Positions 1 to 51,919 of a stretch of DNA of 51,919 nt are shown piece after piece. The stretch spans positions 1 through 51,919 of the IMG/VR virus record IMGVR_UViG_3300032235_000843, one strand, 5' to 3'. Each line of letters opens with the position of its first letter. The first letter of the stretch is position 1. The position numbers were made by a program, and so were the translations under genes. Source of the stretch: a virus. The notes under the pieces were generated by a model. That model did no database searches, had not been told where the DNA came from, and worked only from the letters and a program-made list of their open reading frames with translations.

Positions 1-167
1 CTTGGTTTTCTATTCAGAGAAGTGATGACAGTTTGTACTATTTTGAAAAATCACTTTATGAAAATCAGGGTGTTGGTGTTCTGGATGCCTTCGATGATGA
101 AACATCTCTTACTATCACTAGACAAGGTGATACTGACGTAAAAAACTGGAAAATTGACATTGGTTAA
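1..167 (+). CDS. 3' end of an unidentified protein
   Basis: An open frame entering from the left edge (codons in phase with position 3) ends at TAA 165-167, one base before the uvsX ATG. The 54 visible residues are mostly polar, include the stretch WKIDIG at the C-terminus, and match no family I recognise. It does not look like the C-terminus of a T4 DNA polymerase. Its position just before uvsX suggests it belongs to the replication gene block. Confidence 0.5.
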   Translation, partial: WFSIQRSDDSLYYFEKSLYENQGVGVLDAFDDETSLTITRQGDTDVKNWKIDIG

Positions 168-168
168 T

Positions 169-1176
169 ATGGACTTTCTTAAAGATATTGTAAAAGAAAT
201 TGGTGGTGAGTATACGCAACTTGCTTCCGATATTGATGAGACTGAGACTTATGTTGACACAGGTTCGTACATTTTTAATGCACTGGTTTCAGGTAGTATA
301 TTTGGCGGGGTATCTGGGAATAAAATTACTGCTATTGCTGGAGAGTCTAGTACTGGAAAAACTTTCTTCAGCCTCGCCGTTGTTAAGAATTTTCTCAATA
401 ATAATCCCAATGGTTATTGCCTCTACTTTGATACTGAAGCTGCCATTACAAAATCACTCTTGGAATCACGCGGCATTGACACATCACGTCTTGTCGTGGT
501 TAATGTTGTCACCGTAGAAGAGTTTCGTGGAAAGGCGCTCAAGGCAGTAGACCTGTATATGAAAAAACCTGAAGGAGAACGCAATCCTTGCATGTTTGTG
601 CTAGACTCTTTGGGGATGCTTTCTACGAGTAAGGAGATAAATGATGCTCTAAATGACAAAGAAGTTCGTGATATGACCAAATCACAATTGATCAAAGGTG
701 CATTCCGTATGCTTACCTTAAAACTTGGTCAAGCAAATATTCCAATGATAGTAACCAATCACACCTATGATGTTATCGGAGCTTATGTACCAACTAAGGA
801 AATGGGTGGAGGTAGCGGACTCAAGTACGCAGCGTCTTCAATCATTTATCTCAGCAAAAAGAAAGAAAAGGATGGAACGGAAGTGGTCGGAAATATTATC
901 AAGGCTAAGACTGCTAAATCGCGTTTGAGTAAAGAGAACAAAGATGTTGAAGTCCGTCTGTATTATGATGAGCGCGGTCTTGATCGTTACTATGGTCTTC
1001 TGGAACTTGGTGAGATTGGTGGACTCTGGAAGAATGTAGCAGGTCGCTATGAGATTGATGGTAAGAAGATTTATGCCAAGCAGATTCTAAAAGAACCTGA
1101 GGTATATTTTACAGAAGAAGTAATGCAACAGTTGGATCAAATCGCACAAAAGGAATTTAGTTATGGAGAAAGTTGA
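169..1176 (+). CDS. uvsX: UvsX RecA-like recombinase
   Basis: Strand-exchange protein of the RecA/Rad51 superfamily. In T4 it drives recombination-dependent replication and repair by forming a filament on ssDNA with UvsY. The Walker A motif GESSTGKT lies at residues 58-65, followed by a Walker B-like strand (CMFVLDSLGML) and the conserved MIVTNHTYDVIG segment; at 335 aa it is slightly shorter than T4 UvsX. I chose ATG 169, one base after the preceding stop, rather than the in-frame TTG 154 that lies inside the upstream gene. It overlaps the helicase gene by 14 bases, as expected for co-translated replication genes. Confidence 0.93.
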   Translation: MDFLKDIVKEIGGEYTQLASDIDETETYVDTGSYIFNALVSGSIFGGVSGNKITAIAGESSTGKTFFSLAVVKNFLNNNPNGYCLYFDTEAAITKSLLESRGIDTSRLVVVNVVTVEEFRGKALKAVDLYMKKPEGERNPCMFVLDSLGMLSTSKEINDALNDKEVRDMTKSQLIKGAFRMLTLKLGQANIPMIVTNHTYDVIGAYVPTKEMGGGSGLKYAASSIIYLSKKKEKDGTEVVGNIIKAKTAKSRLSKENKDVEVRLYYDERGLDRYYGLLELGEIGGLWKNVAGRYEIDGKKIYAKQILKEPEVYFTEEVMQQLDQIAQKEFSYGES

Positions 1177-2542
1177 GTTTCTAATCCTTAGAAACCTTTT
1201 ACATAATGAGAAATATATTCGAAAGGTAATACCCTTTATCAAATCTGAATACTTCGAAGATCAAAATCAAAAAATTGTATTTGAAGAAATACTTTCTTTC
1301 GTTCAAGAGTATAATCAACCGGCAACAAAAGAAGTTCTCTGTATTGAAGTAGAAAAGAGAACAGATATTAACGAGCAGTCTTTTAAAGAGATTGCTCAAA
1401 TTATTTCCTGCCTTGAAGATGTCTCTGCCGAATTTAATTGGTTAATTAACACTACTGAAAAATGGTGTCGGGATCGTGCCATTTATTTGGCACTTATGGA
1501 GTCTATTCATATTGCTGATGGAAATGATGAAAAGAAGAATCGCGACAGCATTCCCTCTATTCTTTCTGGTGCTCTTGCCGTAAGTTTTGATAATCATGTC
1601 GGTCATGATTATCTTGAGGATTACGAACAAAGATACGAATCATATCACAAAAAGGAGGATAAAATTGAATTTGATCTTGAGTACTTTAACAAAATCACGA
1701 AAGGTGGTCTCCCTAACAAAACTCTTAATATCGCTCTTGCTGGTACGGGTGTCGGGAAATCTCTATTCATGTGCCATGTGGCTAGCTCCGTCTTGCTCCA
1801 AGGACGAAACGTTCTGTACATTACGTTGGAAATGGCAGAAGAACGCATTGCTGAAAGAATTGATGCAAACCTCTTGAATGTCCCTATTCAGGATATTACA
1901 AATCTTCCAAAGCAAATGTTTGAGAATAAAGTTACGAGTCTTGCAAAGAAAACTCAAGGTACTTTGATTATTAAAGAGTATCCAACTGCATCTGCACACT
2001 CTGGGCACTTCAAGTCTCTTCTAAATGAACTTGCATTGAAGAAGTCATTTCATCCAGATATTATCTTTATTGATTATCTGAATATCTGTTCTTCTTCTAG
2101 GTTCAAGGGAGGTAGTAATGTTAATTCTTATACATTGGTTAAATCAATTGCAGAAGAACTTCGTGGTCTTGCCGTGGAGTTTAATGTTCCTATCGTGAGT
2201 GCCACACAGACTACTCGTAGTGGTTATGGTTCTTCTGATGTAGAACTGACTGATACTTCAGAGTCTTTCGGTCTTCCTGCAACTGCTGATTTAATGTTTG
2301 CACTAATTTCTACAGAAGAACTTGAAGGTCTTGGACAAATCTTGGTCAAGCAGCTCAAGAATCGTTATAATGACCCAACTATTCATAAACGTTTTGTTGT
2401 TGGTATTGATAGGGCTAAAATGCGTCTCTATGACTGTGAACAATCTGCTCAACAAGATATTCTTGACAATGGAAAGGAAGAGGAGTATGATTATCATGAA
2501 CAAAACAAACCTAAAAAATCATTTGAAGGATTTAAATTTTAA
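1163..2542 (+). CDS. 41: Replicative DNA helicase gp41 (DnaB family)
   Basis: Hexameric 5'-3' helicase of the phage replisome, partner of the gp61 primase encoded at 11749. It has an N-terminal DnaB-like helical domain (about 1-150) and a RecA-like motor with Walker A AGTGVGKS at 193-200, a Walker B region IIFIDYLNIC, and a C-terminal SATQTTRSG segment typical of the family. The length of 459 aa is close to T4 gp41. The C-terminus is acidic, then basic. The stop TAA shares its last base with the ATG of the next gene. Confidence 0.93.
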   Translation: MEKVEFLILRNLLHNEKYIRKVIPFIKSEYFEDQNQKIVFEEILSFVQEYNQPATKEVLCIEVEKRTDINEQSFKEIAQIISCLEDVSAEFNWLINTTEKWCRDRAIYLALMESIHIADGNDEKKNRDSIPSILSGALAVSFDNHVGHDYLEDYEQRYESYHKKEDKIEFDLEYFNKITKGGLPNKTLNIALAGTGVGKSLFMCHVASSVLLQGRNVLYITLEMAEERIAERIDANLLNVPIQDITNLPKQMFENKVTSLAKKTQGTLIIKEYPTASAHSGHFKSLLNELALKKSFHPDIIFIDYLNICSSSRFKGGSNVNSYTLVKSIAEELRGLAVEFNVPIVSATQTTRSGYGSSDVELTDTSESFGLPATADLMFALISTEELEGLGQILVKQLKNRYNDPTIHKRFVVGIDRAKMRLYDCEQSAQQDILDNGKEEEYDYHEQNKPKKSFEGFKF

Positions 2543-3087
2543 TGAATCACATTTATCAACAACCACAATTTGGTGAAGATTGGTTTACTTATCCAGAACT
2601 TTATTCTCAAATAGTTAACAAGTTTTCTTCTGGAAGTAAATTTGTTGAAGTTGGATCTTGGAAAGGAAAATCATCCTCTTATATGTGTGTTGAAATAGCA
2701 AATTCACAAAAAGATATTGAATTTTTTTGCGTAGATCATTTTAATGGAAGTATTGAACATAAAAATGATCCTAATATTTCCAATCTGTATGAAACATTTA
2801 AATCAAACATGTTACCCGTCGAAAGTTATTATACTTTGTTAAAAATGTCTTCAATATGTGCTGCAAATACTTTTGATGATAAAAGTTTAGATTTTGTTTT
2901 TATTGACGCATCTCATGAGTATGAAGATGTAAAAAATGATATATTTCACTGGTATCCTAAAGTGAAGGATGGCGGAATTTTAGCTGGACATGATTACTAT
3001 CATGATCCAGTAAAGCAAGCAGTTTTGGAAAGTGGATTAAAAAATATAAAAGTTGAATATGATTGTTGGATATACGAAAATATTTGA
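2542..3087 (+). CDS. Class I SAM-dependent methyltransferase (Methyltransf_24 type)
   Basis: Predicted small-molecule or sugar O-methyltransferase. The glycine-rich SAM motif FVEVGSWKGKSS lies near residue 33, followed by an acidic VDHF strand and the family signature FVFIDASHEYEDV, then GGILAGHDYY. At 181 aa it is a minimal Rossmann methyltransferase. It starts at ATG 2542 overlapping the helicase stop. Its substrate cannot be told from sequence; proteins of this family often accompany glycan genes, and this phage has a large glycan cluster at 24486-36919. DNA methylation is unlikely because no DPPY/NPPY or PCQ motif is present. Confidence 0.8.
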   Translation: MNHIYQQPQFGEDWFTYPELYSQIVNKFSSGSKFVEVGSWKGKSSSYMCVEIANSQKDIEFFCVDHFNGSIEHKNDPNISNLYETFKSNMLPVESYYTLLKMSSICAANTFDDKSLDFVFIDASHEYEDVKNDIFHWYPKVKDGGILAGHDYYHDPVKQAVLESGLKNIKVEYDCWIYENI

Positions 3088-3138
3088 CTTTAAATGCAAA
3101 TTTAATTTTAATTAAAAAACAAAGATTTTAAAAATGTT

Positions 3139-3558
3139 ATGACTGAAAATAAAGTTATTGATACAAAAAAATACATTGAATTCGTTCGTCAAACTACAAG
3201 TCCTGCAAGCACCGATTATGCGCAACTACTTGCTCGCATGACTGAACTTGAAGCAACTCATGAGGCTGATGTTCCTCGTCTTTTGACCGCTGCTTTTGGT
3301 ATGAGTGCAGAAGCAGGTGAGTTTACTGAAGTTGTAAAAAAGATTTTTCTTCAAGGTAAACCTTATAATGAAGAAAATGTCTTTCATATGAAGCGTGAAC
3401 TTGGTGATTTGTGTTGGTATCTTGCTCAAGCATGTATGGCACTTGATACTAACTTTGAAGAAGTTCTTCAGATGAATTATGAGAAACTGAGTGCTCGTTA
3501 TCCTGAAGGTTCTTTTGATGTTTATCGTTCTGAAAATCGTGTGGAGGGAGACCTGTGA
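3139..3558 (+). CDS. mazG: MazG-like nucleotide pyrophosphohydrolase
   Basis: All-alpha NTP pyrophosphatase that converts (d)NTPs to monophosphates plus PPi. The metal-binding acidic helices are visible: EAGEFTEVVKK (about residues 56-66) and RELGDLCWYLAQ (about 83-94). At 139 aa it is the single-domain form common in cyanophages. There it has been proposed to alter host (p)ppGpp signalling or to recycle host G/C-rich nucleotides for an AT-rich phage; the function here is inference. It is separated by 51 bases from the methyltransferase gene and overlaps the next gene (GTGA). Confidence 0.88.
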   Translation: MTENKVIDTKKYIEFVRQTTSPASTDYAQLLARMTELEATHEADVPRLLTAAFGMSAEAGEFTEVVKKIFLQGKPYNEENVFHMKRELGDLCWYLAQACMALDTNFEEVLQMNYEKLSARYPEGSFDVYRSENRVEGDL

Positions 3559-3743
3559 CTAAAGAAAAGCAAGTAACAATTAAAATTGATGCTCGCACAG
3601 CAGCGGCAGTTCGTCAAGTTTTGTTTGATGCTCAGAAAGGATATACCTATGATGAGTTTAGTGTTCCTCCTCGCGTTTCTGATATTCGCAAAGTAATTCA
3701 ACAACTTGATGATAATATTGATAAAGTTCTTGGTGAAGAATAA
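3555..3743 (+). CDS. Small conserved-looking protein, function unknown
   Basis: A 62-aa protein starting with GTG at 3555, which overlaps the mazG stop in a GTGA arrangement; a GGAGGGA Shine-Dalgarno sequence sits at 3543-3549. It is helical, mixed in charge and has no recognisable domain. Coupling to mazG suggests it is co-expressed with it. Confidence 0.6.
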   Translation: MTKEKQVTIKIDARTAAAVRQVLFDAQKGYTYDEFSVPPRVSDIRKVIQQLDDNIDKVLGEE

Positions 3744-3746
3744 ATA
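3739..3746 (+). promoter_or_regulatory. Possible late promoter AATAAATA
   Basis: A variant of the T4 late promoter octamer TATAAATA overlaps the stop codon of the preceding gene. The predicted start site would be only a few bases before ATG 3756, so this assignment is weak. Confidence 0.3.
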
Positions 3747-3755
3747 AAAGCAAAA

Positions 3756-4154
3756 ATGTCTTTAATTGGAAAAAGAAGAGGAAGACCAACTACAAGATCT
3801 CAATTCGAATCAATTCTTAAAAAGTTTTTAATTTTTCTAAAGAGAGAACTTAAATTTGCTTACGATATTCCAATTATTCTTGTAGATGATGTAGATTTTT
3901 CTAAAAATAATAAAACATTTGGATTGATGTATCCGGATAAAATTGTTATTAGTATTGTTAATCGTCATCCAATAGATATTTTGAGAACCGTTGCTCACGA
4001 ATATATTCATCATAAGCAGCAAAGTGAAGGCAAAAGATTGAATGGAAATGCTGGAAGTGTCAGTGAAAACGAAGCAAATGCAAAGGCAGGAGAAATAATT
4101 AGAAAATACTCTAATCTTCAATCTGATCTATTTGACTTAATACCAATTAGATAA
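3756..4154 (+). CDS. Putative small zinc metallopeptidase (HEXXH)
   Basis: A 132-aa protein with the zincin motif HEYIH at residues 81-85 inside a predicted helix, and a downstream glutamate in SENEANAKAGE (around 104-113) that could be the third zinc ligand, as in ImmA/IrrE or SprT-like minimal proteases. The N-terminus is basic (GKRRGRPTTR). No signal peptide or membrane segment is seen, so it would act in the cytoplasm or in the virion. The proteolytic role is inferred from the motif only. Confidence 0.6.
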   Translation: MSLIGKRRGRPTTRSQFESILKKFLIFLKRELKFAYDIPIILVDDVDFSKNNKTFGLMYPDKIVISIVNRHPIDILRTVAHEYIHHKQQSEGKRLNGNAGSVSENEANAKAGEIIRKYSNLQSDLFDLIPIR

Positions 4155-4185
4155 TAATTTGGTTCTACTCTTAACCTTTTATTCA

Positions 4186-4208
4186 AACCTCCTCTGGGAG
4201 GTTTTTTT
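4186..4208 (+). terminator. Rho-independent terminator
   Basis: Perfect 7-bp stem AACCTCC / GGAGGTT with a TCTG loop, followed by T5. It ends the uvsX-gp41-mazG transcription unit just before a late promoter. Confidence 0.85.
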
Positions 4209-4215
4209 ATAAATA
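4208..4215 (+). promoter_or_regulatory. Late promoter TATAAATA
   Basis: Exact match to the T4 late promoter octamer. The last A is 20 bases before ATG 4236, the same spacing seen before 6558, 18550, 46528 and 49998; by analogy with T4, transcription would start about 15 bases before the gene. Confidence 0.8.
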
Positions 4216-4235
4216 TCTAAAAAAGATTAAAAGTA

Positions 4236-4709
4236 ATGAAAACTTTTTTAGAGTTTATTTCTGAAGCAGAATTTTACCAAGACACCCTTAGAGGAAGTAA
4301 AAAAAGTCCTTTTTCAACTGCAAGTGAACGTCAATCTAATATTCGTAGACAATTAGATAATCCAAGATTGAGCGATCAGCAAAAACAAGATTTAAGAGTT
4401 AGATTCGCTAAAATTACTGCAGGTATAAAAAAAGCAGGGACTCTTGCAAAAGAAATGGGCAAAGGACCAGAAAATAAAGATGCAGGAAGAACTAATACTA
4501 AAGTAAGAGGATATGCCTCAAAACCAAGAGATGTTAGAGGAAGTGTAGGTAGTCTGCGTGATATAGATTCGGGCAATCAACCTTCAGATGTTAGAACTTC
4601 TGGAAGATACGGCGATACAAGATCCAGATCTCAAGGAGGTGGAAGTGTTCCTACAAGAAATAAAGGACAAGGATATAGCACTCCTGAAAGATCTCACTAT
4701 AGTAGATAA
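4236..4709 (+). CDS. Putative internal head protein with capsid-targeting N-terminus
   Basis: A 157-aa late protein whose first residues MKTFLEFISEA closely resemble the capsid-targeting sequence of T4 internal proteins, which I recall as MKTYQEFIAEA. T4 prohead protease gp21 cuts such peptides after Glu in an (L/I)xE site; here FISE|A at residues 7-11 would fit. The rest is very basic and low-complexity, rich in Arg, Gly, Ser, Lys and Gln, without a globular fold, as expected for a DNA-packing or injected head protein. It is the first of four consecutive genes with this design. Its role is inferred; no domain is recognised. Confidence 0.6.
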   Translation: MKTFLEFISEAEFYQDTLRGSKKSPFSTASERQSNIRRQLDNPRLSDQQKQDLRVRFAKITAGIKKAGTLAKEMGKGPENKDAGRTNTKVRGYASKPRDVRGSVGSLRDIDSGNQPSDVRTSGRYGDTRSRSQGGGSVPTRNKGQGYSTPERSHYSR

Positions 4710-4720
4710 CACATTAATAT

Positions 4721-4728
4721 TATAAATA
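4721..4728 (+). promoter_or_regulatory. Late promoter TATAAATA
   Basis: Exact T4-type late octamer, 27 bases before ATG 4756. Confidence 0.75.
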
Positions 4729-4755
4729 TCCATAGAGTAGTATAAGTACAACAAA

Positions 4756-6375
4756 ATGAATTCCAAAGACATTGTATCTCTTTATGAAGCATACGCTGCT
4801 GTTTATGATGAAGATCTAAGAGATGAATTAGAATCTTCTTCAATTCAGGAAGATCTTTCTTTCGTTGATGATCTAAGTGATAATGAACTTGATCAGGTAA
4901 TGGAAGATATTTTTGCATCTGGAGATATTGATATCAATGAGTGTTTTGATTCTTTGGATTATGTTCTATCTGAAGCAAGAGTAACTTCTTCTGATGATAG
5001 ACCATCTGGTTCTGCAACAGTTACTAGAAGTTCAGAAAGACCAAGCAGAGTAGCAAGATCTGCAGAAAGACAAAGACAAGTAAGAATTGGTAGAATTGCT
5101 CAGGCAGCTCAGCGTACTGGTGAGAGACTAGCGGCTCCTGCACGTTCTACTGGAGGAACTTCAGCATCTGCTAGAGTTGGTCAAGCAAGTGCAAAAGTAA
5201 AATCCGCAGTACAAAATGTAAAAGGATTTTTGGGTAAACTAGGTCGTTCCGCAAAAGCAGGTGCATCTGCTGCTAAAAAAGAATTGAGTGGAGAAGCAGG
5301 AAGAGAGGCACAAGAAAGAACAACTGGTCGTCAAATGAGAAGAGCAGCAAGACGCCAAGCTTCTGCTGAAAGAAGTAAAGATACTTCTGAATTTGAAAGA
5401 AAACCATCATGGAGACCTGGTGGACAGAATGTAAATAGAACATTTAAACCTCAACAAGGTCCAACACCAGCAGCAAAAAGTGATGAATCAAAACCATCAT
5501 GGAGATCTGGTGGACAGAATGTAAACAGAACATTTAAACCTCAACAAGGTCCAACACCAGCACCAAAAGGTCCAAGATCTCCTGCTCCTTATAGGAATGC
5601 AGGTAAAAGTGATACTGGACCTTCTTCAACTGGTAGAGCACTTCCTGGATCTTCTGCAAGAGCAGCACTTCCTCCTGCAAAGGAGTCTGATAGAAGAGCG
5701 GCCTCAAAAGCAAAATTACAAAAAGCATCTGCTGGTTCATCTGCAAGAGGAATTAGATTTGCAGGAGAGAGAGTTGGTCAGTTAGCAACACAAAGAGCAC
5801 ATACTGGCAAACAAAATGCTCTAGAAAAATTCAGAAAGAAAATCGGTGTCAGTGAGGAAATCTTCAATCAGATTCTAAACACAATCTTTGAAGAAATGAT
5901 TCATGAGGGTTATGTTGATTCTTATGAAAACGCACTTTATGTTCTTGAATCACTTTCGGAGTCTGATGTTCAAGATGTTGTTGAGTCCTATCTAGTTGAA
6001 GAAACTGAAATCGTTGATCTTTATGATGTTGTTCTTGAGCATCTTCTTGATGAAGGTTATGCGGACACTGTTGAAAATGCAGAAGTAATCATGACGAATA
6101 TGAGTGAAGAGTGGAGAGATGAAATTGTTTTTGAAGGATTCAAGAAAATGAATCGTGCAAAAATCGAAAAGCAAGCAAGAAGACTTGGTGGTGATAGAGG
6201 AGATGTTCTACGTGCCGTTGCCGACAAAATGGATACTGAAGTTGAGCGTAAGTATTCAACAAGACAGGCAAGATTAAATAGAGCCGGAGGATCTGGAAGT
6301 GAATATAGAAAGAACCAAGAACTTAGAGCAAGAGATGATGCAAAGGCAGATTTCAAGAAGTATGGTCTTCGCTGA
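4756..6375 (+). CDS. Large basic putative head protein with internal repeats
   Basis: A 539-aa late protein with three parts. Residues 1-75 are acidic and contain SLYEAY, a possible prohead-protease site (LYE|A at 9-12). Residues 76-350 are basic, disordered and Ala/Arg/Ser/Lys-rich, with a 30-residue unit repeated twice in tandem (DNA 5401-5571). Residues 355-460 carry two related acidic helical units of the type EGYxDxxENAxxVLxxLSE. The C-terminus is basic and helical. The alternating acidic and basic segments resemble scaffold or DNA-condensing head proteins. No enzyme domain is visible. A terminator follows directly. Confidence 0.6.
   Translation: MNSKDIVSLYEAYAAVYDEDLRDELESSSIQEDLSFVDDLSDNELDQVMEDIFASGDIDINECFDSLDYVLSEARVTSSDDRPSGSATVTRSSERPSRVARSAERQRQVRIGRIAQAAQRTGERLAAPARSTGGTSASARVGQASAKVKSAVQNVKGFLGKLGRSAKAGASAAKKELSGEAGREAQERTTGRQMRRAARRQASAERSKDTSEFERKPSWRPGGQNVNRTFKPQQGPTPAAKSDESKPSWRSGGQNVNRTFKPQQGPTPAPKGPRSPAPYRNAGKSDTGPSSTGRALPGSSARAALPPAKESDRRAASKAKLQKASAGSSARGIRFAGERVGQLATQRAHTGKQNALEKFRKKIGVSEEIFNQILNTIFEEMIHEGYVDSYENALYVLESLSESDVQDVVESYLVEETEIVDLYDVVLEHLLDEGYADTVENAEVIMTNMSEEWRDEIVFEGFKKMNRAKIEKQARRLGGDRGDVLRAVADKMDTEVERKYSTRQARLNRAGGSGSEYRKNQELRARDDAKADFKKYGLR
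5401..5571 (+). repeat. 90-bp in-frame tandem repeat, two copies
   Basis: Copy 1 is 5401-5490 and copy 2 begins at 5491; the copies are nearly identical to about 5571. Each encodes a Trp/Pro/Gln-rich unit starting KPSWRxGGQNVNRTF. The 30-codon period keeps the frame, so copy number could change without disrupting the protein. Confidence 0.85.
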
Positions 6376-6393
6376 TTGAAAACATAAAAATTA

Positions 6394-6422
6394 AAGAGGG
6401 TTTAATTACCCTCTTTTTTTAT
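6394..6422 (+). terminator. Rho-independent terminator
   Basis: Stem AAGAGGG / CCCTCTT with an 8-base AT loop and a T-rich tail. It separates the head gene at 4756 from tRNA-Ala. Confidence 0.85.
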
Positions 6423-6432
6423 ATTTTAGGAA

Positions 6433-6507
6433 GGGGATATAGCTCAGTTGGTAGAGCGCCTGCTTTGCACGCAGGAGGTTTCATCGGTTCGAACCCGATT
6501 ATCTCCA
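6433..6507 (+). tRNA. tRNA-Ala (anticodon TGC)
   Basis: Cloverleaf with acceptor GGGGATA / TATCTCC (one G-U pair), D-arm AGCTCAGTTGGTAGAGC, anticodon stem-loop CCTGC TTTGCAC GCAGG and T-arm ATCGG TTCGAAC CCGAT. The variable loop appears two bases longer than usual. It lies alone inside the late head cassette, far from the other tRNAs at 18-23 kb. Confidence 0.93.
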
Positions 6508-6529
6508 TAAATACAAAAGATTGATAAAA

Positions 6530-6537
6530 AATAAATA
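6530..6537 (+). promoter_or_regulatory. Late promoter AATAAATA
   Basis: Late-type octamer ending 20 bases before ATG 6558. A second copy, CATAAATA at 6506-6513, overlaps the end of tRNA-Ala. Confidence 0.65.
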
Positions 6538-6557
6538 TAAGTATATAAAAAAATAGT

Positions 6558-7847
6558 ATGAAACGTTTCTTCCAATTTTTGTCTGAAGCAAGAGAATCGC
6601 AGGCATCATTGCAAGCGAAAAAACTTGGTCTGGTTGGTGATGGTCACGGAGGATGGTTGGATCGTGGTGGAAAACAAGTAGCAAGAACTGAAGGTGGGAA
6701 GTTAAAGTTTCTTGATGGTAGGCAAAAGTCCGCTCCAGAAGAAAAAGGTGCAAAACAAGCAACTGGTCCAGCATCAATGCCACAGGGACAACAAGCAGTC
6801 GCTCCAGTTTCACGCCCCCTTCCACCACAAGCATCTCCAGAAGAGCAAGAACCAGAGGAAAAACCAACTCTCACAATTGTATTGGGAAGGTTTAATCCGC
6901 CTACAATTGGACATGATAAAACATTTAATATTGCCAAAAAAGTTTCTGTTGGCGGCGACTTAAAAATATATCCATCAAGAACTCAAGATCCAAAGAAAAA
7001 TCCATTGAATCCTGAAGTTAAAATTCAATACATGAGAATGATGTTCCCTGATTATTCTGATAATATAATTGATGACCCTGATATGGAAAGTATTTTTGAT
7101 GTATTAATTACTGCTTCTGAGGATGGGTATGGAACTGTAAATATTGTTTGTGGATCTGATCGTCATGGTGAGTTTGAAAATTTATCTCAAAGATATAACA
7201 AAGAATTATATAATTTTGACTTGATTCGTGTTGTATCTTCGGGAGTTAAGGATACTGAAGCTGAAGGGGCAATGGGAGTGTCTTCTTCAAAAATGAGAAA
7301 AGCGGTAATTGATAATGATTTCTCAACTTTTAGAAGAGGAACTCCTAAAACTCTCAGTAACGCTGAAACTCAATCTCTGTTTGATCAAGTAAGACAGGGA
7401 ATGAAAATTAAAAAAACAAAAACCCAAAAAGAAAATTATAACCTTTGGGAAATAGCTCCAAAACTTGATGTTCAAAATCTTCGTGAGAATTATATTTCTG
7501 GAAAAATATTCAATGTTGGAAATATTGTAGAAAATTTGAATACTGGATTGGTTGGAGAAGTCATACGTAGAGGGACTAATTATTTAATTTGTGTTACTAA
7601 AGAAGGTTATATGTTTAAGTCTTGGATCAAAGATTTAATGGAATATACTGAAGTTAAAATGGATTCGCCGATGAGAGACAAAATTCATCCCAATACTCTT
7701 GTTGGAACTTTAGGTGCATTTAAACATTATGCAAAAATGACACCAGGTGTAATTGGAACAAATAGTCAATACCTTCAAAAAGGTGGTAAAGCATATGGAG
7801 TCAATTTTATAAATAAATATAAGGCAAAAAAAGCAAGCACTCGTTAA
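6558..7847 (+). CDS. Nucleotidyltransferase (NMN adenylyltransferase-like) with capsid-targeting N-terminus
   Basis: A 429-aa protein with at least three segments. Residues 1-11 (MKRFFQFLSEA) match the T4 internal-protein targeting peptide, with a predicted cut FLSE|A. Residues 20-100 hold a Gly-rich segment (GDGHGGWLDRGG) and a Pro/Gln-rich linker. Residues 104-262 form an HxGH-superfamily nucleotidyltransferase: GRFNPPTIGH at 110-119, CGSDRHGEF near 198 and the C-terminal VSSSKMR at 241-247, equivalent to the ISSTxIR motif of NMN/pantetheine adenylyltransferases. The last 140 residues are unassigned. The reaction would be transfer of AMP (or CMP) to a phosphorylated substrate, most likely NMN to NAD. 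Packaging into the head is inference. Confidence 0.72.
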   Translation: MKRFFQFLSEARESQASLQAKKLGLVGDGHGGWLDRGGKQVARTEGGKLKFLDGRQKSAPEEKGAKQATGPASMPQGQQAVAPVSRPLPPQASPEEQEPEEKPTLTIVLGRFNPPTIGHDKTFNIAKKVSVGGDLKIYPSRTQDPKKNPLNPEVKIQYMRMMFPDYSDNIIDDPDMESIFDVLITASEDGYGTVNIVCGSDRHGEFENLSQRYNKELYNFDLIRVVSSGVKDTEAEGAMGVSSSKMRKAVIDNDFSTFRRGTPKTLSNAETQSLFDQVRQGMKIKKTKTQKENYNLWEIAPKLDVQNLRENYISGKIFNVGNIVENLNTGLVGEVIRRGTNYLICVTKEGYMFKSWIKDLMEYTEVKMDSPMRDKIHPNTLVGTLGAFKHYAKMTPGVIGTNSQYLQKGGKAYGVNFINKYKAKKASTR

Positions 7848-7848
7848 G

Positions 7849-9642
7849 ATGACTAATAATCACGTAAAAGATATATCCAGAATTTATCTGGACCAAATTG
7901 TTGGTGAAGCATTAGATCCTGTTGGAAAAGAGGACGCTGATATTGACAATGATGGTGATCATGATAAGTCTGACAAGTATCTTCGTAAACGTAGAAAAGC
8001 AATTGGTAATGCAATTGCTACTCAAAAAGAGGCATTGGATCCTGTAGGTAAAGAAGATGATGACATCGATAACGATGGTGATGTTGATAAGTCTGATGCT
8101 TACTTAAAGAATCGTAGAAAAGTTCGCTCAAAAGTAATCGCAAAAGAAGGTTATTCAAACTGGAGAGAAGATCTAATTGAGGTTGTTGATAAAATCTCAA
8201 AAGATAGGAGTAAAGATGTAAAAATTACTGAAAAGCAAATTAATAATAAAATTGATATAAATCCAAAACTTAATCTTGGTGAAAGAGTTGATCAACTTGG
8301 AGGAATTCTTCTTGAAATGTCTGAAATCGAAGACTTTGAAGGAGTTTTTGGTGATCTATCCGAATCTGAAATTTTCTTGCTATCTGACCAATTAATTGAA
8401 GAAGTAGTAGAAGAAGTTTTTTATGAGTGCCTTGAAGAAGGATATGATCTTCAAGATGTAGAAAATACTTTATTAGAATCTTTAGAAATTTCATCTGCGA
8501 TTTTAATCGAAGCAAAAGTTACTTTAGGACATGACACTAAAATAAAAAATGATAAATTAGAAAAAGTAAAATCTATAGTTAAATCAGTAAGTAAAAAATT
8601 AGGTGCTGGATATAAGAGAGAGAGACATGGTGAATCTGAATCTTCATCAGGTTCTGGTTCTTCAAGACCCGGATTGCTTGGAAGAATAGGATCTGCACTT
8701 AAAAGTGGACTAAAGAGAGTGGTTCGTGGCGCAGGATATACTACTGGACTTGTTGCAAGAGGAGCAAAGGCAACAAAAAGAGAATTTGGTGCCGGGTATG
8801 AAAGAGGATCAAAAGGAAAAGGAAAGGAAAATCCAAGTGCTGTGCATTCAAAAGTAGGAGTAAGGTCTGCAAATCTACGTAGTGGTATTGGTAGTGGTAA
8901 AAGAGTAGAAGTTGCAGGAGAACGTAAAAAAGAAGAACCAGTTCAAAGAGTTTCTGTTAGAGATGTGACTCCACCAAAACCAAAACCAGAATCAAAAGCA
9001 CCCGCAGGAACTTCTGAAAATCCAAGAGTAGGGCAACCCGCATCAGATAAACCAAAACCAAAACCAGAACCAACAGTAAGAACAAGAACAAGAACAAGAA
9101 CAGTATCAACTAAAGGATTTGGTAGTTTCAAACCATCATCAAGTGGAGAAGAGGCATATCAGAAGGAAAAAGAAAAACAAGAAACTGCAAAGAGTGCAAA
9201 GAAATCAAGAACTAGATCGTCTAGTAAGAAGAAATCAAAAGAACCAAATCCAAAAAAACCTGGAGCACCTTCATTAGATGATCTTCTAAAGTCTGAAGAA
9301 TTTGAACTTGATGAAAAAACTTTAACTGCTGCCGAGACTAAACAAAAAGAAAGAATTGTAAAGTCGATGAAAGATAAATCATCAGATTTTGAAAAGAGAT
9401 ACCCTGGTCGTGGTAAAGAAGTTATGTATGCTACTGCTACCAAGATGGCAAAGAAAATTGCTGAGCAGGCAATGGAAATTCAACCAAAAACGCAGCAGCA
9501 GTCTGGTCATCAAAATGTTATGCAAAAAAAGGTAGCACAGCAAAAAGATAGACAAAAGCAGCAGGAAGTTCAAATTCTTCAAAGAAAACTTCAAGCACTG
9601 AGATCTGCTCCTAAAGGCGTAGATACTGGTATTACAGCTTGA
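7849..9642 (+). CDS. Putative head protein with EF-hand-like calcium loops
   Basis: A 597-aa late protein starting one base after the previous stop. Near the N-terminus, IVGE|A (17-21) is a possible prohead-protease site. Two copies of a 30-residue unit (21-50 and 62-91) each contain DIDNDGDxDKSD, which places Asp at positions 1, 3, 5, 7, 9 and 12 of a canonical EF-hand/dockerin loop. An acidic helical region (150-220) is followed by a long basic, Ser/Lys/Arg/Pro-rich disordered region with KPKPEP and RTRTRTRT runs. The C-terminus is helical and Gln-rich. This suggests a calcium-binding, DNA-associated structural protein; no enzyme domain is seen. Confidence 0.6.
   Translation: MTNNHVKDISRIYLDQIVGEALDPVGKEDADIDNDGDHDKSDKYLRKRRKAIGNAIATQKEALDPVGKEDDDIDNDGDVDKSDAYLKNRRKVRSKVIAKEGYSNWREDLIEVVDKISKDRSKDVKITEKQINNKIDINPKLNLGERVDQLGGILLEMSEIEDFEGVFGDLSESEIFLLSDQLIEEVVEEVFYECLEEGYDLQDVENTLLESLEISSAILIEAKVTLGHDTKIKNDKLEKVKSIVKSVSKKLGAGYKRERHGESESSSGSGSSRPGLLGRIGSALKSGLKRVVRGAGYTTGLVARGAKATKREFGAGYERGSKGKGKENPSAVHSKVGVRSANLRSGIGSGKRVEVAGERKKEEPVQRVSVRDVTPPKPKPESKAPAGTSENPRVGQPASDKPKPKPEPTVRTRTRTRTVSTKGFGSFKPSSSGEEAYQKEKEKQETAKSAKKSRTRSSSKKKSKEPNPKKPGAPSLDDLLKSEEFELDEKTLTAAETKQKERIVKSMKDKSSDFEKRYPGRGKEVMYATATKMAKKIAEQAMEIQPKTQQQSGHQNVMQKKVAQQKDRQKQQEVQILQRKLQALRSAPKGVDTGITA
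7909..8121 (+). repeat. Duplicated EF-hand-like coding unit (period 123 bp)
   Basis: Codons 21-50 (7909-7998) and 62-91 (8032-8121) of the host gene encode nearly identical segments running from ALDPVGKED to RRK. Synonymous differences between the copies show selection for the protein sequence rather than a very recent duplication. Confidence 0.8.
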
Positions 9643-9645
9643 ATT

Positions 9646-9653
9646 CCTAAATA
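9646..9653 (+). promoter_or_regulatory. Possible late promoter CCTAAATA
   Basis: CTAAATA-type late motif lying 29 bases before the small gene at 9683. Confidence 0.4.
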
Positions 9654-9682
9654 GAGAAGGATATTTTTTATAGGAGGTCATT

Positions 9683-9856
9683 ATGGGAGTATTAGTAGAA
9701 GTTGTAAAACCACTTCTTTTAGCGGCAATGAATTCTTGTCATACAAAGAGACTTGTTTGTGAACTTCTTGATCGTTATGTGAATACTACTGACAATGATA
9801 TTGACAATGTAGTTGCCTCAACGGTAAGAACTGCACTTCTTAGAGATTGTAAGTGA
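9683..9856 (+). CDS. Small protein, function unknown (57 aa)
   Basis: It begins at ATG 9683 with a strong AGGAGG Shine-Dalgarno at 9673-9678 and ends at TGA 9854-9856. The product is helical with three Cys and an acidic centre (TTDNDIDN). A terminator follows. I do not recognise the family; the ribosome-binding site and flanking late-type motif and terminator argue that it is real. Confidence 0.65.
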   Translation: MGVLVEVVKPLLLAAMNSCHTKRLVCELLDRYVNTTDNDIDNVVASTVRTALLRDCK

Positions 9857-9888
9857 TTAATTTTTTAGTTTAGACTATTCTAAACAGT

Positions 9889-9920
9889 AAAGGAGACCGA
9901 AAGTAGGGTCTCCTTTTTTT
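9889..9920 (+). terminator. Rho-independent terminator
   Basis: Ten-bp stem AAAGGAGACC / GGTCTCCTTT with an 8-base loop and a T-tract. Confidence 0.85.
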
Positions 9921-9927
9921 ATAAATA
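9920..9927 (+). promoter_or_regulatory. Late promoter TATAAATA
   Basis: Exact late octamer starting on the last T of the upstream terminator, 33 bases before ATG 9961. Confidence 0.75.
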
Positions 9928-9960
9928 ATTTTTAGCAAATAACTTTTTAAGGTAAAGAGA

Positions 9961-10473
9961 ATGGCACTCTGGGGTAATAACGATTCTGTTTATTCTGCTG
10001 GTACAGTTGCAGTAAATTACAACACCCTTGTTGTTACTGGAACTGGAACTACTTTTGATACCAATGGTGTTGCCGTTGGTGACGTAATTCAAATTGGTGC
10101 TGGGTCTACTTTTGGCGAAGCTGTAATTGTTGGAGTCAGCAGTGCAACTCTATCAATTGCATCAACTCAGTTCTTAAGTGGCGCTGCTATTTCTAGTGCA
10201 GTTTATAACATTAACGAACAACCAAAGTATGCTCTTGGAGTTGGAAATACCTATAGAGGTAGCACTAATCCATCTTTGGTTTATGGTGTTGATGCAAATG
10301 AAGTTAGCGTTGCCTCAACAACCGCATATGCAGTTACTCACAGTGGATGGGTTGCAGTTGGAGCTACTTACATTGATGCTGAAGGCAATCTAAGAGTTAA
10401 GCATGAGGTTCTGGTTGCTGGTGGTATCAACACTACATCTGATGCTAACGACGACGCAATCTTCCTTCCTTGA
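9961..10473 (+). CDS. Putative virion structural protein
   Basis: A 170-aa protein, low in charge and rich in Gly, Val, Ala, Thr and Ser, with many short beta-strand-like segments (VAVNYNTLVVTGTGTTF) and an N-terminal MALWGNND. The composition resembles tail or neck decoration proteins of cyanophages. It follows its own late promoter. The structural role is inferred from composition and promoter; no domain is recognised. Confidence 0.55.
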   Translation: MALWGNNDSVYSAGTVAVNYNTLVVTGTGTTFDTNGVAVGDVIQIGAGSTFGEAVIVGVSSATLSIASTQFLSGAAISSAVYNINEQPKYALGVGNTYRGSTNPSLVYGVDANEVSVASTTAYAVTHSGWVAVGATYIDAEGNLRVKHEVLVAGGINTTSDANDDAIFLP

Positions 10474-10483
10474 TGGATAATAT

Positions 10484-10876
10484 ATGATTTTTAATGAGTT
10501 GAATGAGGATAATTTCCTTTTGTTCGCAATTAAGTATTATGAAAATCCTCAGGCAGTAACTAAGGAAGATTTTGAAAAAGATCTAAATCATTTTAAGTAT
10601 ATTAAAAGATTATTGAAACGATATAAGAATACTGGTCAGTTAAAAACTCATCTACTTCTTAATCATTTTATTATTCTTTATAATATTTTTGGGGAGGCAA
10701 CAACTCCAATGCTTTTTTATAAGATTGAAAAAGAGTTGTGGTCTGCGATGAAGACTTTTATAATCTTCCTTGGAAAATTGCCTGAATATCCAAAATGTTA
10801 TATACATGATATTCAAGTTGATATCTATTGTCTTTCTGAACTCTATAAAATCTACAATGGAAAAGAAGAAAATTGA
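10484..10876 (+). CDS. Hypothetical helical protein (130 aa)
   Basis: An alpha-helical, Lys/Tyr/Phe-rich protein with a segment TGQLKTHLLLNHFIILYNIFG. I recall similar proteins as conserved hypotheticals in T4-like cyanophages but cannot assign a function. It overlaps the next ORF by 20 bases. Confidence 0.6.
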   Translation: MIFNELNEDNFLLFAIKYYENPQAVTKEDFEKDLNHFKYIKRLLKRYKNTGQLKTHLLLNHFIILYNIFGEATTPMLFYKIEKELWSAMKTFIIFLGKLPEYPKCYIHDIQVDIYCLSELYKIYNGKEEN

Positions 10877-11102
10877 TAAAGTCGTTGAAGCATTTCGCAA
10901 TTATATAAATTTGAAAGAAGAAATGATGACGACTCAAAGCTCTCCCGGCAAACCTGGATTTAGTTCAGATGCCGATGATCAAGGACCAACCGCAGGCAGA
11001 AGTCCAAAAATGTTTCTTTTAGCAAGAACATTTGCCAAAACTTATGCTAAAGGTGGTCCTGGGTCTCGTAAAAAATGGTTAGATTATTTAAAAAATAAAT
11101 AA
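10857..11102 (+). CDS. Hypothetical small basic protein (81 aa)
   Basis: I place the start at ATG 10857, inside the end of the upstream gene, because the protein then begins MEKKKIDKVVEAFRNY; an earlier in-frame start would overlap far more. A helical N-terminus is followed by a Gly/Pro/Ser-rich linker (SPGKPGFSSDADDQGP) and a basic helical C-terminus. The function is unknown; a small structural or assembly protein is possible. Confidence 0.55.
   Translation: MEKKKIDKVVEAFRNYINLKEEMMTTQSSPGKPGFSSDADDQGPTAGRSPKMFLLARTFAKTYAKGGPGSRKKWLDYLKNK
11094..11101 (+). promoter_or_regulatory. Possible late promoter AATAAATA
   Basis: Late-type octamer overlapping the stop of the preceding gene, 66 bases before ATG 11168. 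Confidence 0.35.
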
Positions 11103-11167
11103 TATTAATACTACTTGAGGTATTTGTTTCATGTAAAAAGTAGTATGAAACTAATAACCTCAAAAAA

Positions 11168-11578
11168 ATGTTCAATCAAAATACCTCCACAGATACTAAA
11201 ATCGCTGTTTTAGAAGAAAGACTTTCTTCTTATGAATTAATGATAAAAAAAATTGATGAAGCAATCCAGATAATGGGAAAGACGAGTCAAAATATCAGCA
11301 AAATGCTTGCAGTCCATGAAGAAAAGATCGAACAATGCCACAAATCGGATGACAATATCAGTAAATTGATAGAAGAATTAAAATACGAAAATAAAACTTC
11401 CCATGAGGCAGTAATTGTAAGAATAGAAAAGGTAGAAAATAAGTTAGAAGAATTTGCAAAATATAGATGGATCATTCTTGGAGTATTCGCAGTTATTTCT
11501 TTTGCAATGTCTCAATCCCATATGGTTGTAGATATTTTGACTCCAGATGCTCAGCAAGTTCAAGTAAAAAATAAATAA
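11168..11578 (+). CDS. Coiled-coil protein with C-terminal membrane anchor
   Basis: A 136-aa protein. Residues 10-95 form a long predicted coiled coil (heptad-like, charged, with Leu/Ile spacing), followed by one hydrophobic segment, WIILGVFAVISFAMS (about 99-113), and a short polar tail. This layout resembles XhlA-type phage membrane proteins, some of which take part in lysis; the assignment is by topology only. Confidence 0.55.
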   Translation: MFNQNTSTDTKIAVLEERLSSYELMIKKIDEAIQIMGKTSQNISKMLAVHEEKIEQCHKSDDNISKLIEELKYENKTSHEAVIVRIEKVENKLEEFAKYRWIILGVFAVISFAMSQSHMVVDILTPDAQQVQVKNK

Positions 11579-11653
11579 TTAAGTGTTGGCATAGAGTGCC
11601 AATGAAAACTAAAAATAAGACAACAATCTATTCCCTCCAAAAAATAACAAATT

Positions 11654-11683
11654 CGGTTATAAAATGGACCGCACTTATAACCG
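11654..11683 (+). promoter_or_regulatory. Perfect 9-bp inverted repeat
   Basis: CGGTTATAA (11654-11662) and TTATAACCG (11675-11683) are separated by 12 bases and followed by TTTT. It lies 10 bases upstream of a -35 box. It could be a weak terminator for the 11168 gene or an operator for the primase/NrdAB promoter. Confidence 0.5.
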
Positions 11684-11692
11684 TTTTATGCG

Positions 11693-11720
11693 TTGACAAG
11701 ACCCAGTAACCTGGTATAAT
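11693..11720 (+). promoter_or_regulatory. Early promoter for primase-nrdA-nrdB
   Basis: TTGACA (11693-11698), a 16-base spacer, then TATAAT (11715-11720). Both hexamers match the bacterial sigma-70 consensus exactly, implying strong early transcription by unmodified host polymerase. Confidence 0.85.
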
Positions 11721-11748
11721 AAGTAGACTCCCCCCTCAGTGTATTGTC

Positions 11749-12717
11749 ATGGATTTTGTTGATGTTAAATACATCAATTTGATTTCTGTAAGATTTCAAA
11801 AATTTAAAAAGGTAAAGCATAATCTTTATAATTTTCGTTGCCCTATTTGCGGAGATTCTCAAAAGAATAAAAATAAGGCAAGAGGATATCTTTACCAAGT
11901 AAAAAATAATACAAATTTCAAATGTCATAATTGTGGAATTAATATATCTTTCAATAATTTTTTGAAGCAGATTGATACTTCTGTGTATAAACAATATACT
12001 TTTGAGAAGTTTAAAGAGGGACACACGGGGAAAAATTTCACTGTAGATGAACCTGTATTTAAGTTTGAAGCACCTAAGTTCAACCCAAAATTAAATCTAC
12101 CAAAAGCATCTACAAACCCTGACGCAAAAAAGTATTTGGAAAATAGAAAAATAAATCCAGATAACTATTATTACGCCGAAAAATTTAAGGAGTGGACTAA
12201 CTCTCTTCGCCAAACATTCGACAGCACAGATAAAGATGAACAAAGGATTATTATTCCTTTGTTTTATCAAAATAATCTAGTCGGATTTCAGGGAAGAGCA
12301 CTTGGTCCCAGCAAGGTCAAATACATCACTATAATGCTTGACGATGACGCACCAAAAATCTATGGTCTTGATAAAGTCCAAAAAAGTGAAACTGTCTACA
12401 TCACCGAAGGTCCGTTCGATTCAACCTTCATTCGCAACGCAATTGCTTTGTGTGGAGCTGATGGTGATGTTACTAAGTGGGATATTCGTGATTGTGTTTG
12501 GATATACGATAACGAACCACGTAATTCAGAAATCCTATCAAGAATTTCCCGAGTTATCGAAGATGGACAGAAAGTTGTCATCTGGCCTTCAACAATAAAA
12601 GAAAAGGATATTAATGATATGGTTTTATCTGGACTTGATGTTCAGTCTGTGATAAAATTAAATACTTACTCTGGATTAGAAGCAAAACTTAAATTTACTA
12701 CCTGGAAGAAAATATGA
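11749..12717 (+). CDS. 61: DNA primase gp61
   Basis: Primase of the T4-type replisome; it makes RNA primers for lagging-strand synthesis with the gp41 helicase. The zinc-finger ligands are C31, C34, C59 and C62 (CPIC ... CHNC). A TOPRIM core is visible at YITEGPFDSTFI (E220, D224) and the acidic WIYDNEP (about 251-257). At 322 aa it is near the usual length. It is the first gene after a consensus early promoter and overlaps nrdA (ATGA). Confidence 0.9.
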   Translation: MDFVDVKYINLISVRFQKFKKVKHNLYNFRCPICGDSQKNKNKARGYLYQVKNNTNFKCHNCGINISFNNFLKQIDTSVYKQYTFEKFKEGHTGKNFTVDEPVFKFEAPKFNPKLNLPKASTNPDAKKYLENRKINPDNYYYAEKFKEWTNSLRQTFDSTDKDEQRIIIPLFYQNNLVGFQGRALGPSKVKYITIMLDDDAPKIYGLDKVQKSETVYITEGPFDSTFIRNAIALCGADGDVTKWDIRDCVWIYDNEPRNSEILSRISRVIEDGQKVVIWPSTIKEKDINDMVLSGLDVQSVIKLNTYSGLEAKLKFTTWKKI

Positions 12718-15011
12718 GCAACGGTACAAAGGTTAAAAAACGTGATGGTCGAATTGAGTCTCTTGACTTAGATAAGATGCATTTAATGGTCGAAGAGGCA
12801 TGTAAGGGTCTTGCAGGCGTCTCTGCGAGTCAAGTTGAAATGACTTCTGGTATTCAATTTTATGATGGAATTACGACAGAAGAGATTCAAGAAATTTTGA
12901 TTCGTTCTGCCAGCGATCTGATTGATTTGGACCATCCAAATTATCAGTATGTTGCTGCTCGCTTGCTTCTCTTTACAGTTCGCAAGCAACTTTATGGGAA
13001 AATGAAAGAACTTCCCACCCTAGAACAACACATTTATCAGTGTGTTAATCATGAAGTATATGATAATGATATCTTTAACAAGTACTCTCAAGAAGAGATT
13101 GTACGTGCTGATAATTTTATTGATCATGATCGCGACTATCTCTTTACCTATGCAGGTCTACGACAAGTAGTTGATAAGTACCTTGTGCAAGATAGAAGTG
13201 GTGGTGGTGTATATGAAACACCACAGTTTATGTACATGATGATTGCTCTGACCATCTTTGCAGAGTATCCAAAAGAAACACGTCTCTCCTATGTAAAGAG
13301 GTATTATGACGCAATCTCAAAGCACAAAATCAACATCCCCACACCAATCATGGCGGGAGTGCGAACTCCGCTTAGACAATTTGCTAGTTGTGTCCTTGTT
13401 GACGTTGATGACACCCTCGATAGTATCTTTAGTTCTGATATGGCTATTGGCCGATACGTTGCACAGAGGGCGGGCATCGGTATCAACGCAGGTCGCATCC
13501 GTGGCATCAACAGCAAAATCAGAGGTGGTGAAGTTCAGCATACCGGCGTTGTACCGTTTCTCAAGAAGTTTGAAGCAACTGTCCGATGCTGTACACAAAA
13601 CGGCATTAGAGGTGGAAGTGCAACAGTTCACTTCCCAATCTGGCACCAAGAAATAGAAGACATTCTTGTTCTTAAAAACAATAAGGGTACGGAGGATAAT
13701 CGTGTTCGTAAACTTGATTACAGCATTCAAATCAGCAAACTCTTCTATGAGAGGTTCATTCAGGATGGTGAGATCACGCTTTTCTCCCCTCATGATGTAC
13801 CTGGGCTTTATGATAGTTTTGGACTCCCTGAGTTTGACGCTCTCTACGCACAATATGAAAACGATCCGTCCATTAAGAAAAAAACTATTAAAGCGCAAGA
13901 ACTCATCCTTAGTCTTCTTAAGGAACGTGCGGAAACGGGTCGCATTTATATTATGAATATTGATCACTGCAATTCTCACTCTTCCTTTAAGGATAAAGTG
14001 AACATGTCAAATCTTTGTCAGGAAATTACTCTTCCTACGGACCCCCTTCAGCATATTGACGATACAATGGGTGAGATTGCTCTCTGCATTCTCTCTGCTA
14101 TTAACGTTGGTAAAGTAAAGTCTGATGAGGAACTTGAAGAACTTTGTGACCTTTCAGTTCGTGGTTTGGATGAGTTGATTGACTATCAGAAATACCCCGT
14201 AGTGGCGGCAGAAATCGCCACCAAGGCACGTCGTTCTCTTGGTATAGGGTTTATTGGTCTTGCTCACTATTTGGCAAAACTTGGATATAATTATGATTCT
14301 CAAGAAGCATGGGATGCTGTACATGGTCTTTCAGAGTCTTTCCAATACTATCTTCTCAAAGCATCTAATCAACTTGCTAAAGAAAAAGGATATTGCGAAT
14401 ACTTCGGTCGCACAAAATATTCTGATGGCATTCTTCCAGTTGACACTTATAAAAAAGACGTAGACGAAATTACTACTAACCAACTGCAACATGATTGGGA
14501 AACTCTTAGAGCATCTATCCTGGAGTATGGACTCAGGCACTCAACATTGTCCGCACAGATGCCATCGGAGAGCAGTTCCGTTGTGTCAAATGCTACCAAT
14601 GGAATCGAACCTCCACGTGGATTCTTGTCCATTAAGAAGAGTAAAAAGGGACCACTCAAACAGATTGTTCCGCAGTATCATACCCTCAAGAACAATTATA
14701 CGCTTCTTTGGGATATGCCTAGCAATCGTGGTTATATTAACATTGTTGCTGTGATGCAAAAATTCTTTGACCAAGCGATTTCTGGGAACTGGTCTTATAA
14801 TCCAGAAAATTATCCCGATAATGAAGTTCCCGTGTCAGTGATGGCAAATGACTTTTTGACTACATACAAGATGGGATGGAAAACTTCTTATTATCAAAAC
14901 ACTTATGATATTAAGACTGATGAGGTAGTAGAAGAGAAACCAAACCTTCAAGATTTGCTAAGTGAGTTAAGTTCAGTAGAGGAGGGAGAGTGTGAATCCT
15001 GTGCAGTTTAA
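12714..15011 (+). CDS. nrdA: Class Ia ribonucleotide reductase, large subunit
   Basis: Catalytic alpha subunit that reduces ribonucleoside diphosphates to deoxyribonucleotides with NrdB. An N-terminal ATP-cone (VKKRDGRIESLDLDKM) suggests dATP/ATP allosteric control is retained. The redox pair C226 and C458 and the thiyl radical Cys C435 (NLCQE) with E437 are present. The substrate-loop motif MPSESSSVVSNATNG and a C-terminal CESC pair (C760, C763) for re-reduction are also seen. The 765-aa length is complete, with no intron or split. It overlaps gp61 at its start and nrdB by 20 bases. Confidence 0.95.
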   Translation: MSNGTKVKKRDGRIESLDLDKMHLMVEEACKGLAGVSASQVEMTSGIQFYDGITTEEIQEILIRSASDLIDLDHPNYQYVAARLLLFTVRKQLYGKMKELPTLEQHIYQCVNHEVYDNDIFNKYSQEEIVRADNFIDHDRDYLFTYAGLRQVVDKYLVQDRSGGGVYETPQFMYMMIALTIFAEYPKETRLSYVKRYYDAISKHKINIPTPIMAGVRTPLRQFASCVLVDVDDTLDSIFSSDMAIGRYVAQRAGIGINAGRIRGINSKIRGGEVQHTGVVPFLKKFEATVRCCTQNGIRGGSATVHFPIWHQEIEDILVLKNNKGTEDNRVRKLDYSIQISKLFYERFIQDGEITLFSPHDVPGLYDSFGLPEFDALYAQYENDPSIKKKTIKAQELILSLLKERAETGRIYIMNIDHCNSHSSFKDKVNMSNLCQEITLPTDPLQHIDDTMGEIALCILSAINVGKVKSDEELEELCDLSVRGLDELIDYQKYPVVAAEIATKARRSLGIGFIGLAHYLAKLGYNYDSQEAWDAVHGLSESFQYYLLKASNQLAKEKGYCEYFGRTKYSDGILPVDTYKKDVDEITTNQLQHDWETLRASILEYGLRHSTLSAQMPSESSSVVSNATNGIEPPRGFLSIKKSKKGPLKQIVPQYHTLKNNYTLLWDMPSNRGYINIVAVMQKFFDQAISGNWSYNPENYPDNEVPVSVMANDFLTTYKMGWKTSYYQNTYDIKTDEVVEEKPNLQDLLSELSSVEEGECESCAV

Positions 15012-16179
15012 AATTTCTTCAACAGAAGAATCTACAAATATTAAGGGAATGACAGTTTTTAACACCGAAAAAGTAGATACCAAAAAGCAACCTATGTTTT
15101 TTGGAAAACCTCTTGGAGTTCAGAGATACGATTCATACAAGTACCCAATTTTTGATAAACTAACTACTCAGCAACTTGGATACTTCTGGAGACCCGAAGA
15201 GGTGTCTCTCCAGAAGGATCGTGGAGATTATCAAACTCTTCGCCCAGAACAGAAGCACATCTATACATCTAATTTGAAGTATCAGATCATGCTTGACTCT
15301 GTTCAGGGTCGTGGTCCTGGTATGGCATTTATTCCATACTGCTCACTTCCTGAACTGGAAGCATGTATGGAAGTATGGGGATTTATGGAGATGATCCATA
15401 GTCGCTCATACACATATATTATCAAAAACATTTATTCCGATCCTTCTGAGGTCTTTGATACAATCATTGGTGATGAACGCATTCTGGAACGTGCCAAGAG
15501 CGTTACAGAGTCATATGATGACTTCATTCAATCTGCACAACAGTATGGTGTATCCGATGCTTGGATGCATAATCTTGAAGGAGTATCATACGCAAAGGAA
15601 ACAATCAATGACGTTAAAAGAAAACTCTATCGAGCAGTCGCCAACGTTAACATTCTTGAAGGTATTCGCTTCTACGTTAGTTTTGCTTGTAGTTTCGCCT
15701 TTGGTGAACTTAAGCTTATGGAAGGATCCGCTAAGATCATCTCTCTTATCGCAAGAGACGAAAATCAACACTTAGCACTTACTCAGAATATTCTGAATAA
15801 GTGGAGAGAGGGTGATGATCCAGAAATGCAAAAGATTATGAAGGAAGAAGAAGAGTGGACTTATAAAATGTTTGATCGTGCTGTAAATGAAGAAAAGAAA
15901 TGGGCAGATTATCTGTTCAAAGATGGCAGCATGATTGGACTGAATGATAAACTTCTTCAGCAATACGTTGAATGGGTGGCAAATAGAAGACTTAAAGCAA
16001 TTGGACTAAAACCCCAATACGATATTTCAGCAAACAATAATCCACTTCCTTGGACTCAGCATTGGATTTCCTCTAAAGGTCTCCAGGTGGCACCGCAGGA
16101 AACGGAAGTAGAATCCTACGTTGTAGGAGGAATCAAACAAGATGTTACCAAAAATACTTTCGCAGGATTCCAATTATGA
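14992..16179 (+). CDS. nrdB: Class Ia ribonucleotide reductase, small subunit
   Basis: Diiron-tyrosyl radical beta subunit. By alignment from memory with E. coli NrdB, the metal ligands are D102, E133, H136, E223, E257 and H260, and the radical tyrosine is Y140 in HSRSYTYII. The start is GTG at 14992, supported by a GGAGGGA ribosome-binding site just upstream within the end of nrdA. At 395 aa it is full length. It has a C-terminal tail for docking to NrdA. Confidence 0.95.
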   Translation: MNPVQFKISSTEESTNIKGMTVFNTEKVDTKKQPMFFGKPLGVQRYDSYKYPIFDKLTTQQLGYFWRPEEVSLQKDRGDYQTLRPEQKHIYTSNLKYQIMLDSVQGRGPGMAFIPYCSLPELEACMEVWGFMEMIHSRSYTYIIKNIYSDPSEVFDTIIGDERILERAKSVTESYDDFIQSAQQYGVSDAWMHNLEGVSYAKETINDVKRKLYRAVANVNILEGIRFYVSFACSFAFGELKLMEGSAKIISLIARDENQHLALTQNILNKWREGDDPEMQKIMKEEEEWTYKMFDRAVNEEKKWADYLFKDGSMIGLNDKLLQQYVEWVANRRLKAIGLKPQYDISANNNPLPWTQHWISSKGLQVAPQETEVESYVVGGIKQDVTKNTFAGFQL

Positions 16180-16291
16180 TGAATGGTGCGAACAGGAAAT
16201 CCTGAACGCATATAGAGTGGCAGCAGAGTGCGATGAGTTTATGTTTGGTGACTATGACTATTGTAAAGAATGGTTGGGTGCAAATGACTAA
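16142..16291 (+). CDS. Small acidic protein overlapping nrdB (49 aa)
   Basis: ATG 16142 to TAA 16289-16291 in the +1 frame relative to nrdB, overlapping its end by 38 bases. The product is acidic and aromatic (DEFMFGDYDYCKEW) with three Cys. It fills the gap between nrdB and the terminator. The function is unknown. Confidence 0.45.
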   Translation: MLPKILSQDSNYDEWCEQEILNAYRVAAECDEFMFGDYDYCKEWLGAND

Positions 16292-16303
16292 TCGCACATA
16301 GAT

Positions 16304-16329
16304 AGAGGAGGTTACGCCTCCTCTTTTTT
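16304..16329 (+). terminator. Rho-independent terminator
   Basis: Perfect 8-bp stem AGAGGAGG / CCTCCTCT, loop TTACG and a T6 tract. It ends the primase-nrdAB unit. Confidence 0.9.
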
Positions 16330-16491
16330 ATGCCTAAAAATCAACTGAATAAGGACGAATTGAAAGTTCGAGTTTTAAAACTAAAAGATAAACTTCATAA
16401 AGATCATATTAGACCTGAAATGGATATGAAAGGACTCGCCCATAAATATCTGAATGAAGTTCTTGACATAATAGATGAGTACAGATATTGA
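16330..16491 (+). CDS. Small basic helical protein (53 aa)
   Basis: ATG 16330 begins on the last bases of the terminator tail and the frame ends at TGA 16489-16491. The product is helical with Lys-rich heptads (LKVRVLKLKDKLHKDH). There is no clear Shine-Dalgarno. It overlaps the next gene by 17 bases. The function is unknown. Confidence 0.45.
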   Translation: MPKNQLNKDELKVRVLKLKDKLHKDHIRPEMDMKGLAHKYLNEVLDIIDEYRY

Positions 16492-16918
16492 CTATGAAAA
16501 TCCTTGGATTTATAATGGAGTGCCTTTTACTTCCTCTAATATTCAAGATAATTTTGGTTTTGTTTATCTTATCCAGAATAATCTTAATGGTAAAAAATAT
16601 ATTGGAAGAAAATATCTTTGGCAGTTTCGTACTCCAAAGGGTAAAAAAAGAAAAGTAAAATCTGAATCTGATTGGAAAAACTATTATGGGTCTTGTCCGG
16701 AACTTAAAGAAGACATTGACAAATTGGGCAGAGAAAATTTTAGTCGAACTATCTTATCATTACATAAAACAAAGGGCAAAACAAACTTTGAGGAGACCCG
16801 ACAACTCTTCTTCAACAATGTCCTCACCGAGTCCCTTGACAGTGGAGGACCAGCGTTCTACAATAGCAACATCCTCAACAGGTACTTCCGAAAGGACTAT
16901 TATGAACGCAACGACTGA
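16475..16918 (+). CDS. Putative GIY-YIG-type nuclease
   Basis: A 147-aa protein with a GIY-YIG-like core: FGFVYLIQNNLNGKKYIGRKYLW (roughly residues 28-50), with the second Tyr-Ile-Gly and the following Arg/Lys. The segment GRENFSRTIL downstream is typical of phage Seg-like or group I homing nucleases. It has no extra DNA-binding module and is shorter than T4 Seg proteins. It could be a free-standing homing nuclease or a repair enzyme. Confidence 0.65.
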   Translation: MSTDIDYENPWIYNGVPFTSSNIQDNFGFVYLIQNNLNGKKYIGRKYLWQFRTPKGKKRKVKSESDWKNYYGSCPELKEDIDKLGRENFSRTILSLHKTKGKTNFEETRQLFFNNVLTESLDSGGPAFYNSNILNRYFRKDYYERND

Positions 16919-17075
16919 AGACATTGTTGCTCATGTTAGGTCATGGTCTCTTGACCGTGCTGCTGATATGAGTGTTGATAAAGAGGATGCTCGTGCTATT
17001 CTTGCTGAGTTTTATGAATGGATTGAACCGGAAAGTGATGAACTTGAGATTGTTTCTCTAGAACCGGAAGGTTGA
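16902..17075 (+). CDS. Small acidic protein (57 aa)
   Basis: I place the start at ATG 16902, overlapping the nuclease gene by 17 bases. The product is acidic and helical (MNATTEDIVAHVRSW... EFYEWIEPESDELE). No family is recognised. A terminator follows. Confidence 0.5.
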   Translation: MNATTEDIVAHVRSWSLDRAADMSVDKEDARAILAEFYEWIEPESDELEIVSLEPEG

Positions 17076-17105
17076 CAAATCCTAAATATTAACTTATTAT
17101 GTAAA

Positions 17106-17132
17106 AACTCCCTGTTATGAGCAGGGTTTTTT
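17106..17132 (+). terminator. Rho-independent terminator
   Basis: Stem CCCTG / CAGGG with a 7-base loop and T6. Confidence 0.75.
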
Positions 17133-17230
17133 GTTATGAGACTTTGATTTCGATTTAGAGCCGTGGAAAGTGCCCTTTGAGAAAAGGGTGTACCCCCTTT
17201 CTATACGGATGTAGAATTCAATTAATTTTA

Positions 17231-17593
17231 ATGCTTTTTAAAACACTTTCAATTATTGCTATTGCCACTGTAGGACTAGCACCCCTTCAAGCAAAGGCAG
17301 CGAGCGGATGTTCCCTCGCATCACATTATGGAATTGGTGATGGATATCACGGGCAGACAACTGCTAATGGCGAAAGATACAATGCTCATGGTAAATCAGT
17401 AGCACATAAAACACTTCCTTTTGGAACTAGATTGCGTGTAACCAATCAATCAAATGGTAAGTCGGTAATTGTGCGTGTAAATGATCGCGGTCCTTATATC
17501 GCGGGTAGAGACCTTGACTTGTCTTACGGTGCATTCTCTACTATTGCTTCACCCGGTCAAGGTGTTGCTAGGATTTGTTACTCGCGTGTATGA
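17231..17593 (+). CDS. RlpA-like secreted double-psi beta-barrel protein
   Basis: A 120-aa protein beginning at ATG 17231 with a signal peptide (MLFKTLSIIAIATVGLAPL, cut after AKA). The mature part is one RlpA-type domain: ASHYGIGDGYHGQTTANGE, then LPFGTRLRV and VRVNDRGPYIAGRDLDLS. RlpA proteins act on peptidoglycan, and some are lytic transglycosylases cleaving glycan strands. The conserved Asp and His region is present. An upstream in-frame TTG would add a non-signal-like leader, so I reject it. The protein would act in the periplasm, possibly in lysis. Confidence 0.8.
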   Translation: MLFKTLSIIAIATVGLAPLQAKAASGCSLASHYGIGDGYHGQTTANGERYNAHGKSVAHKTLPFGTRLRVTNQSNGKSVIVRVNDRGPYIAGRDLDLSYGAFSTIASPGQGVARICYSRV

Positions 17594-17618
17594 CGATCTG
17601 AAAAATTGAATAATAAAT

Positions 17619-17649
17619 AGAGGAGGGCAGTTGCTACTCCTCTTTTTTT
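17619..17649 (+). terminator. Terminator with an overlapping late promoter
   Basis: Stem AGAGGAG / CTCCTCT, loop of 11 bases, T7. The octamer AATAAATA (17612-17619) sits directly before the stem, so late transcripts would start inside the hairpin and read into the 17650 gene. Confidence 0.7.
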
Positions 17650-18081
17650 ATGTTTAATTTTAATTTCGGAAAGAAGAGACCTGACAAGAAGCAGATCGTC
17701 CTTATAAGCGTCGTATTGGGTGTCATGGTAGCATCTCTCTCCCAATGCACTGGAGCGCCCCAGGAGCGCCTCTGGGACCTCCTAGACGAGGCACAGAGGG
17801 TTCTGTTCCCAGGCACCATAATCAACGATGTGCTGCTGCAGGACCCTGCTGTGGTGGGTAGGAGAGTTCATAGAGATGTGGATAGAGCGATTGCAGAATA
17901 TGAACGCTTGACAAGAGACTCAAATCCACCTAGAGTACCTTTGCCGCGGTTGATAGAGAAGGCTCTAGATACTTCTAAGTGTTATACTGAAGAGTGTAAG
18001 AAACTTGGAGGGGAAATGAGACTTTGCTCACCTTGGGTAGATGGATGCTTAGACAGTTCTACAACTGGACTGAGTAAGTAG
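17650..18081 (+). CDS. Membrane-anchored protein with C-terminal cysteine pairs
   Basis: A 143-aa protein: a basic N-terminus (FGKKRPDKK), one hydrophobic segment (IVLISVVLGVMVASLSQC, about 16-33), then a soluble part with four Cys near the end (KCYTEECKK ... LCSPWVDGC). The Cys after the hydrophobic segment is not in a good lipobox because Gln is at -1. The local base composition around 17740-17840 is clearly more GC-rich than in neighbouring genes. It follows the RlpA-like gene and could be envelope-associated; the function is unknown. Confidence 0.6.
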   Translation: MFNFNFGKKRPDKKQIVLISVVLGVMVASLSQCTGAPQERLWDLLDEAQRVLFPGTIINDVLLQDPAVVGRRVHRDVDRAIAEYERLTRDSNPPRVPLPRLIEKALDTSKCYTEECKKLGGEMRLCSPWVDGCLDSSTTGLSK

Positions 18082-18129
18082 ACAAAGATTTTGAATCAGT
18101 GTATTATTAAAAGGTGGTTGAGAGATCAC

Positions 18130-18158
18130 TTGACAATCAAATCTAAGTCTGGTATGAT
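18130..18158 (+). promoter_or_regulatory. Promoter P1 of the tRNA region with an inverted repeat
   Basis: TTGACA (18130-18135), 17 bases, TATGAT (18153-18158). ACAATCA (18133-18139) and TGATTGT (18155-18161) form an inverted repeat spanning the core promoter; the same arrangement recurs at 19078-19109. Confidence 0.75.
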
Positions 18159-18244
18159 TGTTTCATGAGCAACAGGGGTCCAAACCTTGTGTAAGTCTCT
18201 CCCCTCCTATGCCTCTCAACGATGCACAAACCTGGAGGTCTCTT

Positions 18245-18317
18245 GGGCAAGTAGCATAATGGATAATGCAGCATCCTTCTAAGATGTCGATTGGGGGTTC
18301 GAGTCCCTCCTTGCCTG
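18245..18317 (+). tRNA. tRNA-Arg (anticodon TCT)
   Basis: Acceptor GGGCAAG / CTTGCCT (first pair G-U), D-arm TAGCATAATGGATAATGCA, anticodon loop CTTCTAA, T-loop TTCGAGT and discriminator G. Confidence 0.9.
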
Positions 18318-18373
18318 TTGGAGTTTATCTCCATATATAAAAGTGATAGAGGGTAAGCCTCTGTTATATCCTT

Positions 18374-18472
18374 ATGAGGTATATTACGCTTACTCCATCA
18401 AAACGTAGGAAGTGCAATCCCTCTCGCTGGTTGCGACTAGATGAAGGAAAAGGTGATTCTGTCTGCACATAG
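18374..18472 (+). CDS. Possible very small basic ORF (32 aa)
   Basis: ATG 18374 to TAG 18470-18472 encodes a basic peptide (TPSKRRKCNPSRWLRL). No clear ribosome-binding site is seen. It is the only candidate in the otherwise empty stretch 18318-18491, which also holds a small hairpin AGAGG / CCTCT. Confidence 0.2.
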   Translation: MRYITLTPSKRRKCNPSRWLRLDEGKGDSVCT

Positions 18473-18491
18473 AGATCCCTCCTACCACCAA

Positions 18492-18514
18492 GTCGTTGTG
18501 GCGGAATTGGTAGA
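18492..18514 (+). pseudogene. Truncated 5' part of a tRNA-Leu
   Basis: GTGGCGGAATTGGTAGA (18498-18514) reads like the D-arm region of a bacterial tRNA-Leu, but the sequence then diverges into AT-rich DNA leading to the HNH gene. The complete tRNA-Leu at 18994 shares the pattern TGGnGGAA..GGTAGA. The fragment looks like what remains of a tRNA broken by insertion of the nuclease cassette. Confidence 0.5.
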
Positions 18515-18549
18515 TTTAATGTATAAATAATACAGCACGTCTACCAATT
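18505..18549 (+). promoter_or_regulatory. Start-blocking hairpin with late promoter in its loop
   Basis: AATTGGTAGA (18505-18514) and TCTACCAATT (18540-18549) are perfectly complementary. The 3' arm touches the ATG of the HNH gene. The late octamer TATAAATA (18522-18529) lies in the loop, so transcripts starting about 18535 lack the 5' arm and leave the start free. This matches the known control of T4 I-TevI. Confidence 0.7.
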
Positions 18550-18993
18550 ATGAGAAAAGATCTTGACGATAAGAAAGATTATATAGTAAACTCTCTTATG
18601 TCTGGTGTATCTCCAACTCAACTCTGTCTTGAATTGAATTGTAAAATAGATACACTTAGATCTAGATGGAGAAAGTGGATTCCTGACTATAAACCAGATA
18701 ATACCAAACATCTTGGTAGTTTTGGGGGTCAAAATAAATGGAACTCTCTTTCTGATTACTACAACTCTTCTAAAGAATCTTGTAAAAGAGATATCTTATA
18801 CCGATTGTTAGTAGAAGAACGAGGTAATATTTGTTCTGAATGTGGTATTTCTTCTACTTGGAATGGTAAACCTCTAAGGTTACAAGTCGATCACATTAAT
18901 GGCGAAAGATACGATAATCGTCCAGAAAATTTAAGATTGTTGTGTCCTAATTGTCATACACAAACAGACACATTCTCAAATAAAAAACGATAA
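18550..18993 (+). CDS. HNH endonuclease (probable homing nuclease)
   Basis: A 147-aa protein: an N-terminal helix-turn-helix-like region (SGVSPTQLCLELNCKIDTLRSRWRKW) for DNA recognition, then a C-terminal HNH domain with zinc-knuckle Cys (CSECG ... CPNCH) and the catalytic LQVDHINGERYDNRPENL. Free-standing nucleases of this kind cut a related locus and spread themselves by repair. The gene sits between a broken tRNA-Leu piece and an intact tRNA-Leu that starts directly after its stop codon. Confidence 0.88.
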   Translation: MRKDLDDKKDYIVNSLMSGVSPTQLCLELNCKIDTLRSRWRKWIPDYKPDNTKHLGSFGGQNKWNSLSDYYNSSKESCKRDILYRLLVEERGNICSECGISSTWNGKPLRLQVDHINGERYDNRPENLRLLCPNCHTQTDTFSNKKR

Positions 18994-19076
18994 GCTCTAG
19001 TGGTGGAACGGTAGACACAGCGGACTTAGAATCCGCCGCCTTAAAAAGCGTGGAAGTTCAAATCTTCTCTGGAGCA
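18994..19076 (+). tRNA. tRNA-Leu (anticodon TAG)
   Basis: Class II tRNA with acceptor GCTCTAG / CTGGAGC (one T-G pair), anticodon stem-loop GCGGA CTTAGAA TCCGC, a long variable arm and discriminator A. It begins at the base after the HNH stop codon. Confidence 0.9.
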
Positions 19077-19077
19077 C

Positions 19078-19106
19078 TTGACAATCAAACTTAAATAGTT
19101 TATGAT
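19078..19106 (+). promoter_or_regulatory. Promoter P2 of the tRNA region with an inverted repeat
   Basis: TTGACA (19078-19083), 17 bases, TATGAT (19101-19106). It shares CTTGACAATCAAA with P1. The inverted repeat GACAATCA / TGATTGTC (19080-19087 and 19103-19110) covers both hexamers. Confidence 0.75.
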
Positions 19107-19116
19107 TGTCTTATAA

Positions 19117-19187
19117 GCGGGTATGGTGTAGCGGTAACACGCCATCCTTCCAAGTTGGAATCACCGGTTCGAACCCGGTTACCCGCT
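19117..19187 (+). tRNA. tRNA-Gly (anticodon TCC)
   Basis: Acceptor GCGGGTA / TACCCGC, anticodon loop CTTCCAA, T-arm CCGG TTCGAAC CCGG. There is one T-T mismatch in the anticodon stem. Confidence 0.9.
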
Positions 19188-19189
19188 CT

Positions 19190-19206
19190 GAACCTTCGGG
19201 TTCTTT
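19190..19206 (+). terminator. Short UUCG hairpin after tRNA-Gly
   Basis: GAACC TTCG GGTTC with only TTT following. It could be a weak terminator or a processing/stability hairpin. Confidence 0.4.
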
Positions 19207-19232
19207 AAACACACAGACACACAAATAGAATT

Positions 19233-19442
19233 ATGACTATGACACCTTACGAACTTCGTTTCGAAATCTTTAAGCAAGCATATAATATGCTAAATGACCA
19301 GTTCAGTATTGAAATGGATACTGCTCGTTATTGGAATGCAAATTCTGCAAATACTGTGAAGATGGATTATCCAGAGTTTCCAACTCTACAAGATGTTCTT
19401 AAGCAAGCAGAAACGATTAATGATTTTGTAAGTTCTAAGTAA
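19233..19442 (+). CDS. Small helical protein (69 aa), function unknown
   Basis: It starts at ATG 19233 (MTMTPYELRFEIFKQAYNML) and is predominantly helical with a polar middle. I recall similar small proteins as conserved hypotheticals in T4-like phages, without known function. It lies between tRNA genes. Confidence 0.6.
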   Translation: MTMTPYELRFEIFKQAYNMLNDQFSIEMDTARYWNANSANTVKMDYPEFPTLQDVLKQAETINDFVSSK

Positions 19443-19450
19443 TAGAACAT

Positions 19451-19522
19451 TCCCCTGTGGCGCAGCGGTAGCGCGAGAAACTGTTAATTTCCAGGTCACA
19501 AGTTCGAATCTTGTCGGGGGAG
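19451..19522 (+). tRNA. tRNA-Asn (anticodon GTT)
   Basis: Acceptor TCCCCTG / CGGGGGA, D-arm GGCGCAGCGGTAGCGC, anticodon loop CTGTTAA, T-loop TTCGAAT, discriminator G. Confidence 0.92.
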
Positions 19523-19525
19523 CCT

Positions 19526-19597
19526 GGGCGATTGGCGCAGCGGTAGCGCAGCTGCTTTACACGCAGACGGTCATTGGTTCGAATCCGATATTGCCCA
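19526..19597 (+). tRNA. tRNA-Val (anticodon TAC)
   Basis: Acceptor GGGCGAT / ATTGCCC (one G-U pair), anticodon loop TTTACAC, T-loop TTCGAAT. Three bases separate it from tRNA-Asn. Confidence 0.92.
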
Positions 19598-19600
19598 CTT

Positions 19601-19608
19601 GATAAATA
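19601..19608 (+). promoter_or_regulatory. Late promoter GATAAATA
   Basis: Late-type octamer directly after tRNA-Val, 17 bases before ATG 19626. It rules out the in-frame TTG at 19599 as the start of the next gene. Confidence 0.6.
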
Positions 19609-19625
19609 CTTACAAAAAGAGTATA

Positions 19626-20060
19626 ATGGAAAAACTGTTTAAACTCTTAAGTGATGCTCAGTCATCACTTTTTGTTTTGTTTCATAAAACTTGGGCGTTT
19701 CATTGGAATGTTGTGGGGAGTGATTTTACTCAACTTCATCAACTCTTTGGTGGACAATATGAGACTATGTTTGAAGAAATTGACAGACTCTCAGAACACA
19801 TGCGTTATTTGAACGTAAAACCTCTCAGTTCTCTCTCCAGAATGCTTGAGGTAACTCAGATTAAAGAAGCAGCAAGTTCAACTGGAGCAAAAGAAATGCT
19901 TCAAGAACTTCTAGATAATAATACCAAGTTTTGTGAATTGATGATAGAGATTTCAGAGGAGTCTGAAAATCAAAAGTCATATGCTACAGCAAATTTAGTT
20001 CAAGATTTAATGGAATCCCACGGTAAATTTGTTTGGCAATTGAGAGCACACTTACAATGA
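19626..20060 (+). CDS. Dps-like ferritin-fold protein
   Basis: A 144-aa four-helix protein of the Dps/DNA-protection family, which oxidises and stores iron using H2O2 and protects DNA. The signature TWAFHWNVVGSDFTQLH (about 22-38) followed by YETMFEEIDRLSEH is clear. Compared with E. coli Dps from memory, H26, H38, D53 and E57 occupy ferroxidase positions, but the position of D67 is Gly (G42), so the intersubunit iron site may be weakened. No Lys-rich N-terminal tail for DNA binding is present. It may limit oxidative damage during infection of a photosynthetic host. Confidence 0.8.
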   Translation: MEKLFKLLSDAQSSLFVLFHKTWAFHWNVVGSDFTQLHQLFGGQYETMFEEIDRLSEHMRYLNVKPLSSLSRMLEVTQIKEAASSTGAKEMLQELLDNNTKFCELMIEISEESENQKSYATANLVQDLMESHGKFVWQLRAHLQ

Positions 20061-20075
20061 ATAGGATGAAGAATA

Positions 20076-20327
20076 ATGATTTCAATAAGATGCAAAGATT
20101 GCAATAAAGAAATAACAGGACACCCATCAAAAACAGTTACTTGTGGATGTCCAAATATGGCAACAATTCGTGGAGATAAGATTTCAGCACTTGACTTATC
20201 TCGTATTGTTATGCTAAACTCTTTAAAAGAAAATTCAAAAACAAACGTGTTAACCTCTCAAGATATTGCTTGGCAGGAAGCACGTAGACAACGTAAAGTT
20301 CGTCGTTTGGATTTTGAGATTCGCTAA
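20076..20327 (+). CDS. Small zinc-ribbon-like protein (83 aa)
   Basis: The N-terminus carries CKDC (C6, C9) and CGC (C23, C25), spaced as in a small zinc ribbon, followed by a helical basic C-terminus (WQEARRQRKVRRLDFEIR). It could bind nucleic acid. Similar proteins occur in T4-like phages as hypotheticals. Confidence 0.6.
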   Translation: MISIRCKDCNKEITGHPSKTVTCGCPNMATIRGDKISALDLSRIVMLNSLKENSKTNVLTSQDIAWQEARRQRKVRRLDFEIR

Positions 20328-20337
20328 ATCTCCTACT

Positions 20338-20423
20338 GGAAGCGTGGCCGAGTGGTTTATGGCAGTTGTCTTGAAAACAACCAACGTTAATAGCGTTCGT
20401 GGGTTCAAATCCTACCGCTTCCG
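20338..20423 (+). tRNA. tRNA-Ser (anticodon TGA)
   Basis: Class II tRNA with acceptor GGAAGCG / CGCTTCC, D-arm TGGCCGAGTGGTTTATGGCA, anticodon stem-loop GTTGT CTTGAAA ACAAC, long variable arm AACGTT..AGCGTT and discriminator G. Confidence 0.92.
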
Positions 20424-20485
20424 TTTTAAGTTAAGTTACAAATTTAACAATTTCTTCAATAGTGTTACGATATGAACACAAAAAG

Positions 20486-20513
20486 TTGACTGTGAAATAC
20501 CTGTGATTATTAT
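20486..20513 (+). promoter_or_regulatory. Early promoter upstream of the gnd operon
   Basis: TTGACT (20486-20491), 16 bases, TATTAT (20508-20513). It would serve a coupled run of small genes ending in gnd. Confidence 0.6.
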
Positions 20514-20538
20514 ATAGTAGTATCACGGGGACGAACCG

Positions 20539-20688
20539 ATGGATCAACACACCTACGATAATTGGGTGAAGATCAAAGCAACTTTTGAATCTTCTGGGAA
20601 CACAGATAATATGTTCTACAAAAGAGCAGTTGAAATCGTAAAAACCCGAAAAGATCCTCTTGCAAAATTTCTTGGCGATGAAAAATGA
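20539..20688 (+). CDS. Small protein (49 aa), function unknown
   Basis: ATG 20539 to TGA 20686-20688. The product is mixed-charge and helical (MDQHTYDNWVKIKATFESSG). Its stop overlaps the next start in an ATGA arrangement, which supports expression. Confidence 0.55.
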   Translation: MDQHTYDNWVKIKATFESSGNTDNMFYKRAVEIVKTRKDPLAKFLGDEK

Positions 20689-20888
20689 TGCACGAACAAG
20701 AAGAATTCATTACACGTTCTGAAGTTCAGGAGATGATTGATGCAGCAATACGACGACACAACCGTAATGCTTCTATCATTAGTATGTGCGTCGGTTGGGT
20801 GGTTCTTGCTTTATTTGCTGAGGGACTTTTAAGATTAGTTGGGGTTATTCCACCTTTACTCCCATTTCTCAAGATTACTTTGAACTAA
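20685..20888 (+). CDS. Small membrane protein (67 aa)
   Basis: An acidic then basic N-terminus (EEFITRSEVQEMIDAAIRRHNR) is followed by one or two hydrophobic segments (IISMCVGWVVLALFAEGLL, then VGVIPPLLPFL). It is coupled to both neighbours (ATGA and TAATG). The function is unknown. Confidence 0.55.
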   Translation: MMHEQEEFITRSEVQEMIDAAIRRHNRNASIISMCVGWVVLALFAEGLLRLVGVIPPLLPFLKITLN

Positions 20889-21001
20889 TGGCATCAATTA
20901 CAGAAGAAGATTTACAAAAATTAAACCAAAGAGTTCATCAACAAAAAATGGATGAACTCTTTGAAGAACCATCTACTTACGAGGATGAAGAAGATGATTA
21001 A
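20888..21001 (+). CDS. Small acidic protein (37 aa)
   Basis: ATG 20888 overlaps the previous stop (TAATG). The C-terminus is strongly acidic (EEPSTYEDEEDD). Part of the coupled gnd operon; function unknown. Confidence 0.45.
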   Translation: MASITEEDLQKLNQRVHQQKMDELFEEPSTYEDEEDD

Positions 21002-21089
21002 AACGATAGTATCGGCAATTCTTCTTTTTTCCTCCATTGGGTTTTTTATATATTGGGGACTTACACACGCATATCCAGAGGTTTTATGA
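20994..21089 (+). CDS. Tiny single-pass membrane protein (31 aa)
   Basis: ATG 20994 to TGA 21087-21089 encodes IKTIVSAILLFSSIGFFIYW, a clear membrane helix. It overlaps the preceding stop and the gnd start (ATGA), so it is probably translated. Confidence 0.5.
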   Translation: MIKTIVSAILLFSSIGFFIYWGLTHAYPEVL

Positions 21090-22120
21090 AAGTAGGATTA
21101 ATCGGTTTGGGAAGAATGGGCGAAGGTATGTCTCGCCGTATGATGAAAGCAGGTATAGAAGTTTGGGGGTATAGAAGGAATTATGAAAAAGCAAACGAAG
21201 CATTTGAAAAAGGATTTGTTAATGGTATTACAACTGACATTGGAAATCTTGTTAAAGTAGTTAAACATAAAATTAATGGAGGAACACAACCAGGAATCTT
21301 TCAGATGGTTGTACCTGCAGAAACTGTAGAGGAGACCATCAATGAGTTACTACGATATTGTAGTGAAGGTGATATTATTATTGATCATGGCAATAGCAAT
21401 TTTAAAGACAGTAGAAAAAGAGCAGAACGTCTTGCAAAATTGGGTATCCAATATATTGATTGTGGTACTAGCGGTGGTGTTTATGGTTTGGATCGTGGAT
21501 ACTGTCTTATGGTTGGGGGTGGAAATACTGCAGTCGCCACTTGTGCAAAGATTTTTGATGCCCTCGCTCCAGGAATAATCGCTGCCCCAAGGACTCAATT
21601 TGACTCGGATGTAACTTCTGCTGAGTTTGGGTGGTTACATTGTGGTGGTCCAGGTGCAGGACACTTTGTAAAGATGGTTCACAATGGTATTGAATATGGA
21701 ATCATGCAGGCATACGCAGAAGGATTTAACATCATCAAGAACGCTAATGCAGGTGCCCAGTATGTCAGAGAAGGAGATGCAGAGGTTGCCCCTATGGCAG
21801 ATCCAGAATCATATTGCTATGATATTGACGTTGCTGAGGTTGCTGAGTTATGGCGTCGTGGTAGCGTGGTTGGTAGTTGGTTACTCGATCTTACTGCTGA
21901 TGTGTTACGCAGGGATGGTAGCCTTAAACAGTTCTCTGGAGGCGTATCCGACAGCGGTGAGGGTCGTTGGACTGTTTCTGCCGCTGTGGACCTGGGGGTT
22001 CCCGCTCCTGTTATTACTGCAGCACTATTTGAAAGATTTAACTCACGCAATCTTGGATCATTCGGAGCAAAAATCTTGAATGGTATGCGTTATATGTTTG
22101 GAGGGCATCATGTTAGGTAA
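21086..22120 (+). CDS. gnd: 6-phosphogluconate dehydrogenase (decarboxylating)
   Basis: Oxidises 6-phosphogluconate to ribulose 5-phosphate with NADPH formation and CO2 release. The N-terminal Rossmann motif VGLIGLGRMGEGMSRR is followed by the substrate region (IDHGNSNFKDS, DCGTSGGVYG) and the signature HCGGPGAGHFVKMVHNGIEYG. At 344 aa it is the short-form enzyme. I start it at ATG 21086, where the Rossmann strand begins and ATGA coupling exists. In cyanophages this enzyme is thought to push host carbon through the pentose phosphate pathway for nucleotide synthesis. Confidence 0.95.
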   Translation: MKVGLIGLGRMGEGMSRRMMKAGIEVWGYRRNYEKANEAFEKGFVNGITTDIGNLVKVVKHKINGGTQPGIFQMVVPAETVEETINELLRYCSEGDIIIDHGNSNFKDSRKRAERLAKLGIQYIDCGTSGGVYGLDRGYCLMVGGGNTAVATCAKIFDALAPGIIAAPRTQFDSDVTSAEFGWLHCGGPGAGHFVKMVHNGIEYGIMQAYAEGFNIIKNANAGAQYVREGDAEVAPMADPESYCYDIDVAEVAELWRRGSVVGSWLLDLTADVLRRDGSLKQFSGGVSDSGEGRWTVSAAVDLGVPAPVITAALFERFNSRNLGSFGAKILNGMRYMFGGHHVR

Positions 22121-22229
22121 AGCACTTATTTTTGTTGCTATTCCTTTTGTACTGACTACACTGTATTTCGGAACACGAGGAGGGTACTATGATTCCGAAG
22201 ACTATAAGGGAAATGGAACCGCGCATTAA
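22110..22229 (+). CDS. Tiny membrane protein (39 aa)
   Basis: ATG 22110 inside the last codons of gnd, to TAA 22227-22229. One hydrophobic helix (ALIFVAIPFVLTTLYFG) and a polar tail. It overlaps both neighbours. The function is unknown. Confidence 0.4.
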   Translation: MLGKALIFVAIPFVLTTLYFGTRGGYYDSEDYKGNGTAH

Positions 22230-22416
22230 GCAAAGATATAATTTTGCAATGTCTGCATTTTCTAGAATGCTTGGAGTAAGGTCTGCTGCTAATGATATAC
22301 ATATTAAACAGTTTTGTATTGAATGGTCCACTTGGGATGTTACTGCTCCTTTACAAGGACTTGACGAAGTGGACCAATACATGTATTATGAATACAAGAA
22401 CTGGAGGGGAAGATGA
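22189..22416 (+). CDS. Hypothetical protein (75 aa)
   Basis: It starts at ATG 22189 after a strong GAGGAGGG ribosome-binding site. Helical, basic N-terminus and aromatic C-terminus (DQYMYYEYKNWRGR). No domain recognised. It overlaps the next start (ATGA). Confidence 0.55.
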   Translation: MIPKTIREMEPRIKQRYNFAMSAFSRMLGVRSAANDIHIKQFCIEWSTWDVTAPLQGLDEVDQYMYYEYKNWRGR

Positions 22417-22529
22417 TTTTTCATCTTGTTGAGACACTAGCAGCAAGTCCTTTCTTTCTTTTTCTTTGTGGATGTGGGTTGACAATCGTACCATTTGCTG
22501 GTATTATGTTTATACACAAAGACAAATAG
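22413..22529 (+). CDS. Tiny membrane protein (38 aa)
   Basis: ATG 22413 to TAG 22527-22529, with a hydrophobic centre containing Cys (SPFFLFLCGCGLTIVPFAGI). The tRNA-Pro gene starts at the very next base, and that tRNA's promoter lies inside this ORF. Confidence 0.45.
   Translation: MIFHLVETLAASPFFLFLCGCGLTIVPFAGIMFIHKDK
22479..22507 (+). promoter_or_regulatory. Promoter for tRNA-Pro
   Basis: TTGACA (22479-22484), 17 bases, TATTAT (22502-22507), located within the preceding small ORF. Confidence 0.65.
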
Positions 22530-22605
22530 CGGAGTATCGCCTAACTTGGTCATGGCACCTGCTTTGGGAGCAGGAATAATTTCGGTTCAAATCCGAATAC
22601 TCCGA
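22530..22605 (+). tRNA. tRNA-Pro (anticodon TGG)
   Basis: Acceptor CGGAGTA / TACTCCG, anticodon stem-loop CCTGC TTTGGGA GCAGG, T-arm TTCGG TTCAAAT CCGAA, discriminator A. Confidence 0.92.
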
Positions 22606-22622
22606 TCATAAAATTTCACTTT

Positions 22623-22853
22623 ATGAAAATGTATCCAGAACTTTCAGATCTCCAAAAATTTACAGTTCAAGAGTTTCAAGAAGATTTTGACAATCTAATA
22701 CAAAGAGTAGAAAATGGTGAATCATTTATTATTACTGATGGAGAAAGAAACGCAGTGATAGTTCCATACAACGAAACCATAAACTTTGAGATAGAACCTC
22801 GTGTGAATGACGAACTGATACGTCTCCACACAGATCACGAAGAAGGTTCTTGA
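22623..22853 (+). CDS. Phd/YefM-type antitoxin-like protein, apparently without a toxin
   Basis: A 76-aa protein whose first 50 residues fit the Phd/YefM fold: FTVQEFQEDFDNLIQRVENG, then ESFIITDGERNAVIVPYNE. This is the N-terminal DNA-binding and dimerisation part that represses its own promoter in type II toxin-antitoxin systems. The C-terminus is acidic and short. No toxin-like ORF (RelE, Doc or YoeB) lies next to it. It could neutralise a host toxin or act as a small repressor. Confidence 0.65.
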   Translation: MKMYPELSDLQKFTVQEFQEDFDNLIQRVENGESFIITDGERNAVIVPYNETINFEIEPRVNDELIRLHTDHEEGS

Positions 22854-22878
22854 CATAGAGTTCCAGGTCCTCTACAAT
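22850..22878 (+). promoter_or_regulatory. Promoter for the following tRNA pair
   Basis: TTGACA (22850-22855), 17 bases, TACAAT (22873-22878), starting at the stop codon of the antitoxin-like gene. Confidence 0.7.
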
Positions 22879-22891
22879 AGACCTGGTTCAA

Positions 22892-22979
22892 GCGAGTGAG
22901 ACTTGGTAGTCAGAGGGCACTTATAACGCCTTTCCGCCAGATTAGCGGCTTTGACCTGGTTCGAATCCAGGCACTCGTA
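22892..22979 (+). tRNA. Unusual class II tRNA, apparent anticodon TAT (Ile?)
   Basis: Acceptor GCGAGTG / CACTCGT, T-arm CCTGG TTCGAAT CCAGG and a long variable arm (CCGC ... GCGG). The anticodon stem GGGCA / CGCCT has an A-C closing mismatch, and the loop CTTATAA gives TAT. Class II structure normally marks Leu, Ser or Tyr, so the charging identity is uncertain. Position 8 is A instead of the usual T. Confidence 0.65.
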
Positions 22980-22983
22980 CTTT

Positions 22984-23056
22984 GCTCCTTTAGCAATCTG
23001 GTGAATGCAGCGAACTCATAATTCGCCTGAGGCGTGTTCAATCCACGCAAGGAGCA
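22984..23056 (+). tRNA. tRNA-Met (anticodon CAT)
   Basis: Acceptor GCTCCTT / AAGGAGC, anticodon stem-loop GCGAA CTCATAA TTCGC, T-arm GCGTG TTCAATC CACGC, discriminator A. It could be elongator Met or an Ile tRNA with modified C34; the sequence alone does not decide. Confidence 0.9.
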
Positions 23057-23081
23057 TAGGACAGAAACTCTACTGTCCGTC

Positions 23082-23110
23082 TTGACTTCTCCAAGTCAAA
23101 CCCTTATAAT
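23082..23110 (+). promoter_or_regulatory. Early promoter
   Basis: TTGACT (23082-23087), 17 bases, TATAAT (23105-23110), 22 bases before ATG 23133. Confidence 0.75.
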
Positions 23111-23132
23111 ACTAAGGTCAACATTCAAAACA

Positions 23133-23348
23133 ATGACTCTCACAGCAAAATTCAAGAAAGACGTTCAAACCCTACGTGGAGCAGCAAACGGCGATTTCTA
23201 CCTTGATGTAAAGAATCCCAAACTCTACAAAAAGGTTCGTCGATACTATGAAAACGAAGGTGTAGTATTTTCTGGTGATCCTTTGGACGATTATGAAATG
23301 CTTATGGAATATGTTCTTGTTGACCTTGAAACAATTGAAGTGGCGTAA
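23133..23348 (+). CDS. Hypothetical protein (71 aa)
   Basis: I start it at ATG 23133 downstream of a clear promoter. The product MTLTAKFKKDVQTLRGAANG... has a basic N-terminus, aromatic centre (YKKVRRYYENEG) and acidic hydrophobic end. No family is recognised. Confidence 0.6.
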   Translation: MTLTAKFKKDVQTLRGAANGDFYLDVKNPKLYKKVRRYYENEGVVFSGDPLDDYEMLMEYVLVDLETIEVA

Positions 23349-23375
23349 GAATTGAATCTTTAATATATTAAATTA

Positions 23376-24029
23376 ATGTTAAATCATATTGAACGAATTA
23401 AAATTCTTCCAGAATTAATAGTTAAACTTCATTATAATTTTGATTTTGAAAATTCTTTAAAATCAAAATGCGATGAAACTATTGAATATTCAAAAAAACA
23501 AGAAGAAAAAGTTCCACTTGAATATGGGGACGCTGTTTCTACAGTTGTCCATAATGTAAATGGACAACCTCATACTTGGGGTGAGAATAAAAAGTTCATT
23601 CAGTTTTTAAATGCAAATCTTCCTTATATTCTTAAGGAATTTGGTTTAGCATATCAACCCATTACAGTATCAAATTCTTGGGTTAATCGACACTCTAAAG
23701 GTGGAGAAACTCTTGAACATAAACATCAGTTTGTTGATTTGGTTGTAAGTTCTTATTTGTTTTGTCCTGAAGGTAGTGGAAATCTCCTTGTTAGGGATCC
23801 TCTAGAATATCATAGATGGAATGATGTTCTAGAGGATGTATACTTTAAAAAACAAAAGCATCAATACCCATGGGTTGAAGTTCCTGTGAAAACTAATGAT
23901 GTTCTTATATTTCCTGGATGGTTAAACCATAAAACAGAAAAAAGCAATATTGATATAGATAGATATGTTATGACCACTAATTTAAAATATGGTCCGGGTG
24001 GTTCAACGATGAGTCCCGGTATGACTTAA
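23376..24029 (+). CDS. Putative 2-oxoglutarate/Fe(II)-dependent oxygenase
   Basis: A 217-aa protein with the double-stranded beta-helix pattern of phage 2OG-Fe(II) oxygenases: NSWVNRHSKGGETLEHKHQF supplies possible iron ligands, FPGWLNHKTEKS the distal His, and DRYVMTTNL the Arg that binds 2-oxoglutarate. Such proteins are frequent in cyanophages and may hydroxylate amino acids, proteins or sugars; the substrate here is unknown. It has its own start 27 bases after the preceding gene. Confidence 0.7.
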   Translation: MLNHIERIKILPELIVKLHYNFDFENSLKSKCDETIEYSKKQEEKVPLEYGDAVSTVVHNVNGQPHTWGENKKFIQFLNANLPYILKEFGLAYQPITVSNSWVNRHSKGGETLEHKHQFVDLVVSSYLFCPEGSGNLLVRDPLEYHRWNDVLEDVYFKKQKHQYPWVEVPVKTNDVLIFPGWLNHKTEKSNIDIDRYVMTTNLKYGPGGSTMSPGMT

Positions 24030-24059
24030 AACTAGCCCTGGTCGGGAGCAAAACCCCTT

Positions 24060-24287
24060 ATGTCTAGATCTGATCTACTTCGTTGGATTGGAAATATTCT
24101 ACTCATGATTGGTTATCAAACTATGCTATGGGGAGAATTTAAATATGGTTTATTGGTAAAAGTTATTGGGGGATTACTCACAGTTCCCTTTGCTATTAAA
24201 CTTAAACTTTGGGATGTATTATTTTTATGTGCATTCTTTGGTATTACCGAGATATCAAAGTTAACCCAACTTTTCTTAGTTTCTTAA
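24060..24287 (+). CDS. Two-pass membrane protein (75 aa)
   Basis: Hydrophobic segments WIGNILLMIGYQTMLWG and LLVKVIGGLLTVPFAI, then a third, VLFLCAFFGITEI. No family is recognised. A hairpin, CTTAGTTT / AAACTAAG (24275-24294), spans its stop codon. Confidence 0.5.
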   Translation: MSRSDLLRWIGNILLMIGYQTMLWGEFKYGLLVKVIGGLLTVPFAIKLKLWDVLFLCAFFGITEISKLTQLFLVS

Positions 24288-24452
24288 AACTAAGTGGTGG
24301 AGCCTCAAAAAGGACCCTCTAAGGTTTATTGCTTCCTTTAAAGAGCAATTGGTGCGGATGGGACTCTCTCCCGCCTGGTTTCTTGCCTCCAGTCAAAGGG
24401 CAAGTGGCGAGCCTGAGTTACAGAGGTGGGTTGCATAAACCCACCTTTTTTT
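24288..24452 (+). ncRNA. Candidate structured non-coding RNA
   Basis: No ORF of note lies here. The segment is more GC-rich than its surroundings and contains hairpins ATTGCT / AGCAAT (24328-24349), GGGA / TCCC (24360-24372) and CTTGCC / GGCAAG (24382-24404), ending in a strong terminator. It is not a cloverleaf I can fold. It could be a small regulatory RNA or simply a long 3' UTR. Confidence 0.35.
24425..24452 (+). terminator. Rho-independent terminator
   Basis: Perfect 8-bp stem GGTGGGTT / AACCCACC, loop GCATA, T7. It insulates the glycan cluster from upstream transcription. Confidence 0.9.
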
Positions 24453-24485
24453 GTATAATATATACTAAGAGAAATTTATCAATCT

Positions 24486-25541
24486 ATGAGTGATTATAAA
24501 AAAACAGCACTTGTTCTTGGTGCTGGTGGCTTTATTGGAAGTCATATGGTAAAACGACTACGTGCTGAAGGTTATTGGGTACGTGGTGTAGATCTTAAAC
24601 TTCCAGAGTATTCTGAGAGTGAAGCACACGAATTTGTTATTGGAGATCTTAGAGATCTTAATTTTGTAGAGAGAACTCTCCAATACAAAGGACCTTATCG
24701 TAACTTTTATAACTTTGTTCCTAGTAGGTACATTGAAACCTTTAATGAAATCTATCAGTTTGCTGCTGATATGGGTGGTGCAGGATTTGTCTTCACTGGG
24801 GATAATGATGCAGACATTATGCATAACTCCGCAACCATCAACCTCAATGTCCTTGAAGCGCAACGACAACTGAACGACTTTAAAGAAGTCAATAAGACCA
24901 AAATTTTCTACTCTGGATCTGCTTGTATGTATCCAGAGCACAATCAACTAGATCCTGATAATCCCGATTGCCGTGAAGAATCAGCATACCCAGCTAACCC
25001 AGATTCTGAATATGGTTGGGAGAAACTGTTCTCAGAGCGGTTGTTTTTCGCTTATCATCGTAATTATGGGATCCCTGTTCGGGTTGCTAGGTATCACAAT
25101 ATCTTTGGACCAGAGGGAACTTGGGAAGGAGGAAGAGAAAAGGCACCAGCAGCAATCTGCCGCAAAGTTGCCTACCTTCCCGAGGCAGGTGGAACCATTG
25201 ATGTGTGGGGAGATGGTTTACAGACTCGTTCCTTCCTGTATATTGATGAATGCATCGAAGCAACACGCAGAATGATGGATAGTGATTTTATAGGACCTGT
25301 TAATATTGGTTCGGAAGAAATGGTTACCATCAATCAACTTGTAGATACTGCCGCTAAAGTTGCTGGTAAAGTTGTAGAAAAAAATCATATTGATGGACCT
25401 CTTGGAGTTCGTGGTCGTAATTCTAATAATGATCTCATTCGCGAAAAACTTGGTTGGGATTATTCACAATCTCTTGAAGAAGGAATTGGAAAAACATACA
25501 AATGGATTTCCTCTCAAATTTCTAAAAAACAAACTGCTTGA
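24486..25541 (+). CDS. GDP-mannose 3,5-epimerase-like NAD-dependent enzyme
   Basis: A short-chain dehydrogenase/epimerase of 351 aa. The NAD motif is GAGGFIGSH (12-20). The active site resembles plant GDP-mannose 3,5-epimerase (numbering from memory): S145 and C147 in FYSGSACMYP, Y176 and K180 in EYGWEK, and K219 in GGREKAPAAICRK. The plant catalytic Cys145 and Lys217 are therefore both retained. The product would be GDP-L-galactose or GDP-L-gulose for lipopolysaccharide or capsule. It is the first gene of the glycan cluster. Confidence 0.82.
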   Translation: MSDYKKTALVLGAGGFIGSHMVKRLRAEGYWVRGVDLKLPEYSESEAHEFVIGDLRDLNFVERTLQYKGPYRNFYNFVPSRYIETFNEIYQFAADMGGAGFVFTGDNDADIMHNSATINLNVLEAQRQLNDFKEVNKTKIFYSGSACMYPEHNQLDPDNPDCREESAYPANPDSEYGWEKLFSERLFFAYHRNYGIPVRVARYHNIFGPEGTWEGGREKAPAAICRKVAYLPEAGGTIDVWGDGLQTRSFLYIDECIEATRRMMDSDFIGPVNIGSEEMVTINQLVDTAAKVAGKVVEKNHIDGPLGVRGRNSNNDLIREKLGWDYSQSLEEGIGKTYKWISSQISKKQTA

Positions 25542-25543
25542 TT

Positions 25544-26395
25544 ATGAAAATTACAATTTTAGGATCCAGTGGGCAGATTGGTGCCTATCTTTCAGAGTAT
25601 CTTCGCAAGCAGGGTCATGTAGTTATTAATTTTGATAAGGTAGAAACGCCAAATCATGATATGACCGTGATTCCAAATCAATATCTTGAGAATGCAATTG
25701 AAACTGCAGATTTTGTTTTCTTTCTTGCCTTTGATGTTGGTGGTTCTCGTTATCTCAAGAAGTATCAACACACTTTCCAATTCATTGATAATAATGCACG
25801 TTTGATGGCAAATGCATTTGGACTTCTTAAAAAGTATAATAAGAGGTTTGTATTTGCATCATCTCAAATGAGTAACATGAGTTACTCTCCTTATGGCGTA
25901 CTTAAGAATGTTGGTGAACTTTATGCCAAATCACTAAATGGACTTATTGTTAAGTTCTGGAATGTATATGGTATTGAAAAGGACCACGATAAAGCGCATG
26001 TTATTACAGACTTTATTCGTAAGGGATTTGAAACTGGCGTAATTGATATGCTCACAGACGGTCAGGAAGAGCGTGAGTTTCTTTACGCCGAAGATTGCTG
26101 CGAAGCACTTGAAGCAATTATGGAAAACTATAACGAATTCACTTCAGAAGACAATCTTCACATTACAAGTTTTAAATCTACAAAAATTATTGATATCGCC
26201 AGTATTATTTGTGGACAATTTAATTTGATTGGAAAGTATGACGTAAAAGTTCAACCATCTGATCAGAAAGACAGTGTTCAGATGGATAAGAGAAATAGAC
26301 CAGATACCTACTTGATGAAGTGGTGGACTCCAAAAACTACAATTGATCAAGGTATCGCTAAAGTATTTGAGGCAATGAAAGGAGATTATCTATGA
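25544..26395 (+). CDS. NAD-dependent sugar epimerase/dehydratase
   Basis: A 283-aa SDR enzyme. Rossmann motif ILGSSGQIGAYL at the N-terminus, SSQMSNMSYSPYGVLKNVGE as the Ser-Tyr-xxx-Lys active site, and KFWNVYG. ATG 25544 is preferred over the in-frame TTG at 25538. Its exact nucleotide-sugar substrate cannot be told. It overlaps the next epimerase by 4 bases (ATGA). Confidence 0.75.
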   Translation: MKITILGSSGQIGAYLSEYLRKQGHVVINFDKVETPNHDMTVIPNQYLENAIETADFVFFLAFDVGGSRYLKKYQHTFQFIDNNARLMANAFGLLKKYNKRFVFASSQMSNMSYSPYGVLKNVGELYAKSLNGLIVKFWNVYGIEKDHDKAHVITDFIRKGFETGVIDMLTDGQEEREFLYAEDCCEALEAIMENYNEFTSEDNLHITSFKSTKIIDIASIICGQFNLIGKYDVKVQPSDQKDSVQMDKRNRPDTYLMKWWTPKTTIDQGIAKVFEAMKGDYL

Positions 26396-27384
26396 AGATA
26401 TTTGTGACAGGATGTGCAGGTCTTCTTGGATCTAATTACACGCGACATCTTTTAGCAAACGGTCATAAAGTAATAGGTATTGATGACCTTTCCGGTGGGT
26501 ATAAAGCATTTCTCCCAAAGTCTGAAAATTTTATATTTGCAAAATTTGATCTTGAAAGGAGGAAGAAAGTAGTAGAGTTATTTGAAGAACATAAACCAGA
26601 TATTCTCCTCCATTTTGCCGCATATGCTGCTGAAGGATTATCTCCTTTTATTCGCAACTATAATTATAGGAACAATCTCATCTGCTCTGCAAATTTAATC
26701 AACGAATGTATTAAACACGATACAAAGATGATTTTTACATCTAGCATGGCAGTTTATGGTGAACAAGAACCTCCATTTACTGAAGATAAACGTCCACAAC
26801 CAATTGATCCATATGGCATTGCCAAGTATGCTGTAGAATGTGATTTGAAATTGGCTCATGAGCAGTTCGGTCTTAGATATAATATTGTTCGTCCTCACAA
26901 TGTTCTTGGAATTTACCAAAACATTTGGGATCGTTATCGAAATGTGATTGGTATTTTCATACGTAAAACTTTGAATGGACAACCAATTCTTGTTTATGGT
27001 GATGGAGAACAGACTCGTGCTTTCTCTGATATCAAATATTATATGGAACCATTTGATAAACTCCTCACGGATTTTGATGGGGAAACTTTTAATATTGGTG
27101 CCGATAAACATTTTACCTTAAATGAGGTTGCTGAAACTGTACAGAAGATTGGTAAGAAATATGGGTATGAAGTTCCTATTGAGCATGGTGAACCAAGGCA
27201 TGAAGTAAAACATGCATATTGTGATCACACAAAAGCAAAAAGTATGTTAGAATTTAGAGATGAAACTAATCTTGAAGAATTGATTGAAAGTATGTTTGTT
27301 TGGGCAATGAACCAACCAAACAGAAAAGTTAAAACTATGGAATATGAAGTTACTAAAGACATTTACGATTATTGGAAAAACTAA
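26392..27384 (+). CDS. UDP-glucose 4-epimerase-like enzyme
   Basis: A 330-aa GalE-type SDR. The N-terminal VTGCAGLLGSNYTRHLL binds NAD; the catalytic set is SSMAVYGEQEPPFTE with DPYGIAKYAVE; RPHNVLGIYQN and a C-terminal domain for the nucleotide sugar follow. It converts a UDP-sugar at C4, or a related reaction. Overlaps at both ends place it in one operon with the neighbouring enzymes. Confidence 0.8.
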   Translation: MKIFVTGCAGLLGSNYTRHLLANGHKVIGIDDLSGGYKAFLPKSENFIFAKFDLERRKKVVELFEEHKPDILLHFAAYAAEGLSPFIRNYNYRNNLICSANLINECIKHDTKMIFTSSMAVYGEQEPPFTEDKRPQPIDPYGIAKYAVECDLKLAHEQFGLRYNIVRPHNVLGIYQNIWDRYRNVIGIFIRKTLNGQPILVYGDGEQTRAFSDIKYYMEPFDKLLTDFDGETFNIGADKHFTLNEVAETVQKIGKKYGYEVPIEHGEPRHEVKHAYCDHTKAKSMLEFRDETNLEELIESMFVWAMNQPNRKVKTMEYEVTKDIYDYWKN

Positions 27385-28073
27385 TGACTGATTACACTTT
27401 CCCTGATTGCAACCGATATTTTCAGGAAGATTTAGAAAAACTTAGATATAAGTTTAATGGTGCTGAGAGTATTAAAAATAATTATTCTCAAGCATTTCAA
27501 GATATGTTTGTCTTGAGTATTCTTGATGGAAAGAAGAATGGAACTTATGTTGAGATTGGTGGAGATCATGGTGTGATTATTAGTAACACCTATCTTCTTG
27601 AAACTGAGTTTGATTGGAAAGGCGTTTCTTTTGAAATTGATCAGTCAAAGGTTGAAGGATACAACTCTATTAGAGATAATAAGTGCATTTGTGCTGATGC
27701 AATTCAATTTGATTATAAAAAATTCTTTAAAGAGAATAAGTACCCAAAGCAAATTGATTATCTCCAAGTTGATATTGAACCTGCCTGGCAAACTCTCAAT
27801 GCACTGAAAGCACTTCCCTTGGACGAATATCGCTTCTCTGTGATTACTTATGAGACTGATCTTTACAAGGATGGTCCTGATGCTGGTGAAGAGGCAATAG
27901 AAATCCTTCTATCTCATGGATATGAATTGGTTGTAAGAAATGTTGCTAACCAAAATAATCCATATGAAGACTGGTATGTAGATCCTACTGTGGTTGATCC
28001 TGAAATCGTAAAACTCTTTACTCAAAAAGGAAGAATTTCTAAAGAATCAACAGAATGTATTTTTAGGAGTTGA
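27384..28073 (+). CDS. FkbM-type methyltransferase-like protein
   Basis: A 229-aa Rossmann methyltransferase. GTYVEIGGDHGVIISNTYLLE is the SAM-binding loop, VSFEIDQSK the following acidic strand and DYLQVDIEPAWQTLNAL the family-like motif. It probably O-methylates a sugar. The start ATG 27384 overlaps the epimerase stop (TAATG). Confidence 0.7.
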   Translation: MTDYTFPDCNRYFQEDLEKLRYKFNGAESIKNNYSQAFQDMFVLSILDGKKNGTYVEIGGDHGVIISNTYLLETEFDWKGVSFEIDQSKVEGYNSIRDNKCICADAIQFDYKKFFKENKYPKQIDYLQVDIEPAWQTLNALKALPLDEYRFSVITYETDLYKDGPDAGEEAIEILLSHGYELVVRNVANQNNPYEDWYVDPTVVDPEIVKLFTQKGRISKESTECIFRS

Positions 28074-28076
28074 CTT

Positions 28077-28703
28077 ATGCTTTTGAGTTTTAATTCCTTG
28101 ATTAGGAAGTATAATATTAACGTTACTGGTGTGATTCATGTTGGTGGTCACATCGGGCAAGAAATGGAAACCTATAAGAAGAATAATGTAGAAAACTTGA
28201 TTGTGTTTGAACCACAAAAAGTACCATTTCAAAAGTTGACCGATGTTGTCAACTCTATTGGGTTTGATAATATTAATCTTATCAATAAAGCACTTGGGAG
28301 TAGTTGTGCTACTGTAGAAATGACTTGTAATGATGATGGATTGTGTAGTTCAATTCTAAATCCTAAACATGTTTTAGAACAATATCCAAATATTATTTTT
28401 GATAGGAAAGAAACTGTTGAGATGGTTACAATGGATTCTGTAATTGGGAAAAATCATAGTTATAATTTTCTCAATATGGACACTCAAGGATATGAACTTG
28501 AAGTTCTAAAAGGAGCAAAAAATACTCTCAAGACTATTGATTGTGTTTACACTGAGGTTAATAATACTGAAGTCTATGAAAATAATGCTCTTATTGAAGA
28601 CATTGATGATTTCCTTAAAGAATATAATATGGTTAGAGTTGAAACTGATTGGATGGGCGGTACTTGGGGAGATGCCTTTTACATTAAGCAGGATTTGATA
28701 TGA
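28077..28703 (+). CDS. FkbM family methyltransferase
   Basis: A 208-aa methyltransferase: TGVIHVGGHIGQEMETYKK (SAM loop), LIVFEPQKVPF, and FLNMDTQGYELEVLKGA, which is the FkbM hallmark. It probably adds an O-methyl group to a surface sugar. Four bases overlap the following gene. Confidence 0.82.
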   Translation: MLLSFNSLIRKYNINVTGVIHVGGHIGQEMETYKKNNVENLIVFEPQKVPFQKLTDVVNSIGFDNINLINKALGSSCATVEMTCNDDGLCSSILNPKHVLEQYPNIIFDRKETVEMVTMDSVIGKNHSYNFLNMDTQGYELEVLKGAKNTLKTIDCVYTEVNNTEVYENNALIEDIDDFLKEYNMVRVETDWMGGTWGDAFYIKQDLI

Positions 28704-29500
28704 GAAGTATTGTGAATAGTGTCTCTCATTGGTATGGGAGACTTGGAAATAATATTCAACAAATCTGCAATGGAATTTTATACTCTCAAATTCATGGAGA
28801 CGGATTTGTTAGTCCTCCCCATGAATTAATTGAACAAGTCATATTGAATCACGAAGGCAAAACAATGCTTCGTCCAAGTAGATTTTTTCACTATAATACA
28901 CAAAATAAAGACTTTGATATTCCTATTGATTTTCTATATGAAAATATTGGAAAAGTTGCAAAGCAACATGTAGTTCCAAACTTTAAATTTAGCATTGATA
29001 ACCCATTTGATGATGATACTTTAGTCATTCATATTCGTAGTGGAGATATTTTTGCGCATGAACACAATCCTCCACATGATTATGTTCCTAATCCTTTATG
29101 TTATTACTTAAATTTGATTGAGGAATACGATAAAGTAATCGTAGTCACTGAACCAGATAACTATAATCCCATAGTTGATGAACTTAGAAAGATTGAAAAA
29201 GTAACCATACAATCAAAATCAGTAGGAGAGGATTTTGCAACTCTTATGAGAGCAAAAAATCTTGCCTCTTCTGGTACTGGTACTTTTGCTGTTGCTGCTG
29301 GATTATGCTCTTCTAATCTCAACAATTTTTATTGTACGAACTTATACCTTGATGAGCACTTAAATCCTGGGATGTTAATGAAAACTGAAGGGGTCACTGT
29401 TTATGTGATGGAACTTGAAAATTATATTCAACTTAAGAATTGGAAAAACGACGAGGAGCAACGTAAATTTATTCTGGAGTATAAAAATGAGGGTGTTTGA
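28700..29500 (+). CDS. Fucosyltransferase-fold glycosyltransferase
   Basis: A 266-aa protein with GRLGNNIQQICNGI at the N-terminus and VIHIRSGDIFAHE, the HxRxGD motif of the alpha-1,2/1,6-fucosyltransferase superfamily that binds the GDP-sugar. SSGTGTFAVAAGLCSS fits the C-terminal nucleotide-binding loop. The donor is probably a GDP-sugar, which fits the GDP-mannose epimerase in the cluster. Confidence 0.72.
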   Translation: MRSIVNSVSHWYGRLGNNIQQICNGILYSQIHGDGFVSPPHELIEQVILNHEGKTMLRPSRFFHYNTQNKDFDIPIDFLYENIGKVAKQHVVPNFKFSIDNPFDDDTLVIHIRSGDIFAHEHNPPHDYVPNPLCYYLNLIEEYDKVIVVTEPDNYNPIVDELRKIEKVTIQSKSVGEDFATLMRAKNLASSGTGTFAVAAGLCSSNLNNFYCTNLYLDEHLNPGMLMKTEGVTVYVMELENYIQLKNWKNDEEQRKFILEYKNEGV

Positions 29501-30344
29501 TTCTTTTATCTTTTTCAATGAGTTAGATCTTCTTGAACTTAGACTTAATATACTTAATGATGTTGTTGATTATTTTGTAATTACAGAGTCTCCTTGGACT
29601 GTTAGTGGAAATCCTAAACCACTTTACTATCAGGAAAACAAAGAAAGATTTTCTAAGTTTCATCATAAGATTATTCATAATATCACTGAAGAAATTCCCA
29701 ATGACTATAGTGATTATATGGATAAGAAAAAGTATCATACTCCTATGGGTGGAAATGATTTGAATGAAACTCCTTATAGAGAGTATCCAATTCGTTTTCA
29801 AAGAGCCATCTTTAATAGAGATAGTAGCATTTATGGATCAGTAAATTTTGGAATTAATGGTGATGATATTATTCTTACCAGTGATGCTGATGAAATTATT
29901 AATCCTTTAGTTCTTAAAGATCTATCTTGGTTTGATCCAAACAATCATTATGTTTGTCTGCAGAAAGCGTTTTACTACAAGTTAAATTATCTTTATCAAG
30001 ATGATTGGATGGGAACAAGGATTTCTACATTTAAAACCCTTTCAAATTATTCTGTAGATCTTTTGAGAAATATGCATAAAGATGCTTATAGGATTGAGCA
30101 AGCGGGTTGGCATTGGAGTTTCTTTGGTGATGCAGATAATTTTAGATTGAAATTGGCTTCATATGAACATACTGAAAATAACGTAGAGACTAATACTGCA
30201 AACGCGGAAAGAAAAATTGACGAAGGTATTGATCCTTTTGGTAGGTCTATTCAAATAAAAACAATTCCCATTGATGACTCATATCCAGACTACATCATTG
30301 ACAATCAAGAAAAATACGCAGAATTTATTAAACCATGGAATTGA
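29487..30344 (+). CDS. Glycosyltransferase family 17-like
   Basis: A 285-aa protein starting at ATG 29487: MRVFDSFIFFNELDLLELRL and VDYFVITESPWTVSGNPKPL are typical of GT17, which adds beta-1,4-GlcNAc in eukaryotes and occurs in phages. The acidic DDIILTSDADEI is the probable DxD metal site. A longer in-frame start at 29415 lies inside the upstream gene and is rejected. Confidence 0.78.
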   Translation: MRVFDSFIFFNELDLLELRLNILNDVVDYFVITESPWTVSGNPKPLYYQENKERFSKFHHKIIHNITEEIPNDYSDYMDKKKYHTPMGGNDLNETPYREYPIRFQRAIFNRDSSIYGSVNFGINGDDIILTSDADEIINPLVLKDLSWFDPNNHYVCLQKAFYYKLNYLYQDDWMGTRISTFKTLSNYSVDLLRNMHKDAYRIEQAGWHWSFFGDADNFRLKLASYEHTENNVETNTANAERKIDEGIDPFGRSIQIKTIPIDDSYPDYIIDNQEKYAEFIKPWN

Positions 30345-31285
30345 TTGAAGGTGTAGCACTTTCAAAGTTATGTGATTATTCCTTCGGTGATCAATCTGGT
30401 CAATGGGGGAATATTTTTACATCTTTTATGAAAGATGCTAATCTAATGAATCTTGAATTTGTAGAAAAACTTTTTGAAATTCAAAAAAGCAGAGATTATA
30501 TGACTCTGTTTATTGATAATATTCGTTTATATAAAAGACATATTGTAGAGGTAAAAGAGACTGACCGACCTTATGTTGAAGGTCTTATGGAAAGAAGTGA
30601 CCTGTTGAAGTTGTGCTCAAATTTTCCTGATATGAAATTTATCATCTTCACTAACCTTGAAGACACTCCAACTGACGAACACATTTTTGATGCTATTCCT
30701 GAAAATGTATTGTGCATTTCTGCTATAAATTCTATTGCCTATGGTGGAAAAGTTGTACCTGCTCCTTATGGTTTGCAGAGGGCAATGAATCCAAGTGATA
30801 GTAGGATTGATGATATTAAGAGTTCTATGAGATTCATACCAAAGAATCCTCCAGGACTTTTATATGTGAGTCATAGTGAGAATACAAATACTCAAAGAGT
30901 GGGTATCAAGAACATTTTTAAAAATAAGTCTTGGGTAGAAGTTCATGAAGAAAGAGTTCCTTATTCTGTATTTCTATACAATCTTAGTCAATCCAAATTT
31001 ATGATTTGTCCTGTTGGAAATGCTATTGATTGCCATAGAAATTGGGAAGTTCTTTATATGCGAAGAGTTCCTGTGATGAAAACTCATCCATATCTTAAGA
31101 AGTTATTTGAAGGATATCCAGTTCTATTTGTAAATGAATATACTGAAGTAACCGAAGAACTTCTAAAAGATAATGATCATTTGTTTGCTCAAGCGCAAGA
31201 AATGGATCTAATTCAATTGACACTTCCAACTTTTTTTGATAACATTGTAAATAAAGCCTTAGAAGGAGAATATGTTAGTAAATGA
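30335..31285 (+). CDS. Putative GT-B-type glycosyltransferase (exostosin-like)
   Basis: A 316-aa protein with a C-terminal nucleotide-sugar region SKFMICPVGNAIDCHRNWEVLYMRRVPVMK, a pattern seen in exostosin-like glycosyltransferases (conserved Pro/Gly, Asp, His, Arg, Glu). The N-terminal half has no motif I recognise. It overlaps both neighbours. Confidence 0.6.
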   Translation: MELIEGVALSKLCDYSFGDQSGQWGNIFTSFMKDANLMNLEFVEKLFEIQKSRDYMTLFIDNIRLYKRHIVEVKETDRPYVEGLMERSDLLKLCSNFPDMKFIIFTNLEDTPTDEHIFDAIPENVLCISAINSIAYGGKVVPAPYGLQRAMNPSDSRIDDIKSSMRFIPKNPPGLLYVSHSENTNTQRVGIKNIFKNKSWVEVHEERVPYSVFLYNLSQSKFMICPVGNAIDCHRNWEVLYMRRVPVMKTHPYLKKLFEGYPVLFVNEYTEVTEELLKDNDHLFAQAQEMDLIQLTLPTFFDNIVNKALEGEYVSK

Positions 31286-32258
31286 AATGTATCTTGGATC
31301 TGGTCTTGGTAACCAGATTTGGGCATCTGTTGTGACTCGTATCATTGCGGAAAAACTTGGATATGAGTACGGCATCAAAGGCAAAGAACTGTGGAAGGGA
31401 AACGGTTGGATGCCTTACTTCTGGGGAAAGGATGTTGTGGGTGGATCTGGACCTGATGGCGGACCTCCAGACACTCTACCTGAAGGTATTGAGTACTGGT
31501 ATCGTGAACGTCAGGAAGGTCACTATAAAGAGGGTCGTCATCAGCATGATATGAATCCTATTGACCACGGACTTTTCTTTCTCCACGATAATACTAAACT
31601 GGATGGAACATTCCAGAATATGTTGTATATTGAAGATCGACGTGATGATATTCGGGAGTGGTGTAAAGTTGATGAAGATAAAGTCATTACTGATTATTCT
31701 GCAGATGATATTTGTGTAATTCATTTTCGTGGAGGAGATTACTCCACTGGATTTTCATTCTTACCGCCCCAATACTATCAAATGGCAATTGAGAGAATGA
31801 AAGAAAAGAAAAGTGATATACGATTTGTGATTGTAACTGACGATGCAGATCTTGCGCGGAAACATATTCCTGGGGTTGAAGTTGTTGGTGCAGCAGTTTC
31901 TAATGAACCAGGTGGACCCGACTATAAGATCGGTTGGTATCAAATGAAAGGTGGACCTCTATCTATTGATTATAGTATTTTGCACGCAGCAAAGAATGTG
32001 ATTATGTCTTCCTCTACTTTTTCTTTCTGGCCTGTTTGGTTGTCAACAGAACTCAAAAATATCATTGTTCCAATGTATTGGTTTGATTGGAATACTTCTG
32101 ATGGATGGTGGAGACCTGTTGATTCTATCGTTCCTGAGTGGACTTATATGGATAGGTCTGGTAATATTAAAACAGGAAATGATTGTTGGCAGGATTATCG
32201 TAGGTATACGTATGTGATTAATCCCGAAACTTCTGGTGTTTTAGTTAAGTATGAATAA
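31272..32258 (+). CDS. GT11-like fucosyltransferase
   Basis: A 328-aa protein. GSGLGNQIWASVVTRIIAEKLGYEY and VIHFRGGDYSTG (HxRxGD) mark the alpha-1,2-fucosyltransferase fold; SSSTFSFWPVWLS is the C-terminal loop. It is larger than the two other GT11 copies at 32936 and 35256 because of a Gly/Pro-rich insertion around residues 45-75. Confidence 0.75.
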   Translation: MLVNEMYLGSGLGNQIWASVVTRIIAEKLGYEYGIKGKELWKGNGWMPYFWGKDVVGGSGPDGGPPDTLPEGIEYWYRERQEGHYKEGRHQHDMNPIDHGLFFLHDNTKLDGTFQNMLYIEDRRDDIREWCKVDEDKVITDYSADDICVIHFRGGDYSTGFSFLPPQYYQMAIERMKEKKSDIRFVIVTDDADLARKHIPGVEVVGAAVSNEPGGPDYKIGWYQMKGGPLSIDYSILHAAKNVIMSSSTFSFWPVWLSTELKNIIVPMYWFDWNTSDGWWRPVDSIVPEWTYMDRSGNIKTGNDCWQDYRRYTYVINPETSGVLVKYE

Positions 32259-32928
32259 AATTAGTCTCCCAAATGTAACTCTTTTTTGCATTTCATCCAA
32301 TAATATTGATGGTGCTCTCTATGCTTTACAAAAAAGTATGGAGGGTATCTCCTTTGGAAAGGTTAAATTGATCACTCATGAAGATCCATGTAATTTGCCT
32401 GAAGAAATTGAGTTCTCAAAATGCTATAAAATTGAATCAATTCATGATTATAACTATTACTGCATTTATAATCTCACCAAACACATAGATACTGATTATT
32501 GTCTACTTGTTCAACCAGATGGGTATGTTATTAGACCATTGCAATGGGATGACAATTGGTTTAACTACGACTACATTGGAGCACCGTGGAGGTGGGAAGA
32601 AGCATCATTCATAACTCCTTTTGGTGAACATATTTCTGTTGGTAATGGTGGATTTAGTTTTAGGAGTAAGAAACTTCTTGATATTCCAACCAAAGTTCAA
32701 GTTCCTTGGGATGTGAATAAAGGCAATTTTTATAAGCATTTTGGATATGGATCAACGTCGGAAGATGGAAACATCTGTGTTCATAATAGGCATATATACG
32801 AAGAGCAAGGATGCAAATTTGCTCCAGTAGAAGTTGCCGCAAAGTTTTCTAAAGAAAGGCATATATCTCCATATCATGATGATATTGAGACTTTTGGATT
32901 TCATTTTTTTGTTCAGGATATTCGTTGA
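32251..32928 (+). CDS. DUF5672-like putative glycosyltransferase
   Basis: A 225-aa protein: LPNVTLFCISSNNIDGALYAL, DYCLLVQPDGYVI, and NYDYIGAPWRWEE ... SVGNGGFSFRSKKLL, the signature of the DUF5672 group found in glycan clusters. The acidic QPDG may be the metal-binding site. Substrate unknown. Confidence 0.7.
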   Translation: MNKISLPNVTLFCISSNNIDGALYALQKSMEGISFGKVKLITHEDPCNLPEEIEFSKCYKIESIHDYNYYCIYNLTKHIDTDYCLLVQPDGYVIRPLQWDDNWFNYDYIGAPWRWEEASFITPFGEHISVGNGGFSFRSKKLLDIPTKVQVPWDVNKGNFYKHFGYGSTSEDGNICVHNRHIYEEQGCKFAPVEVAAKFSKERHISPYHDDIETFGFHFFVQDIR

Positions 32929-32935
32929 GGTAATT

Positions 32936-33709
32936 ATGATTGGTTATAATCATTTGGGTCGTAATGGTAGACTTGGTAATCAAATGTTTCAATATGCTGC
33001 ATTAAGAGGAATTGCAGAAAAGCATGGATATGAATGGTGTATTCCTCCAAGTGACTTTCGTAACGAGCATAAAGACCATCAGTTGTTTGAATCCTTCAAA
33101 CTTCCTTCTGTGAAGAATGTTGAGATGCTTGGTGCAACTTATGTTGAAGAAAAGTCTTTTACTTTTGATGAAGATCTATTTGAAACTTGTCGGGATAATG
33201 TAAATCTTTATGGATTCTTTCAAACCGAAAAGTATTTTAAGTACATTGAACAACAGATTCGTGAAGATTTTATCTTCGTAGATGATATTTGGAATCCATG
33301 TAAAGAGATGTTTACTTTTGATGAAGCAATTTCCTTACATATTCGTAGAAGTGATTATGTTCAAAAACAGAACTATCATCCACTTTGCTCTATAGAATAC
33401 TATGAGGAAGCACTGAAAAGACTTCCTCAAGATATTCCAGTTCTTATTTTTTCAGATGATGCTGAGTGGTGTAAAAAGCAAGATATTTTTCAACCAGATA
33501 GATTTCTTATCTCTGAATCTGATAATAATTTGGTTGATATGTGTCTAATGACAATGTGCAGTTATCACATCATTGCAAATAGTTCTTTTAGTTGGTGGGG
33601 TGCTTGGCTCTCTGGTAGTAAAAAAATTATTGCTCCCAAGGTTTGGTTTGGTCCTCAAGCGAATCTTGATGATCGCGATTTAGTCCCTGATTCTTGGGAG
33701 CGTATTTGA
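32936..33709 (+). CDS. GT11 alpha-1,2-fucosyltransferase-like
   Basis: A 257-aa protein starting at ATG 32936 (MIGYNHLGRNGRLGNQMFQY), with LHIRRSDYVQK as the GDP-sugar motif and ANSSFSWWGAWLSGSKKII at the end, all typical of GT11. It is clearly related to the gene at 35256, pointing to duplication within the cluster. A preceding weak GAGG ribosome-binding site supports this start. Confidence 0.85.
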   Translation: MIGYNHLGRNGRLGNQMFQYAALRGIAEKHGYEWCIPPSDFRNEHKDHQLFESFKLPSVKNVEMLGATYVEEKSFTFDEDLFETCRDNVNLYGFFQTEKYFKYIEQQIREDFIFVDDIWNPCKEMFTFDEAISLHIRRSDYVQKQNYHPLCSIEYYEEALKRLPQDIPVLIFSDDAEWCKKQDIFQPDRFLISESDNNLVDMCLMTMCSYHIIANSSFSWWGAWLSGSKKIIAPKVWFGPQANLDDRDLVPDSWERI

Positions 33710-34464
33710 TGAGATTTTCTATTGCAATTCCTGCGCATGATAGGGGAGAAAATGGTCCAGTATGGATGAGAGAACTTCTTGACTCTATTAAGACTCAAAC
33801 GTTTCAAGATTTGGAAATAGTTGTTTCGGATCAAAGTAAAAATGATAAAATTTTAAATGCGTGTAAGGAATACTCCAATGATTTTCATTTCAAATATGTA
33901 AAGTATAGTGGAAATATTCCTTGCGAAAATATTAATATTGCCCTTGATGAGTGTGAGGGAGAGATTATTAAAACGATGTTTTCTGATGATCTCTTCGTTG
34001 TGGATAATGCTTTAGAAATTCTTGATCAGGAATATAAAAAGACTGGGTGTTCCTGGTCTTTTAGTGGATTTTGTGGAACTAAAGATGGTAAAACATTTTA
34101 TGATGAAAGAGTTCCTCAGTGGACAGACTACATGTTAGAAGGTAGAAATCTTTTAAGTAGTCCTTCTGTTGTCTCTTTTTTGAGAAACTCAAGGCAACAC
34201 TTTGATGAGAATCTAAAACTACTTTTAGATACTGAGTTTTATCATCGTATGCGTTGGGAGAATGGAGTTCCCCATATTATTTCTGATGTCTTAGTTGCAA
34301 ACCGTGATCATGACAATCGCATTAGTAGTCATCAAACATCTCAATATGATGCAGTGGTAGAACATCCAGAAGGTAGTTGGTTGATTAATAGATCAGAGTA
34401 TCACTACGTCCAAAATAAGCATAAAGAATTTTACATCAATAGAAAATATCCAGATGAAAATTGA
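33709..34464 (+). CDS. Family 2 glycosyltransferase
   Basis: A 251-aa GT-A enzyme: RFSIAIPAHDRGENGPVWMR, then LLDSIKTQTFQDLEIVVSDQ is the standard GT2 opening. EGEIIKTMFSDDLFV holds the DD/DxD metal site. It lacks membrane segments, so it acts on the cytoplasmic side. TGATG links it to the gene before. Confidence 0.85.
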   Translation: MRFSIAIPAHDRGENGPVWMRELLDSIKTQTFQDLEIVVSDQSKNDKILNACKEYSNDFHFKYVKYSGNIPCENINIALDECEGEIIKTMFSDDLFVVDNALEILDQEYKKTGCSWSFSGFCGTKDGKTFYDERVPQWTDYMLEGRNLLSSPSVVSFLRNSRQHFDENLKLLLDTEFYHRMRWENGVPHIISDVLVANRDHDNRISSHQTSQYDAVVEHPEGSWLINRSEYHYVQNKHKEFYINRKYPDEN

Positions 34465-35269
34465 TTTAAAGGAAGCAACTTTTATTATTCCAATTCGTAT
34501 TGAGTCTACTGATAGACTTAGGAATGTAATTACAACAACTGCGTTTTTGTTGGAAAATTTTGATACGAATGTTCTTATTAAAGAAGTTGATGTAGAGTCT
34601 GTTTTTCAGAAAGATGCTCTACCAATTTTAAAAAATATTTTGGATGTTGAAATTAATGTAAATCATATCTTTGAGAAAAGTGATGAACCACTCTTTCATC
34701 GTCAGAAAGTTTTGAATGAAATGATTGTGGAAGCAAAGTCAGAGATAGTTGTAAACTATGATTGTGATGTTTTGCTTCCTTTAGATTCATACCACGAAGC
34801 ATATCAGTCTATTTTGCATCATACGCATGATGTAATTTATCCATATGGGCAAGGATTATATCAAAGGAAAGTTTATGTAACTGATGAAGTAGTTTCTCAT
34901 TTCTTACAAAATATGGACTTTGATTATCTTGAGAAACATTCAGAACGTAGCACCTCTGATTTTGGGTGGGTTCAGTTTTTCAACCGTCAAGTTTATATTG
35001 ATGGTGGGATGGAGAATGAAAATTTTAAAGCATACGCTCCAGAAGATAAAGAAAGATTTTACAGGTTTAATACTTTAGAGTATAATGTTGGTAGAATCAA
35101 TGATGTTGTTTATCACTTAGAGCATTCGCGAGGAGAAAACTCTTGGTTTAATAATCCCTACATGCAATCTAATATTAGTGAGTGGGAAAAAATTCAAACT
35201 ATGGATAAAAATCAACTAAAAGAATATTATTTGAAACAGGATTATCTTAAAAAATATGTTAGCATTTAA
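34454..35269 (+). CDS. Putative GT-A glycosyltransferase
   Basis: A 271-aa protein: ATFIIPIRIESTDRLRNVITT opens a GT-A fold, VNYDCDVLLP carries the DxD motif, and GGMENENFKAYAPEDKERFYR resembles the acceptor loop of galactosyltransferase-type GT2/GT7 enzymes. Substrate unknown. Confidence 0.72.
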   Translation: MKIDLKEATFIIPIRIESTDRLRNVITTTAFLLENFDTNVLIKEVDVESVFQKDALPILKNILDVEINVNHIFEKSDEPLFHRQKVLNEMIVEAKSEIVVNYDCDVLLPLDSYHEAYQSILHHTHDVIYPYGQGLYQRKVYVTDEVVSHFLQNMDFDYLEKHSERSTSDFGWVQFFNRQVYIDGGMENENFKAYAPEDKERFYRFNTLEYNVGRINDVVYHLEHSRGENSWFNNPYMQSNISEWEKIQTMDKNQLKEYYLKQDYLKKYVSI

Positions 35270-36113
35270 TCAGATTGGAAATCTTGGTAGACTTGGCAAT
35301 CAAATGTTTGAGTATGCATCTCTAAGAGGGATTGCTGCTAAACATAATTATGATTGGTGTATTCCACCATTTCATAGAAGTGGTATTGAAAATTATAGTC
35401 TACATAATTGTTTTAAATTGGAGTCTGTTGGAGATTTTAATTTAAATTTTAGAGATGACTTTGGATATGTTCAAGAAAGATTCTTTCACTTTGATGAGGA
35501 ACTTTTTGAGAATTGTCCAGATAATGTAAGTCTTCATGGATTTTTTCAATCTGAAAAATATTTTCAACATATTTCAGATGACATCTGTAAGGATTTTACT
35601 TTTCATGATGAGCATCTTGAACCTTGTAAAGAAATGATGAAAAATTTCCAAGGCCAGGAACCAATCATGCTTCATGTTCGCAGAGGAGATCCAAATTTGG
35701 TTGATCCTCGCGGATTTAAGTGGGCATATGTAAATTGCTCTGAACAACATCCAGTGCAATCAATTGATTATTATGAGAAGGCACTTTCTTATTTTGATGA
35801 TGATCATCCTGTAATTGTATTTTCAGATTCTCCTGAATGGGTAAAGGAGCAGGAATTCTTTGAAAGTGATAGATTTTTTGTATCTGAACCAGTTGATAAA
35901 TATCCAGACGGATCTTATACGCCATATGCTGACCTTTGCTTAATGTCATTGTGTTCTCATGCTATTATTGCTAATAGTTCTTTGAGTTGGTGGGGGTCAT
36001 GGTTGATTAGTAATCCAAATAAAAAAGTTATCGCACCGCAAAAGTGGTTTGGTCCTGCGTATGCAGACAAAGATACTAAAGATCTTTATTGTTCAGGTTG
36101 GGTAGTAGTATGA
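35256..36113 (+). CDS. GT11 alpha-1,2-fucosyltransferase-like (second copy)
   Basis: A 285-aa protein: NQIGNLGRLGNQMFEYASLR, MLHVRRGDPN and ANSSLSWWGSWLISNPNKK. It is paralogous to the 32936 product, with an insertion after the HxRxGD motif. Several fucosyltransferase-fold enzymes in one cluster suggest a fucose- or L-galactose-rich oligosaccharide. Confidence 0.85.
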   Translation: MLAFNQIGNLGRLGNQMFEYASLRGIAAKHNYDWCIPPFHRSGIENYSLHNCFKLESVGDFNLNFRDDFGYVQERFFHFDEELFENCPDNVSLHGFFQSEKYFQHISDDICKDFTFHDEHLEPCKEMMKNFQGQEPIMLHVRRGDPNLVDPRGFKWAYVNCSEQHPVQSIDYYEKALSYFDDDHPVIVFSDSPEWVKEQEFFESDRFFVSEPVDKYPDGSYTPYADLCLMSLCSHAIIANSSLSWWGSWLISNPNKKVIAPQKWFGPAYADKDTKDLYCSGWVVV

Positions 36114-36919
36114 ATGATTTACTTGATAAAAATAAATCAACGTATAAACTTAAAAATATTGGACCAATTTATTATTTGAATCTTGATGGGCAACCTGAAA
36201 GAAGAAAATATATGGAGGACCAATTTAAATATTGGGAGATGGAGAATTATACTCGCATCTCTGCATATGATGGTAGAGAAGATGACCTTAGTGATATTAT
36301 TAGTGGTCGTTATCCTGAAATGATGACCTCAGGTGAGGTTGGGTGTATTACTTCTCATTTGAAAGCAATTAAACATTGGTATGAAACAAGCGATAGTTCA
36401 TATGCAATTATTATGGAAGATGATTGTAATCTGGATTTAGTTAAGTATTGGAACTTTACTTGGTCTGATTTTTATGCACATATTCCTTATGATTGGGATG
36501 TAGTTCAAATTGCAATTATTTGTACTGGTGATATACACGTAAAACTTCATAAGAGGTTTGTAAATGATTTTTCTACAGCTTGTTATCTAATTACAAGACA
36601 TCATGCAGAAAAACTTTTGAAGTTTCATGTTCGAGGTGATAAGTATAAACTTGATAATGGTGTTAAGCCAAGACCTGTTGCTGATGATTTGATTTATAAC
36701 TCAGGTAATACTTACTCCATTCCTCTCTTGCTTTACCGAATTGAATTGGGTTCTAGCATTCATCCAGATCATATTGACGCTTTTCATAGAGGAAATTATA
36801 ATGCTCTCTCGCAGTATTGGCAGCAAAATGGTGCTAACATTGACATTAAGGATTATATGAATTATGATCCATTCTTGGGCAGAATAACTGAAAATTCATC
36901 TGCCCAACAAACCACTTGA
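36110..36919 (+). CDS. Glycosyltransferase family 25 protein
   Basis: A 269-aa protein: IGPIYYLNLDGQPERRKYM, RISAYDGRE, then SGEVGCITSHLKAIKHW and YAIIMEDDCNLD (EDD metal site) are the GT25 signature found in lipopolysaccharide biosynthesis. I use ATG 36110, which overlaps the previous stop. It is the last gene of the glycan cluster. Confidence 0.85.
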   Translation: MNDLLDKNKSTYKLKNIGPIYYLNLDGQPERRKYMEDQFKYWEMENYTRISAYDGREDDLSDIISGRYPEMMTSGEVGCITSHLKAIKHWYETSDSSYAIIMEDDCNLDLVKYWNFTWSDFYAHIPYDWDVVQIAIICTGDIHVKLHKRFVNDFSTACYLITRHHAEKLLKFHVRGDKYKLDNGVKPRPVADDLIYNSGNTYSIPLLLYRIELGSSIHPDHIDAFHRGNYNALSQYWQQNGANIDIKDYMNYDPFLGRITENSSAQQTT

Positions 36920-36949
36920 CAAATTTGAACAAAATCAGTACACTAAATA
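36916..36949 (+). promoter_or_regulatory. Porin promoter: early core plus late motif
   Basis: TTGACA (36916-36921), 17 bases, TACACT (36939-36944). The late-type CTAAATA (36943-36949) overlaps the -10 region, so the gene may be read in both phases. Confidence 0.65.
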
Positions 36950-37012
36950 AGTACTTAAGAATTCTGTTGTAATTCTTAATCTTTGTCCTATAGTACAAAC
37001 AAAAACAAATCT

Positions 37013-38479
37013 ATGAAATTCTTTCAACAACTGATGCTTGCACCTGTTGCTCTGGGAATGGTTGCTCCTGCTGCGATGGCGGCAGATCTTAATATGAATG
37101 GAGTTAACCAATATTCTTCAGATCAGGTTACAAGCGTCACTCAATTCTCTGATGTTCGTCCTACCGATTGGGCATATCAGGCACTCAGCAACCTTGTAGA
37201 GCGTTATGGTTGCGTTGCTGGTTATCCCAATGGAACCTTTGGTGGTGGTCGTGCAATGACTCGCTATGAGGCAGCAGCACTTCTGAATGCTTGCCTTGAT
37301 CGTGTGACCGAAGTTACTGATGAACTGAAGCGCCTTCAAGCAGAATTCGCACAAGAACTTGCTGTTCTTCGTGGTCGTGTAGATAAACTGGAAGCACAAG
37401 TTACTACTCTTGAAGCACAACAGTTCTCCACTACAACCAAACTGCGTGGTGAAGCAAACTTTGTTCTCGGTGGTGTTGATGACTATCAGACCAAAGGTGG
37501 TGATTCAACTCGTACCGCATTCAACTATGATCTGCGTCTGAATCTGGATACTTCGTTCACTGGTCAAGATCTGCTTCGCACTCGTCTTCGTTCTGCTAAC
37601 TTTAGTAGCAATCCTTTTGGTTCCAGTTCTTCAATCTTCAAACTGGATAAAGCAGATGATACTTCCAGTGAAGTTGGTAACAATGTAGTTATTGATCGCC
37701 TGTTCTATCAGTTCCCTGCTTTTAATAACAAAGCAACCCTGACTGCTGGTGCTCTGGTTCGCAATACTGAGATGGCCTGGATTCCTACTGCTTACAAGTC
37801 GAACATTCTTGACTTCTTCCAAGTAGCAGGTGCTCCTGGTGTGTATAACAAGGCAACTGGTTCTGGTTTCGGTGTTCAGTACGGCAAAAAAGGTCTTGTA
37901 GCTGGTGTAAACTATGTGGCACAAAATGGTGCCGATAGTTCTACTGGTGAGTTTGACAAGTCTGGTGCTCTTAATACCTTGGCACAAGTTGGTTATCGTG
38001 GTGATAACTGGGGTGCTGCATTCGGTTATCGTTATGGTACTGAAGGCACTCGTGTTCGTACCTATAATGGTCTGAATGGTGCTTCTGGTACTCTGGTTCC
38101 TGGTCAAACCTCTAACGGTTATGCCATCAACGCATATTGGCAACCTACTCAATCTGGTTGGGTTCCCTCTATCTCTGGTGGTTATGGTTGGAATACTGTA
38201 AGTGGTACTCCTAGTGATGCTACCAACAGTCAATCATGGTTTGCTGGTTTGACTTGGGATGATGTGTTTGTTGATGGTAACTCTGCTGGTGTTGCTATCG
38301 GTCAAGCACCCACTGGAGAAGATCTTGAAAAGGCAACTATGCTTGAAATCTTCTACAAGTATCAAGTATCTGATAACATCAGCATCACTCCTGCTATCAT
38401 CTATGGTAGCGACAATCAGCGCCTTGCTGGCAACTCCTCTAACTGGGGTGGCGTAATTCAAACTACCTTCAAGTTCTGA
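37013..38479 (+). CDS. Cyanobacterial-type outer-membrane porin with SLH domain
   Basis: A 488-aa protein starting at ATG 37013 with a signal peptide (MKFFQQLMLAPVALGMVAP, cut after AMA). An SLH domain follows (FSDVRPTDWAYQALSNLVER ... GRAMTRYEAAALLNACL), then a coiled coil (VTDELKRLQAEFAQELAVLR), and a beta-barrel of repeated aromatic strands ending in WGGVIQTTFKF with a terminal Phe. This is the layout of Synechococcus Som/OprB-type porins. Its codon use is noticeably less AT-rich than the neighbouring glycan genes, consistent with recent origin from a host. It may alter nutrient entry or receptor exposure. Confidence 0.9.
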   Translation: MKFFQQLMLAPVALGMVAPAAMAADLNMNGVNQYSSDQVTSVTQFSDVRPTDWAYQALSNLVERYGCVAGYPNGTFGGGRAMTRYEAAALLNACLDRVTEVTDELKRLQAEFAQELAVLRGRVDKLEAQVTTLEAQQFSTTTKLRGEANFVLGGVDDYQTKGGDSTRTAFNYDLRLNLDTSFTGQDLLRTRLRSANFSSNPFGSSSSIFKLDKADDTSSEVGNNVVIDRLFYQFPAFNNKATLTAGALVRNTEMAWIPTAYKSNILDFFQVAGAPGVYNKATGSGFGVQYGKKGLVAGVNYVAQNGADSSTGEFDKSGALNTLAQVGYRGDNWGAAFGYRYGTEGTRVRTYNGLNGASGTLVPGQTSNGYAINAYWQPTQSGWVPSISGGYGWNTVSGTPSDATNSQSWFAGLTWDDVFVDGNSAGVAIGQAPTGEDLEKATMLEIFYKYQVSDNISITPAIIYGSDNQRLAGNSSNWGGVIQTTFKF

Positions 38480-38502
38480 TAATTCACTCATAAGTTTAGT
38501 TA

Positions 38503-38530
38503 GGTCACTCCAAAAGGGGTGACCTTTTTT
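38503..38530 (+). terminator. Rho-independent terminator
   Basis: Stem GGTCACTCC / GGGGTGACC (one T-G pair), loop AAAA, T6. Confidence 0.9.
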
Positions 38531-38546
38531 GTTAGGTAATGAAAAC

Positions 38547-38591
38547 CTTAACCAAACCTTAGTGGACTTTAAGATTGTCTTCCAGTATTAT
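38547..38591 (+). promoter_or_regulatory. Putative Pho box and promoter of pstS
   Basis: CTTAACC (38547), CTTAGTG (38558) and CTTTAAG (38567) form three spaced direct repeats like the cyanobacterial Pho box (consensus near CTTAACCT). A TATTAT -10 lies at 38586-38591, with no -35 box, as expected for activation by a host PhoB/SphR regulator. Confidence 0.6.
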
Positions 38592-38626
38592 TATTTACGA
38601 AGTTAATTCACTTCTAAAGACTTTTT

Positions 38627-39589
38627 ATGAAACTGAAACATATTTTTGCTGCTGGTCTAGTTGCTGTTCCTGTTGCTGCTCTTGCTGGACCTACTATTAA
38701 TGGTGCGGGTGCTACTTTCCCTGCTCCAATTTATCAACGATGGTTCCAAGATTATGCACGAACTACTGGGAATAGGGTTAATTATCAGTCCGTTGGTTCT
38801 GGTGCTGGTGTTCGTCAATTTATTGCGGGCACAGTTAACTTTGGAGCAAGCGACGAACCAATCAGTTCAGCAGACGCCGCCAAAGTGAAGCGTGGTGTCG
38901 TTCAAATTCCTATGGTGGGTGGAACGATTGCTATTGCTTATAACAAACCTGGATGCACTTTGAAACTGACCCAGAAGCAAACTGTAGATATTTTTGCTGG
39001 TCGCATTAAGGATTGGAAAGCACTTGGATGTGCTGCTGGTCCTATTCGTACTGTATATCGTGCAGATGGTTCTGGAACTACCTATGCATTCACTAATTCT
39101 CTAGATGCTTTTGGTGGATGGAATGCGGGTGTAGGTAAGTCTGTAAAGTGGCCTACTGGTATTGGTGCTAAAGGTAATGAGGGTGTTGCTGGTAGTATCC
39201 GACAAACTCCAGGTTCTATTGGTTATGTGAACACTGGATTTGTAAAAGCAAACAAACTCCAAGCAGCAGCAATTCAAAATAAGGCAGGCAAGTTTGTTCT
39301 TCCCACCGCTGCTTCTGGTTCTGCTGCATTGAACGGTATCAAACTGGATGCAAACCTTGCAGGTGAAAATCCAAATCCTGCTGGTGCAACTGCATATCCA
39401 ATTTCAACTCTGACTTGGGTTCTTGCATATAAGACTGGTAATGGTGCAAATACTGATGCTATTCGCAAAGCACTAAACTATGCACTGAGCACCAAGGCAC
39501 AATCACTTGCCGATGATCTAGGATATGTTCCTCTGTCTGGTTCTATTCTGAACCGATCAAGACTTGCTGTAAACCGCATTGGTCAGTAA
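38627..39589 (+). CDS. pstS: PstS phosphate-binding protein
   Basis: Periplasmic phosphate-binding protein of the high-affinity ABC importer, 320 aa. Signal peptide MKLKHIFAAGLVAVPVAALA; mature start GPTINGAGATFPAPIYQRWF. The phosphate-site motifs are VGSGAGVRQF, FGASDEPIS and RADGSGTTYAF. The phage carries no pstC, pstA or pstB here, so it must feed the host transporter. It follows the porin gene and a Pho-box-like element. Confidence 0.95.
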   Translation: MKLKHIFAAGLVAVPVAALAGPTINGAGATFPAPIYQRWFQDYARTTGNRVNYQSVGSGAGVRQFIAGTVNFGASDEPISSADAAKVKRGVVQIPMVGGTIAIAYNKPGCTLKLTQKQTVDIFAGRIKDWKALGCAAGPIRTVYRADGSGTTYAFTNSLDAFGGWNAGVGKSVKWPTGIGAKGNEGVAGSIRQTPGSIGYVNTGFVKANKLQAAAIQNKAGKFVLPTAASGSAALNGIKLDANLAGENPNPAGATAYPISTLTWVLAYKTGNGANTDAIRKALNYALSTKAQSLADDLGYVPLSGSILNRSRLAVNRIGQ

Positions 39590-39619
39590 ATTCTGATAAA
39601 ATTAGGTATAAATGACTAC

Positions 39620-39657
39620 AAGGGGTGCTTGACACCCTTTTCTTTTTCCTATATAAT
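39620..39657 (+). promoter_or_regulatory. Overlapping terminator and promoter (before hli)
   Basis: Hairpin AAGGGGTG / CACCCTTT (39620-39627 and 39633-39640), loop CTTGA. The -35 box TTGACA (39629-39634) lies in the loop and 3' arm, the T-rich tail forms the 17-base spacer, and TATAAT is at 39652-39657. It ends pstS transcription and starts hli. Confidence 0.8.
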
Positions 39658-39684
39658 TGTGTAACAATTCGTAATAAAACGAAA

Positions 39685-39894
39685 ATGACTGTAACTAAAA
39701 ATGAGTTCGGGCAAATGAATATGTTTGCTAAAGAACCATCGATGTATATGACCAAGGAAGACCTTGATCGCTATGGCATCGAACCTTATGCCGAGAAGGC
39801 GGAGAAAATGAATGGACGCACTGCAATGGTCGGGTTTATTGCTGGTCTTATTTCTTATGCTTTCACTGGCAAACTCTTTTTCGGGGTCTTCTGA
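39685..39894 (+). CDS. hli: High-light-inducible protein
   Basis: A 69-aa chlorophyll-binding-type stress protein. The single membrane helix carries the Hlip signature EKMNGRTAMVGFIAGLISYA, with Glu, Asn and Arg that bind pigment in light-harvesting relatives. It protects photosystems from excess light during infection. I start it at ATG 39685 following its own promoter. Confidence 0.93.
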   Translation: MTVTKNEFGQMNMFAKEPSMYMTKEDLDRYGIEPYAEKAEKMNGRTAMVGFIAGLISYAFTGKLFFGVF

Positions 39895-39903
39895 GGGTTG
39901 ACA

Positions 39904-39990
39904 ATGACTTCACTCTTGTTTACAATGACCTCAGTTGCCTTCTTCGTTTTGTTGGCAGCATCTGTAGAAAAACTTTGTGAGACTTACTAA
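39904..39990 (+). CDS. Tiny membrane peptide between hli and ferredoxin (28 aa)
   Basis: ATG 39904 to TAA 39988-39990, which overlaps the ferredoxin ATG (TAATG). It encodes one hydrophobic helix, [16 protein letters not shown]. Its size and context are like small photosystem subunits, but I cannot match it to one. A TTGACA-17-TACAAT pair (39898-39926) overlaps its start, so the ORF and a ferredoxin promoter compete as explanations. Confidence 0.4.
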
Positions 39991-40283
39991 TGACCGTTTT
40001 TAATGTCACTCTCCAATCTCCTGATGGAACTGAAACCACTATCGAATGTGCTGATGACCAATACATTCTCGAAGCAGCAGAAGAGGCAGGCGTTGACCTT
40101 CCTTCATCGTGTAAGGCAGGCGCTTGTTCTGCATGTGCTGGAAAACTCATCTCTGGTACCGTTGACAACGAAGAACAATCGTTCCTTGATGACGATCAAC
40201 AAGCAGAAGGTTGGGTTCTCACTTGCGTTGCTTATCCCACAAGTGATTGTGTGATTCTCACTGAACAGGAAGAGAATCTGTGA
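39990..40283 (+). CDS. petF: Plant-type [2Fe-2S] ferredoxin
   Basis: A 97-aa soluble electron carrier. The cluster ligands are C41, C46, C49 and C79 in the pattern CxxxxCxxC...C ([13 protein letters not shown] ... VLTCV). It takes electrons from photosystem I and can feed NADP reduction or reductases such as bilin or ribonucleotide-linked enzymes. It is acidic, as is typical. It overlaps its neighbours. Confidence 0.95.
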
Positions 40284-40312
40284 TTGGTAACCTTGAACCA
40301 GAGGAGAGCGTT

Positions 40313-40594
40313 ATGAGCAATCCTGGAATGTTGGGACAATTTGCTATTGCTCTACAAGAACTTGGATGGGATAAAGACGATGACATCTCAGTTGAAATTG
40401 GTGGCGTAGCAGTCACAGGAACTGCTACTAGTCCAAACGCAAACCCAAAATGGGCAAAACCTTTTGGAACAGTGTCTTATCAAAACGATGCTTTTATCGT
40501 AATTAAAAACAAATCAAGGAATCCAGTTGTTCCTTCACAACCAAATCCTGAACTCAAACAACAACACCCTTATAATGGAACACTCTCTAGTTGA
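40313..40594 (+). CDS. Hypothetical protein (93 aa)
   Basis: I prefer ATG 40313, which has a GAGGAG ribosome-binding site, over GTG 40280 that overlaps the ferredoxin stop. The product MSNPGMLGQFAIALQELGW is partly beta-rich (ISVEIGGVAVTGTA) with a Pro/Gln-rich end. Function unknown; it is co-transcribed with photosynthesis genes. Confidence 0.5.
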   Translation: MSNPGMLGQFAIALQELGWDKDDDISVEIGGVAVTGTATSPNANPKWAKPFGTVSYQNDAFIVIKNKSRNPVVPSQPNPELKQQHPYNGTLSS

Positions 40595-40760
40595 ATTGCT
40601 GACTTATTATGTGATTGTTGCTGCTCTCTTTATTGGAGCACCAGCAGTATTCTTCACAATTGTCTTTATGCCTGCACTTATGAATACTAAGGGTGCAGTT
40701 GTTGGTTACAAAATTCACCGTGATTATGGTGAAACATCTATCTATTCTAAAGTAAACTAA
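40575..40760 (+). CDS. Small membrane protein (61 aa), photosynthesis-gene neighbourhood
   Basis: ATG 40575 lies inside the end of the previous gene. A strong hydrophobic helix (YYVIVAALFIGAPAVFFTIV) is followed by a polar tail (KIHRDYGETSIYSK). It lies between ferredoxin and a second Hli, so a thylakoid location is plausible but unproved. Confidence 0.55.
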   Translation: MEHSLVELLTYYVIVAALFIGAPAVFFTIVFMPALMNTKGAVVGYKIHRDYGETSIYSKVN

Positions 40761-40772
40761 AGGAGAAAAACA

Positions 40773-40880
40773 ATGAACGAACGCGCAGAACGTATTAATG
40801 GTTGGGCAGCAATGATTGGTATTGTTGCCGCAATGGGTTCCTATGCCCTCACCGGACAGATTATTCCGGGCATTTGGTGA
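40773..40880 (+). CDS. hli: Short high-light-inducible protein
   Basis: A 35-aa protein that is almost only the Hlip helix: MNERAERINGWAAMIG, with the Glu/Arg/Asn pigment-binding residues, then YALTGQIIPGIW. An AGGAGA ribosome-binding site precedes it. It is the second hli gene in the cluster and is shorter than the first because it lacks the N-terminal extension. Confidence 0.88.
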   Translation: MNERAERINGWAAMIGIVAAMGSYALTGQIIPGIW

Positions 40881-40929
40881 ATTGATGTTTAATATTTTTA
40901 AGAAAAAGAAAAATATTATGGAGGTTAAA

Positions 40930-41457
40930 ATGCGTAAAGAACAATATGAAGTTCCCCAGGTGCAATTTGTATTTCGTCAGAATGGAGAATTTGTAACTCG
41001 TACTACTTCAGAACTCTTCGATGGAAAGCGTGTGGTCTTGTTTAGTCTGCCTGGTGCTTTCACTCCTACTTGCAGTGCCTATCAGCTTCCTGGATTCGAA
41101 GAGAGATACGACGACTTTATTGGTAGTGGCATCGACGCTATTTACTGCATCTCTGTTAATGATGGGTTTGTAATGAATGCTTGGCAACAAGATCAGAACA
41201 TCAAGAATGTAAAACTCATTCCAGACGGCAATGCATATTTCACACGTTCTATGGGTATGCTCGTCAATAAGTCTAACCTTGGTTTCGGTGATCGCTCTTG
41301 GCGTTATGCTATGGTCGTGGATAACGGAATCATCGAAAAACTATTCGTTGAGGCAGGTCAGCGAGACAATGCAGACACCGACCCTTACGAGGAGACTACT
41401 CCAGAAGTGGTTCTTGATTATGTGAAGTCTACAGTACGCGAAACAGTTGCTGCTTGA
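40930..41457 (+). CDS. Peroxiredoxin (Prx5-like thioredoxin peroxidase)
   Basis: A 175-aa peroxiredoxin with the catalytic motif SLPGAFTPTCS (peroxidatic C48) and DRSWRYAMVVDNG near the resolving region. It reduces H2O2 or alkyl peroxides using thioredoxin or glutaredoxin; a glutaredoxin is encoded at 47543. ATG 40930 is preferred because GGAGG lies 7 bases upstream; ATG 40885 would add a Lys-rich leader. Confidence 0.87.
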   Translation: MRKEQYEVPQVQFVFRQNGEFVTRTTSELFDGKRVVLFSLPGAFTPTCSAYQLPGFEERYDDFIGSGIDAIYCISVNDGFVMNAWQQDQNIKNVKLIPDGNAYFTRSMGMLVNKSNLGFGDRSWRYAMVVDNGIIEKLFVEAGQRDNADTDPYEETTPEVVLDYVKSTVRETVAA

Positions 41458-41461
41458 TTGA

Positions 41462-41486
41462 AGGAGGGATAAAACCCTCCTTTTTT
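41462..41486 (+). terminator. Rho-independent terminator
   Basis: Stem AGGAGGG / CCCTCCT, loop ATAAAA, T6. Confidence 0.9.
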
Positions 41487-41494
41487 CATAAATA
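41487..41494 (+). promoter_or_regulatory. Late promoter CATAAATA
   Basis: Late octamer directly after the terminator, 23 bases before ATG 41518. Late timing suits an endolysin. Confidence 0.65.
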
Positions 41495-41517
41495 CAGTGC
41501 AGGGTTTGGATACAATA

Positions 41518-42216
41518 ATGCTTATAGATCTCCATAATTTTTTCAAGCACTACGACGAAAAAAATCCAAAGCATGTTGCTGCTGTTGAACAACTTGAAAA
41601 AGATCTGCAACTTAAAGCACAAGATTTGCTACAAGATAATGCAAACTGGGTAAGGATTTATAGAACTAAAGAAGATAACCCCCAATCATCAATTTTACCT
41701 GTTCCTTTCTATCCACAAACAGATAACTATAGAGATGCAAATAGAACTTGCAACTCTTCTGCTTGTGCAATGTGTCTTGAGTATTTCAAACCTGGTACAC
41801 TAAAAGGACCTAAAGGCGATGACGCCTATGTACAAAAAGTTTTCTCAATCGGTGACACAACTGACCACTTGGTTCAGACCAAGGTTCTTGCAACATATGG
41901 TATTAAATCCAGTTTTTCCTACAGCCTTACTTTTGCTGATCTTGATAGAGAGCTTGCCGCTGGTAGACCTGTTGTTATTGGTATTCTTCATCGGGGTCCT
42001 TTATCTAACCCCACGGGAGGACACATGGTAGTTGTGATTGGTAAAACTCCTAGTGGAGATTATGTCGTAAATGATCCTTATGGATCACTCAACGATGGTT
42101 ATACTGGTGCAGTAACTAATGGTAAGGGTGCAGTATATAAGCGTAGTGAACTTACTCGTAGATGGTGTCCTAGTGGAAAAGATGGTTGGGGTAGAATTTT
42201 TGATGTAAAAAAGTAG
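41518..42216 (+). CDS. C39-type cysteine peptidase domain (zero-frame part of the endolysin)
   Basis: A 232-aa protein in the zero frame. An N-terminal helix and charged coil (1-50) precede a papain-like C39_2 fold: C78 in ANRTCNSSACAMCLEYF, H169 in GGHMVVVIG and D186 in VVNDPYGS form the expected catalytic set. Such domains cleave peptide cross-links or Gly-Gly bonds. The frame ends VKK-TAG on the slippery heptamer A_AAA_AAG (42207-42213), so part of the ribosomes should shift to -1 and continue into the lysozyme domain, giving a 392-aa two-domain endolysin. Confidence 0.85.
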   Translation: MLIDLHNFFKHYDEKNPKHVAAVEQLEKDLQLKAQDLLQDNANWVRIYRTKEDNPQSSILPVPFYPQTDNYRDANRTCNSSACAMCLEYFKPGTLKGPKGDDAYVQKVFSIGDTTDHLVQTKVLATYGIKSSFSYSLTFADLDRELAAGRPVVIGILHRGPLSNPTGGHMVVVIGKTPSGDYVVNDPYGSLNDGYTGAVTNGKGAVYKRSELTRRWCPSGKDGWGRIFDVKK

Positions 42217-42279
42217 AATCAATACCGCAATCAAAAATCCCTCAATGTGGTATTGATTTAATCCAAGAATTTGAGGGAT
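42207..42279 (+). promoter_or_regulatory. Programmed -1 frameshift signal: slippery site plus pseudoknot
   Basis: The heptamer A_AAA_AAG (42207-42213) is in phase with the upstream frame and followed by TAG (42214-42216). Stem 1 pairs AATCAATACC (42217-42226) with GGTATTGATT (42249-42258), 10 bp. Stem 2 pairs ATCCCTCAA (42237-42245, inside loop 1) with TTGAGGGAT (42271-42279), 9 bp. Loops of 10, 3 and 12 bases make an H-type pseudoknot feasible. The spacer is 3 bases, or about 5-6 if the first A-U pairs open. Confidence 0.8.
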
Positions 42280-42695
42280 GTCATTTGAATTCCTATCCCG
42301 ATCCATTAACAGGTGGACTTCCTATTACAATAGGTTGGGGTAGCACTAAAGATTTTAATGGGCAACCATTTAAAATTGGGAGGAAGATTACTCAAGAATA
42401 TGCAGATAAATTGTTACTTTTTGATCTTGAGCAGAGGTTTCTTTCTACCTTACAAAAAATACCTTATTGGAGTGAAATGAATGACAATCAACGTGGAGCA
42501 CTTCTATCCTTCGCTTATAATCTCGGTTCTGGCTTCTATAATAGTATCGGGTTCAATACTATTTCGCGCAATCTTAGTCAAAAAAATTGGAGAGCAATCC
42601 CAGAAACCTTGAAGTTGTATCGCAATCCTGGATCTAATGTAGAAGCAGGATTACTTAGAAGACGTATTGCTGAAGGTAAACTTTGGTCTTCATAA
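42213..42695 (+). CDS. GH24 lysozyme domain, reached by -1 frameshift
   Basis: The -1 frame from 42213 encodes 160 residues of a T4-lysozyme-like muramidase: catalytic Glu in LIQEFEGC (codon 42273), Asp in SYPDPLTGG (codon 42300, nine residues later as in T4 E11/D20), ITIGWG, and a helical C-terminus NDNQRGALLSFAYNLGSG. It cuts the N-acetylmuramic acid bond in peptidoglycan. Upstream of the catalytic Glu back to the in-frame TGA at 42201 there is no ATG, GTG, TTG or CTG; TTG 42285 would remove the active-site Glu. So it is almost certainly made only as a fusion. Confidence 0.85.
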   Translation, partial: VESIPQSKIPQCGIDLIQEFEGCHLNSYPDPLTGGLPITIGWGSTKDFNGQPFKIGRKITQEYADKLLLFDLEQRFLSTLQKIPYWSEMNDNQRGALLSFAYNLGSGFYNSIGFNTISRNLSQKNWRAIPETLKLYRNPGSNVEAGLLRRRIAEGKLWSS

Positions 42696-42707
42696 TCTGT
42701 TACAATC

Positions 42708-42715
42708 AATAAATA
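42708..42715 (+). promoter_or_regulatory. Late promoter AATAAATA
   Basis: Late octamer 24 bases before ATG 42740. Confidence 0.55.
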
Positions 42716-42739
42716 GTGGTATCCAATACTGTCAAATAA

Positions 42740-43519
42740 ATGCCACAGGAAACCTGTAATAATACAGATCATGTGGTCTTACTTCAGAAGCTGGACAAGA
42801 TGATACTTGTCGCAGAGTCGTCAGAGTATGAATTGGGATTTCGTAGACGACTACAATCATTTCGTAATCTTTTAGTAATCCATGCTGCGAAGACAAAAGA
42901 CCTAGGCGAAGCAACAAAAGAAATAATAAACAATCATAGAAAAAGAATACTTGCTTGGGGTGTTCCCATTACATTAATGTTTGGAGCACCTTATTTTGTT
43001 CTTACTAAAACTGATTGGTTGATGCAAAAACCAATTATTTGTAAAGAGTTTCCCACTAAAAATAAATTGCACCCAGGCAAACTTCAGGTTTGTGTAAACG
43101 GTGTTACTCACCCGTATAGACCTTCTAATGGTGATGCTGAATTAGATATTACTTTTATGAGAACTCATTTTGAGAGAGTTCAGGCAGATGTAACTTTTTG
43201 GATTGCTGATGAGATTGCTAACAAGACAGTTGATTATTCTGGTGAATATAATATTCAAAGAATTAGAACTTATAACTCTAGAGGTATTCTGGTAGGTGAT
43301 AGAGAGAATGAAACAAGTTCTTGGATTGAACCAGTAGTCCCAGATGATATGAGATTGCCTATGTGGGACTGGATATATGAAAACAGAGATTTATTTCATG
43401 TAGAAAGAAAACCACTCGATGAAACAGTGCAGAAGTTTTTTAGTAGTTTAGGTGCTCTTATTGCTACTGTGGGATCTGCTGGTGTTACTGTTTATAGATT
43501 TATTAAGGCGGGTCTCTAA
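42740..43519 (+). CDS. Membrane protein downstream of the endolysin (259 aa)
   Basis: An N-terminal helical region (1-70) is followed by a membrane helix (ILAWGVPITLMFGAPYFVL), a large exported or cytoplasmic domain with three Cys, and a C-terminal helix (FFSSLGALIATVGSAGVTVY). The topology and position after the endolysin suggest a late envelope or lysis protein such as a holin or spanin-like factor; no family is recognised. Its last 72 bases overlap the minus-strand gene at 43448-43714. Confidence 0.55.
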   Translation: MPQETCNNTDHVVLLQKLDKMILVAESSEYELGFRRRLQSFRNLLVIHAAKTKDLGEATKEIINNHRKRILAWGVPITLMFGAPYFVLTKTDWLMQKPIICKEFPTKNKLHPGKLQVCVNGVTHPYRPSNGDAELDITFMRTHFERVQADVTFWIADEIANKTVDYSGEYNIQRIRTYNSRGILVGDRENETSSWIEPVVPDDMRLPMWDWIYENRDLFHVERKPLDETVQKFFSSLGALIATVGSAGVTVYRFIKAGL

Positions 43520-43714
43520 TTCTTCGTCTTTTTTTCTTTGAGCATCAATACCAAAAGTGGATAAGGTGGATGTGAATACTGCTGCTACAAAAGTAGGATC
43601 CATCTTATTCATCACTCCCATATAACCAAGAGTGAGCATACCAGCAGACCAAATTAATACTGCAATCCTAACAATAGCAATCATACACATATTGTCCTTG
43701 ATAGTTTTTCTCAT
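43448..43714 (-). CDS. Small membrane protein, holin candidate (88 aa)
   Basis: Minus-strand ORF with two hydrophobic helices, CMIAIVRIAVLIWSAGMLTLGYMG and PTFVAAVFTSTLSTFG, then a charged tail (DAQRKKDEELETRLNK). This two-helix layout with a charged C-terminus resembles class II holins. It is the last gene of a minus-strand operon and converges on the 42740 gene. The function is inferred from topology and its closeness to the endolysin. Confidence 0.55.
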   Translation of the reverse strand: MRKTIKDNMCMIAIVRIAVLIWSAGMLTLGYMGVMNKMDPTFVAAVFTSTLSTFGIDAQRKKDEELETRLNKSINSNTSRSHSSNKST

Positions 43715-44040
43715 TCGCTATCTTCTACTCTTGTTCTTAATGCAATTACTGTAGTAAGAATAGTCAATAAAGTTTCATACCCTCTTCTTTCAGATTCTTT
43801 GCAATCTAAAGGAGGGGGATTTTTCAGATCTCCTTTTACATTTGCTTGGTTCATAGAACCTGGAAGCATGAAATTGCATGAAATAAAATTCACACCAACA
43901 AATACAATTACAGCACAGCAAATGATAAAGATCAGTTTATTCAATAATGAACCGTGCTTTTTTCCTACCTCTTTTTGCTGGTCTTCTGATGAACCTGAAG
44001 ATTTCTGGGAATTGTTTTCTTGGGGGGATTCTTCTTGCAT
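43711..44040 (-). CDS. Single-pass membrane protein (109 aa)
   Basis: Minus-strand ORF: a polar N-terminus rich in Gln, Ser and Glu, one membrane helix (KLIFIICCAVIVFVGVNFISC), then an external or periplasmic part ending in YETLLTILTTVIALRTR. It overlaps the 88-aa gene (ATGA) and starts inside the 56-aa ORF. A GGAG sits 9 bases before its ATG. It could be a spanin-like or accessory lysis protein. Confidence 0.55.
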   Translation of the reverse strand: MQEESPQENNSQKSSGSSEDQQKEVGKKHGSLLNKLIFIICCAVIVFVGVNFISCNFMLPGSMNQANVKGDLKNPPPLDCKESERRGYETLLTILTTVIALRTRVEDSE

Positions 44041-44107
44041 TTAAAAATACTCCATCATTGGTAATTAATCTAATAATTAATAATCCAATCAAGAATAATT
44101 TTTTCAT
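43937..44107 (-). CDS. Small basic protein overlapping its neighbour (56 aa)
   Basis: Minus-strand ORF from ATG 44107-44105 to TAA 43939-43937. It begins MKKLFLIGLLIIRLI, a signal-like hydrophobic stretch, then becomes very basic (RRIPPRKQF ... RRPAKRGRKKARF). Its start overlaps the stop of the 63-aa gene (ATGA) and follows AAGGAAG, but 104 bases overlap the 109-aa gene in another frame. I consider it plausible, not certain. Confidence 0.4.
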   Translation of the reverse strand: MKKLFLIGLLIIRLITNDGVFLNARRIPPRKQFPEIFRFIRRPAKRGRKKARFIIE

Positions 44108-44295
44108 CTTCCTTCTTGTTTATGTATCCAAGTTTTAAGTTCATGAAGATATTTTCTTAACATATCTGCTTTTTCTAGATGCCATTTATCACCACTCTTA
44201 AAATACTCTTGAGTATGATTGTCTATTGCTTTAAGGATATTATGTATTGGTGCGTTCCATCGCTCACGCTTGGGAGTATTCCATTCTCTTGGCAT
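44104..44295 (-). CDS. Small hypothetical protein (63 aa)
   Basis: Minus-strand ORF, basic and helical (MPREWNTPKRERWNAPIHNI ... KADMLRKYLHELKTWIHKQE). I recall similar ORFs as hypotheticals in cyanophages. No membrane segment or domain is visible. Confidence 0.6.
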   Translation of the reverse strand: MPREWNTPKRERWNAPIHNILKAIDNHTQEYFKSGDKWHLEKADMLRKYLHELKTWIHKQEGR

Positions 44296-44298
44296 ATA

Positions 44299-44412
44299 TC
44301 ACTTCTTCTTACCGCCATTCTTTGCTTTTTTCGCAGTCGCATTACCTTGATTTTGCTTGGATTGCTTGCCACCAGCAGAACCCTTCTTACCTTTGTTTGC
44401 AGACTTTGACAC
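44299..44412 (-). CDS. Tiny lysine-rich protein (37 aa)
   Basis: Minus-strand ORF from GTG 44412-44410 to TGA 44301-44299. It is almost entirely Lys, Gly, Ala, Ser, Asn and Gln (KGKKGSAGGKQSKQ ... KKAKNGGKKK), so probably binds nucleic acid or is disordered. It is the first gene of the minus-strand operon, behind a late promoter. Confidence 0.45.
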   Translation of the reverse strand: MSKSANKGKKGSAGGKQSKQNQGNATAKKAKNGGKKK

Positions 44413-44457
44413 TGCACCGCCCCATATGATACAATGATATTTAGGAAAAACGGTTCC

Positions 44458-44465
44458 TATTTATA
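44458..44465 (-). promoter_or_regulatory. Late promoter of the minus-strand operon
   Basis: TATAAATA read on the minus strand, 45 bases before the GTG at 44412. A second motif, CTAAATA, lies at 44439-44445 on the same strand. Confidence 0.6.
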
Positions 44466-44491
44466 CTGTTCCACCTAGGCAATTGGACCTA

Positions 44492-44525
44492 TTGACAGCA
44501 TTTCCTGACGATGCTATGATAAATA
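44492..44525 (+). promoter_or_regulatory. psbA promoter: early core and late motif
   Basis: TTGACA (44492-44497), 17 bases, TATGAT (44515-44520). The late motif ATAAATA (44519-44525) overlaps the -10 box, so psbA could be expressed through the whole infection. It diverges from the minus-strand late promoter. Confidence 0.75.
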
Positions 44526-44690
44526 GGTAAACAAATGTTACGAGTCTCTCATAACTCTTAACATTGTTGAACACCCGTTAACCGAGACCTATGGGTGTAT
44601 AAATTACGTCTCTCATATCTTCTCTAGGGGTGAGAAGAAATATTGAACCCTGTTCGTCCCCACGAACTCTTACTTAACCCTTTTTCAAAT
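44526..44690 (+). promoter_or_regulatory. Structured psbA leader
   Basis: About 165 bases of untranslated leader with hairpins CTTCTC / GAGAAG (44619-44637) and GTTCGT-CCCC-ACGAAC (44652-44667). No Shine-Dalgarno is seen next to ATG 44691 (preceded by CTTTTTCAAAT), so translation may depend on leader structure. Confidence 0.5.
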
Positions 44691-45773
44691 ATGACTGCTT
44701 CAATCGCTTCACGCCGTTCTGGCGAAAACCTCTGGGAACAATTTTGCCAGTGGGTAACTTCAACCGATAACCGTCTTTATGTTGGTTGGTTCGGTGTTCT
44801 GATGATTCCAACGCTGCTTGCTGCTGCTACTTGTTTCATCATCGCATTTATCGGAGCCCCACCGGTCGATATTGATGGCATTCGTGAACCAGTTGCTGGT
44901 TCTCTAATGTACGGAAACAATATCATCTCTGGTGCCGTTGTTCCATCGTCCAATGCTATTGGACTGCACTTCTATCCCATCTGGGAAGCCGCTTCCCTAG
45001 ATGAGTGGCTTTACAACGGTGGTCCTTTCCAACTAGTTGTCTTCCACTTCCTCATCGGTATCTACTGCTATATGGGTCGTGAATGGGAACTCTCTTACCG
45101 TCTAGGTATGCGTCCTTGGATTATGGTTGCTTATAGCGCACCTGTTGCTGCTGCATCTGCGGTATTCCTGGTCTATCCTTTCGGTCAAGGTTCTTTCTCT
45201 GATGCGATGCCTCTGGGTATTTCTGGTACGTTCAACTATATGCTTGTGTTCCAGGCAGAGCACAACATCCTGATGCACCCCTTCCATATGCTTGGAGTTG
45301 CTGGTGTCTTCGGTGGTTCTCTGTTCAGTGCTATGCACGGTTCTCTGGTTACTTCCTCGCTGGTTCGTGAAACCACTGAGAATGAGTCGCAGAACTACGG
45401 TTACAAGTTCGGTCAAGAAGAAGAGACCTACAACATTGTTGCTGCACACGGTTATTTCGGTCGCCTTATCTTTCAGTATGCTTCTTTTAACAACTCTCGT
45501 TCACTTCACTTCTTCCTTGCTGCTTGGCCTGTAGTTGGTATCTGGTTCACCGCTCTTGGTGTTTCCACGATGGCTTTTAACCTCAATGGACTGAATTTTA
45601 ACCAGAGTATTCTTGACCATCAAGGTCACGTTGTTCCTACCTGGGCCGATATTCTGAACCGAGCAAATCTTGGGTTTGAAGTGGTCCACGAGAGAAATGC
45701 ACATAACTATCCTTTGGATTTGGCAGCCGTTGAAGCAACTCCTGTTGCTCTAACTGCACCTTCAATCGGTTGA
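44691..45773 (+). CDS. psbA: Photosystem II D1 protein
   Basis: A 360-aa reaction-centre core protein with five membrane helices, starting at ATG 44691 ([20 protein letters not shown]). Pheophytin-region residue 130 is Glu ([12 protein letters not shown]), the form associated with high-light D1:2 in cyanobacteria. The Yz and manganese-ligand regions and the processing site near LDLA|AVEA are intact. There is no intron. Phage D1 replaces the damaged host protein so that photosynthesis continues until lysis. Confidence 0.97.
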
Positions 45774-45787
45774 TAAAATTATAAATT

Positions 45788-45817
45788 GGAGACCTCTTTA
45801 TGGGGTCTCTTTTTTTA
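45788..45817 (+). terminator. Rho-independent terminator
   Basis: Stem GAGACC / GGTCTC with a 9-base loop and T8, ending psbA. Confidence 0.85.
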
Positions 45818-45819
45818 TT

Positions 45820-45860
45820 GATAAATAGTTGAAGTTATGTTATAATAACTTTAATCAACT
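45820..45860 (+). promoter_or_regulatory. Late promoter and hairpin before the EndoVII-like gene
   Basis: GATAAATA (45820-45827) is followed by AGTTGA-AGTTAT (45827-45838), which pairs with ATAACT (45845-45850) and TCAACT (45855-45860), leaving a TTAA bulge. A late transcript beginning near 45833 would lack the outer half of the 5' arm. Confidence 0.5.
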
Positions 45861-45869
45861 AAAAGAACT

Positions 45870-46298
45870 ATGAGAACTTGCAACATCTGTAATCAAACAA
45901 AACCACTTTCCGAGTTTTATCAAACTATAAGAAATGGAGAACCCTATGGATATCACGGTAAATGTAAATCTTGTTATGTAAAGAAACAGCAAGAAAAATA
46001 TGACCCCATAAAAAAGAGAGATGAAAATCTAAAAAGAGTATATGGTATTGGTATTCAAGAATATAATACTTTGTTAGAACAACAAAATCATCGTTGTGCT
46101 ATTTGTGAAAGTATTGACCCGAAAGGTAGGAAATCTGGTAGAGGTGGTGGAGTTGATGTTTTTTATGTAGACCACGACCATAAGACGGGAAAGGTTCGTG
46201 GATTACTTTGTAATATTTGCAATAGAACTATGGGATATATTGGTGAAAATTCTGGTGTATTAGAAGAAATGATTAAATACCTACAAAAGCACCAATAA
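45870..46298 (+). CDS. Endonuclease VII-type (His-Me finger) nuclease
   Basis: A 142-aa protein: N-terminal CxxC pair (CNICNQTK) and CKSC, a helical linker, then the Endonuclease_7 core CAICES ... FYVDHDHKTGKVRGLLCNICN with zinc Cys and catalytic DHDH. T4 gp49 resolves branched DNA, but this protein is smaller and sits immediately after psbA, where cyanophages commonly carry free-standing homing nucleases. A homing role is therefore more likely than Holliday-junction resolution. Confidence 0.85.
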   Translation: MRTCNICNQTKPLSEFYQTIRNGEPYGYHGKCKSCYVKKQQEKYDPIKKRDENLKRVYGIGIQEYNTLLEQQNHRCAICESIDPKGRKSGRGGGVDVFYVDHDHKTGKVRGLLCNICNRTMGYIGENSGVLEEMIKYLQKHQ

Positions 46299-46299
46299 T

Positions 46300-46419
46300 A
46301 TGTCTCATAATCCTCAACACGAACCTATGCCTACCTGGGTAATCTGGGCAGGAGTAGGTATGATGATATTCACAGTTCTTGTGTTTGTTTTATTCACTCT
46401 TTCAATGATGTATTTTTAA
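46300..46419 (+). CDS. Tiny membrane protein (39 aa)
   Basis: ATG 46300 to TAA 46417-46419: a polar start (MSHNPQHEPMPTW) and one helix (VIWAGVGMMIFTVLVFVLFT). Function unknown; it lies in the psbA neighbourhood. Confidence 0.45.
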   Translation: MSHNPQHEPMPTWVIWAGVGMMIFTVLVFVLFTLSMMYF

Positions 46420-46422
46420 CTT

Positions 46423-46497
46423 ATGTTACTCATTCTCACATTCTTCATAATCTTCGGTTTCTTTATGTTTATAATGTCCATTACCCAAGATTTATGA
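46423..46497 (+). CDS. Tiny membrane peptide (24 aa)
   Basis: ATG 46423 to TGA 46495-46497, almost entirely one hydrophobic helix (LLILTFFIIFGFFMFIM). Too short to be sure it is made. Confidence 0.3.
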   Translation: MLLILTFFIIFGFFMFIMSITQDL

Positions 46498-46499
46498 GA

Positions 46500-46536
46500 A
46501 ATAAATATTCATAAGTCGCAAGTACTTATGAATATT
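46500..46536 (+). promoter_or_regulatory. Start-codon hairpin overlapping a late promoter
   Basis: AATATTCATAAGT (46504-46516) and ACTTATGAATATT (46524-46536) form a perfect 13-bp stem with a 7-base loop; the HNH ATG (46528-46530) is inside the 3' arm. The late octamer AATAAATA (46500-46507) overlaps the 5' arm; transcripts beginning about 46513 lose 9 of its 13 bases. Confidence 0.75.
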
Positions 46537-46899
46537 CTCCAGTCGCCTCAAGAATACTTGTTCAATCTACACGCAACAAGTCAATCAGAAGCAAAACGAT
46601 TATGGAGAAAACAAATAAAAGAAAGTTGGGATCATAAATGTGCTTATTGTGGTTCAGAAGAAGATTTGACTTTGGACCATGTTATACCACAATCAAAAGG
46701 TGGTTTAGATATTACAAGAAATGTAGTATGTTGCTGTAAATCTTGTAATCAATCTAAGGGACATGAACACTGGAAATTGTGGTATGTTCAACAGGACTTT
46801 TATTGTGAGAATAAATTTGATATAATAGAAGAATGGATGGCACCGCCAAAACCAACTAATCTTTATGCATATCGCCCAAGAAAAAATATTAGATATTGA
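46528..46899 (+). CDS. HNH endonuclease (probable homing nuclease)
   Basis: A 123-aa protein: helical N-terminus, then CAYCGSEEDLTLDHVIPQSK and GGLDITRNVVCCCKSCNQSKG, a complete HNH domain with two CxxC zinc knuckles, catalytic DH and Asn. The C-terminus is basic (YAYRPRKNIRY). Its start codon lies inside a hairpin. Confidence 0.87.
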   Translation: MNILQSPQEYLFNLHATSQSEAKRLWRKQIKESWDHKCAYCGSEEDLTLDHVIPQSKGGLDITRNVVCCCKSCNQSKGHEHWKLWYVQQDFYCENKFDIIEEWMAPPKPTNLYAYRPRKNIRY

Positions 46900-46932
46900 G
46901 ACATTTATACATAAAAAAGTTGACTTAAAACT

Positions 46933-47094
46933 ATGAAAACCTTATCGCTTTCAGAAGACCAAATTAAACTTCTTGCGGATGCTCTTTGGATGCGTCAAAG
47001 ATGTTTTGTTGCTGGAGACAAAAGATTCAAAGAATACGGAGAAATGTTAGACACGCTCCTTGAAGATATGGATTATGTTCCCAATAGATCTTGA
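46933..47094 (+). CDS. Small protein (53 aa), function unknown
   Basis: ATG 46933 to TGA 47092-47094; helical with an acidic end (MKTLSLSEDQIKLLADALWM ... LLEDMDYVPNRS). It overlaps the next ORF by 20 bases. Confidence 0.5.
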   Translation: MKTLSLSEDQIKLLADALWMRQRCFVAGDKRFKEYGEMLDTLLEDMDYVPNRS

Positions 47095-47221
47095 AATGAT
47101 TACATCAGAAACACCATATAAACTGGCAGAGATTATTAGAGATACATGGCCAAACATTTACAGACCACCAGTAAAGACCTATAATAATCAAAAGACTTCT
47201 AAAAATGAAAAAGTACAATGA
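47075..47221 (+). CDS. Small protein (48 aa), function unknown
   Basis: ATG 47075 to TGA 47219-47221, overlapping both neighbours. Mixed helical N-terminus and basic, Asn/Lys-rich C-terminus (PPVKTYNNQKTSKNEKVQ). Confidence 0.4.
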   Translation: MFPIDLEMITSETPYKLAEIIRDTWPNIYRPPVKTYNNQKTSKNEKVQ

Positions 47222-47522
47222 AGAATATTTCTCAGTAATTGAAACCAAAACAGGTAGAAAGATTGCTGATTGTGGTGAAGAAGAAGATGCTTTAATGATG
47301 ATTTCGTTCGATCCTCAGAATAGAACCATTACAAAAAATAAATTTTTAATGGGTCCTATTGTTGATATAGAAATTCCAAAAGCACTTCCTACCAGTGGGA
47401 TTGTTGGTGGTGTTGGAAGTTCTTATGAACCAGAATTTCCAAAAGGAATGAATGGTCCAGGTAAACCATTACCACAAATTAGTCTTCCAGAGGGACAAGG
47501 AGTTCCATTTAACGCTAAATAA
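47205..47522 (+). CDS. Hypothetical protein (105 aa)
   Basis: Begins MKKYNEEYFSVIETKTGRKI; the first half is beta-like and the second half is Gly/Pro-rich and flexible (GVGSSYEPEFPKGMNGPGKP). No domain is recognised. Confidence 0.55.
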   Translation: MKKYNEEYFSVIETKTGRKIADCGEEEDALMMISFDPQNRTITKNKFLMGPIVDIEIPKALPTSGIVGGVGSSYEPEFPKGMNGPGKPLPQISLPEGQGVPFNAK

Positions 47523-47542
47523 CTTTCAGTTTTATAAGAATT

Positions 47543-47779
47543 ATGAAGTTTACAGTTTATTCAAAGAACGGTTGCCCATATTGCACAAAAGTTCAACAGG
47601 TGTTAGAGTTGGCACAACTACAACATGTAGTCTACAAATTGAATATGGATTTTACTCGCGATGAGTTTTATGCTGAGTTTGGAGAAGGTTCTACCTTCCC
47701 TCAAGTGATTGTAAATGATAAACACATTGGTGGATGTACAGATACTGTTCAATATCTAAAGGAGCAAAATTTAGTTTAA
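47543..47779 (+). CDS. Glutaredoxin
   Basis: A 78-aa thioredoxin-fold protein with the active site C11-P-Y-C14 (YSKNGCPYCTK), a cis-Pro loop in STFPQVIVND and the GGCTD glutathione-binding segment. It is equivalent to T4 NrdC in role: it can reduce NrdA during deoxynucleotide synthesis, and may serve the peroxiredoxin. It overlaps the next start (TAATG). Confidence 0.92.
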   Translation: MKFTVYSKNGCPYCTKVQQVLELAQLQHVVYKLNMDFTRDEFYAEFGEGSTFPQVIVNDKHIGGCTDTVQYLKEQNLV

Positions 47780-48138
47780 TGAATAATAATCTTCACGAAG
47801 TTTACAGCGATGTAGAAAAGGCAATTGACTATGCCTTTAATGGACAATTTGTTTTGAAGTTTTATGATTATTTAAAAGTTCGTGGAACTAAAAAAGTTGA
47901 AGTAGAACAGTTTATTGAAAGTTGTACTGCAAACGAAATTAGTAATCTTGTAATGGATTTAGACGATTATCTTGAGGGTGGATCAGATGAAATTCATAAA
48001 CAACTTCGTGAGGGATATGGTCATATTCCAAAACCACAAGCAAGAAAAATAAGAAATTACCTACACGGTATTCTTGAGGATGCCTGGAGATATAGTCATG
48101 ACAAAAGGCCAGGAAGAAGAAAGAAGCAAACTAAATAA
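47779..48138 (+). CDS. Hypothetical protein (119 aa)
   Basis: ATG 47779 overlaps the glutaredoxin stop. Helical, acidic in the centre (MDLDDYLEGGSDEIHK) and basic at the C-terminus (HDKRPGRRKKQTK). No recognised domain; conserved-looking and coupled to glutaredoxin. Confidence 0.6.
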   Translation: MNNNLHEVYSDVEKAIDYAFNGQFVLKFYDYLKVRGTKKVEVEQFIESCTANEISNLVMDLDDYLEGGSDEIHKQLREGYGHIPKPQARKIRNYLHGILEDAWRYSHDKRPGRRKKQTK

Positions 48139-48304
48139 ATCAGAACCTCAAATTAATAGAGGTGTTGAGTTATTACTTAGGAATAGGAGGAAGAAATCAG
48201 AAAAACCAAAGACTTTTCAAGTGAAGTTTGGTAAAATGATTTCTCTCTTTCGTAGAGAGTTTCATTTCTTTATAGAATTTCATTTTGATATTAGGAAAAA
48301 ATAA
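48098..48304 (+). CDS. Small basic protein (68 aa)
   Basis: I start it at ATG 48098 (MTKGQEEERSKLNKSEPQIN), overlapping the upstream gene by 41 bases. The C-terminus is aromatic and basic (MISLFRREFHFFIEFHFDIR). Function unknown. Confidence 0.5.
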   Translation: MTKGQEEERSKLNKSEPQINRGVELLLRNRRKKSEKPKTFQVKFGKMISLFRREFHFFIEFHFDIRKK

Positions 48305-48322
48305 ACTCTCTGGAGAAGGAAA

Positions 48323-48556
48323 ATGGAAACAGCATATGTAATAACATTTGTTACGATGTTCATATTGCTTTTTTTTATGGTAGGAGGTATAATTGGATGG
48401 TTAACCTACAGACATTTGTTGGAATCAAGACCTCCATATTTGCATCCAGAGTTTTTTGACGAAAATGGACAGGTGATACCTGACGAAATAGTATCTGTAC
48501 GATTTGAAAACGATTACGATTATGACTACGACGAAGACGAAGAGGACAAAGACTGA
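48323..48556 (+). CDS. Membrane protein with acidic tail (77 aa)
   Basis: N-terminal membrane helix (VITFVTMFILLFFMVGGIIG), then a tail ending in a strongly acidic Asp/Tyr/Glu run (DYDYDYDEDEEDKD). It has a GGAGAAGG ribosome-binding site. No family is recognised. Confidence 0.55.
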   Translation: METAYVITFVTMFILLFFMVGGIIGWLTYRHLLESRPPYLHPEFFDENGQVIPDEIVSVRFENDYDYDYDEDEEDKD

Positions 48557-49097
48557 AAACCAAATTGAGACTCTTCCAACAAACCCTTTTGTATTTGAGA
48601 TTCTAGAACTAGCATCAAAGCAAAGATCAAATGCAAAAAAAGTGGAAATTCTTAAATCATATGAACATGATTCACTCAAAACGGTTTTAATCTGGAATTT
48701 TGATGAATCTATAATTTCTCTACTCCCTGAAGGTGACGTTCCATACGCAAGTGCTGGCGAACAGACTTCTTATAGTGGAACTTTGAGTGAAAAAATAGAA
48801 GATGCAGTATCAAAGATGGGTGAACTTAAAAGTAATTCTTTAGGATCTATGGATCAAGGTAGATCTTCTATTCGAAAGGAATACCATATGTTTTATAATT
48901 TTGTAAAAGGTGGTAATGATGGATTAAGTTCTTTGCGAAGAGAAACTATGTTTATCAATATTTTGGAAGGACTTCACCCCAAAGAAGCAGAGGTGTTGGT
49001 TCTTACAAAAGACAAAAAACTCCAAACTAAATACAAAATAACTCATGAAAACGTCAAGGAAGCATATCCTGATATTCAATGGGGCAATCGTTCATGA
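48522..49097 (+). CDS. Conserved hypothetical protein (DUF6433-like)
   Basis: A 191-aa protein (start at ATG 48522; ATG 48504 is possible) with NPFVFEILELASKQRSNAKK, then LSSLRRETMFINILEGLHPK and EAEVLVLTKDKKLQTKYKIT. I recall this type as widespread in T4-like phages of marine bacteria, without known function. It is helical and soluble. Confidence 0.6.
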   Translation: MTTTKTKRTKTENQIETLPTNPFVFEILELASKQRSNAKKVEILKSYEHDSLKTVLIWNFDESIISLLPEGDVPYASAGEQTSYSGTLSEKIEDAVSKMGELKSNSLGSMDQGRSSIRKEYHMFYNFVKGGNDGLSSLRRETMFINILEGLHPKEAEVLVLTKDKKLQTKYKITHENVKEAYPDIQWGNRS

Positions 49098-49432
49098 GTG
49101 CAGCAGTAGGAGAAAAAAAGAAAATGGCAGAAAACAAAACTAAAATTAATAGAGTTCTGCCACATGAGTATGGGTGCGAAATTCTTTTAGAAAAAACTAC
49201 TTTAGAAAAAGCAAAAGATTCTTCATTTCCAAGTGATGCATATTTAATTTGGTATGTTGTAGATGAAGAAGAACATATTGACCTAACTCGTTGCTCAAAG
49301 CGAGTAAATCTTTTTGACATGTACTATGATAAATATGGTCCAGGTTCAGTACAAAAAATTGATTTTGGATATGGAAGAGTGAATCCCAAACTTTGGGGTT
49401 ATAAACAACCTGAGAAAAAGAAGAGAAAATGA
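49094..49432 (+). CDS. Hypothetical protein (112 aa)
   Basis: ATG 49094 overlaps the previous stop (ATGA). It contains SDAYLIWYVVDEEEHIDLTR and a region DMYYDKYGPGSVQKIDFGYG; the C-terminus is Lys-rich. Function unknown. Confidence 0.6.
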   Translation: MSAAVGEKKKMAENKTKINRVLPHEYGCEILLEKTTLEKAKDSSFPSDAYLIWYVVDEEEHIDLTRCSKRVNLFDMYYDKYGPGSVQKIDFGYGRVNPKLWGYKQPEKKKRK

Positions 49433-49641
49433 GTGCAGGATTTGGTGGGTCTCCCGGCGAAAATAGAGTTGGTAAAGACGCAAAAATTACAATTGATTTG
49501 GATAATATTGATCATGTGATTAAGCAGTACAAAAAAATTAAAAAATATCAAAAGTCATCTCTGTTCGCTATTAAAACAATGGACGGTACTGAAGAGATTG
49601 TGAGTTCATTGGTAAAGGAAGCGGAGGAAAATCCACTGTAA
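49429..49641 (+). CDS. Small protein (70 aa)
   Basis: ATGA overlap with the previous gene. Begins MSAGFGGSPGENRVGKDAK, then a charged helix (VIKQYKKIKKYQKSS). Function unknown. Confidence 0.55.
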   Translation: MSAGFGGSPGENRVGKDAKITIDLDNIDHVIKQYKKIKKYQKSSLFAIKTMDGTEEIVSSLVKEAEENPL

Positions 49642-49642
49642 A

Positions 49643-49969
49643 ATGGGAAAGCATTATCTACTTAACTTGTATGGATGCTCGTTTGTCCTTTTGGACGACG
49701 AGCGTTGTCTTATAGACTTACTAGAAAACGCAGCAGTTGCAAGTGGCGCTACTGTGATTCAAACAATTTCAAAAAAGTTTGATCCGCAGGGAGTCACTGT
49801 AATTTGTTTATTGTCTGAAAGTCATATCAGCATTCATACATGGCCAGAAGAAGGTAAAGCAGCAGTGGATGTTTATACCTGTGGAGATTGTAATCCTAAA
49901 ATTGGTTGCGATATGATTATTGAACAACTTTTTGCTCAAACTCATACTTTAAGTTATATTGAGCGATAA
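49643..49969 (+). CDS. speD: S-adenosylmethionine decarboxylase (bacterial type)
   Basis: A 108-aa proenzyme that cuts itself before a Ser to form a pyruvoyl group and then decarboxylates SAM to supply aminopropyl groups for spermidine. The signature LLSESHISIHTWPE (cleavage at E59|S60, H65 nearby) and VDVYTCG (C80) are complete. Polyamines may help pack phage DNA or stabilise photosystems. Confidence 0.93.
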   Translation: MGKHYLLNLYGCSFVLLDDERCLIDLLENAAVASGATVIQTISKKFDPQGVTVICLLSESHISIHTWPEEGKAAVDVYTCGDCNPKIGCDMIIEQLFAQTHTLSYIER

Positions 49970-49977
49970 AATAAATA
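49970..49977 (+). promoter_or_regulatory. Late promoter AATAAATA
   Basis: Late octamer ending 20 bases before ATG 49998. Confidence 0.6.
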
Positions 49978-49997
49978 CACTATATCCGGAGAAGTAT

Positions 49998-50315
49998 ATG
50001 CTCTCTACACAATATCGTCTACGTCTTGAAGCAATCTGTGAAAGTATTGTGAAGGCAGAACCTGTAGAATTAAGTGATATGATTTGGGCAGAGAAACTTG
50101 CAAAAGCAAATCGTTCTGCCGCAACACTTTTAAGACAAGCAAGACGCCGAGCATCTAATCCTGATATGCAGGAAGGTGGACTTGATGATTTTATGAATGC
50201 ATTGGATTTGGGTGACCCTGATCCATCTAATCACAGAACAAGATTCAATGGTGCTGATGATATTATTGATTTTTTCACCGGAGATAAACCAGAGGATTGG
50301 AGACAAAGAGATTAA
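49998..50315 (+). CDS. Hypothetical helical protein (105 aa)
   Basis: ATG 49998 has a GGAGAAG ribosome-binding site and a correctly spaced late promoter, so I prefer it over 49959. Helical basic N-terminal half (ANRSAATLLRQARRRASNPD) and acidic C-terminal half (GADDIIDFFTGDKPEDW). I recall similar small proteins in cyanophages; function unknown. Confidence 0.6.
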   Translation: MLSTQYRLRLEAICESIVKAEPVELSDMIWAEKLAKANRSAATLLRQARRRASNPDMQEGGLDDFMNALDLGDPDPSNHRTRFNGADDIIDFFTGDKPEDWRQRD

Positions 50316-50340
50316 AGTGTAACAAAAGTTACAAAAGTTT

Positions 50341-50369
50341 TTGCATAACTATACTAACAGGTCTATAAT
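50341..50369 (+). promoter_or_regulatory. Promoter TTGCAT-17-TATAAT
   Basis: TTGCAT (50341-50346), 17 bases, TATAAT (50364-50369). It precedes a long untranslated leader. Confidence 0.65.
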
Positions 50370-50375
50370 GACCTT

Positions 50376-50510
50376 ACGTTCATCGCATTATGCGACGCAA
50401 GTAGGACGACGCGGAACGCATTATCGTTCATTCGCTATTTCCGAATAGCGAACGGAAACGCCGCCCAAAGGAACGGGAATTAAAACTCTCATTTCTTTAG
50501 GAGAAATTCA
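50376..50510 (+). promoter_or_regulatory. Long structured leader with repeats
   Basis: A GC-richer untranslated leader of about 135 bases. It contains the palindrome CGCATTATGCG (50384-50394), direct copies of CGTTCAT (50377 and 50425) and a perfect 9-bp hairpin TTCGCTATT-TCCG-AATAGCGAA (50431-50452). A GGAGAA ribosome-binding site ends it. No ORF is apparent in it. Confidence 0.45.
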
Positions 50511-50648
50511 ATGGCAAAAATTATTTACAGAGGAGTTGAATATGATACTCAAAAGCGCCTTGAGTATCAACAGCAGATGATGCAACAACCTCAACAATAC
50601 AACGAAACCTATCGTGGTGTTAAGTTCGTAAAGGAGGGACACAAGTGA
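50511..50648 (+). CDS. Small protein with two YRGV motifs (45 aa)
   Basis: ATG 50511 to TGA 50646-50648. The sequence has IIYRGVEYD near the start and TYRGVKFVK near the end, separated by a Gln-rich stretch; this resembles the DUF4278 motif common in cyanobacteria. Function unknown. Confidence 0.6.
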   Translation: MAKIIYRGVEYDTQKRLEYQQQMMQQPQQYNETYRGVKFVKEGHK

Positions 50649-50746
50649 TGAAAAAACTCAATGTACTTCAACTCATTAAAGAGCAGAAGCAAAAAGAAGA
50701 GAGGCGTCGTAAGGCATCTCTTGCTACTCTGGTGGCAGCAAAATGA
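50648..50746 (+). CDS. Tiny basic protein (32 aa)
   Basis: ATG 50648 overlaps the previous stop (TGATG), with AAGGAGGG upstream. One charged helix (QLIKEQKQKEERRRKASLAT). Function unknown. Confidence 0.45.
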   Translation: MKKLNVLQLIKEQKQKEERRRKASLATLVAAK

Positions 50747-50750
50747 TTTA

Positions 50751-50788
50751 GAGGAGTGCTTGACACTCCTCTTTTTTTTGTCTATAAT
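50751..50788 (+). promoter_or_regulatory. Overlapping terminator and promoter (before thyX)
   Basis: Hairpin GAGGAGTG / CACTCCTC (50751-50758 and 50764-50771), loop CTTGA, T8. The -35 box TTGACA (50760-50765) begins in the loop, the T-tract forms the 17-base spacer and TATAAT is at 50783-50788. It has the same design as 39620-39657. Confidence 0.8.
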
Positions 50789-50810
50789 ACCTTTGTCGAG
50801 GTTGATAAAA

Positions 50811-50996
50811 ATGGATAGAGAAAAGCTTAAGCTAATTGTCAGAAACCTTGAGTCTCTGGTAGAATGTTTAAAGGTAGAGATTGAACCTGAGACTGAAGCT
50901 GAGGTTAAAGATCCTGCCTATGAGGAGATTAAAACTTTTTTAACTGATTACGACGAAGTATTTTATGACGAGGAAGATGAATACAATGTACGATGA
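50811..50996 (+). CDS. Small acidic protein (61 aa)
   Basis: I start it at ATG 50811, 22 bases after the -10 box. Helical N-terminus (MDREKLKLIVRNLESLVECL) and very acidic C-terminus (DYDEVFYDEEDEY). It overlaps thyX. Function unknown. Confidence 0.55.
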   Translation: MDREKLKLIVRNLESLVECLKVEIEPETEAEVKDPAYEEIKTFLTDYDEVFYDEEDEYNVR

Positions 50997-51696
50997 CTTT
51001 GAGTTTATGAAACCAGAAGTAAAACTCATTAGTGTTACTCCTGACGCAGAAAAGCACATGGCATATTGTGCTCGCGTAAGTAATCCTGCAAATCAGGAGA
51101 ATGAAAAGTTCTCTGGACTACTTAAGTATTGTATTCAGCATCAGCACTGGAGTATCTTCGAACAAGCCAGTATGACTGTTGAAATTAATACTACTCGTGG
51201 ACTGGCAGCTCAAATCCTTCGCCATCGTTCGTTCACATATCAGGAATTTTCGCAACGGTATGCTGATACAAATCTTCTAAACAAAACTATTCCTCTTCCT
51301 GAACTTCGTAGACAAGATACAAAGAATCGTCAGAACAGTATCGACGACATTCCTGATTATCTGAAACTGACTCTGACAGAGGACATCCGCGTTCATTTTG
51401 AGCAGGGTCTACGCCTCTACAATCGCCTTCTGGAGAAGGGAGTGGCAAAGGAGTGTGCAAGGTTCGTACTGCCCTTGGCGACGCCCACAAGACTCTATAT
51501 GACTGGTTCTGTAAGGTCGTGGATTCATTACGTTGATTTGCGTTCTGCTCACGGCACACAAAAGGAACATATGGAGATTGCAGAACTTGTTCGCTGTATC
51601 TTTACTTGTCAGTTCCCTGCAGTATCTGAAGCACTTGGTTGGACTCGTGAAGGATGTTCTGAATGTAATGATGCGCCTTCCATCACTATTGAATAA
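50986..51696 (+). CDS. thyX: Flavin-dependent thymidylate synthase
   Basis: A 236-aa enzyme converting dUMP to dTMP using FAD, NADPH and methylene-tetrahydrofolate. The ThyX motif RHRSFTYQEFSQRY is clear, with the C-terminal TRLYMTGSVRSWIHYVDLRS that holds the activating Arg residues. Start choice: ATG 50986 has GAGG about 12 bases upstream; ATG 50977 is in frame but too close to that site. It works with NrdAB and glutaredoxin in dNTP supply. Confidence 0.95.
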   Translation: MYDDFEFMKPEVKLISVTPDAEKHMAYCARVSNPANQENEKFSGLLKYCIQHQHWSIFEQASMTVEINTTRGLAAQILRHRSFTYQEFSQRYADTNLLNKTIPLPELRRQDTKNRQNSIDDIPDYLKLTLTEDIRVHFEQGLRLYNRLLEKGVAKECARFVLPLATPTRLYMTGSVRSWIHYVDLRSAHGTQKEHMEIAELVRCIFTCQFPAVSEALGWTREGCSECNDAPSITIE

Positions 51697-51699
51697 ATA
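51692..51699 (+). promoter_or_regulatory. Late promoter AATAAATA
   Basis: Late octamer overlapping the thyX stop codon, shortly before the last gene. Confidence 0.55.
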
Positions 51700-51725
51700 T
51701 CCTTACATACTATGGAGGAATGAAT

Positions 51726-51919
51726 TTGGCTACATATCCAGTTTATAATAAAGTAACCGGCGAACAAAAAGAAGTCTCTATGAGTGTTCACGATTGGGAT
51801 CAATGGAAAAACAATAATCCTGATTGGGATAGAGATTGGTCAGATCCAAGTACCTGTCCTGCATCTGGTGAAATTGGTGAGGTCTATGATAGACTGAAAA
51901 AGTCTCATCCGGGATGGAA
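51726..51919 (+). CDS. Partial protein of a conserved phage type, cut by the window edge
   Basis: The visible N-terminal part reads ATYPVYNKVTGEQKEVSMSV, then NPDWDRDWSDPSTCPASG, a Trp/Asp-rich protein I recall from T4-like cyanophages as a hypothetical. GGAGG at 51714-51718 fits TTG 51726 as start; ATG 51720 is in frame but only one base from that site, although its distance from the late promoter (20 bases) is the usual one. Confidence 0.6.
   Translation, partial: MATYPVYNKVTGEQKEVSMSVHDWDQWKNNNPDWDRDWSDPSTCPASGEIGEVYDRLKKSHPGW

Follow-up and report, generated by a model that had tools for sequence, protein, structure and literature searches.

In a four-gene block of a T4-like cyanophage, the products of gene 1, gene 3 and probably also gene 2 are likely to be precursors of proteins that are packaged into the phage head. 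The reading that best fits the block is a cyanophage version of the T4 capsid-targeting cargo system, in which a core enzyme would form part of the cargo. The window, which is the whole stretch of 51,919 nucleotides (52 kb) of the IMG/VR record IMGVR_UViG_3300032235_000843, is a piece of the genome of such a phage. The initial annotation had tentatively assigned all four genes to a T4-like system of internal-protein and Alt cargo. The internal-protein part of this assignment stands for genes 1 and 3 and largely for gene 2, whereas the N-terminal E↓A of gene 4 does not qualify (arrows mark predicted cuts). The part that stands is carried by the match to the tags of T4 ipII and ipIII, conservation along the IPIII map, a tag end resembling the gp23 cut, gp21 in the complete relatives and orthologues in virions.

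All four open reading frames are present on the + strand with the N-termini given for them earlier. Gene 1 (4236..4709) encodes a predicted tagged precursor of 157 residues, gene 2 (4756..6375) a protein of 539 residues with a low-complexity C-terminal part, gene 3 (6558..7847) a nucleotidyltransferase of 429 residues that belongs to PHROG 395 and the cyanophage core cluster T4-GC190, and gene 4 (7849..9642) a protein of 597 residues. A tRNA-Ala (TGC) separates genes 2 and 3 (6433..6507, +). Relatives often carry a hypervariable gene slot 3' of this tRNA, and the virion proteins in it fall into 11 unrelated families, one of them nuclease-like; in this window the slot is empty. The mature proteins had been described as mostly basic and disordered, disorder being assessed from composition alone. 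This description suits gene 1, with a net charge of +16 after the predicted cut, but not gene 3, which is a folded enzyme, while the products of genes 2 and 4 are acidic N-terminally and basic C-terminally.

The late promoter of cyanomyoviruses is NATAAATA (PMC2984593). Late-promoter-like ATAAATA sites lie upstream of gene 1 (4209..4215), gene 2 (4722..4728) and gene 3 (6531..6537), all on the + strand, and before gene 4 at 7809 and 7813, inside the end of gene 3. The window contains 24 copies of ATAAATA, a total that does not exceed chance (19.2 expected, sd 4.7), but 23 of them are on the gene-bearing + strand.

The capsid targeting sequence of the T4 internal proteins IPII and IPIII was reportedly described by Mullaney and Black in 1996. 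The start MKTYQEFIAEA, which the initial annotation gave for T4 internal proteins, is correct for ipII and ipIII. Similar tags open gene 1 (MKTFLEFISE, 4236..4265, +) and gene 3 (MKRFFQFLSE, 6558..6587, +), each with a predicted gp21 cut before A11. The likeness covers the length of 10 residues, F/Y4, F7, L/I8, E10 and A11, and extends to the basic gene 1 product, the late-promoter-like sites and the presence of gp21 in complete relatives. It also includes the gp21 cut motif published for T4, L/I-X-E (PMC9026906), to which genes 1, 2 and 3 conform and gene 4 (I-V-G-E↓A, with V at P3) does not. Unlike in the T4 proteins, the tag is free at positions 3, 5, 6 and 9, gene 3 is a folded nucleotidyltransferase and the bodies show no kinship to them; the bodies were compared by match names only, and no Pfam or PHROG match is named IP or Alt.

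In T4 IPIII, targeting depends mainly on positions 4 and 7 and processing on positions 8 and 10 (PMC9026906). At the level of sequence, the conserved positions of gene 3 coincide with this map. F4, F7, L/I/F8 and E10 are retained in 74 of 75 distinct relatives and position 11 is held, while 3, 5, 6, 9 and also 12 vary. Gene 3 of P-SSM2 starts with MKSFSQFLTE↓T and thus lacks the E↓A. For gene 1, relatives were found on 9 viral contigs, and every match begins at residue 1; at five loci the tag is retained and the body is divergent or swapped. There was no match to gene 1 among annotated phages or in Pfam, and its sole PHROG match is weak (E = 0.008). Counting against the tag reading, S-SCSM1 gp030 carries a tag that ends in ES (MKTFKQFMSES) but lacks a virion-protein annotation.

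The protease that would cut these tags, gp21 (PF03420), is encoded in 8/8 complete cyanophage relatives and in 11/17 long contigs. It was not found within the 52 kb window, although a fragment need not include it. In the gp23 alignment, GSFLTE↓A of T4 falls opposite GSFLAE↓A of S-SCSM1, and S-SRM01 gp23 contains SFLSE↓A in the region matching the T4 gp23 cut. The cyanophage tag end has the same form as the predicted gp23 cut (SFLSE↓A, SFLAE↓A) in these aligned sites from complete relatives.

Glu and Ala are common at the starts of proteins rich in them, so the E↓A sites could in principle be chance occurrences that share no function, an explanation to which we attach hardly any weight. The L/I-x-E motif is very short, and [LI]xEA is found at 1.5% of protein starts versus 1.1% inside proteins. 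The full tag, MKx[FYLW]xxF[LIVMF]xE[ASG], was nevertheless counted 12 times across eight cyanophage sequences, where shuffling would give 0.004, and its retention in all but one of the gene 3 relatives is difficult to ascribe to chance. In seven cyanophage genomes, 21/1448 ORFs (1.5%) have [LI]xEA within the first 22 residues. From this base rate, its presence in 3/4 neighbouring genes has P ~1e-5, and the looser pattern of the initial annotation, with a base rate of 2.1%, gives P ~2e-7 for 4/4 genes, both values being computed for a run chosen by eye with that selection ignored. A DNA-pattern survey placed the tag at an ORF start in 79/80 matches, and pooling it with the other fetched loci put the tag on ~34 clusters of dissimilar proteins. 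The decoy pattern, with shifted spacing and F at position 5, overlaps the real tag in part: 57/65 analysed decoy matches also have F4 and hence fit the real tag, so the fair control consists only of decoy matches lacking F4. For genes 1 and 3, the chance explanation is already largely refuted.

Gene 2 differs in detail. A possible cut, SLYE↓A, lies in residues 1-11 (4756..4788, +), and a second one, YVLSE↓ARV, at the end of the acidic segment formed by residues 1-73 (4756..4974, +; net charge -21). The F/Y4 and F7 of IPIII type are absent from its N-terminus, MNSKDIVSLYEA. All 21 relatives that were selected by the C-terminal domain, independently of the motif, carry [LIM]x(x)E[AS] near the N-terminus, again arguing against chance. 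The L-x-E↓A/S is conserved among them, with a small residue after Glu. Conserved residues continue beyond the cut (EAYxAVY), so the segment is not necessarily removed as a tag.

The N-terminal site of gene 4 (IVGE↓A, residues 1-20, 7849..7908, +) makes a weak claim, and gene 4 was rejected as a fourth tagged protein on the basis of its N-terminus. Here, the chance explanation is probably true: the site lacks L/I at P3, falls in a stretch, EALDPVGKED, that is repeated within the protein, and is not conserved, with E↓A mostly missing from relatives (QIVEKKK, EKVSTKLDEKKK). Enrichment emerges only when the motif is relaxed to [LIVM]x(x)E[AGS], which fits 36 of 54 relatives versus 8.3 expected. 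Judged by sequence, the better candidate cut is the internal AILIE↓AKV at codons E221-A222 (8509..8514, +), which separates an acidic (-26) from a basic (+46) part. Gene 4 is part of the same virion-protein block but has no conserved tag at its N-terminal E↓A.

Downstream of its tag, gene 3 has the features of an enzyme. The nucleotidyltransferase domain spans residues ~101-290 (6858..7427, +) with the motifs GRFNPPTIGH and SSSKMR, in which F112-P115 and H119 are invariant and G118 nearly so, and it folds with confidence in the structure model. The protein matches PHROG 395, 'cytidyltransferase', with E = 4e-94 and Pfam CTP_transf_like just over the cut-off (3e-4), and 557 phage records contain a match to it. 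Foldseek returned NadM (2qjo) as best match, followed by PPAT and NadD; a profile sequence search of PDB gave nothing real. On the evidence of the model, gene 3 is an NMN/NaMN-adenylyltransferase-like folded enzyme that may use NMN or another nucleotidyl acceptor, NadM, NadD and PPAT all being matched. It is plainly a member of T4-GC190/PHROG 395, called NMNAT in S-SCSM1, and what we add is the reading of the N-terminus of this family as a putative capsid targeting tag.

Mass spectrometry detected orthologues of gene 3 in virions of S-SM1, as T4-GC190 (PMC3037559), and of S-SCSM1, as NMNAT (PMC9602691). In S-SCSM1, the virion-protein annotation covers 6/7 CDS of the orthologous block (P = 1e-4); gp089 and gp280, the counterparts of genes 2 and 4, bear this annotation. 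The tag might instead be a localisation signal in the infected cell, for example for membrane binding, with virion detection reflecting carry-over. The structure model puts a helix at residues 4-13 of gene 3 with low confidence. Carry-over can occur in virion proteomics; the S-SCSM1 authors name it as possible for NMNAT (PMC9602691), and a regA-like repressor is likewise labelled a virion protein. We nonetheless consider such a signal highly improbable, given that NMNAT-like proteins are reported from virions of several cyanophages (PMC9602691), that the gene block is rich in virion proteins, and that a membrane helix has no need of an exact E↓A end.

Virion detection cannot separate head from tail, and a neighbouring virion protein in S-SCSM1, gp277, is annotated as a tail fibre. 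Together with the conservation of gene 2 past its cut, these observations would suit an N-terminal segment that acts as an uncut docking helix and brings the proteins into the virion as structural parts of the head, neck or tail rather than as injected cargo. This is unlikely, since the tag agrees position by position with the T4 tag and the gp23 cut, gene 3 becomes variable right after A11, many dissimilar proteins bear the tag, and the nucleotide-binding motifs of gene 3 are conserved.

The capsid-targeting cargo reading can also be set beside other systems. T4 Alt is a head-borne ADP-ribosyltransferase with a 7-residue propeptide. Gene 3 shares with it the idea of a head-carried enzyme delivered at infection, but differs in tag length and in its fold, that of an NMN/NaMN/phosphopantetheine adenylyltransferase. 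No Alt-like ADP-ribosyltransferase was found among the genes examined, and the Alt part of the initial annotation was not upheld. On visual inspection, one tagged protein encoded on a different contig resembled an ADP-ribosyltransferase, but the model of it is poor (pLDDT 38) and it has no Pfam match, and therefore no Alt-like claim is made. In the giant phage SPN3US, the prohead protease also cuts propeptides after Glu and internal proteins are ejected, but the motif is A-X-E and most propeptides exceed 100 residues, unlike the cyanophage tag (PMC10052503). No description of a cyanophage capsid targeting sequence was found in the open-access papers searched.

In the proposed mechanism, the proteins would be synthesized late from the ATAAATA sites. 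By analogy with T4, their N-terminal tags would bind the prohead scaffold core, chiefly through F4 and F7. The cut motif and the aligned gp23 site suggest that gp21 then cuts after Glu at F-L/I-x-E↓A, removing the tag. The mature proteins, among them the basic gene 1 product, would remain in the head with the DNA and be injected together with it. The mature gene 3 enzyme could then act on the host nucleotide/NAD pool before phage gene expression.

A broader and more tentative proposal, which we hold to be possible though rather doubtful, is that aquatic T4-like phages use one head address tag, MKx(F/L)xxF(L/I)xE↓A, on dozens of unrelated proteins as a port for injected effectors. Its commonest cargo would be an enzyme of NAD/nucleotide metabolism that reaches the host before transcription, for example restoring NAD in abortive defence, and the hypervariable slot would belong to the same delivered set. 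Many virion proteins of aquatic phages are without known role. If the capsid-targeting cargo reading of the block is true, the 'cytidyltransferase' core cyanophage gene becomes head-packaged, probably injected cargo, and a sequence rule becomes available to pick likely injected proteins from aquatic phage genomes. These results also suggest that the T4 principle of capsid targeting, studied in coliphages, is more widespread than that group.

The 51.9-kb virus record has its gene matches among T4-like cyanophages of the family Kyanoviridae. The four plus-strand ORFs listed in the initial annotation, here genes 1 to 4 (4236-4709, 4756-6375, 6558-7847 and 7849-9642), are present with their starts as described there. 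Their run is flanked by a possible HExxH metalloprotease gene (AHEYIHHKQ; 3756-4154) just upstream of gene 1 and by a 57 aa ORF on the other side, and a tRNA-Ala keeps genes 2 and 3 apart. In cyanophage S-SCSM1, genes 2, 3 and 4 correspond to gp089, gp281 and gp280, and complete relatives display the same order. ATAAATA late-promoter-like sites lie on the plus strand in 23 of 24 cases over the whole window, their total not exceeding chance. All four genes had been proposed to carry tag-like N-termini; this description holds for genes 1, 2 and 3, reducing the number to three.

For gene 3, relatives were fetched by patterns in the protein body, the tag expression serving only for trimming of starts. 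Among 75 distinct aligned relatives, almost no change occurs at M1, K2, F4, F7, E10 and A11; position 8 accepts L, I or F, and variation falls on positions 3, 5, 6, 9 and 12. P-SSM2 deviates with E/T (slash, predicted cut), and Bellamy with L replacing F4. In the T4 internal head protein IPIII, targeting depends mainly on residues 4 and 7, and processing on residues 8 and 10 (PMC9026906). Agreement with this map is the best single argument, because those positions had been fixed by others.

A scan of seven complete cyanophage genomes and the window with MKx[FYLW]xxF[LIVMF]xE[ASG] returned 12 starts, against 0.004 expected from shuffling of residues 2-40, and the same expression picked out ipII and ipIII in T4. 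The simple motif [LI]xEA occurs in the first 22 residues at a base rate of 1.5%, and finding it in three of the four neighboring genes gives P ~1e-5 before correction for the choice of place. Since internal 22-residue stretches contain it at 1.1%, the simple motif alone is hardly enriched at starts; the enrichment is a property of the full tag.

The predicted cut site fits the motif of the T4 prohead protease gp21, which cleaves after L/I-X-E (PMC9026906). The tags end in FISE/A (gene 1) and FLSE/A (gene 3). T4 gp23 loses 65 residues, the E of GSFLTE/A being residue 65; S-SCSM1 gp23 aligns GSFLAE/A with this site, and S-SRM01 gp23 has SFLSE/A in that region, displaced by a few columns in this alignment. 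gp21 is encoded by T4, by each of the eight complete cyanophages searched and by 11 of the 17 long contigs that have either a tagged gene or a gene 3 relative; the remaining contigs may be fragments.

Relatives of gene 1 in viral contigs retain MKTF-x-x-F-I/M-x-E-A with a divergent body. Three loci (L115, L117, L119) have an unrelated stretch in place of the first half of the body, and in two others (L123, L147) body similarity is marginal at most. The locus thus resembles T4 internal proteins in its constant tag and changing cargo. A sample of viral contigs surveyed by degenerate DNA pattern gave at least 80 MKxFxxF[LIF]xEA sites in the loci analysed; among the matches listed, 79 of 80 are the start of an ORF that either spans 60 codons or is truncated by the contig edge, and a stop codon or the contig end lies no more than 40 codons upstream of each of the 80. 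Together with the other loci retrieved, the set amounts to at least 221 tagged proteins in at least 34 clusters without mutual blastp match, of which single-sequence clusters may conceal distant relations. Among the members are DUF5661, DUF6267, a GNAT acetyltransferase and a metalloprotease-like protein; the last is related to the 3756-4154 product, a relative of which in L245 bears the tag. Two tagged proteins (L252:1211-1858, minus strand; L219:3736-4149) look ADP-ribosyltransferase-like by eye; neither matched Pfam, and the model of L252 is of too low quality for a judgement. T4 gp61.1 (18966-19130) starts with MKTFKEFIKED, near the tag with D replacing A, and an S-SM2 protein (91376-91804) with MKTLKQFLKET.

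In gene 2, [LIM]x(x)E[AS] lies close to the N-terminus in 21 of 21 relatives, selected by C-terminal domain irrespective of the motif. The family lacks the F4/F7 signature and its conservation runs beyond the site (EAYxAVY); therefore, the site may serve for cleavage and yet not be an IPIII-type tag. A second site, [LIVM][LI]xE/A[RKT] near residue 73, is present in roughly one third of family members (14 of 42, in one of which it lies elsewhere); in the window it separates an acidic part (-21) from a basic part (+26).

The N-terminal E/A of gene 4 was rejected as a tag: P3 is V, and relatives have QIVEKKK, QVVEKKK or EKVSTKLDEKKK. A degenerate site is still conceivable, because a loose motif places a candidate at residues 10-35 in two thirds of relatives (36 of 54, 8.3 expected). 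Within the protein, EALDPVGKED recurs, and AILIE/AKV divides charges of -26 and +46. Two EF-hand-like loops (7939-7974, DIDNDGDHDKSD; 8062-8097, DIDNDGDVDKSD) lie in a repeat shared with relatives.

Virion data exist for gene 3 orthologues. The gene belongs to core cluster T4-GC190, as its orthologues in S-SM2 and P-SSM2 carry the label 190, and the T4-GC190 protein and gp21 were found in S-SM1 virions (PMC3037559). S-SCSM1 virions contain 45 phage proteins, among them the orthologue called NMNAT, with carry-over allowed as an explanation by the authors (PMC9602691). In the S-SCSM1 record, 'virion protein' labels 6 of 7 CDS of the orthologous block versus 47 of ~282 overall (P = 1e-4); with 47 labels against 45 proteins in the paper, the labels are close to the mass-spectrometry list, not identical. 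Between tRNA-Ala and gene 3, relatives (L106-L192) have a hypervariable slot; its 51 distinct proteins sort by blastp into 11 unrelated families, of which one shows a PD-(D/E)xK-like pattern (phrog_26930). The S-SCSM1 slot (87458-88792) encodes gp282, annotated as virion protein; the window counterpart (6508-6557) is empty.

By analogy with T4, the tag would bind the scaffold core and be cleaved, and tagged proteins would reside in the head, be injected and act in the host. In the gene 3 model, residues 101-290 form a core predicted with confidence (pLDDT around 90 for the most part), and fold search places NMN adenylyltransferase/ADP-ribose pyrophosphatase NadM (2qjo) first, followed by phosphopantetheine and nicotinate-nucleotide adenylyltransferases. 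The nucleotide-binding region GRFNPPTIGH and the SSSKMR motif are largely conserved. If the substrate is NMN, early replenishment of NAD against an NAD-depleting defence would be an attractive speculation.

Follow-up and report, generated by a model that had tools for sequence, protein, structure and literature searches.

A tRNA-Leu-invading HNH homing element of a T4-like cyanophage, and a leader hairpin that may limit its nuclease to late RNA

Introduction

What does a hairpin do when it ends on the base before the start codon of a homing endonuclease gene and holds a late promoter motif in its loop, and how did it come to lie there? This question is raised by a locus within the tRNA cluster of a viral sequence of 51,919 nucleotides (IMG/VR record IMGVR_UViG_3300032235_000843), referred to below at its full length as the window. 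About 77% nucleotide identity links its nrdA-nrdB-primase region to Synechococcus phages, among them S-SM2 and Bellamy, and assigns the window to a T4-like cyanophage. As summarized in PMC2988022, control by a hairpin and a nearby promoter has been described for the homing enzymes I-TevI, I-TevII and I-TevIII of T4, for SegB in the T4 tRNA cluster and for MobE of phage Aeh1.

Results

Comparison with empty sites showed that the HNH gene lies in an element inserted into a tRNA gene. Positions 18,492–18,514 (plus strand) were identical to the start of the intact tRNA-Leu(UAG) at two such sites, L174 and L142. They are what remains of the resident tRNA-Leu(UAG), its 5′ end with acceptor strand and D-arm, and resemble the first 23 nt of a tRNA-Leu gene other than the one at 18,994. 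A pattern scan with this fragment returned about 80 contigs, and in nearly all of them it opens a tRNA-Leu(UAG) gene that is unbroken. Over the 200 bp as far as GGTAGA, the two empty sites were about 97% identical to the window, and over 110 bp downstream of the tRNA 96–97%; the window therefore carries an insert of 562 bp (18,515–19,076, plus strand) that replaces the final 59 nt of the resident tRNA. This insert contains a late promoter motif, an anti-D-arm, the HNH gene and a complete substitute tRNA-Leu(UAG) with the same anticodon as the target (18,994–19,076, plus strand; ARAGORN, and Rfam tRNA at 54.6 bits). The HNH stop codon ends at 18,993 and the tRNA begins on the next base; since the tRNA brought in is complete, the phage does not lose this anticodon from its tRNAs. 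The tRNA-Leu partner was the same in all close relatives checked. A first-pass annotation of this DNA had described the hairpin before the HNH gene in an incomplete context, missing both the origin of the 5′ arm in a broken tRNA-Leu gene and the replacement tRNA that the element carries.

A relative of the element, together with its own tRNA-Leu, was found inside another tRNA-Leu allele in L018–L022, where GCCCAAATGGTAAAATTAGTAG of the broken allele remains upstream and AGGTTCAAGTCCTCTTTTGGGCA downstream of the element. The same target allele was found unbroken in L119 and others, the remnant differing by small changes, and L023 (filled) and L181 (empty) form a third pair. Three pairs of filled and empty alleles thus mark a fixed site, their left junctions all falling at one D-loop position, behind GGTA or GGTAG(A). 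These alignments show a mobile unit with a fixed target in the tRNA-Leu D-loop, for which homing by double-strand-break repair is the probable route of insertion. No Rfam intron match pointing to a self-splicing intron around the HNH ORF was obtained in 17,000–21,000, and a reading as a group I intron or riboswitch was rejected for lack of any Rfam match.

The HNH homing endonuclease gene (18,550–18,993, plus strand; 147 aa) was intact, with the H..N..H residues and zinc cysteines present and matches above cut-off to Pfam HNH (E 8.5e-7) and HNH_3 (E 3.6e-7). HNH was the only domain of this homing-type ORF, and the GIY-YIG domain of SegB was absent. Among isolate phages no close copy of the protein was found, the best isolate HNH being 39% identical. 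T5 HegA was shown to be homologous over the whole length (34% identity over residues 1–145, E 9e-13). In an alignment (A2) of the window protein with L027, L041, L044, L048, L050, L061, L068, L075, L082, L084, L090 and L093, the C-terminal HNH half was conserved and the N-terminal half differed between Leu-type and Val-type elements, a pattern that looks as if DNA-binding domains choosing the tRNA target had been swapped.

The hairpin that ends at this gene has a 5′ arm, AATTGGTAGA, at 18,505–18,514 and a 3′ arm, TCTACCAATT, at 18,540–18,549, the base before the ATG at 18,550 (both plus strand). The 5′ arm was recognized from sequence and fold, and its origin in the target from the empty sites. 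The late promoter motif TATAAATA, an exact match conserved in relatives, lies in the loop (18,522–18,529, plus strand). Both the perfect 10-bp inverted repeat abutting the ATG and the exact motif in its loop had been noted before, and were confirmed to the base. The 3′ arm forms part of an element-borne anti-D-arm, CGTCTACCAATT (18,538–18,549, plus strand), which is the exact reverse complement (12/12) of the intact D-arm AATTGGTAGACG. RNA folding of the leader, including a G-U closing pair, gave an 11-bp stem plus an inner stem with a stability of -17.3 kcal/mol (z -4.6), equalled by none of 200 shuffles. Perfect short-loop inverted repeats of at least 10 bp numbered 14 in the window versus 2.8 in shuffles; only the one in the HNH leader contained TATAAATA in its loop, and none did so in 60 shuffles. 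An intrinsic terminator was looked for, and none was found on this strand. The exact AATTGGTAGA..TCTACCAATT arm pattern had 15 matches in viral contigs, all unrelated and none of them at this gene.

The motif NATAAATA has been reported as the late promoter motif of T4-like cyanophages (PMC2984593). In the window TATAAATA was mildly enriched (6 copies versus 3.95 expected), and all five plus-strand copies sit 28–41 nt upstream of an ORF start. From the copy in the hairpin loop an RNA start is predicted near 18,535, so placed that the late RNA would lack the 5′ arm. Predicted openness of the start region was 0.35 for read-through RNA versus 0.74 for late RNA, and the predicted fold gives a stable structure over the translation start. 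The leader GCACGTCTACCAATT holds no Shine-Dalgarno-like sequence, so that the hairpin would hide the start region and not a ribosome-binding site; sequestration of a Shine-Dalgarno sequence is not seen in the window, whereas Val-type relatives have GGAG in or beside the stem.

A possible source of early read-through RNA is the sigma-70-like promoter TTGACA-17-TATGAT upstream of tRNA-Arg (18,130–18,158, plus strand; 11/12 in a consensus scan), already pointed out in the first-pass annotation; it is a good match in sequence and not proof of function. This promoter and a near-identical sigma-70-like one at 19,078–19,106 in the same tRNA cluster share the form TTGACAATCAAA..TATGATTGTC; the second comes after tRNA-Leu whether the site is filled or empty. 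Just upstream of tRNA-Arg, 18,203–18,239 matched the Rfam abiF RNA (50.2 bits; gathering score 37), whose annotated copy in Synechococcus phage S-CREM1 likewise neighbours a tRNA. In the gap from tRNA-Arg to the tRNA-Leu site, an unannotated stretch (18,318–18,404) showed a significant fold (z -3.0) and no Rfam match, and is conserved in S-SRM01 and many metagenome contigs; a second conserved block (18,404–18,490) showed no significant fold. A SegE-type GIY-YIG ORF at 16,475–16,918 has ATAAATA 27 nt upstream, and a search for a similar hairpin before this gene gave no significant fold.

The hairpin with its in-loop promoter was kept in every close relative possessing the promoter. The earlier proposal that read-through RNA would be less open at the start agreed with the predictions, accessibility being below that of the late RNA in 16 of 16 sequences, and the predicted openness of positions -12 to +6 dropped in every relative when the 5′ arm was present. 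In most relatives the native 5′ flank folded better than nearly all random flanks; L021 and L096 folded weakly. Core substitutions in the 3′ arm preserve pairing via G-U, but mismatches occur in the 5′ arms of L021 and L027, that of L021 being decayed, so that simple covariation is only moderate; gap placement in the MAFFT alignment moves the 5′ arm between classes. Older copies (L016, L017, L025–L028, L101) have lost the tRNA remnant except GGTAG, usually TTGGTAG. In L024, a cyanophage contig with a transaldolase-like gene, a stronger hairpin was kept at 2,950–2,992 without TATAAATA, and ATAAATA was absent from the whole 6.4 kb, so that hairpin and promoter are separable.

After reduction to below 90% core identity, the wider family comprised 62 distant HNH relatives. 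Of these HNH genes, 46 end at or inside the 5′ end of a tRNA gene, which begins within 70 nt of the HNH stop, compared with 28 of 139 control ORFs of the same neighbourhoods (p=4e-13). The stop codon mostly falls inside the tRNA, near its positions 8–10, 13–15 or 19–21. Val(UAC) and Leu(UAG) predominated among the adjoining tRNAs, and many others were seen once or twice. TAAATA was found in 33 of 59 HNH leaders (3.4 expected), and 20 of these 33 had a stem around it at p<=0.05, versus 4 of 68 non-HNH genes with TAAATA leaders (p=5e-9); the other 13 had no significant hairpin by the same test. These p-values overstate independence, since the relatives are akin to each other and every frame was assumed to start at its first ATG, which misplaces some leaders. 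The layout of a hairpin enclosing the promoter, first noted in the window, thus extends to the wider HNH family with unrelated stem sequences, and is not shared by the control genes.

An orphan D-arm fragment was detected by a D-arm motif test in 15 of 59 leaders (0.06 expected). Similarity of the leader to the 5′ end of the element's own tRNA was also tried as a general remnant test and was weak (combined p=0.025), because the remnant derives from the resident tRNA. The 3′ arm pairs with the leftover target D-arm in the window, L023, L240 and L262. An element-internal 5′ arm pairs significantly in L048, L055, L060, L061, L068, L075, L078, L084 and L092, and copies with internal arms often have a ribosome-binding site within the stem or next to it. 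No convincing empty sites were found for Val-type elements. That pairing persists while both the stem sequence and the source of the 5′ arm change makes the structure look selected, and is the strongest indication that the hairpin is of consequence.

Discussion

We consider a tRNA-Leu-invading HNH homing element with a late-only lock made of D-arm and anti-D-arm to be the best explanation of this locus, and a probable one. Insertion and replacement of the tRNA were demonstrated by comparing filled and empty sites. The free-standing element has inserted at the D-loop of a cyanophage tRNA-Leu(UAG), bringing a complete tRNA-Leu(UAG) and, in its leader, the reverse complement of the target D-arm. 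After insertion, the leftover D-arm and the anti-D-arm are predicted to pair as a hairpin ending at the ATG. Early read-through RNA from tRNA promoters, e.g., that at 18,130, would contain both arms and be poorly translated, and late RNA from the promoter in the loop, starting near 18,535, would lack the 5′ arm and be translatable, so that the nuclease would be made late. The RNA lock and the late start, and with them late-only expression of the HNH nuclease, are suggested by the T4 precedents and by the conservation of the layout throughout the family.

The main rival is that the inverted repeat serves mainly as a DNA operator, the nuclease binding D-arm copies by its own late promoter and repressing itself. 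Such an operator is known for I-TevI, where it resembles the homing site and overlaps the late promoter according to PMC2988022, and D-arm-like sequence on both sides of the late promoter in the window would fit it, as would several Val-type arms (GTAGACC/GGTCTAC) that likewise resemble GGTAGA. Arm sequences nevertheless vary widely between subfamilies while pairing stays, and the core 3′-arm changes keep G-U pairing, which is useful to an RNA and not to DNA symmetry; we therefore regard an operator as the main function as rather unlikely, and it could coexist with an RNA lock.

It is less likely still that the hairpin is a by-product, the anti-D-arm having arrived for other reasons and pairing with the tRNA leftover without effect. 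The 5′ arm is plainly a tRNA remnant, and decay as in L021 would be expected of such a by-product, but the arm has been retained in copies that lost the remainder of the remnant (L016, L017, L025–L028), and hairpins enclosing the motif recur throughout the family and are not a feature of control genes. The 12-nt anti-D-arm is also exactly complementary to the D-arms of intact resident tRNA-Leu(UAG), which would allow late mRNA to pair in trans with tRNA-Leu or its precursor and so control translation or tRNA processing. We find this highly improbable, as mature tRNAs have folded D-arms, the D-arm of the element's own tRNA is a different one (GGAACGGTAGACAC) and the match is missing in subfamilies with internal arms.

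The first-pass annotation had regarded the locus as the published I-TevI control on a different nuclease family. The control logic is indeed published, but its use on an HNH enzyme is not new, because I-TevIII and Aeh1 MobE are HNH enzymes (PMC2988022). As described there, I-TevI, I-TevII and I-TevIII resemble the proposed lock in that a hairpin covers the start only on upstream transcripts and a nearby promoter, a late promoter for I-TevI, yields open RNA. The T4 enzymes, however, are encoded in group I introns and their hairpin hides the Shine-Dalgarno sequence (PMC2988022), whereas the window element has neither intron nor Shine-Dalgarno sequence and its 5′ arm is target DNA. T4 SegB is likewise free-standing in a tRNA cluster, with a hairpin and a late promoter, and cleaves tRNA gene sequence; in contrast, it has the GIY-YIG fold and is located between tRNA genes, and the accessible text of these two sources reports no broken target tRNA with a carried substitute for it (PMC2988022, PMC13096335). 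A recent study showed that SegB of T4 and T6 amplifies tRNA loci against the defences of bacteria (PMC13096335), which makes tRNA-linked homing enzymes of current interest. MobE (Gibb and Edgell 2007, 2009, as cited in PMC2988022) is also a free-standing HNH enzyme that has a hairpin as well as a late promoter and lies inserted in a coding gene, but its target is nrdA, which it splits.

T5 HegA (F-TflIV) is a homologous HNH enzyme in a tRNA cluster as well. Its gene, unlike that of the window, comes after tRNA-Ile without running into a tRNA gene, and inspection by eye of 230 bases upstream revealed no leader with TATAAATA in a hairpin. Another free-standing homing enzyme of a cyanophage is F-CphI of S-PM2 at psbA (Zeng 2009, cited in PMC3037559); unlike the window element it targets psbA, and it is not known to carry tRNA cargo.

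Thus, neither the control principle nor its application to an HNH enzyme is new, both being known from the accounts cited above. As far as the literature shows, three things appear to be new: that the element inserts at tRNA D-arms and brings a full replacement tRNA, that the broken target would supply half of the lock, and the breadth of the family; earlier reports of them may exist in work on MobE, SegB or T5 HegA. We judge the chances to be evenly balanced that a widespread phage HNH family combines D-arm invasion of tRNA genes, resupply of a complete tRNA that may resist cutting and a late-only RNA lock. In several lineages of such a family half of the lock would be the broken target, so that the switch would assemble only on correct insertion.

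The usual explanations of phage tRNA clusters are codon usage and defence against immunity that cuts tRNAs. Some tRNAs of these clusters look like cargo, in that a selfish nuclease breaks a tRNA gene and the phage keeps that tRNA, which would help to explain the gain, loss and swapping of isoacceptors. The proposed lock would be a simple way for a mobile gene to make its own target a regulatory part.
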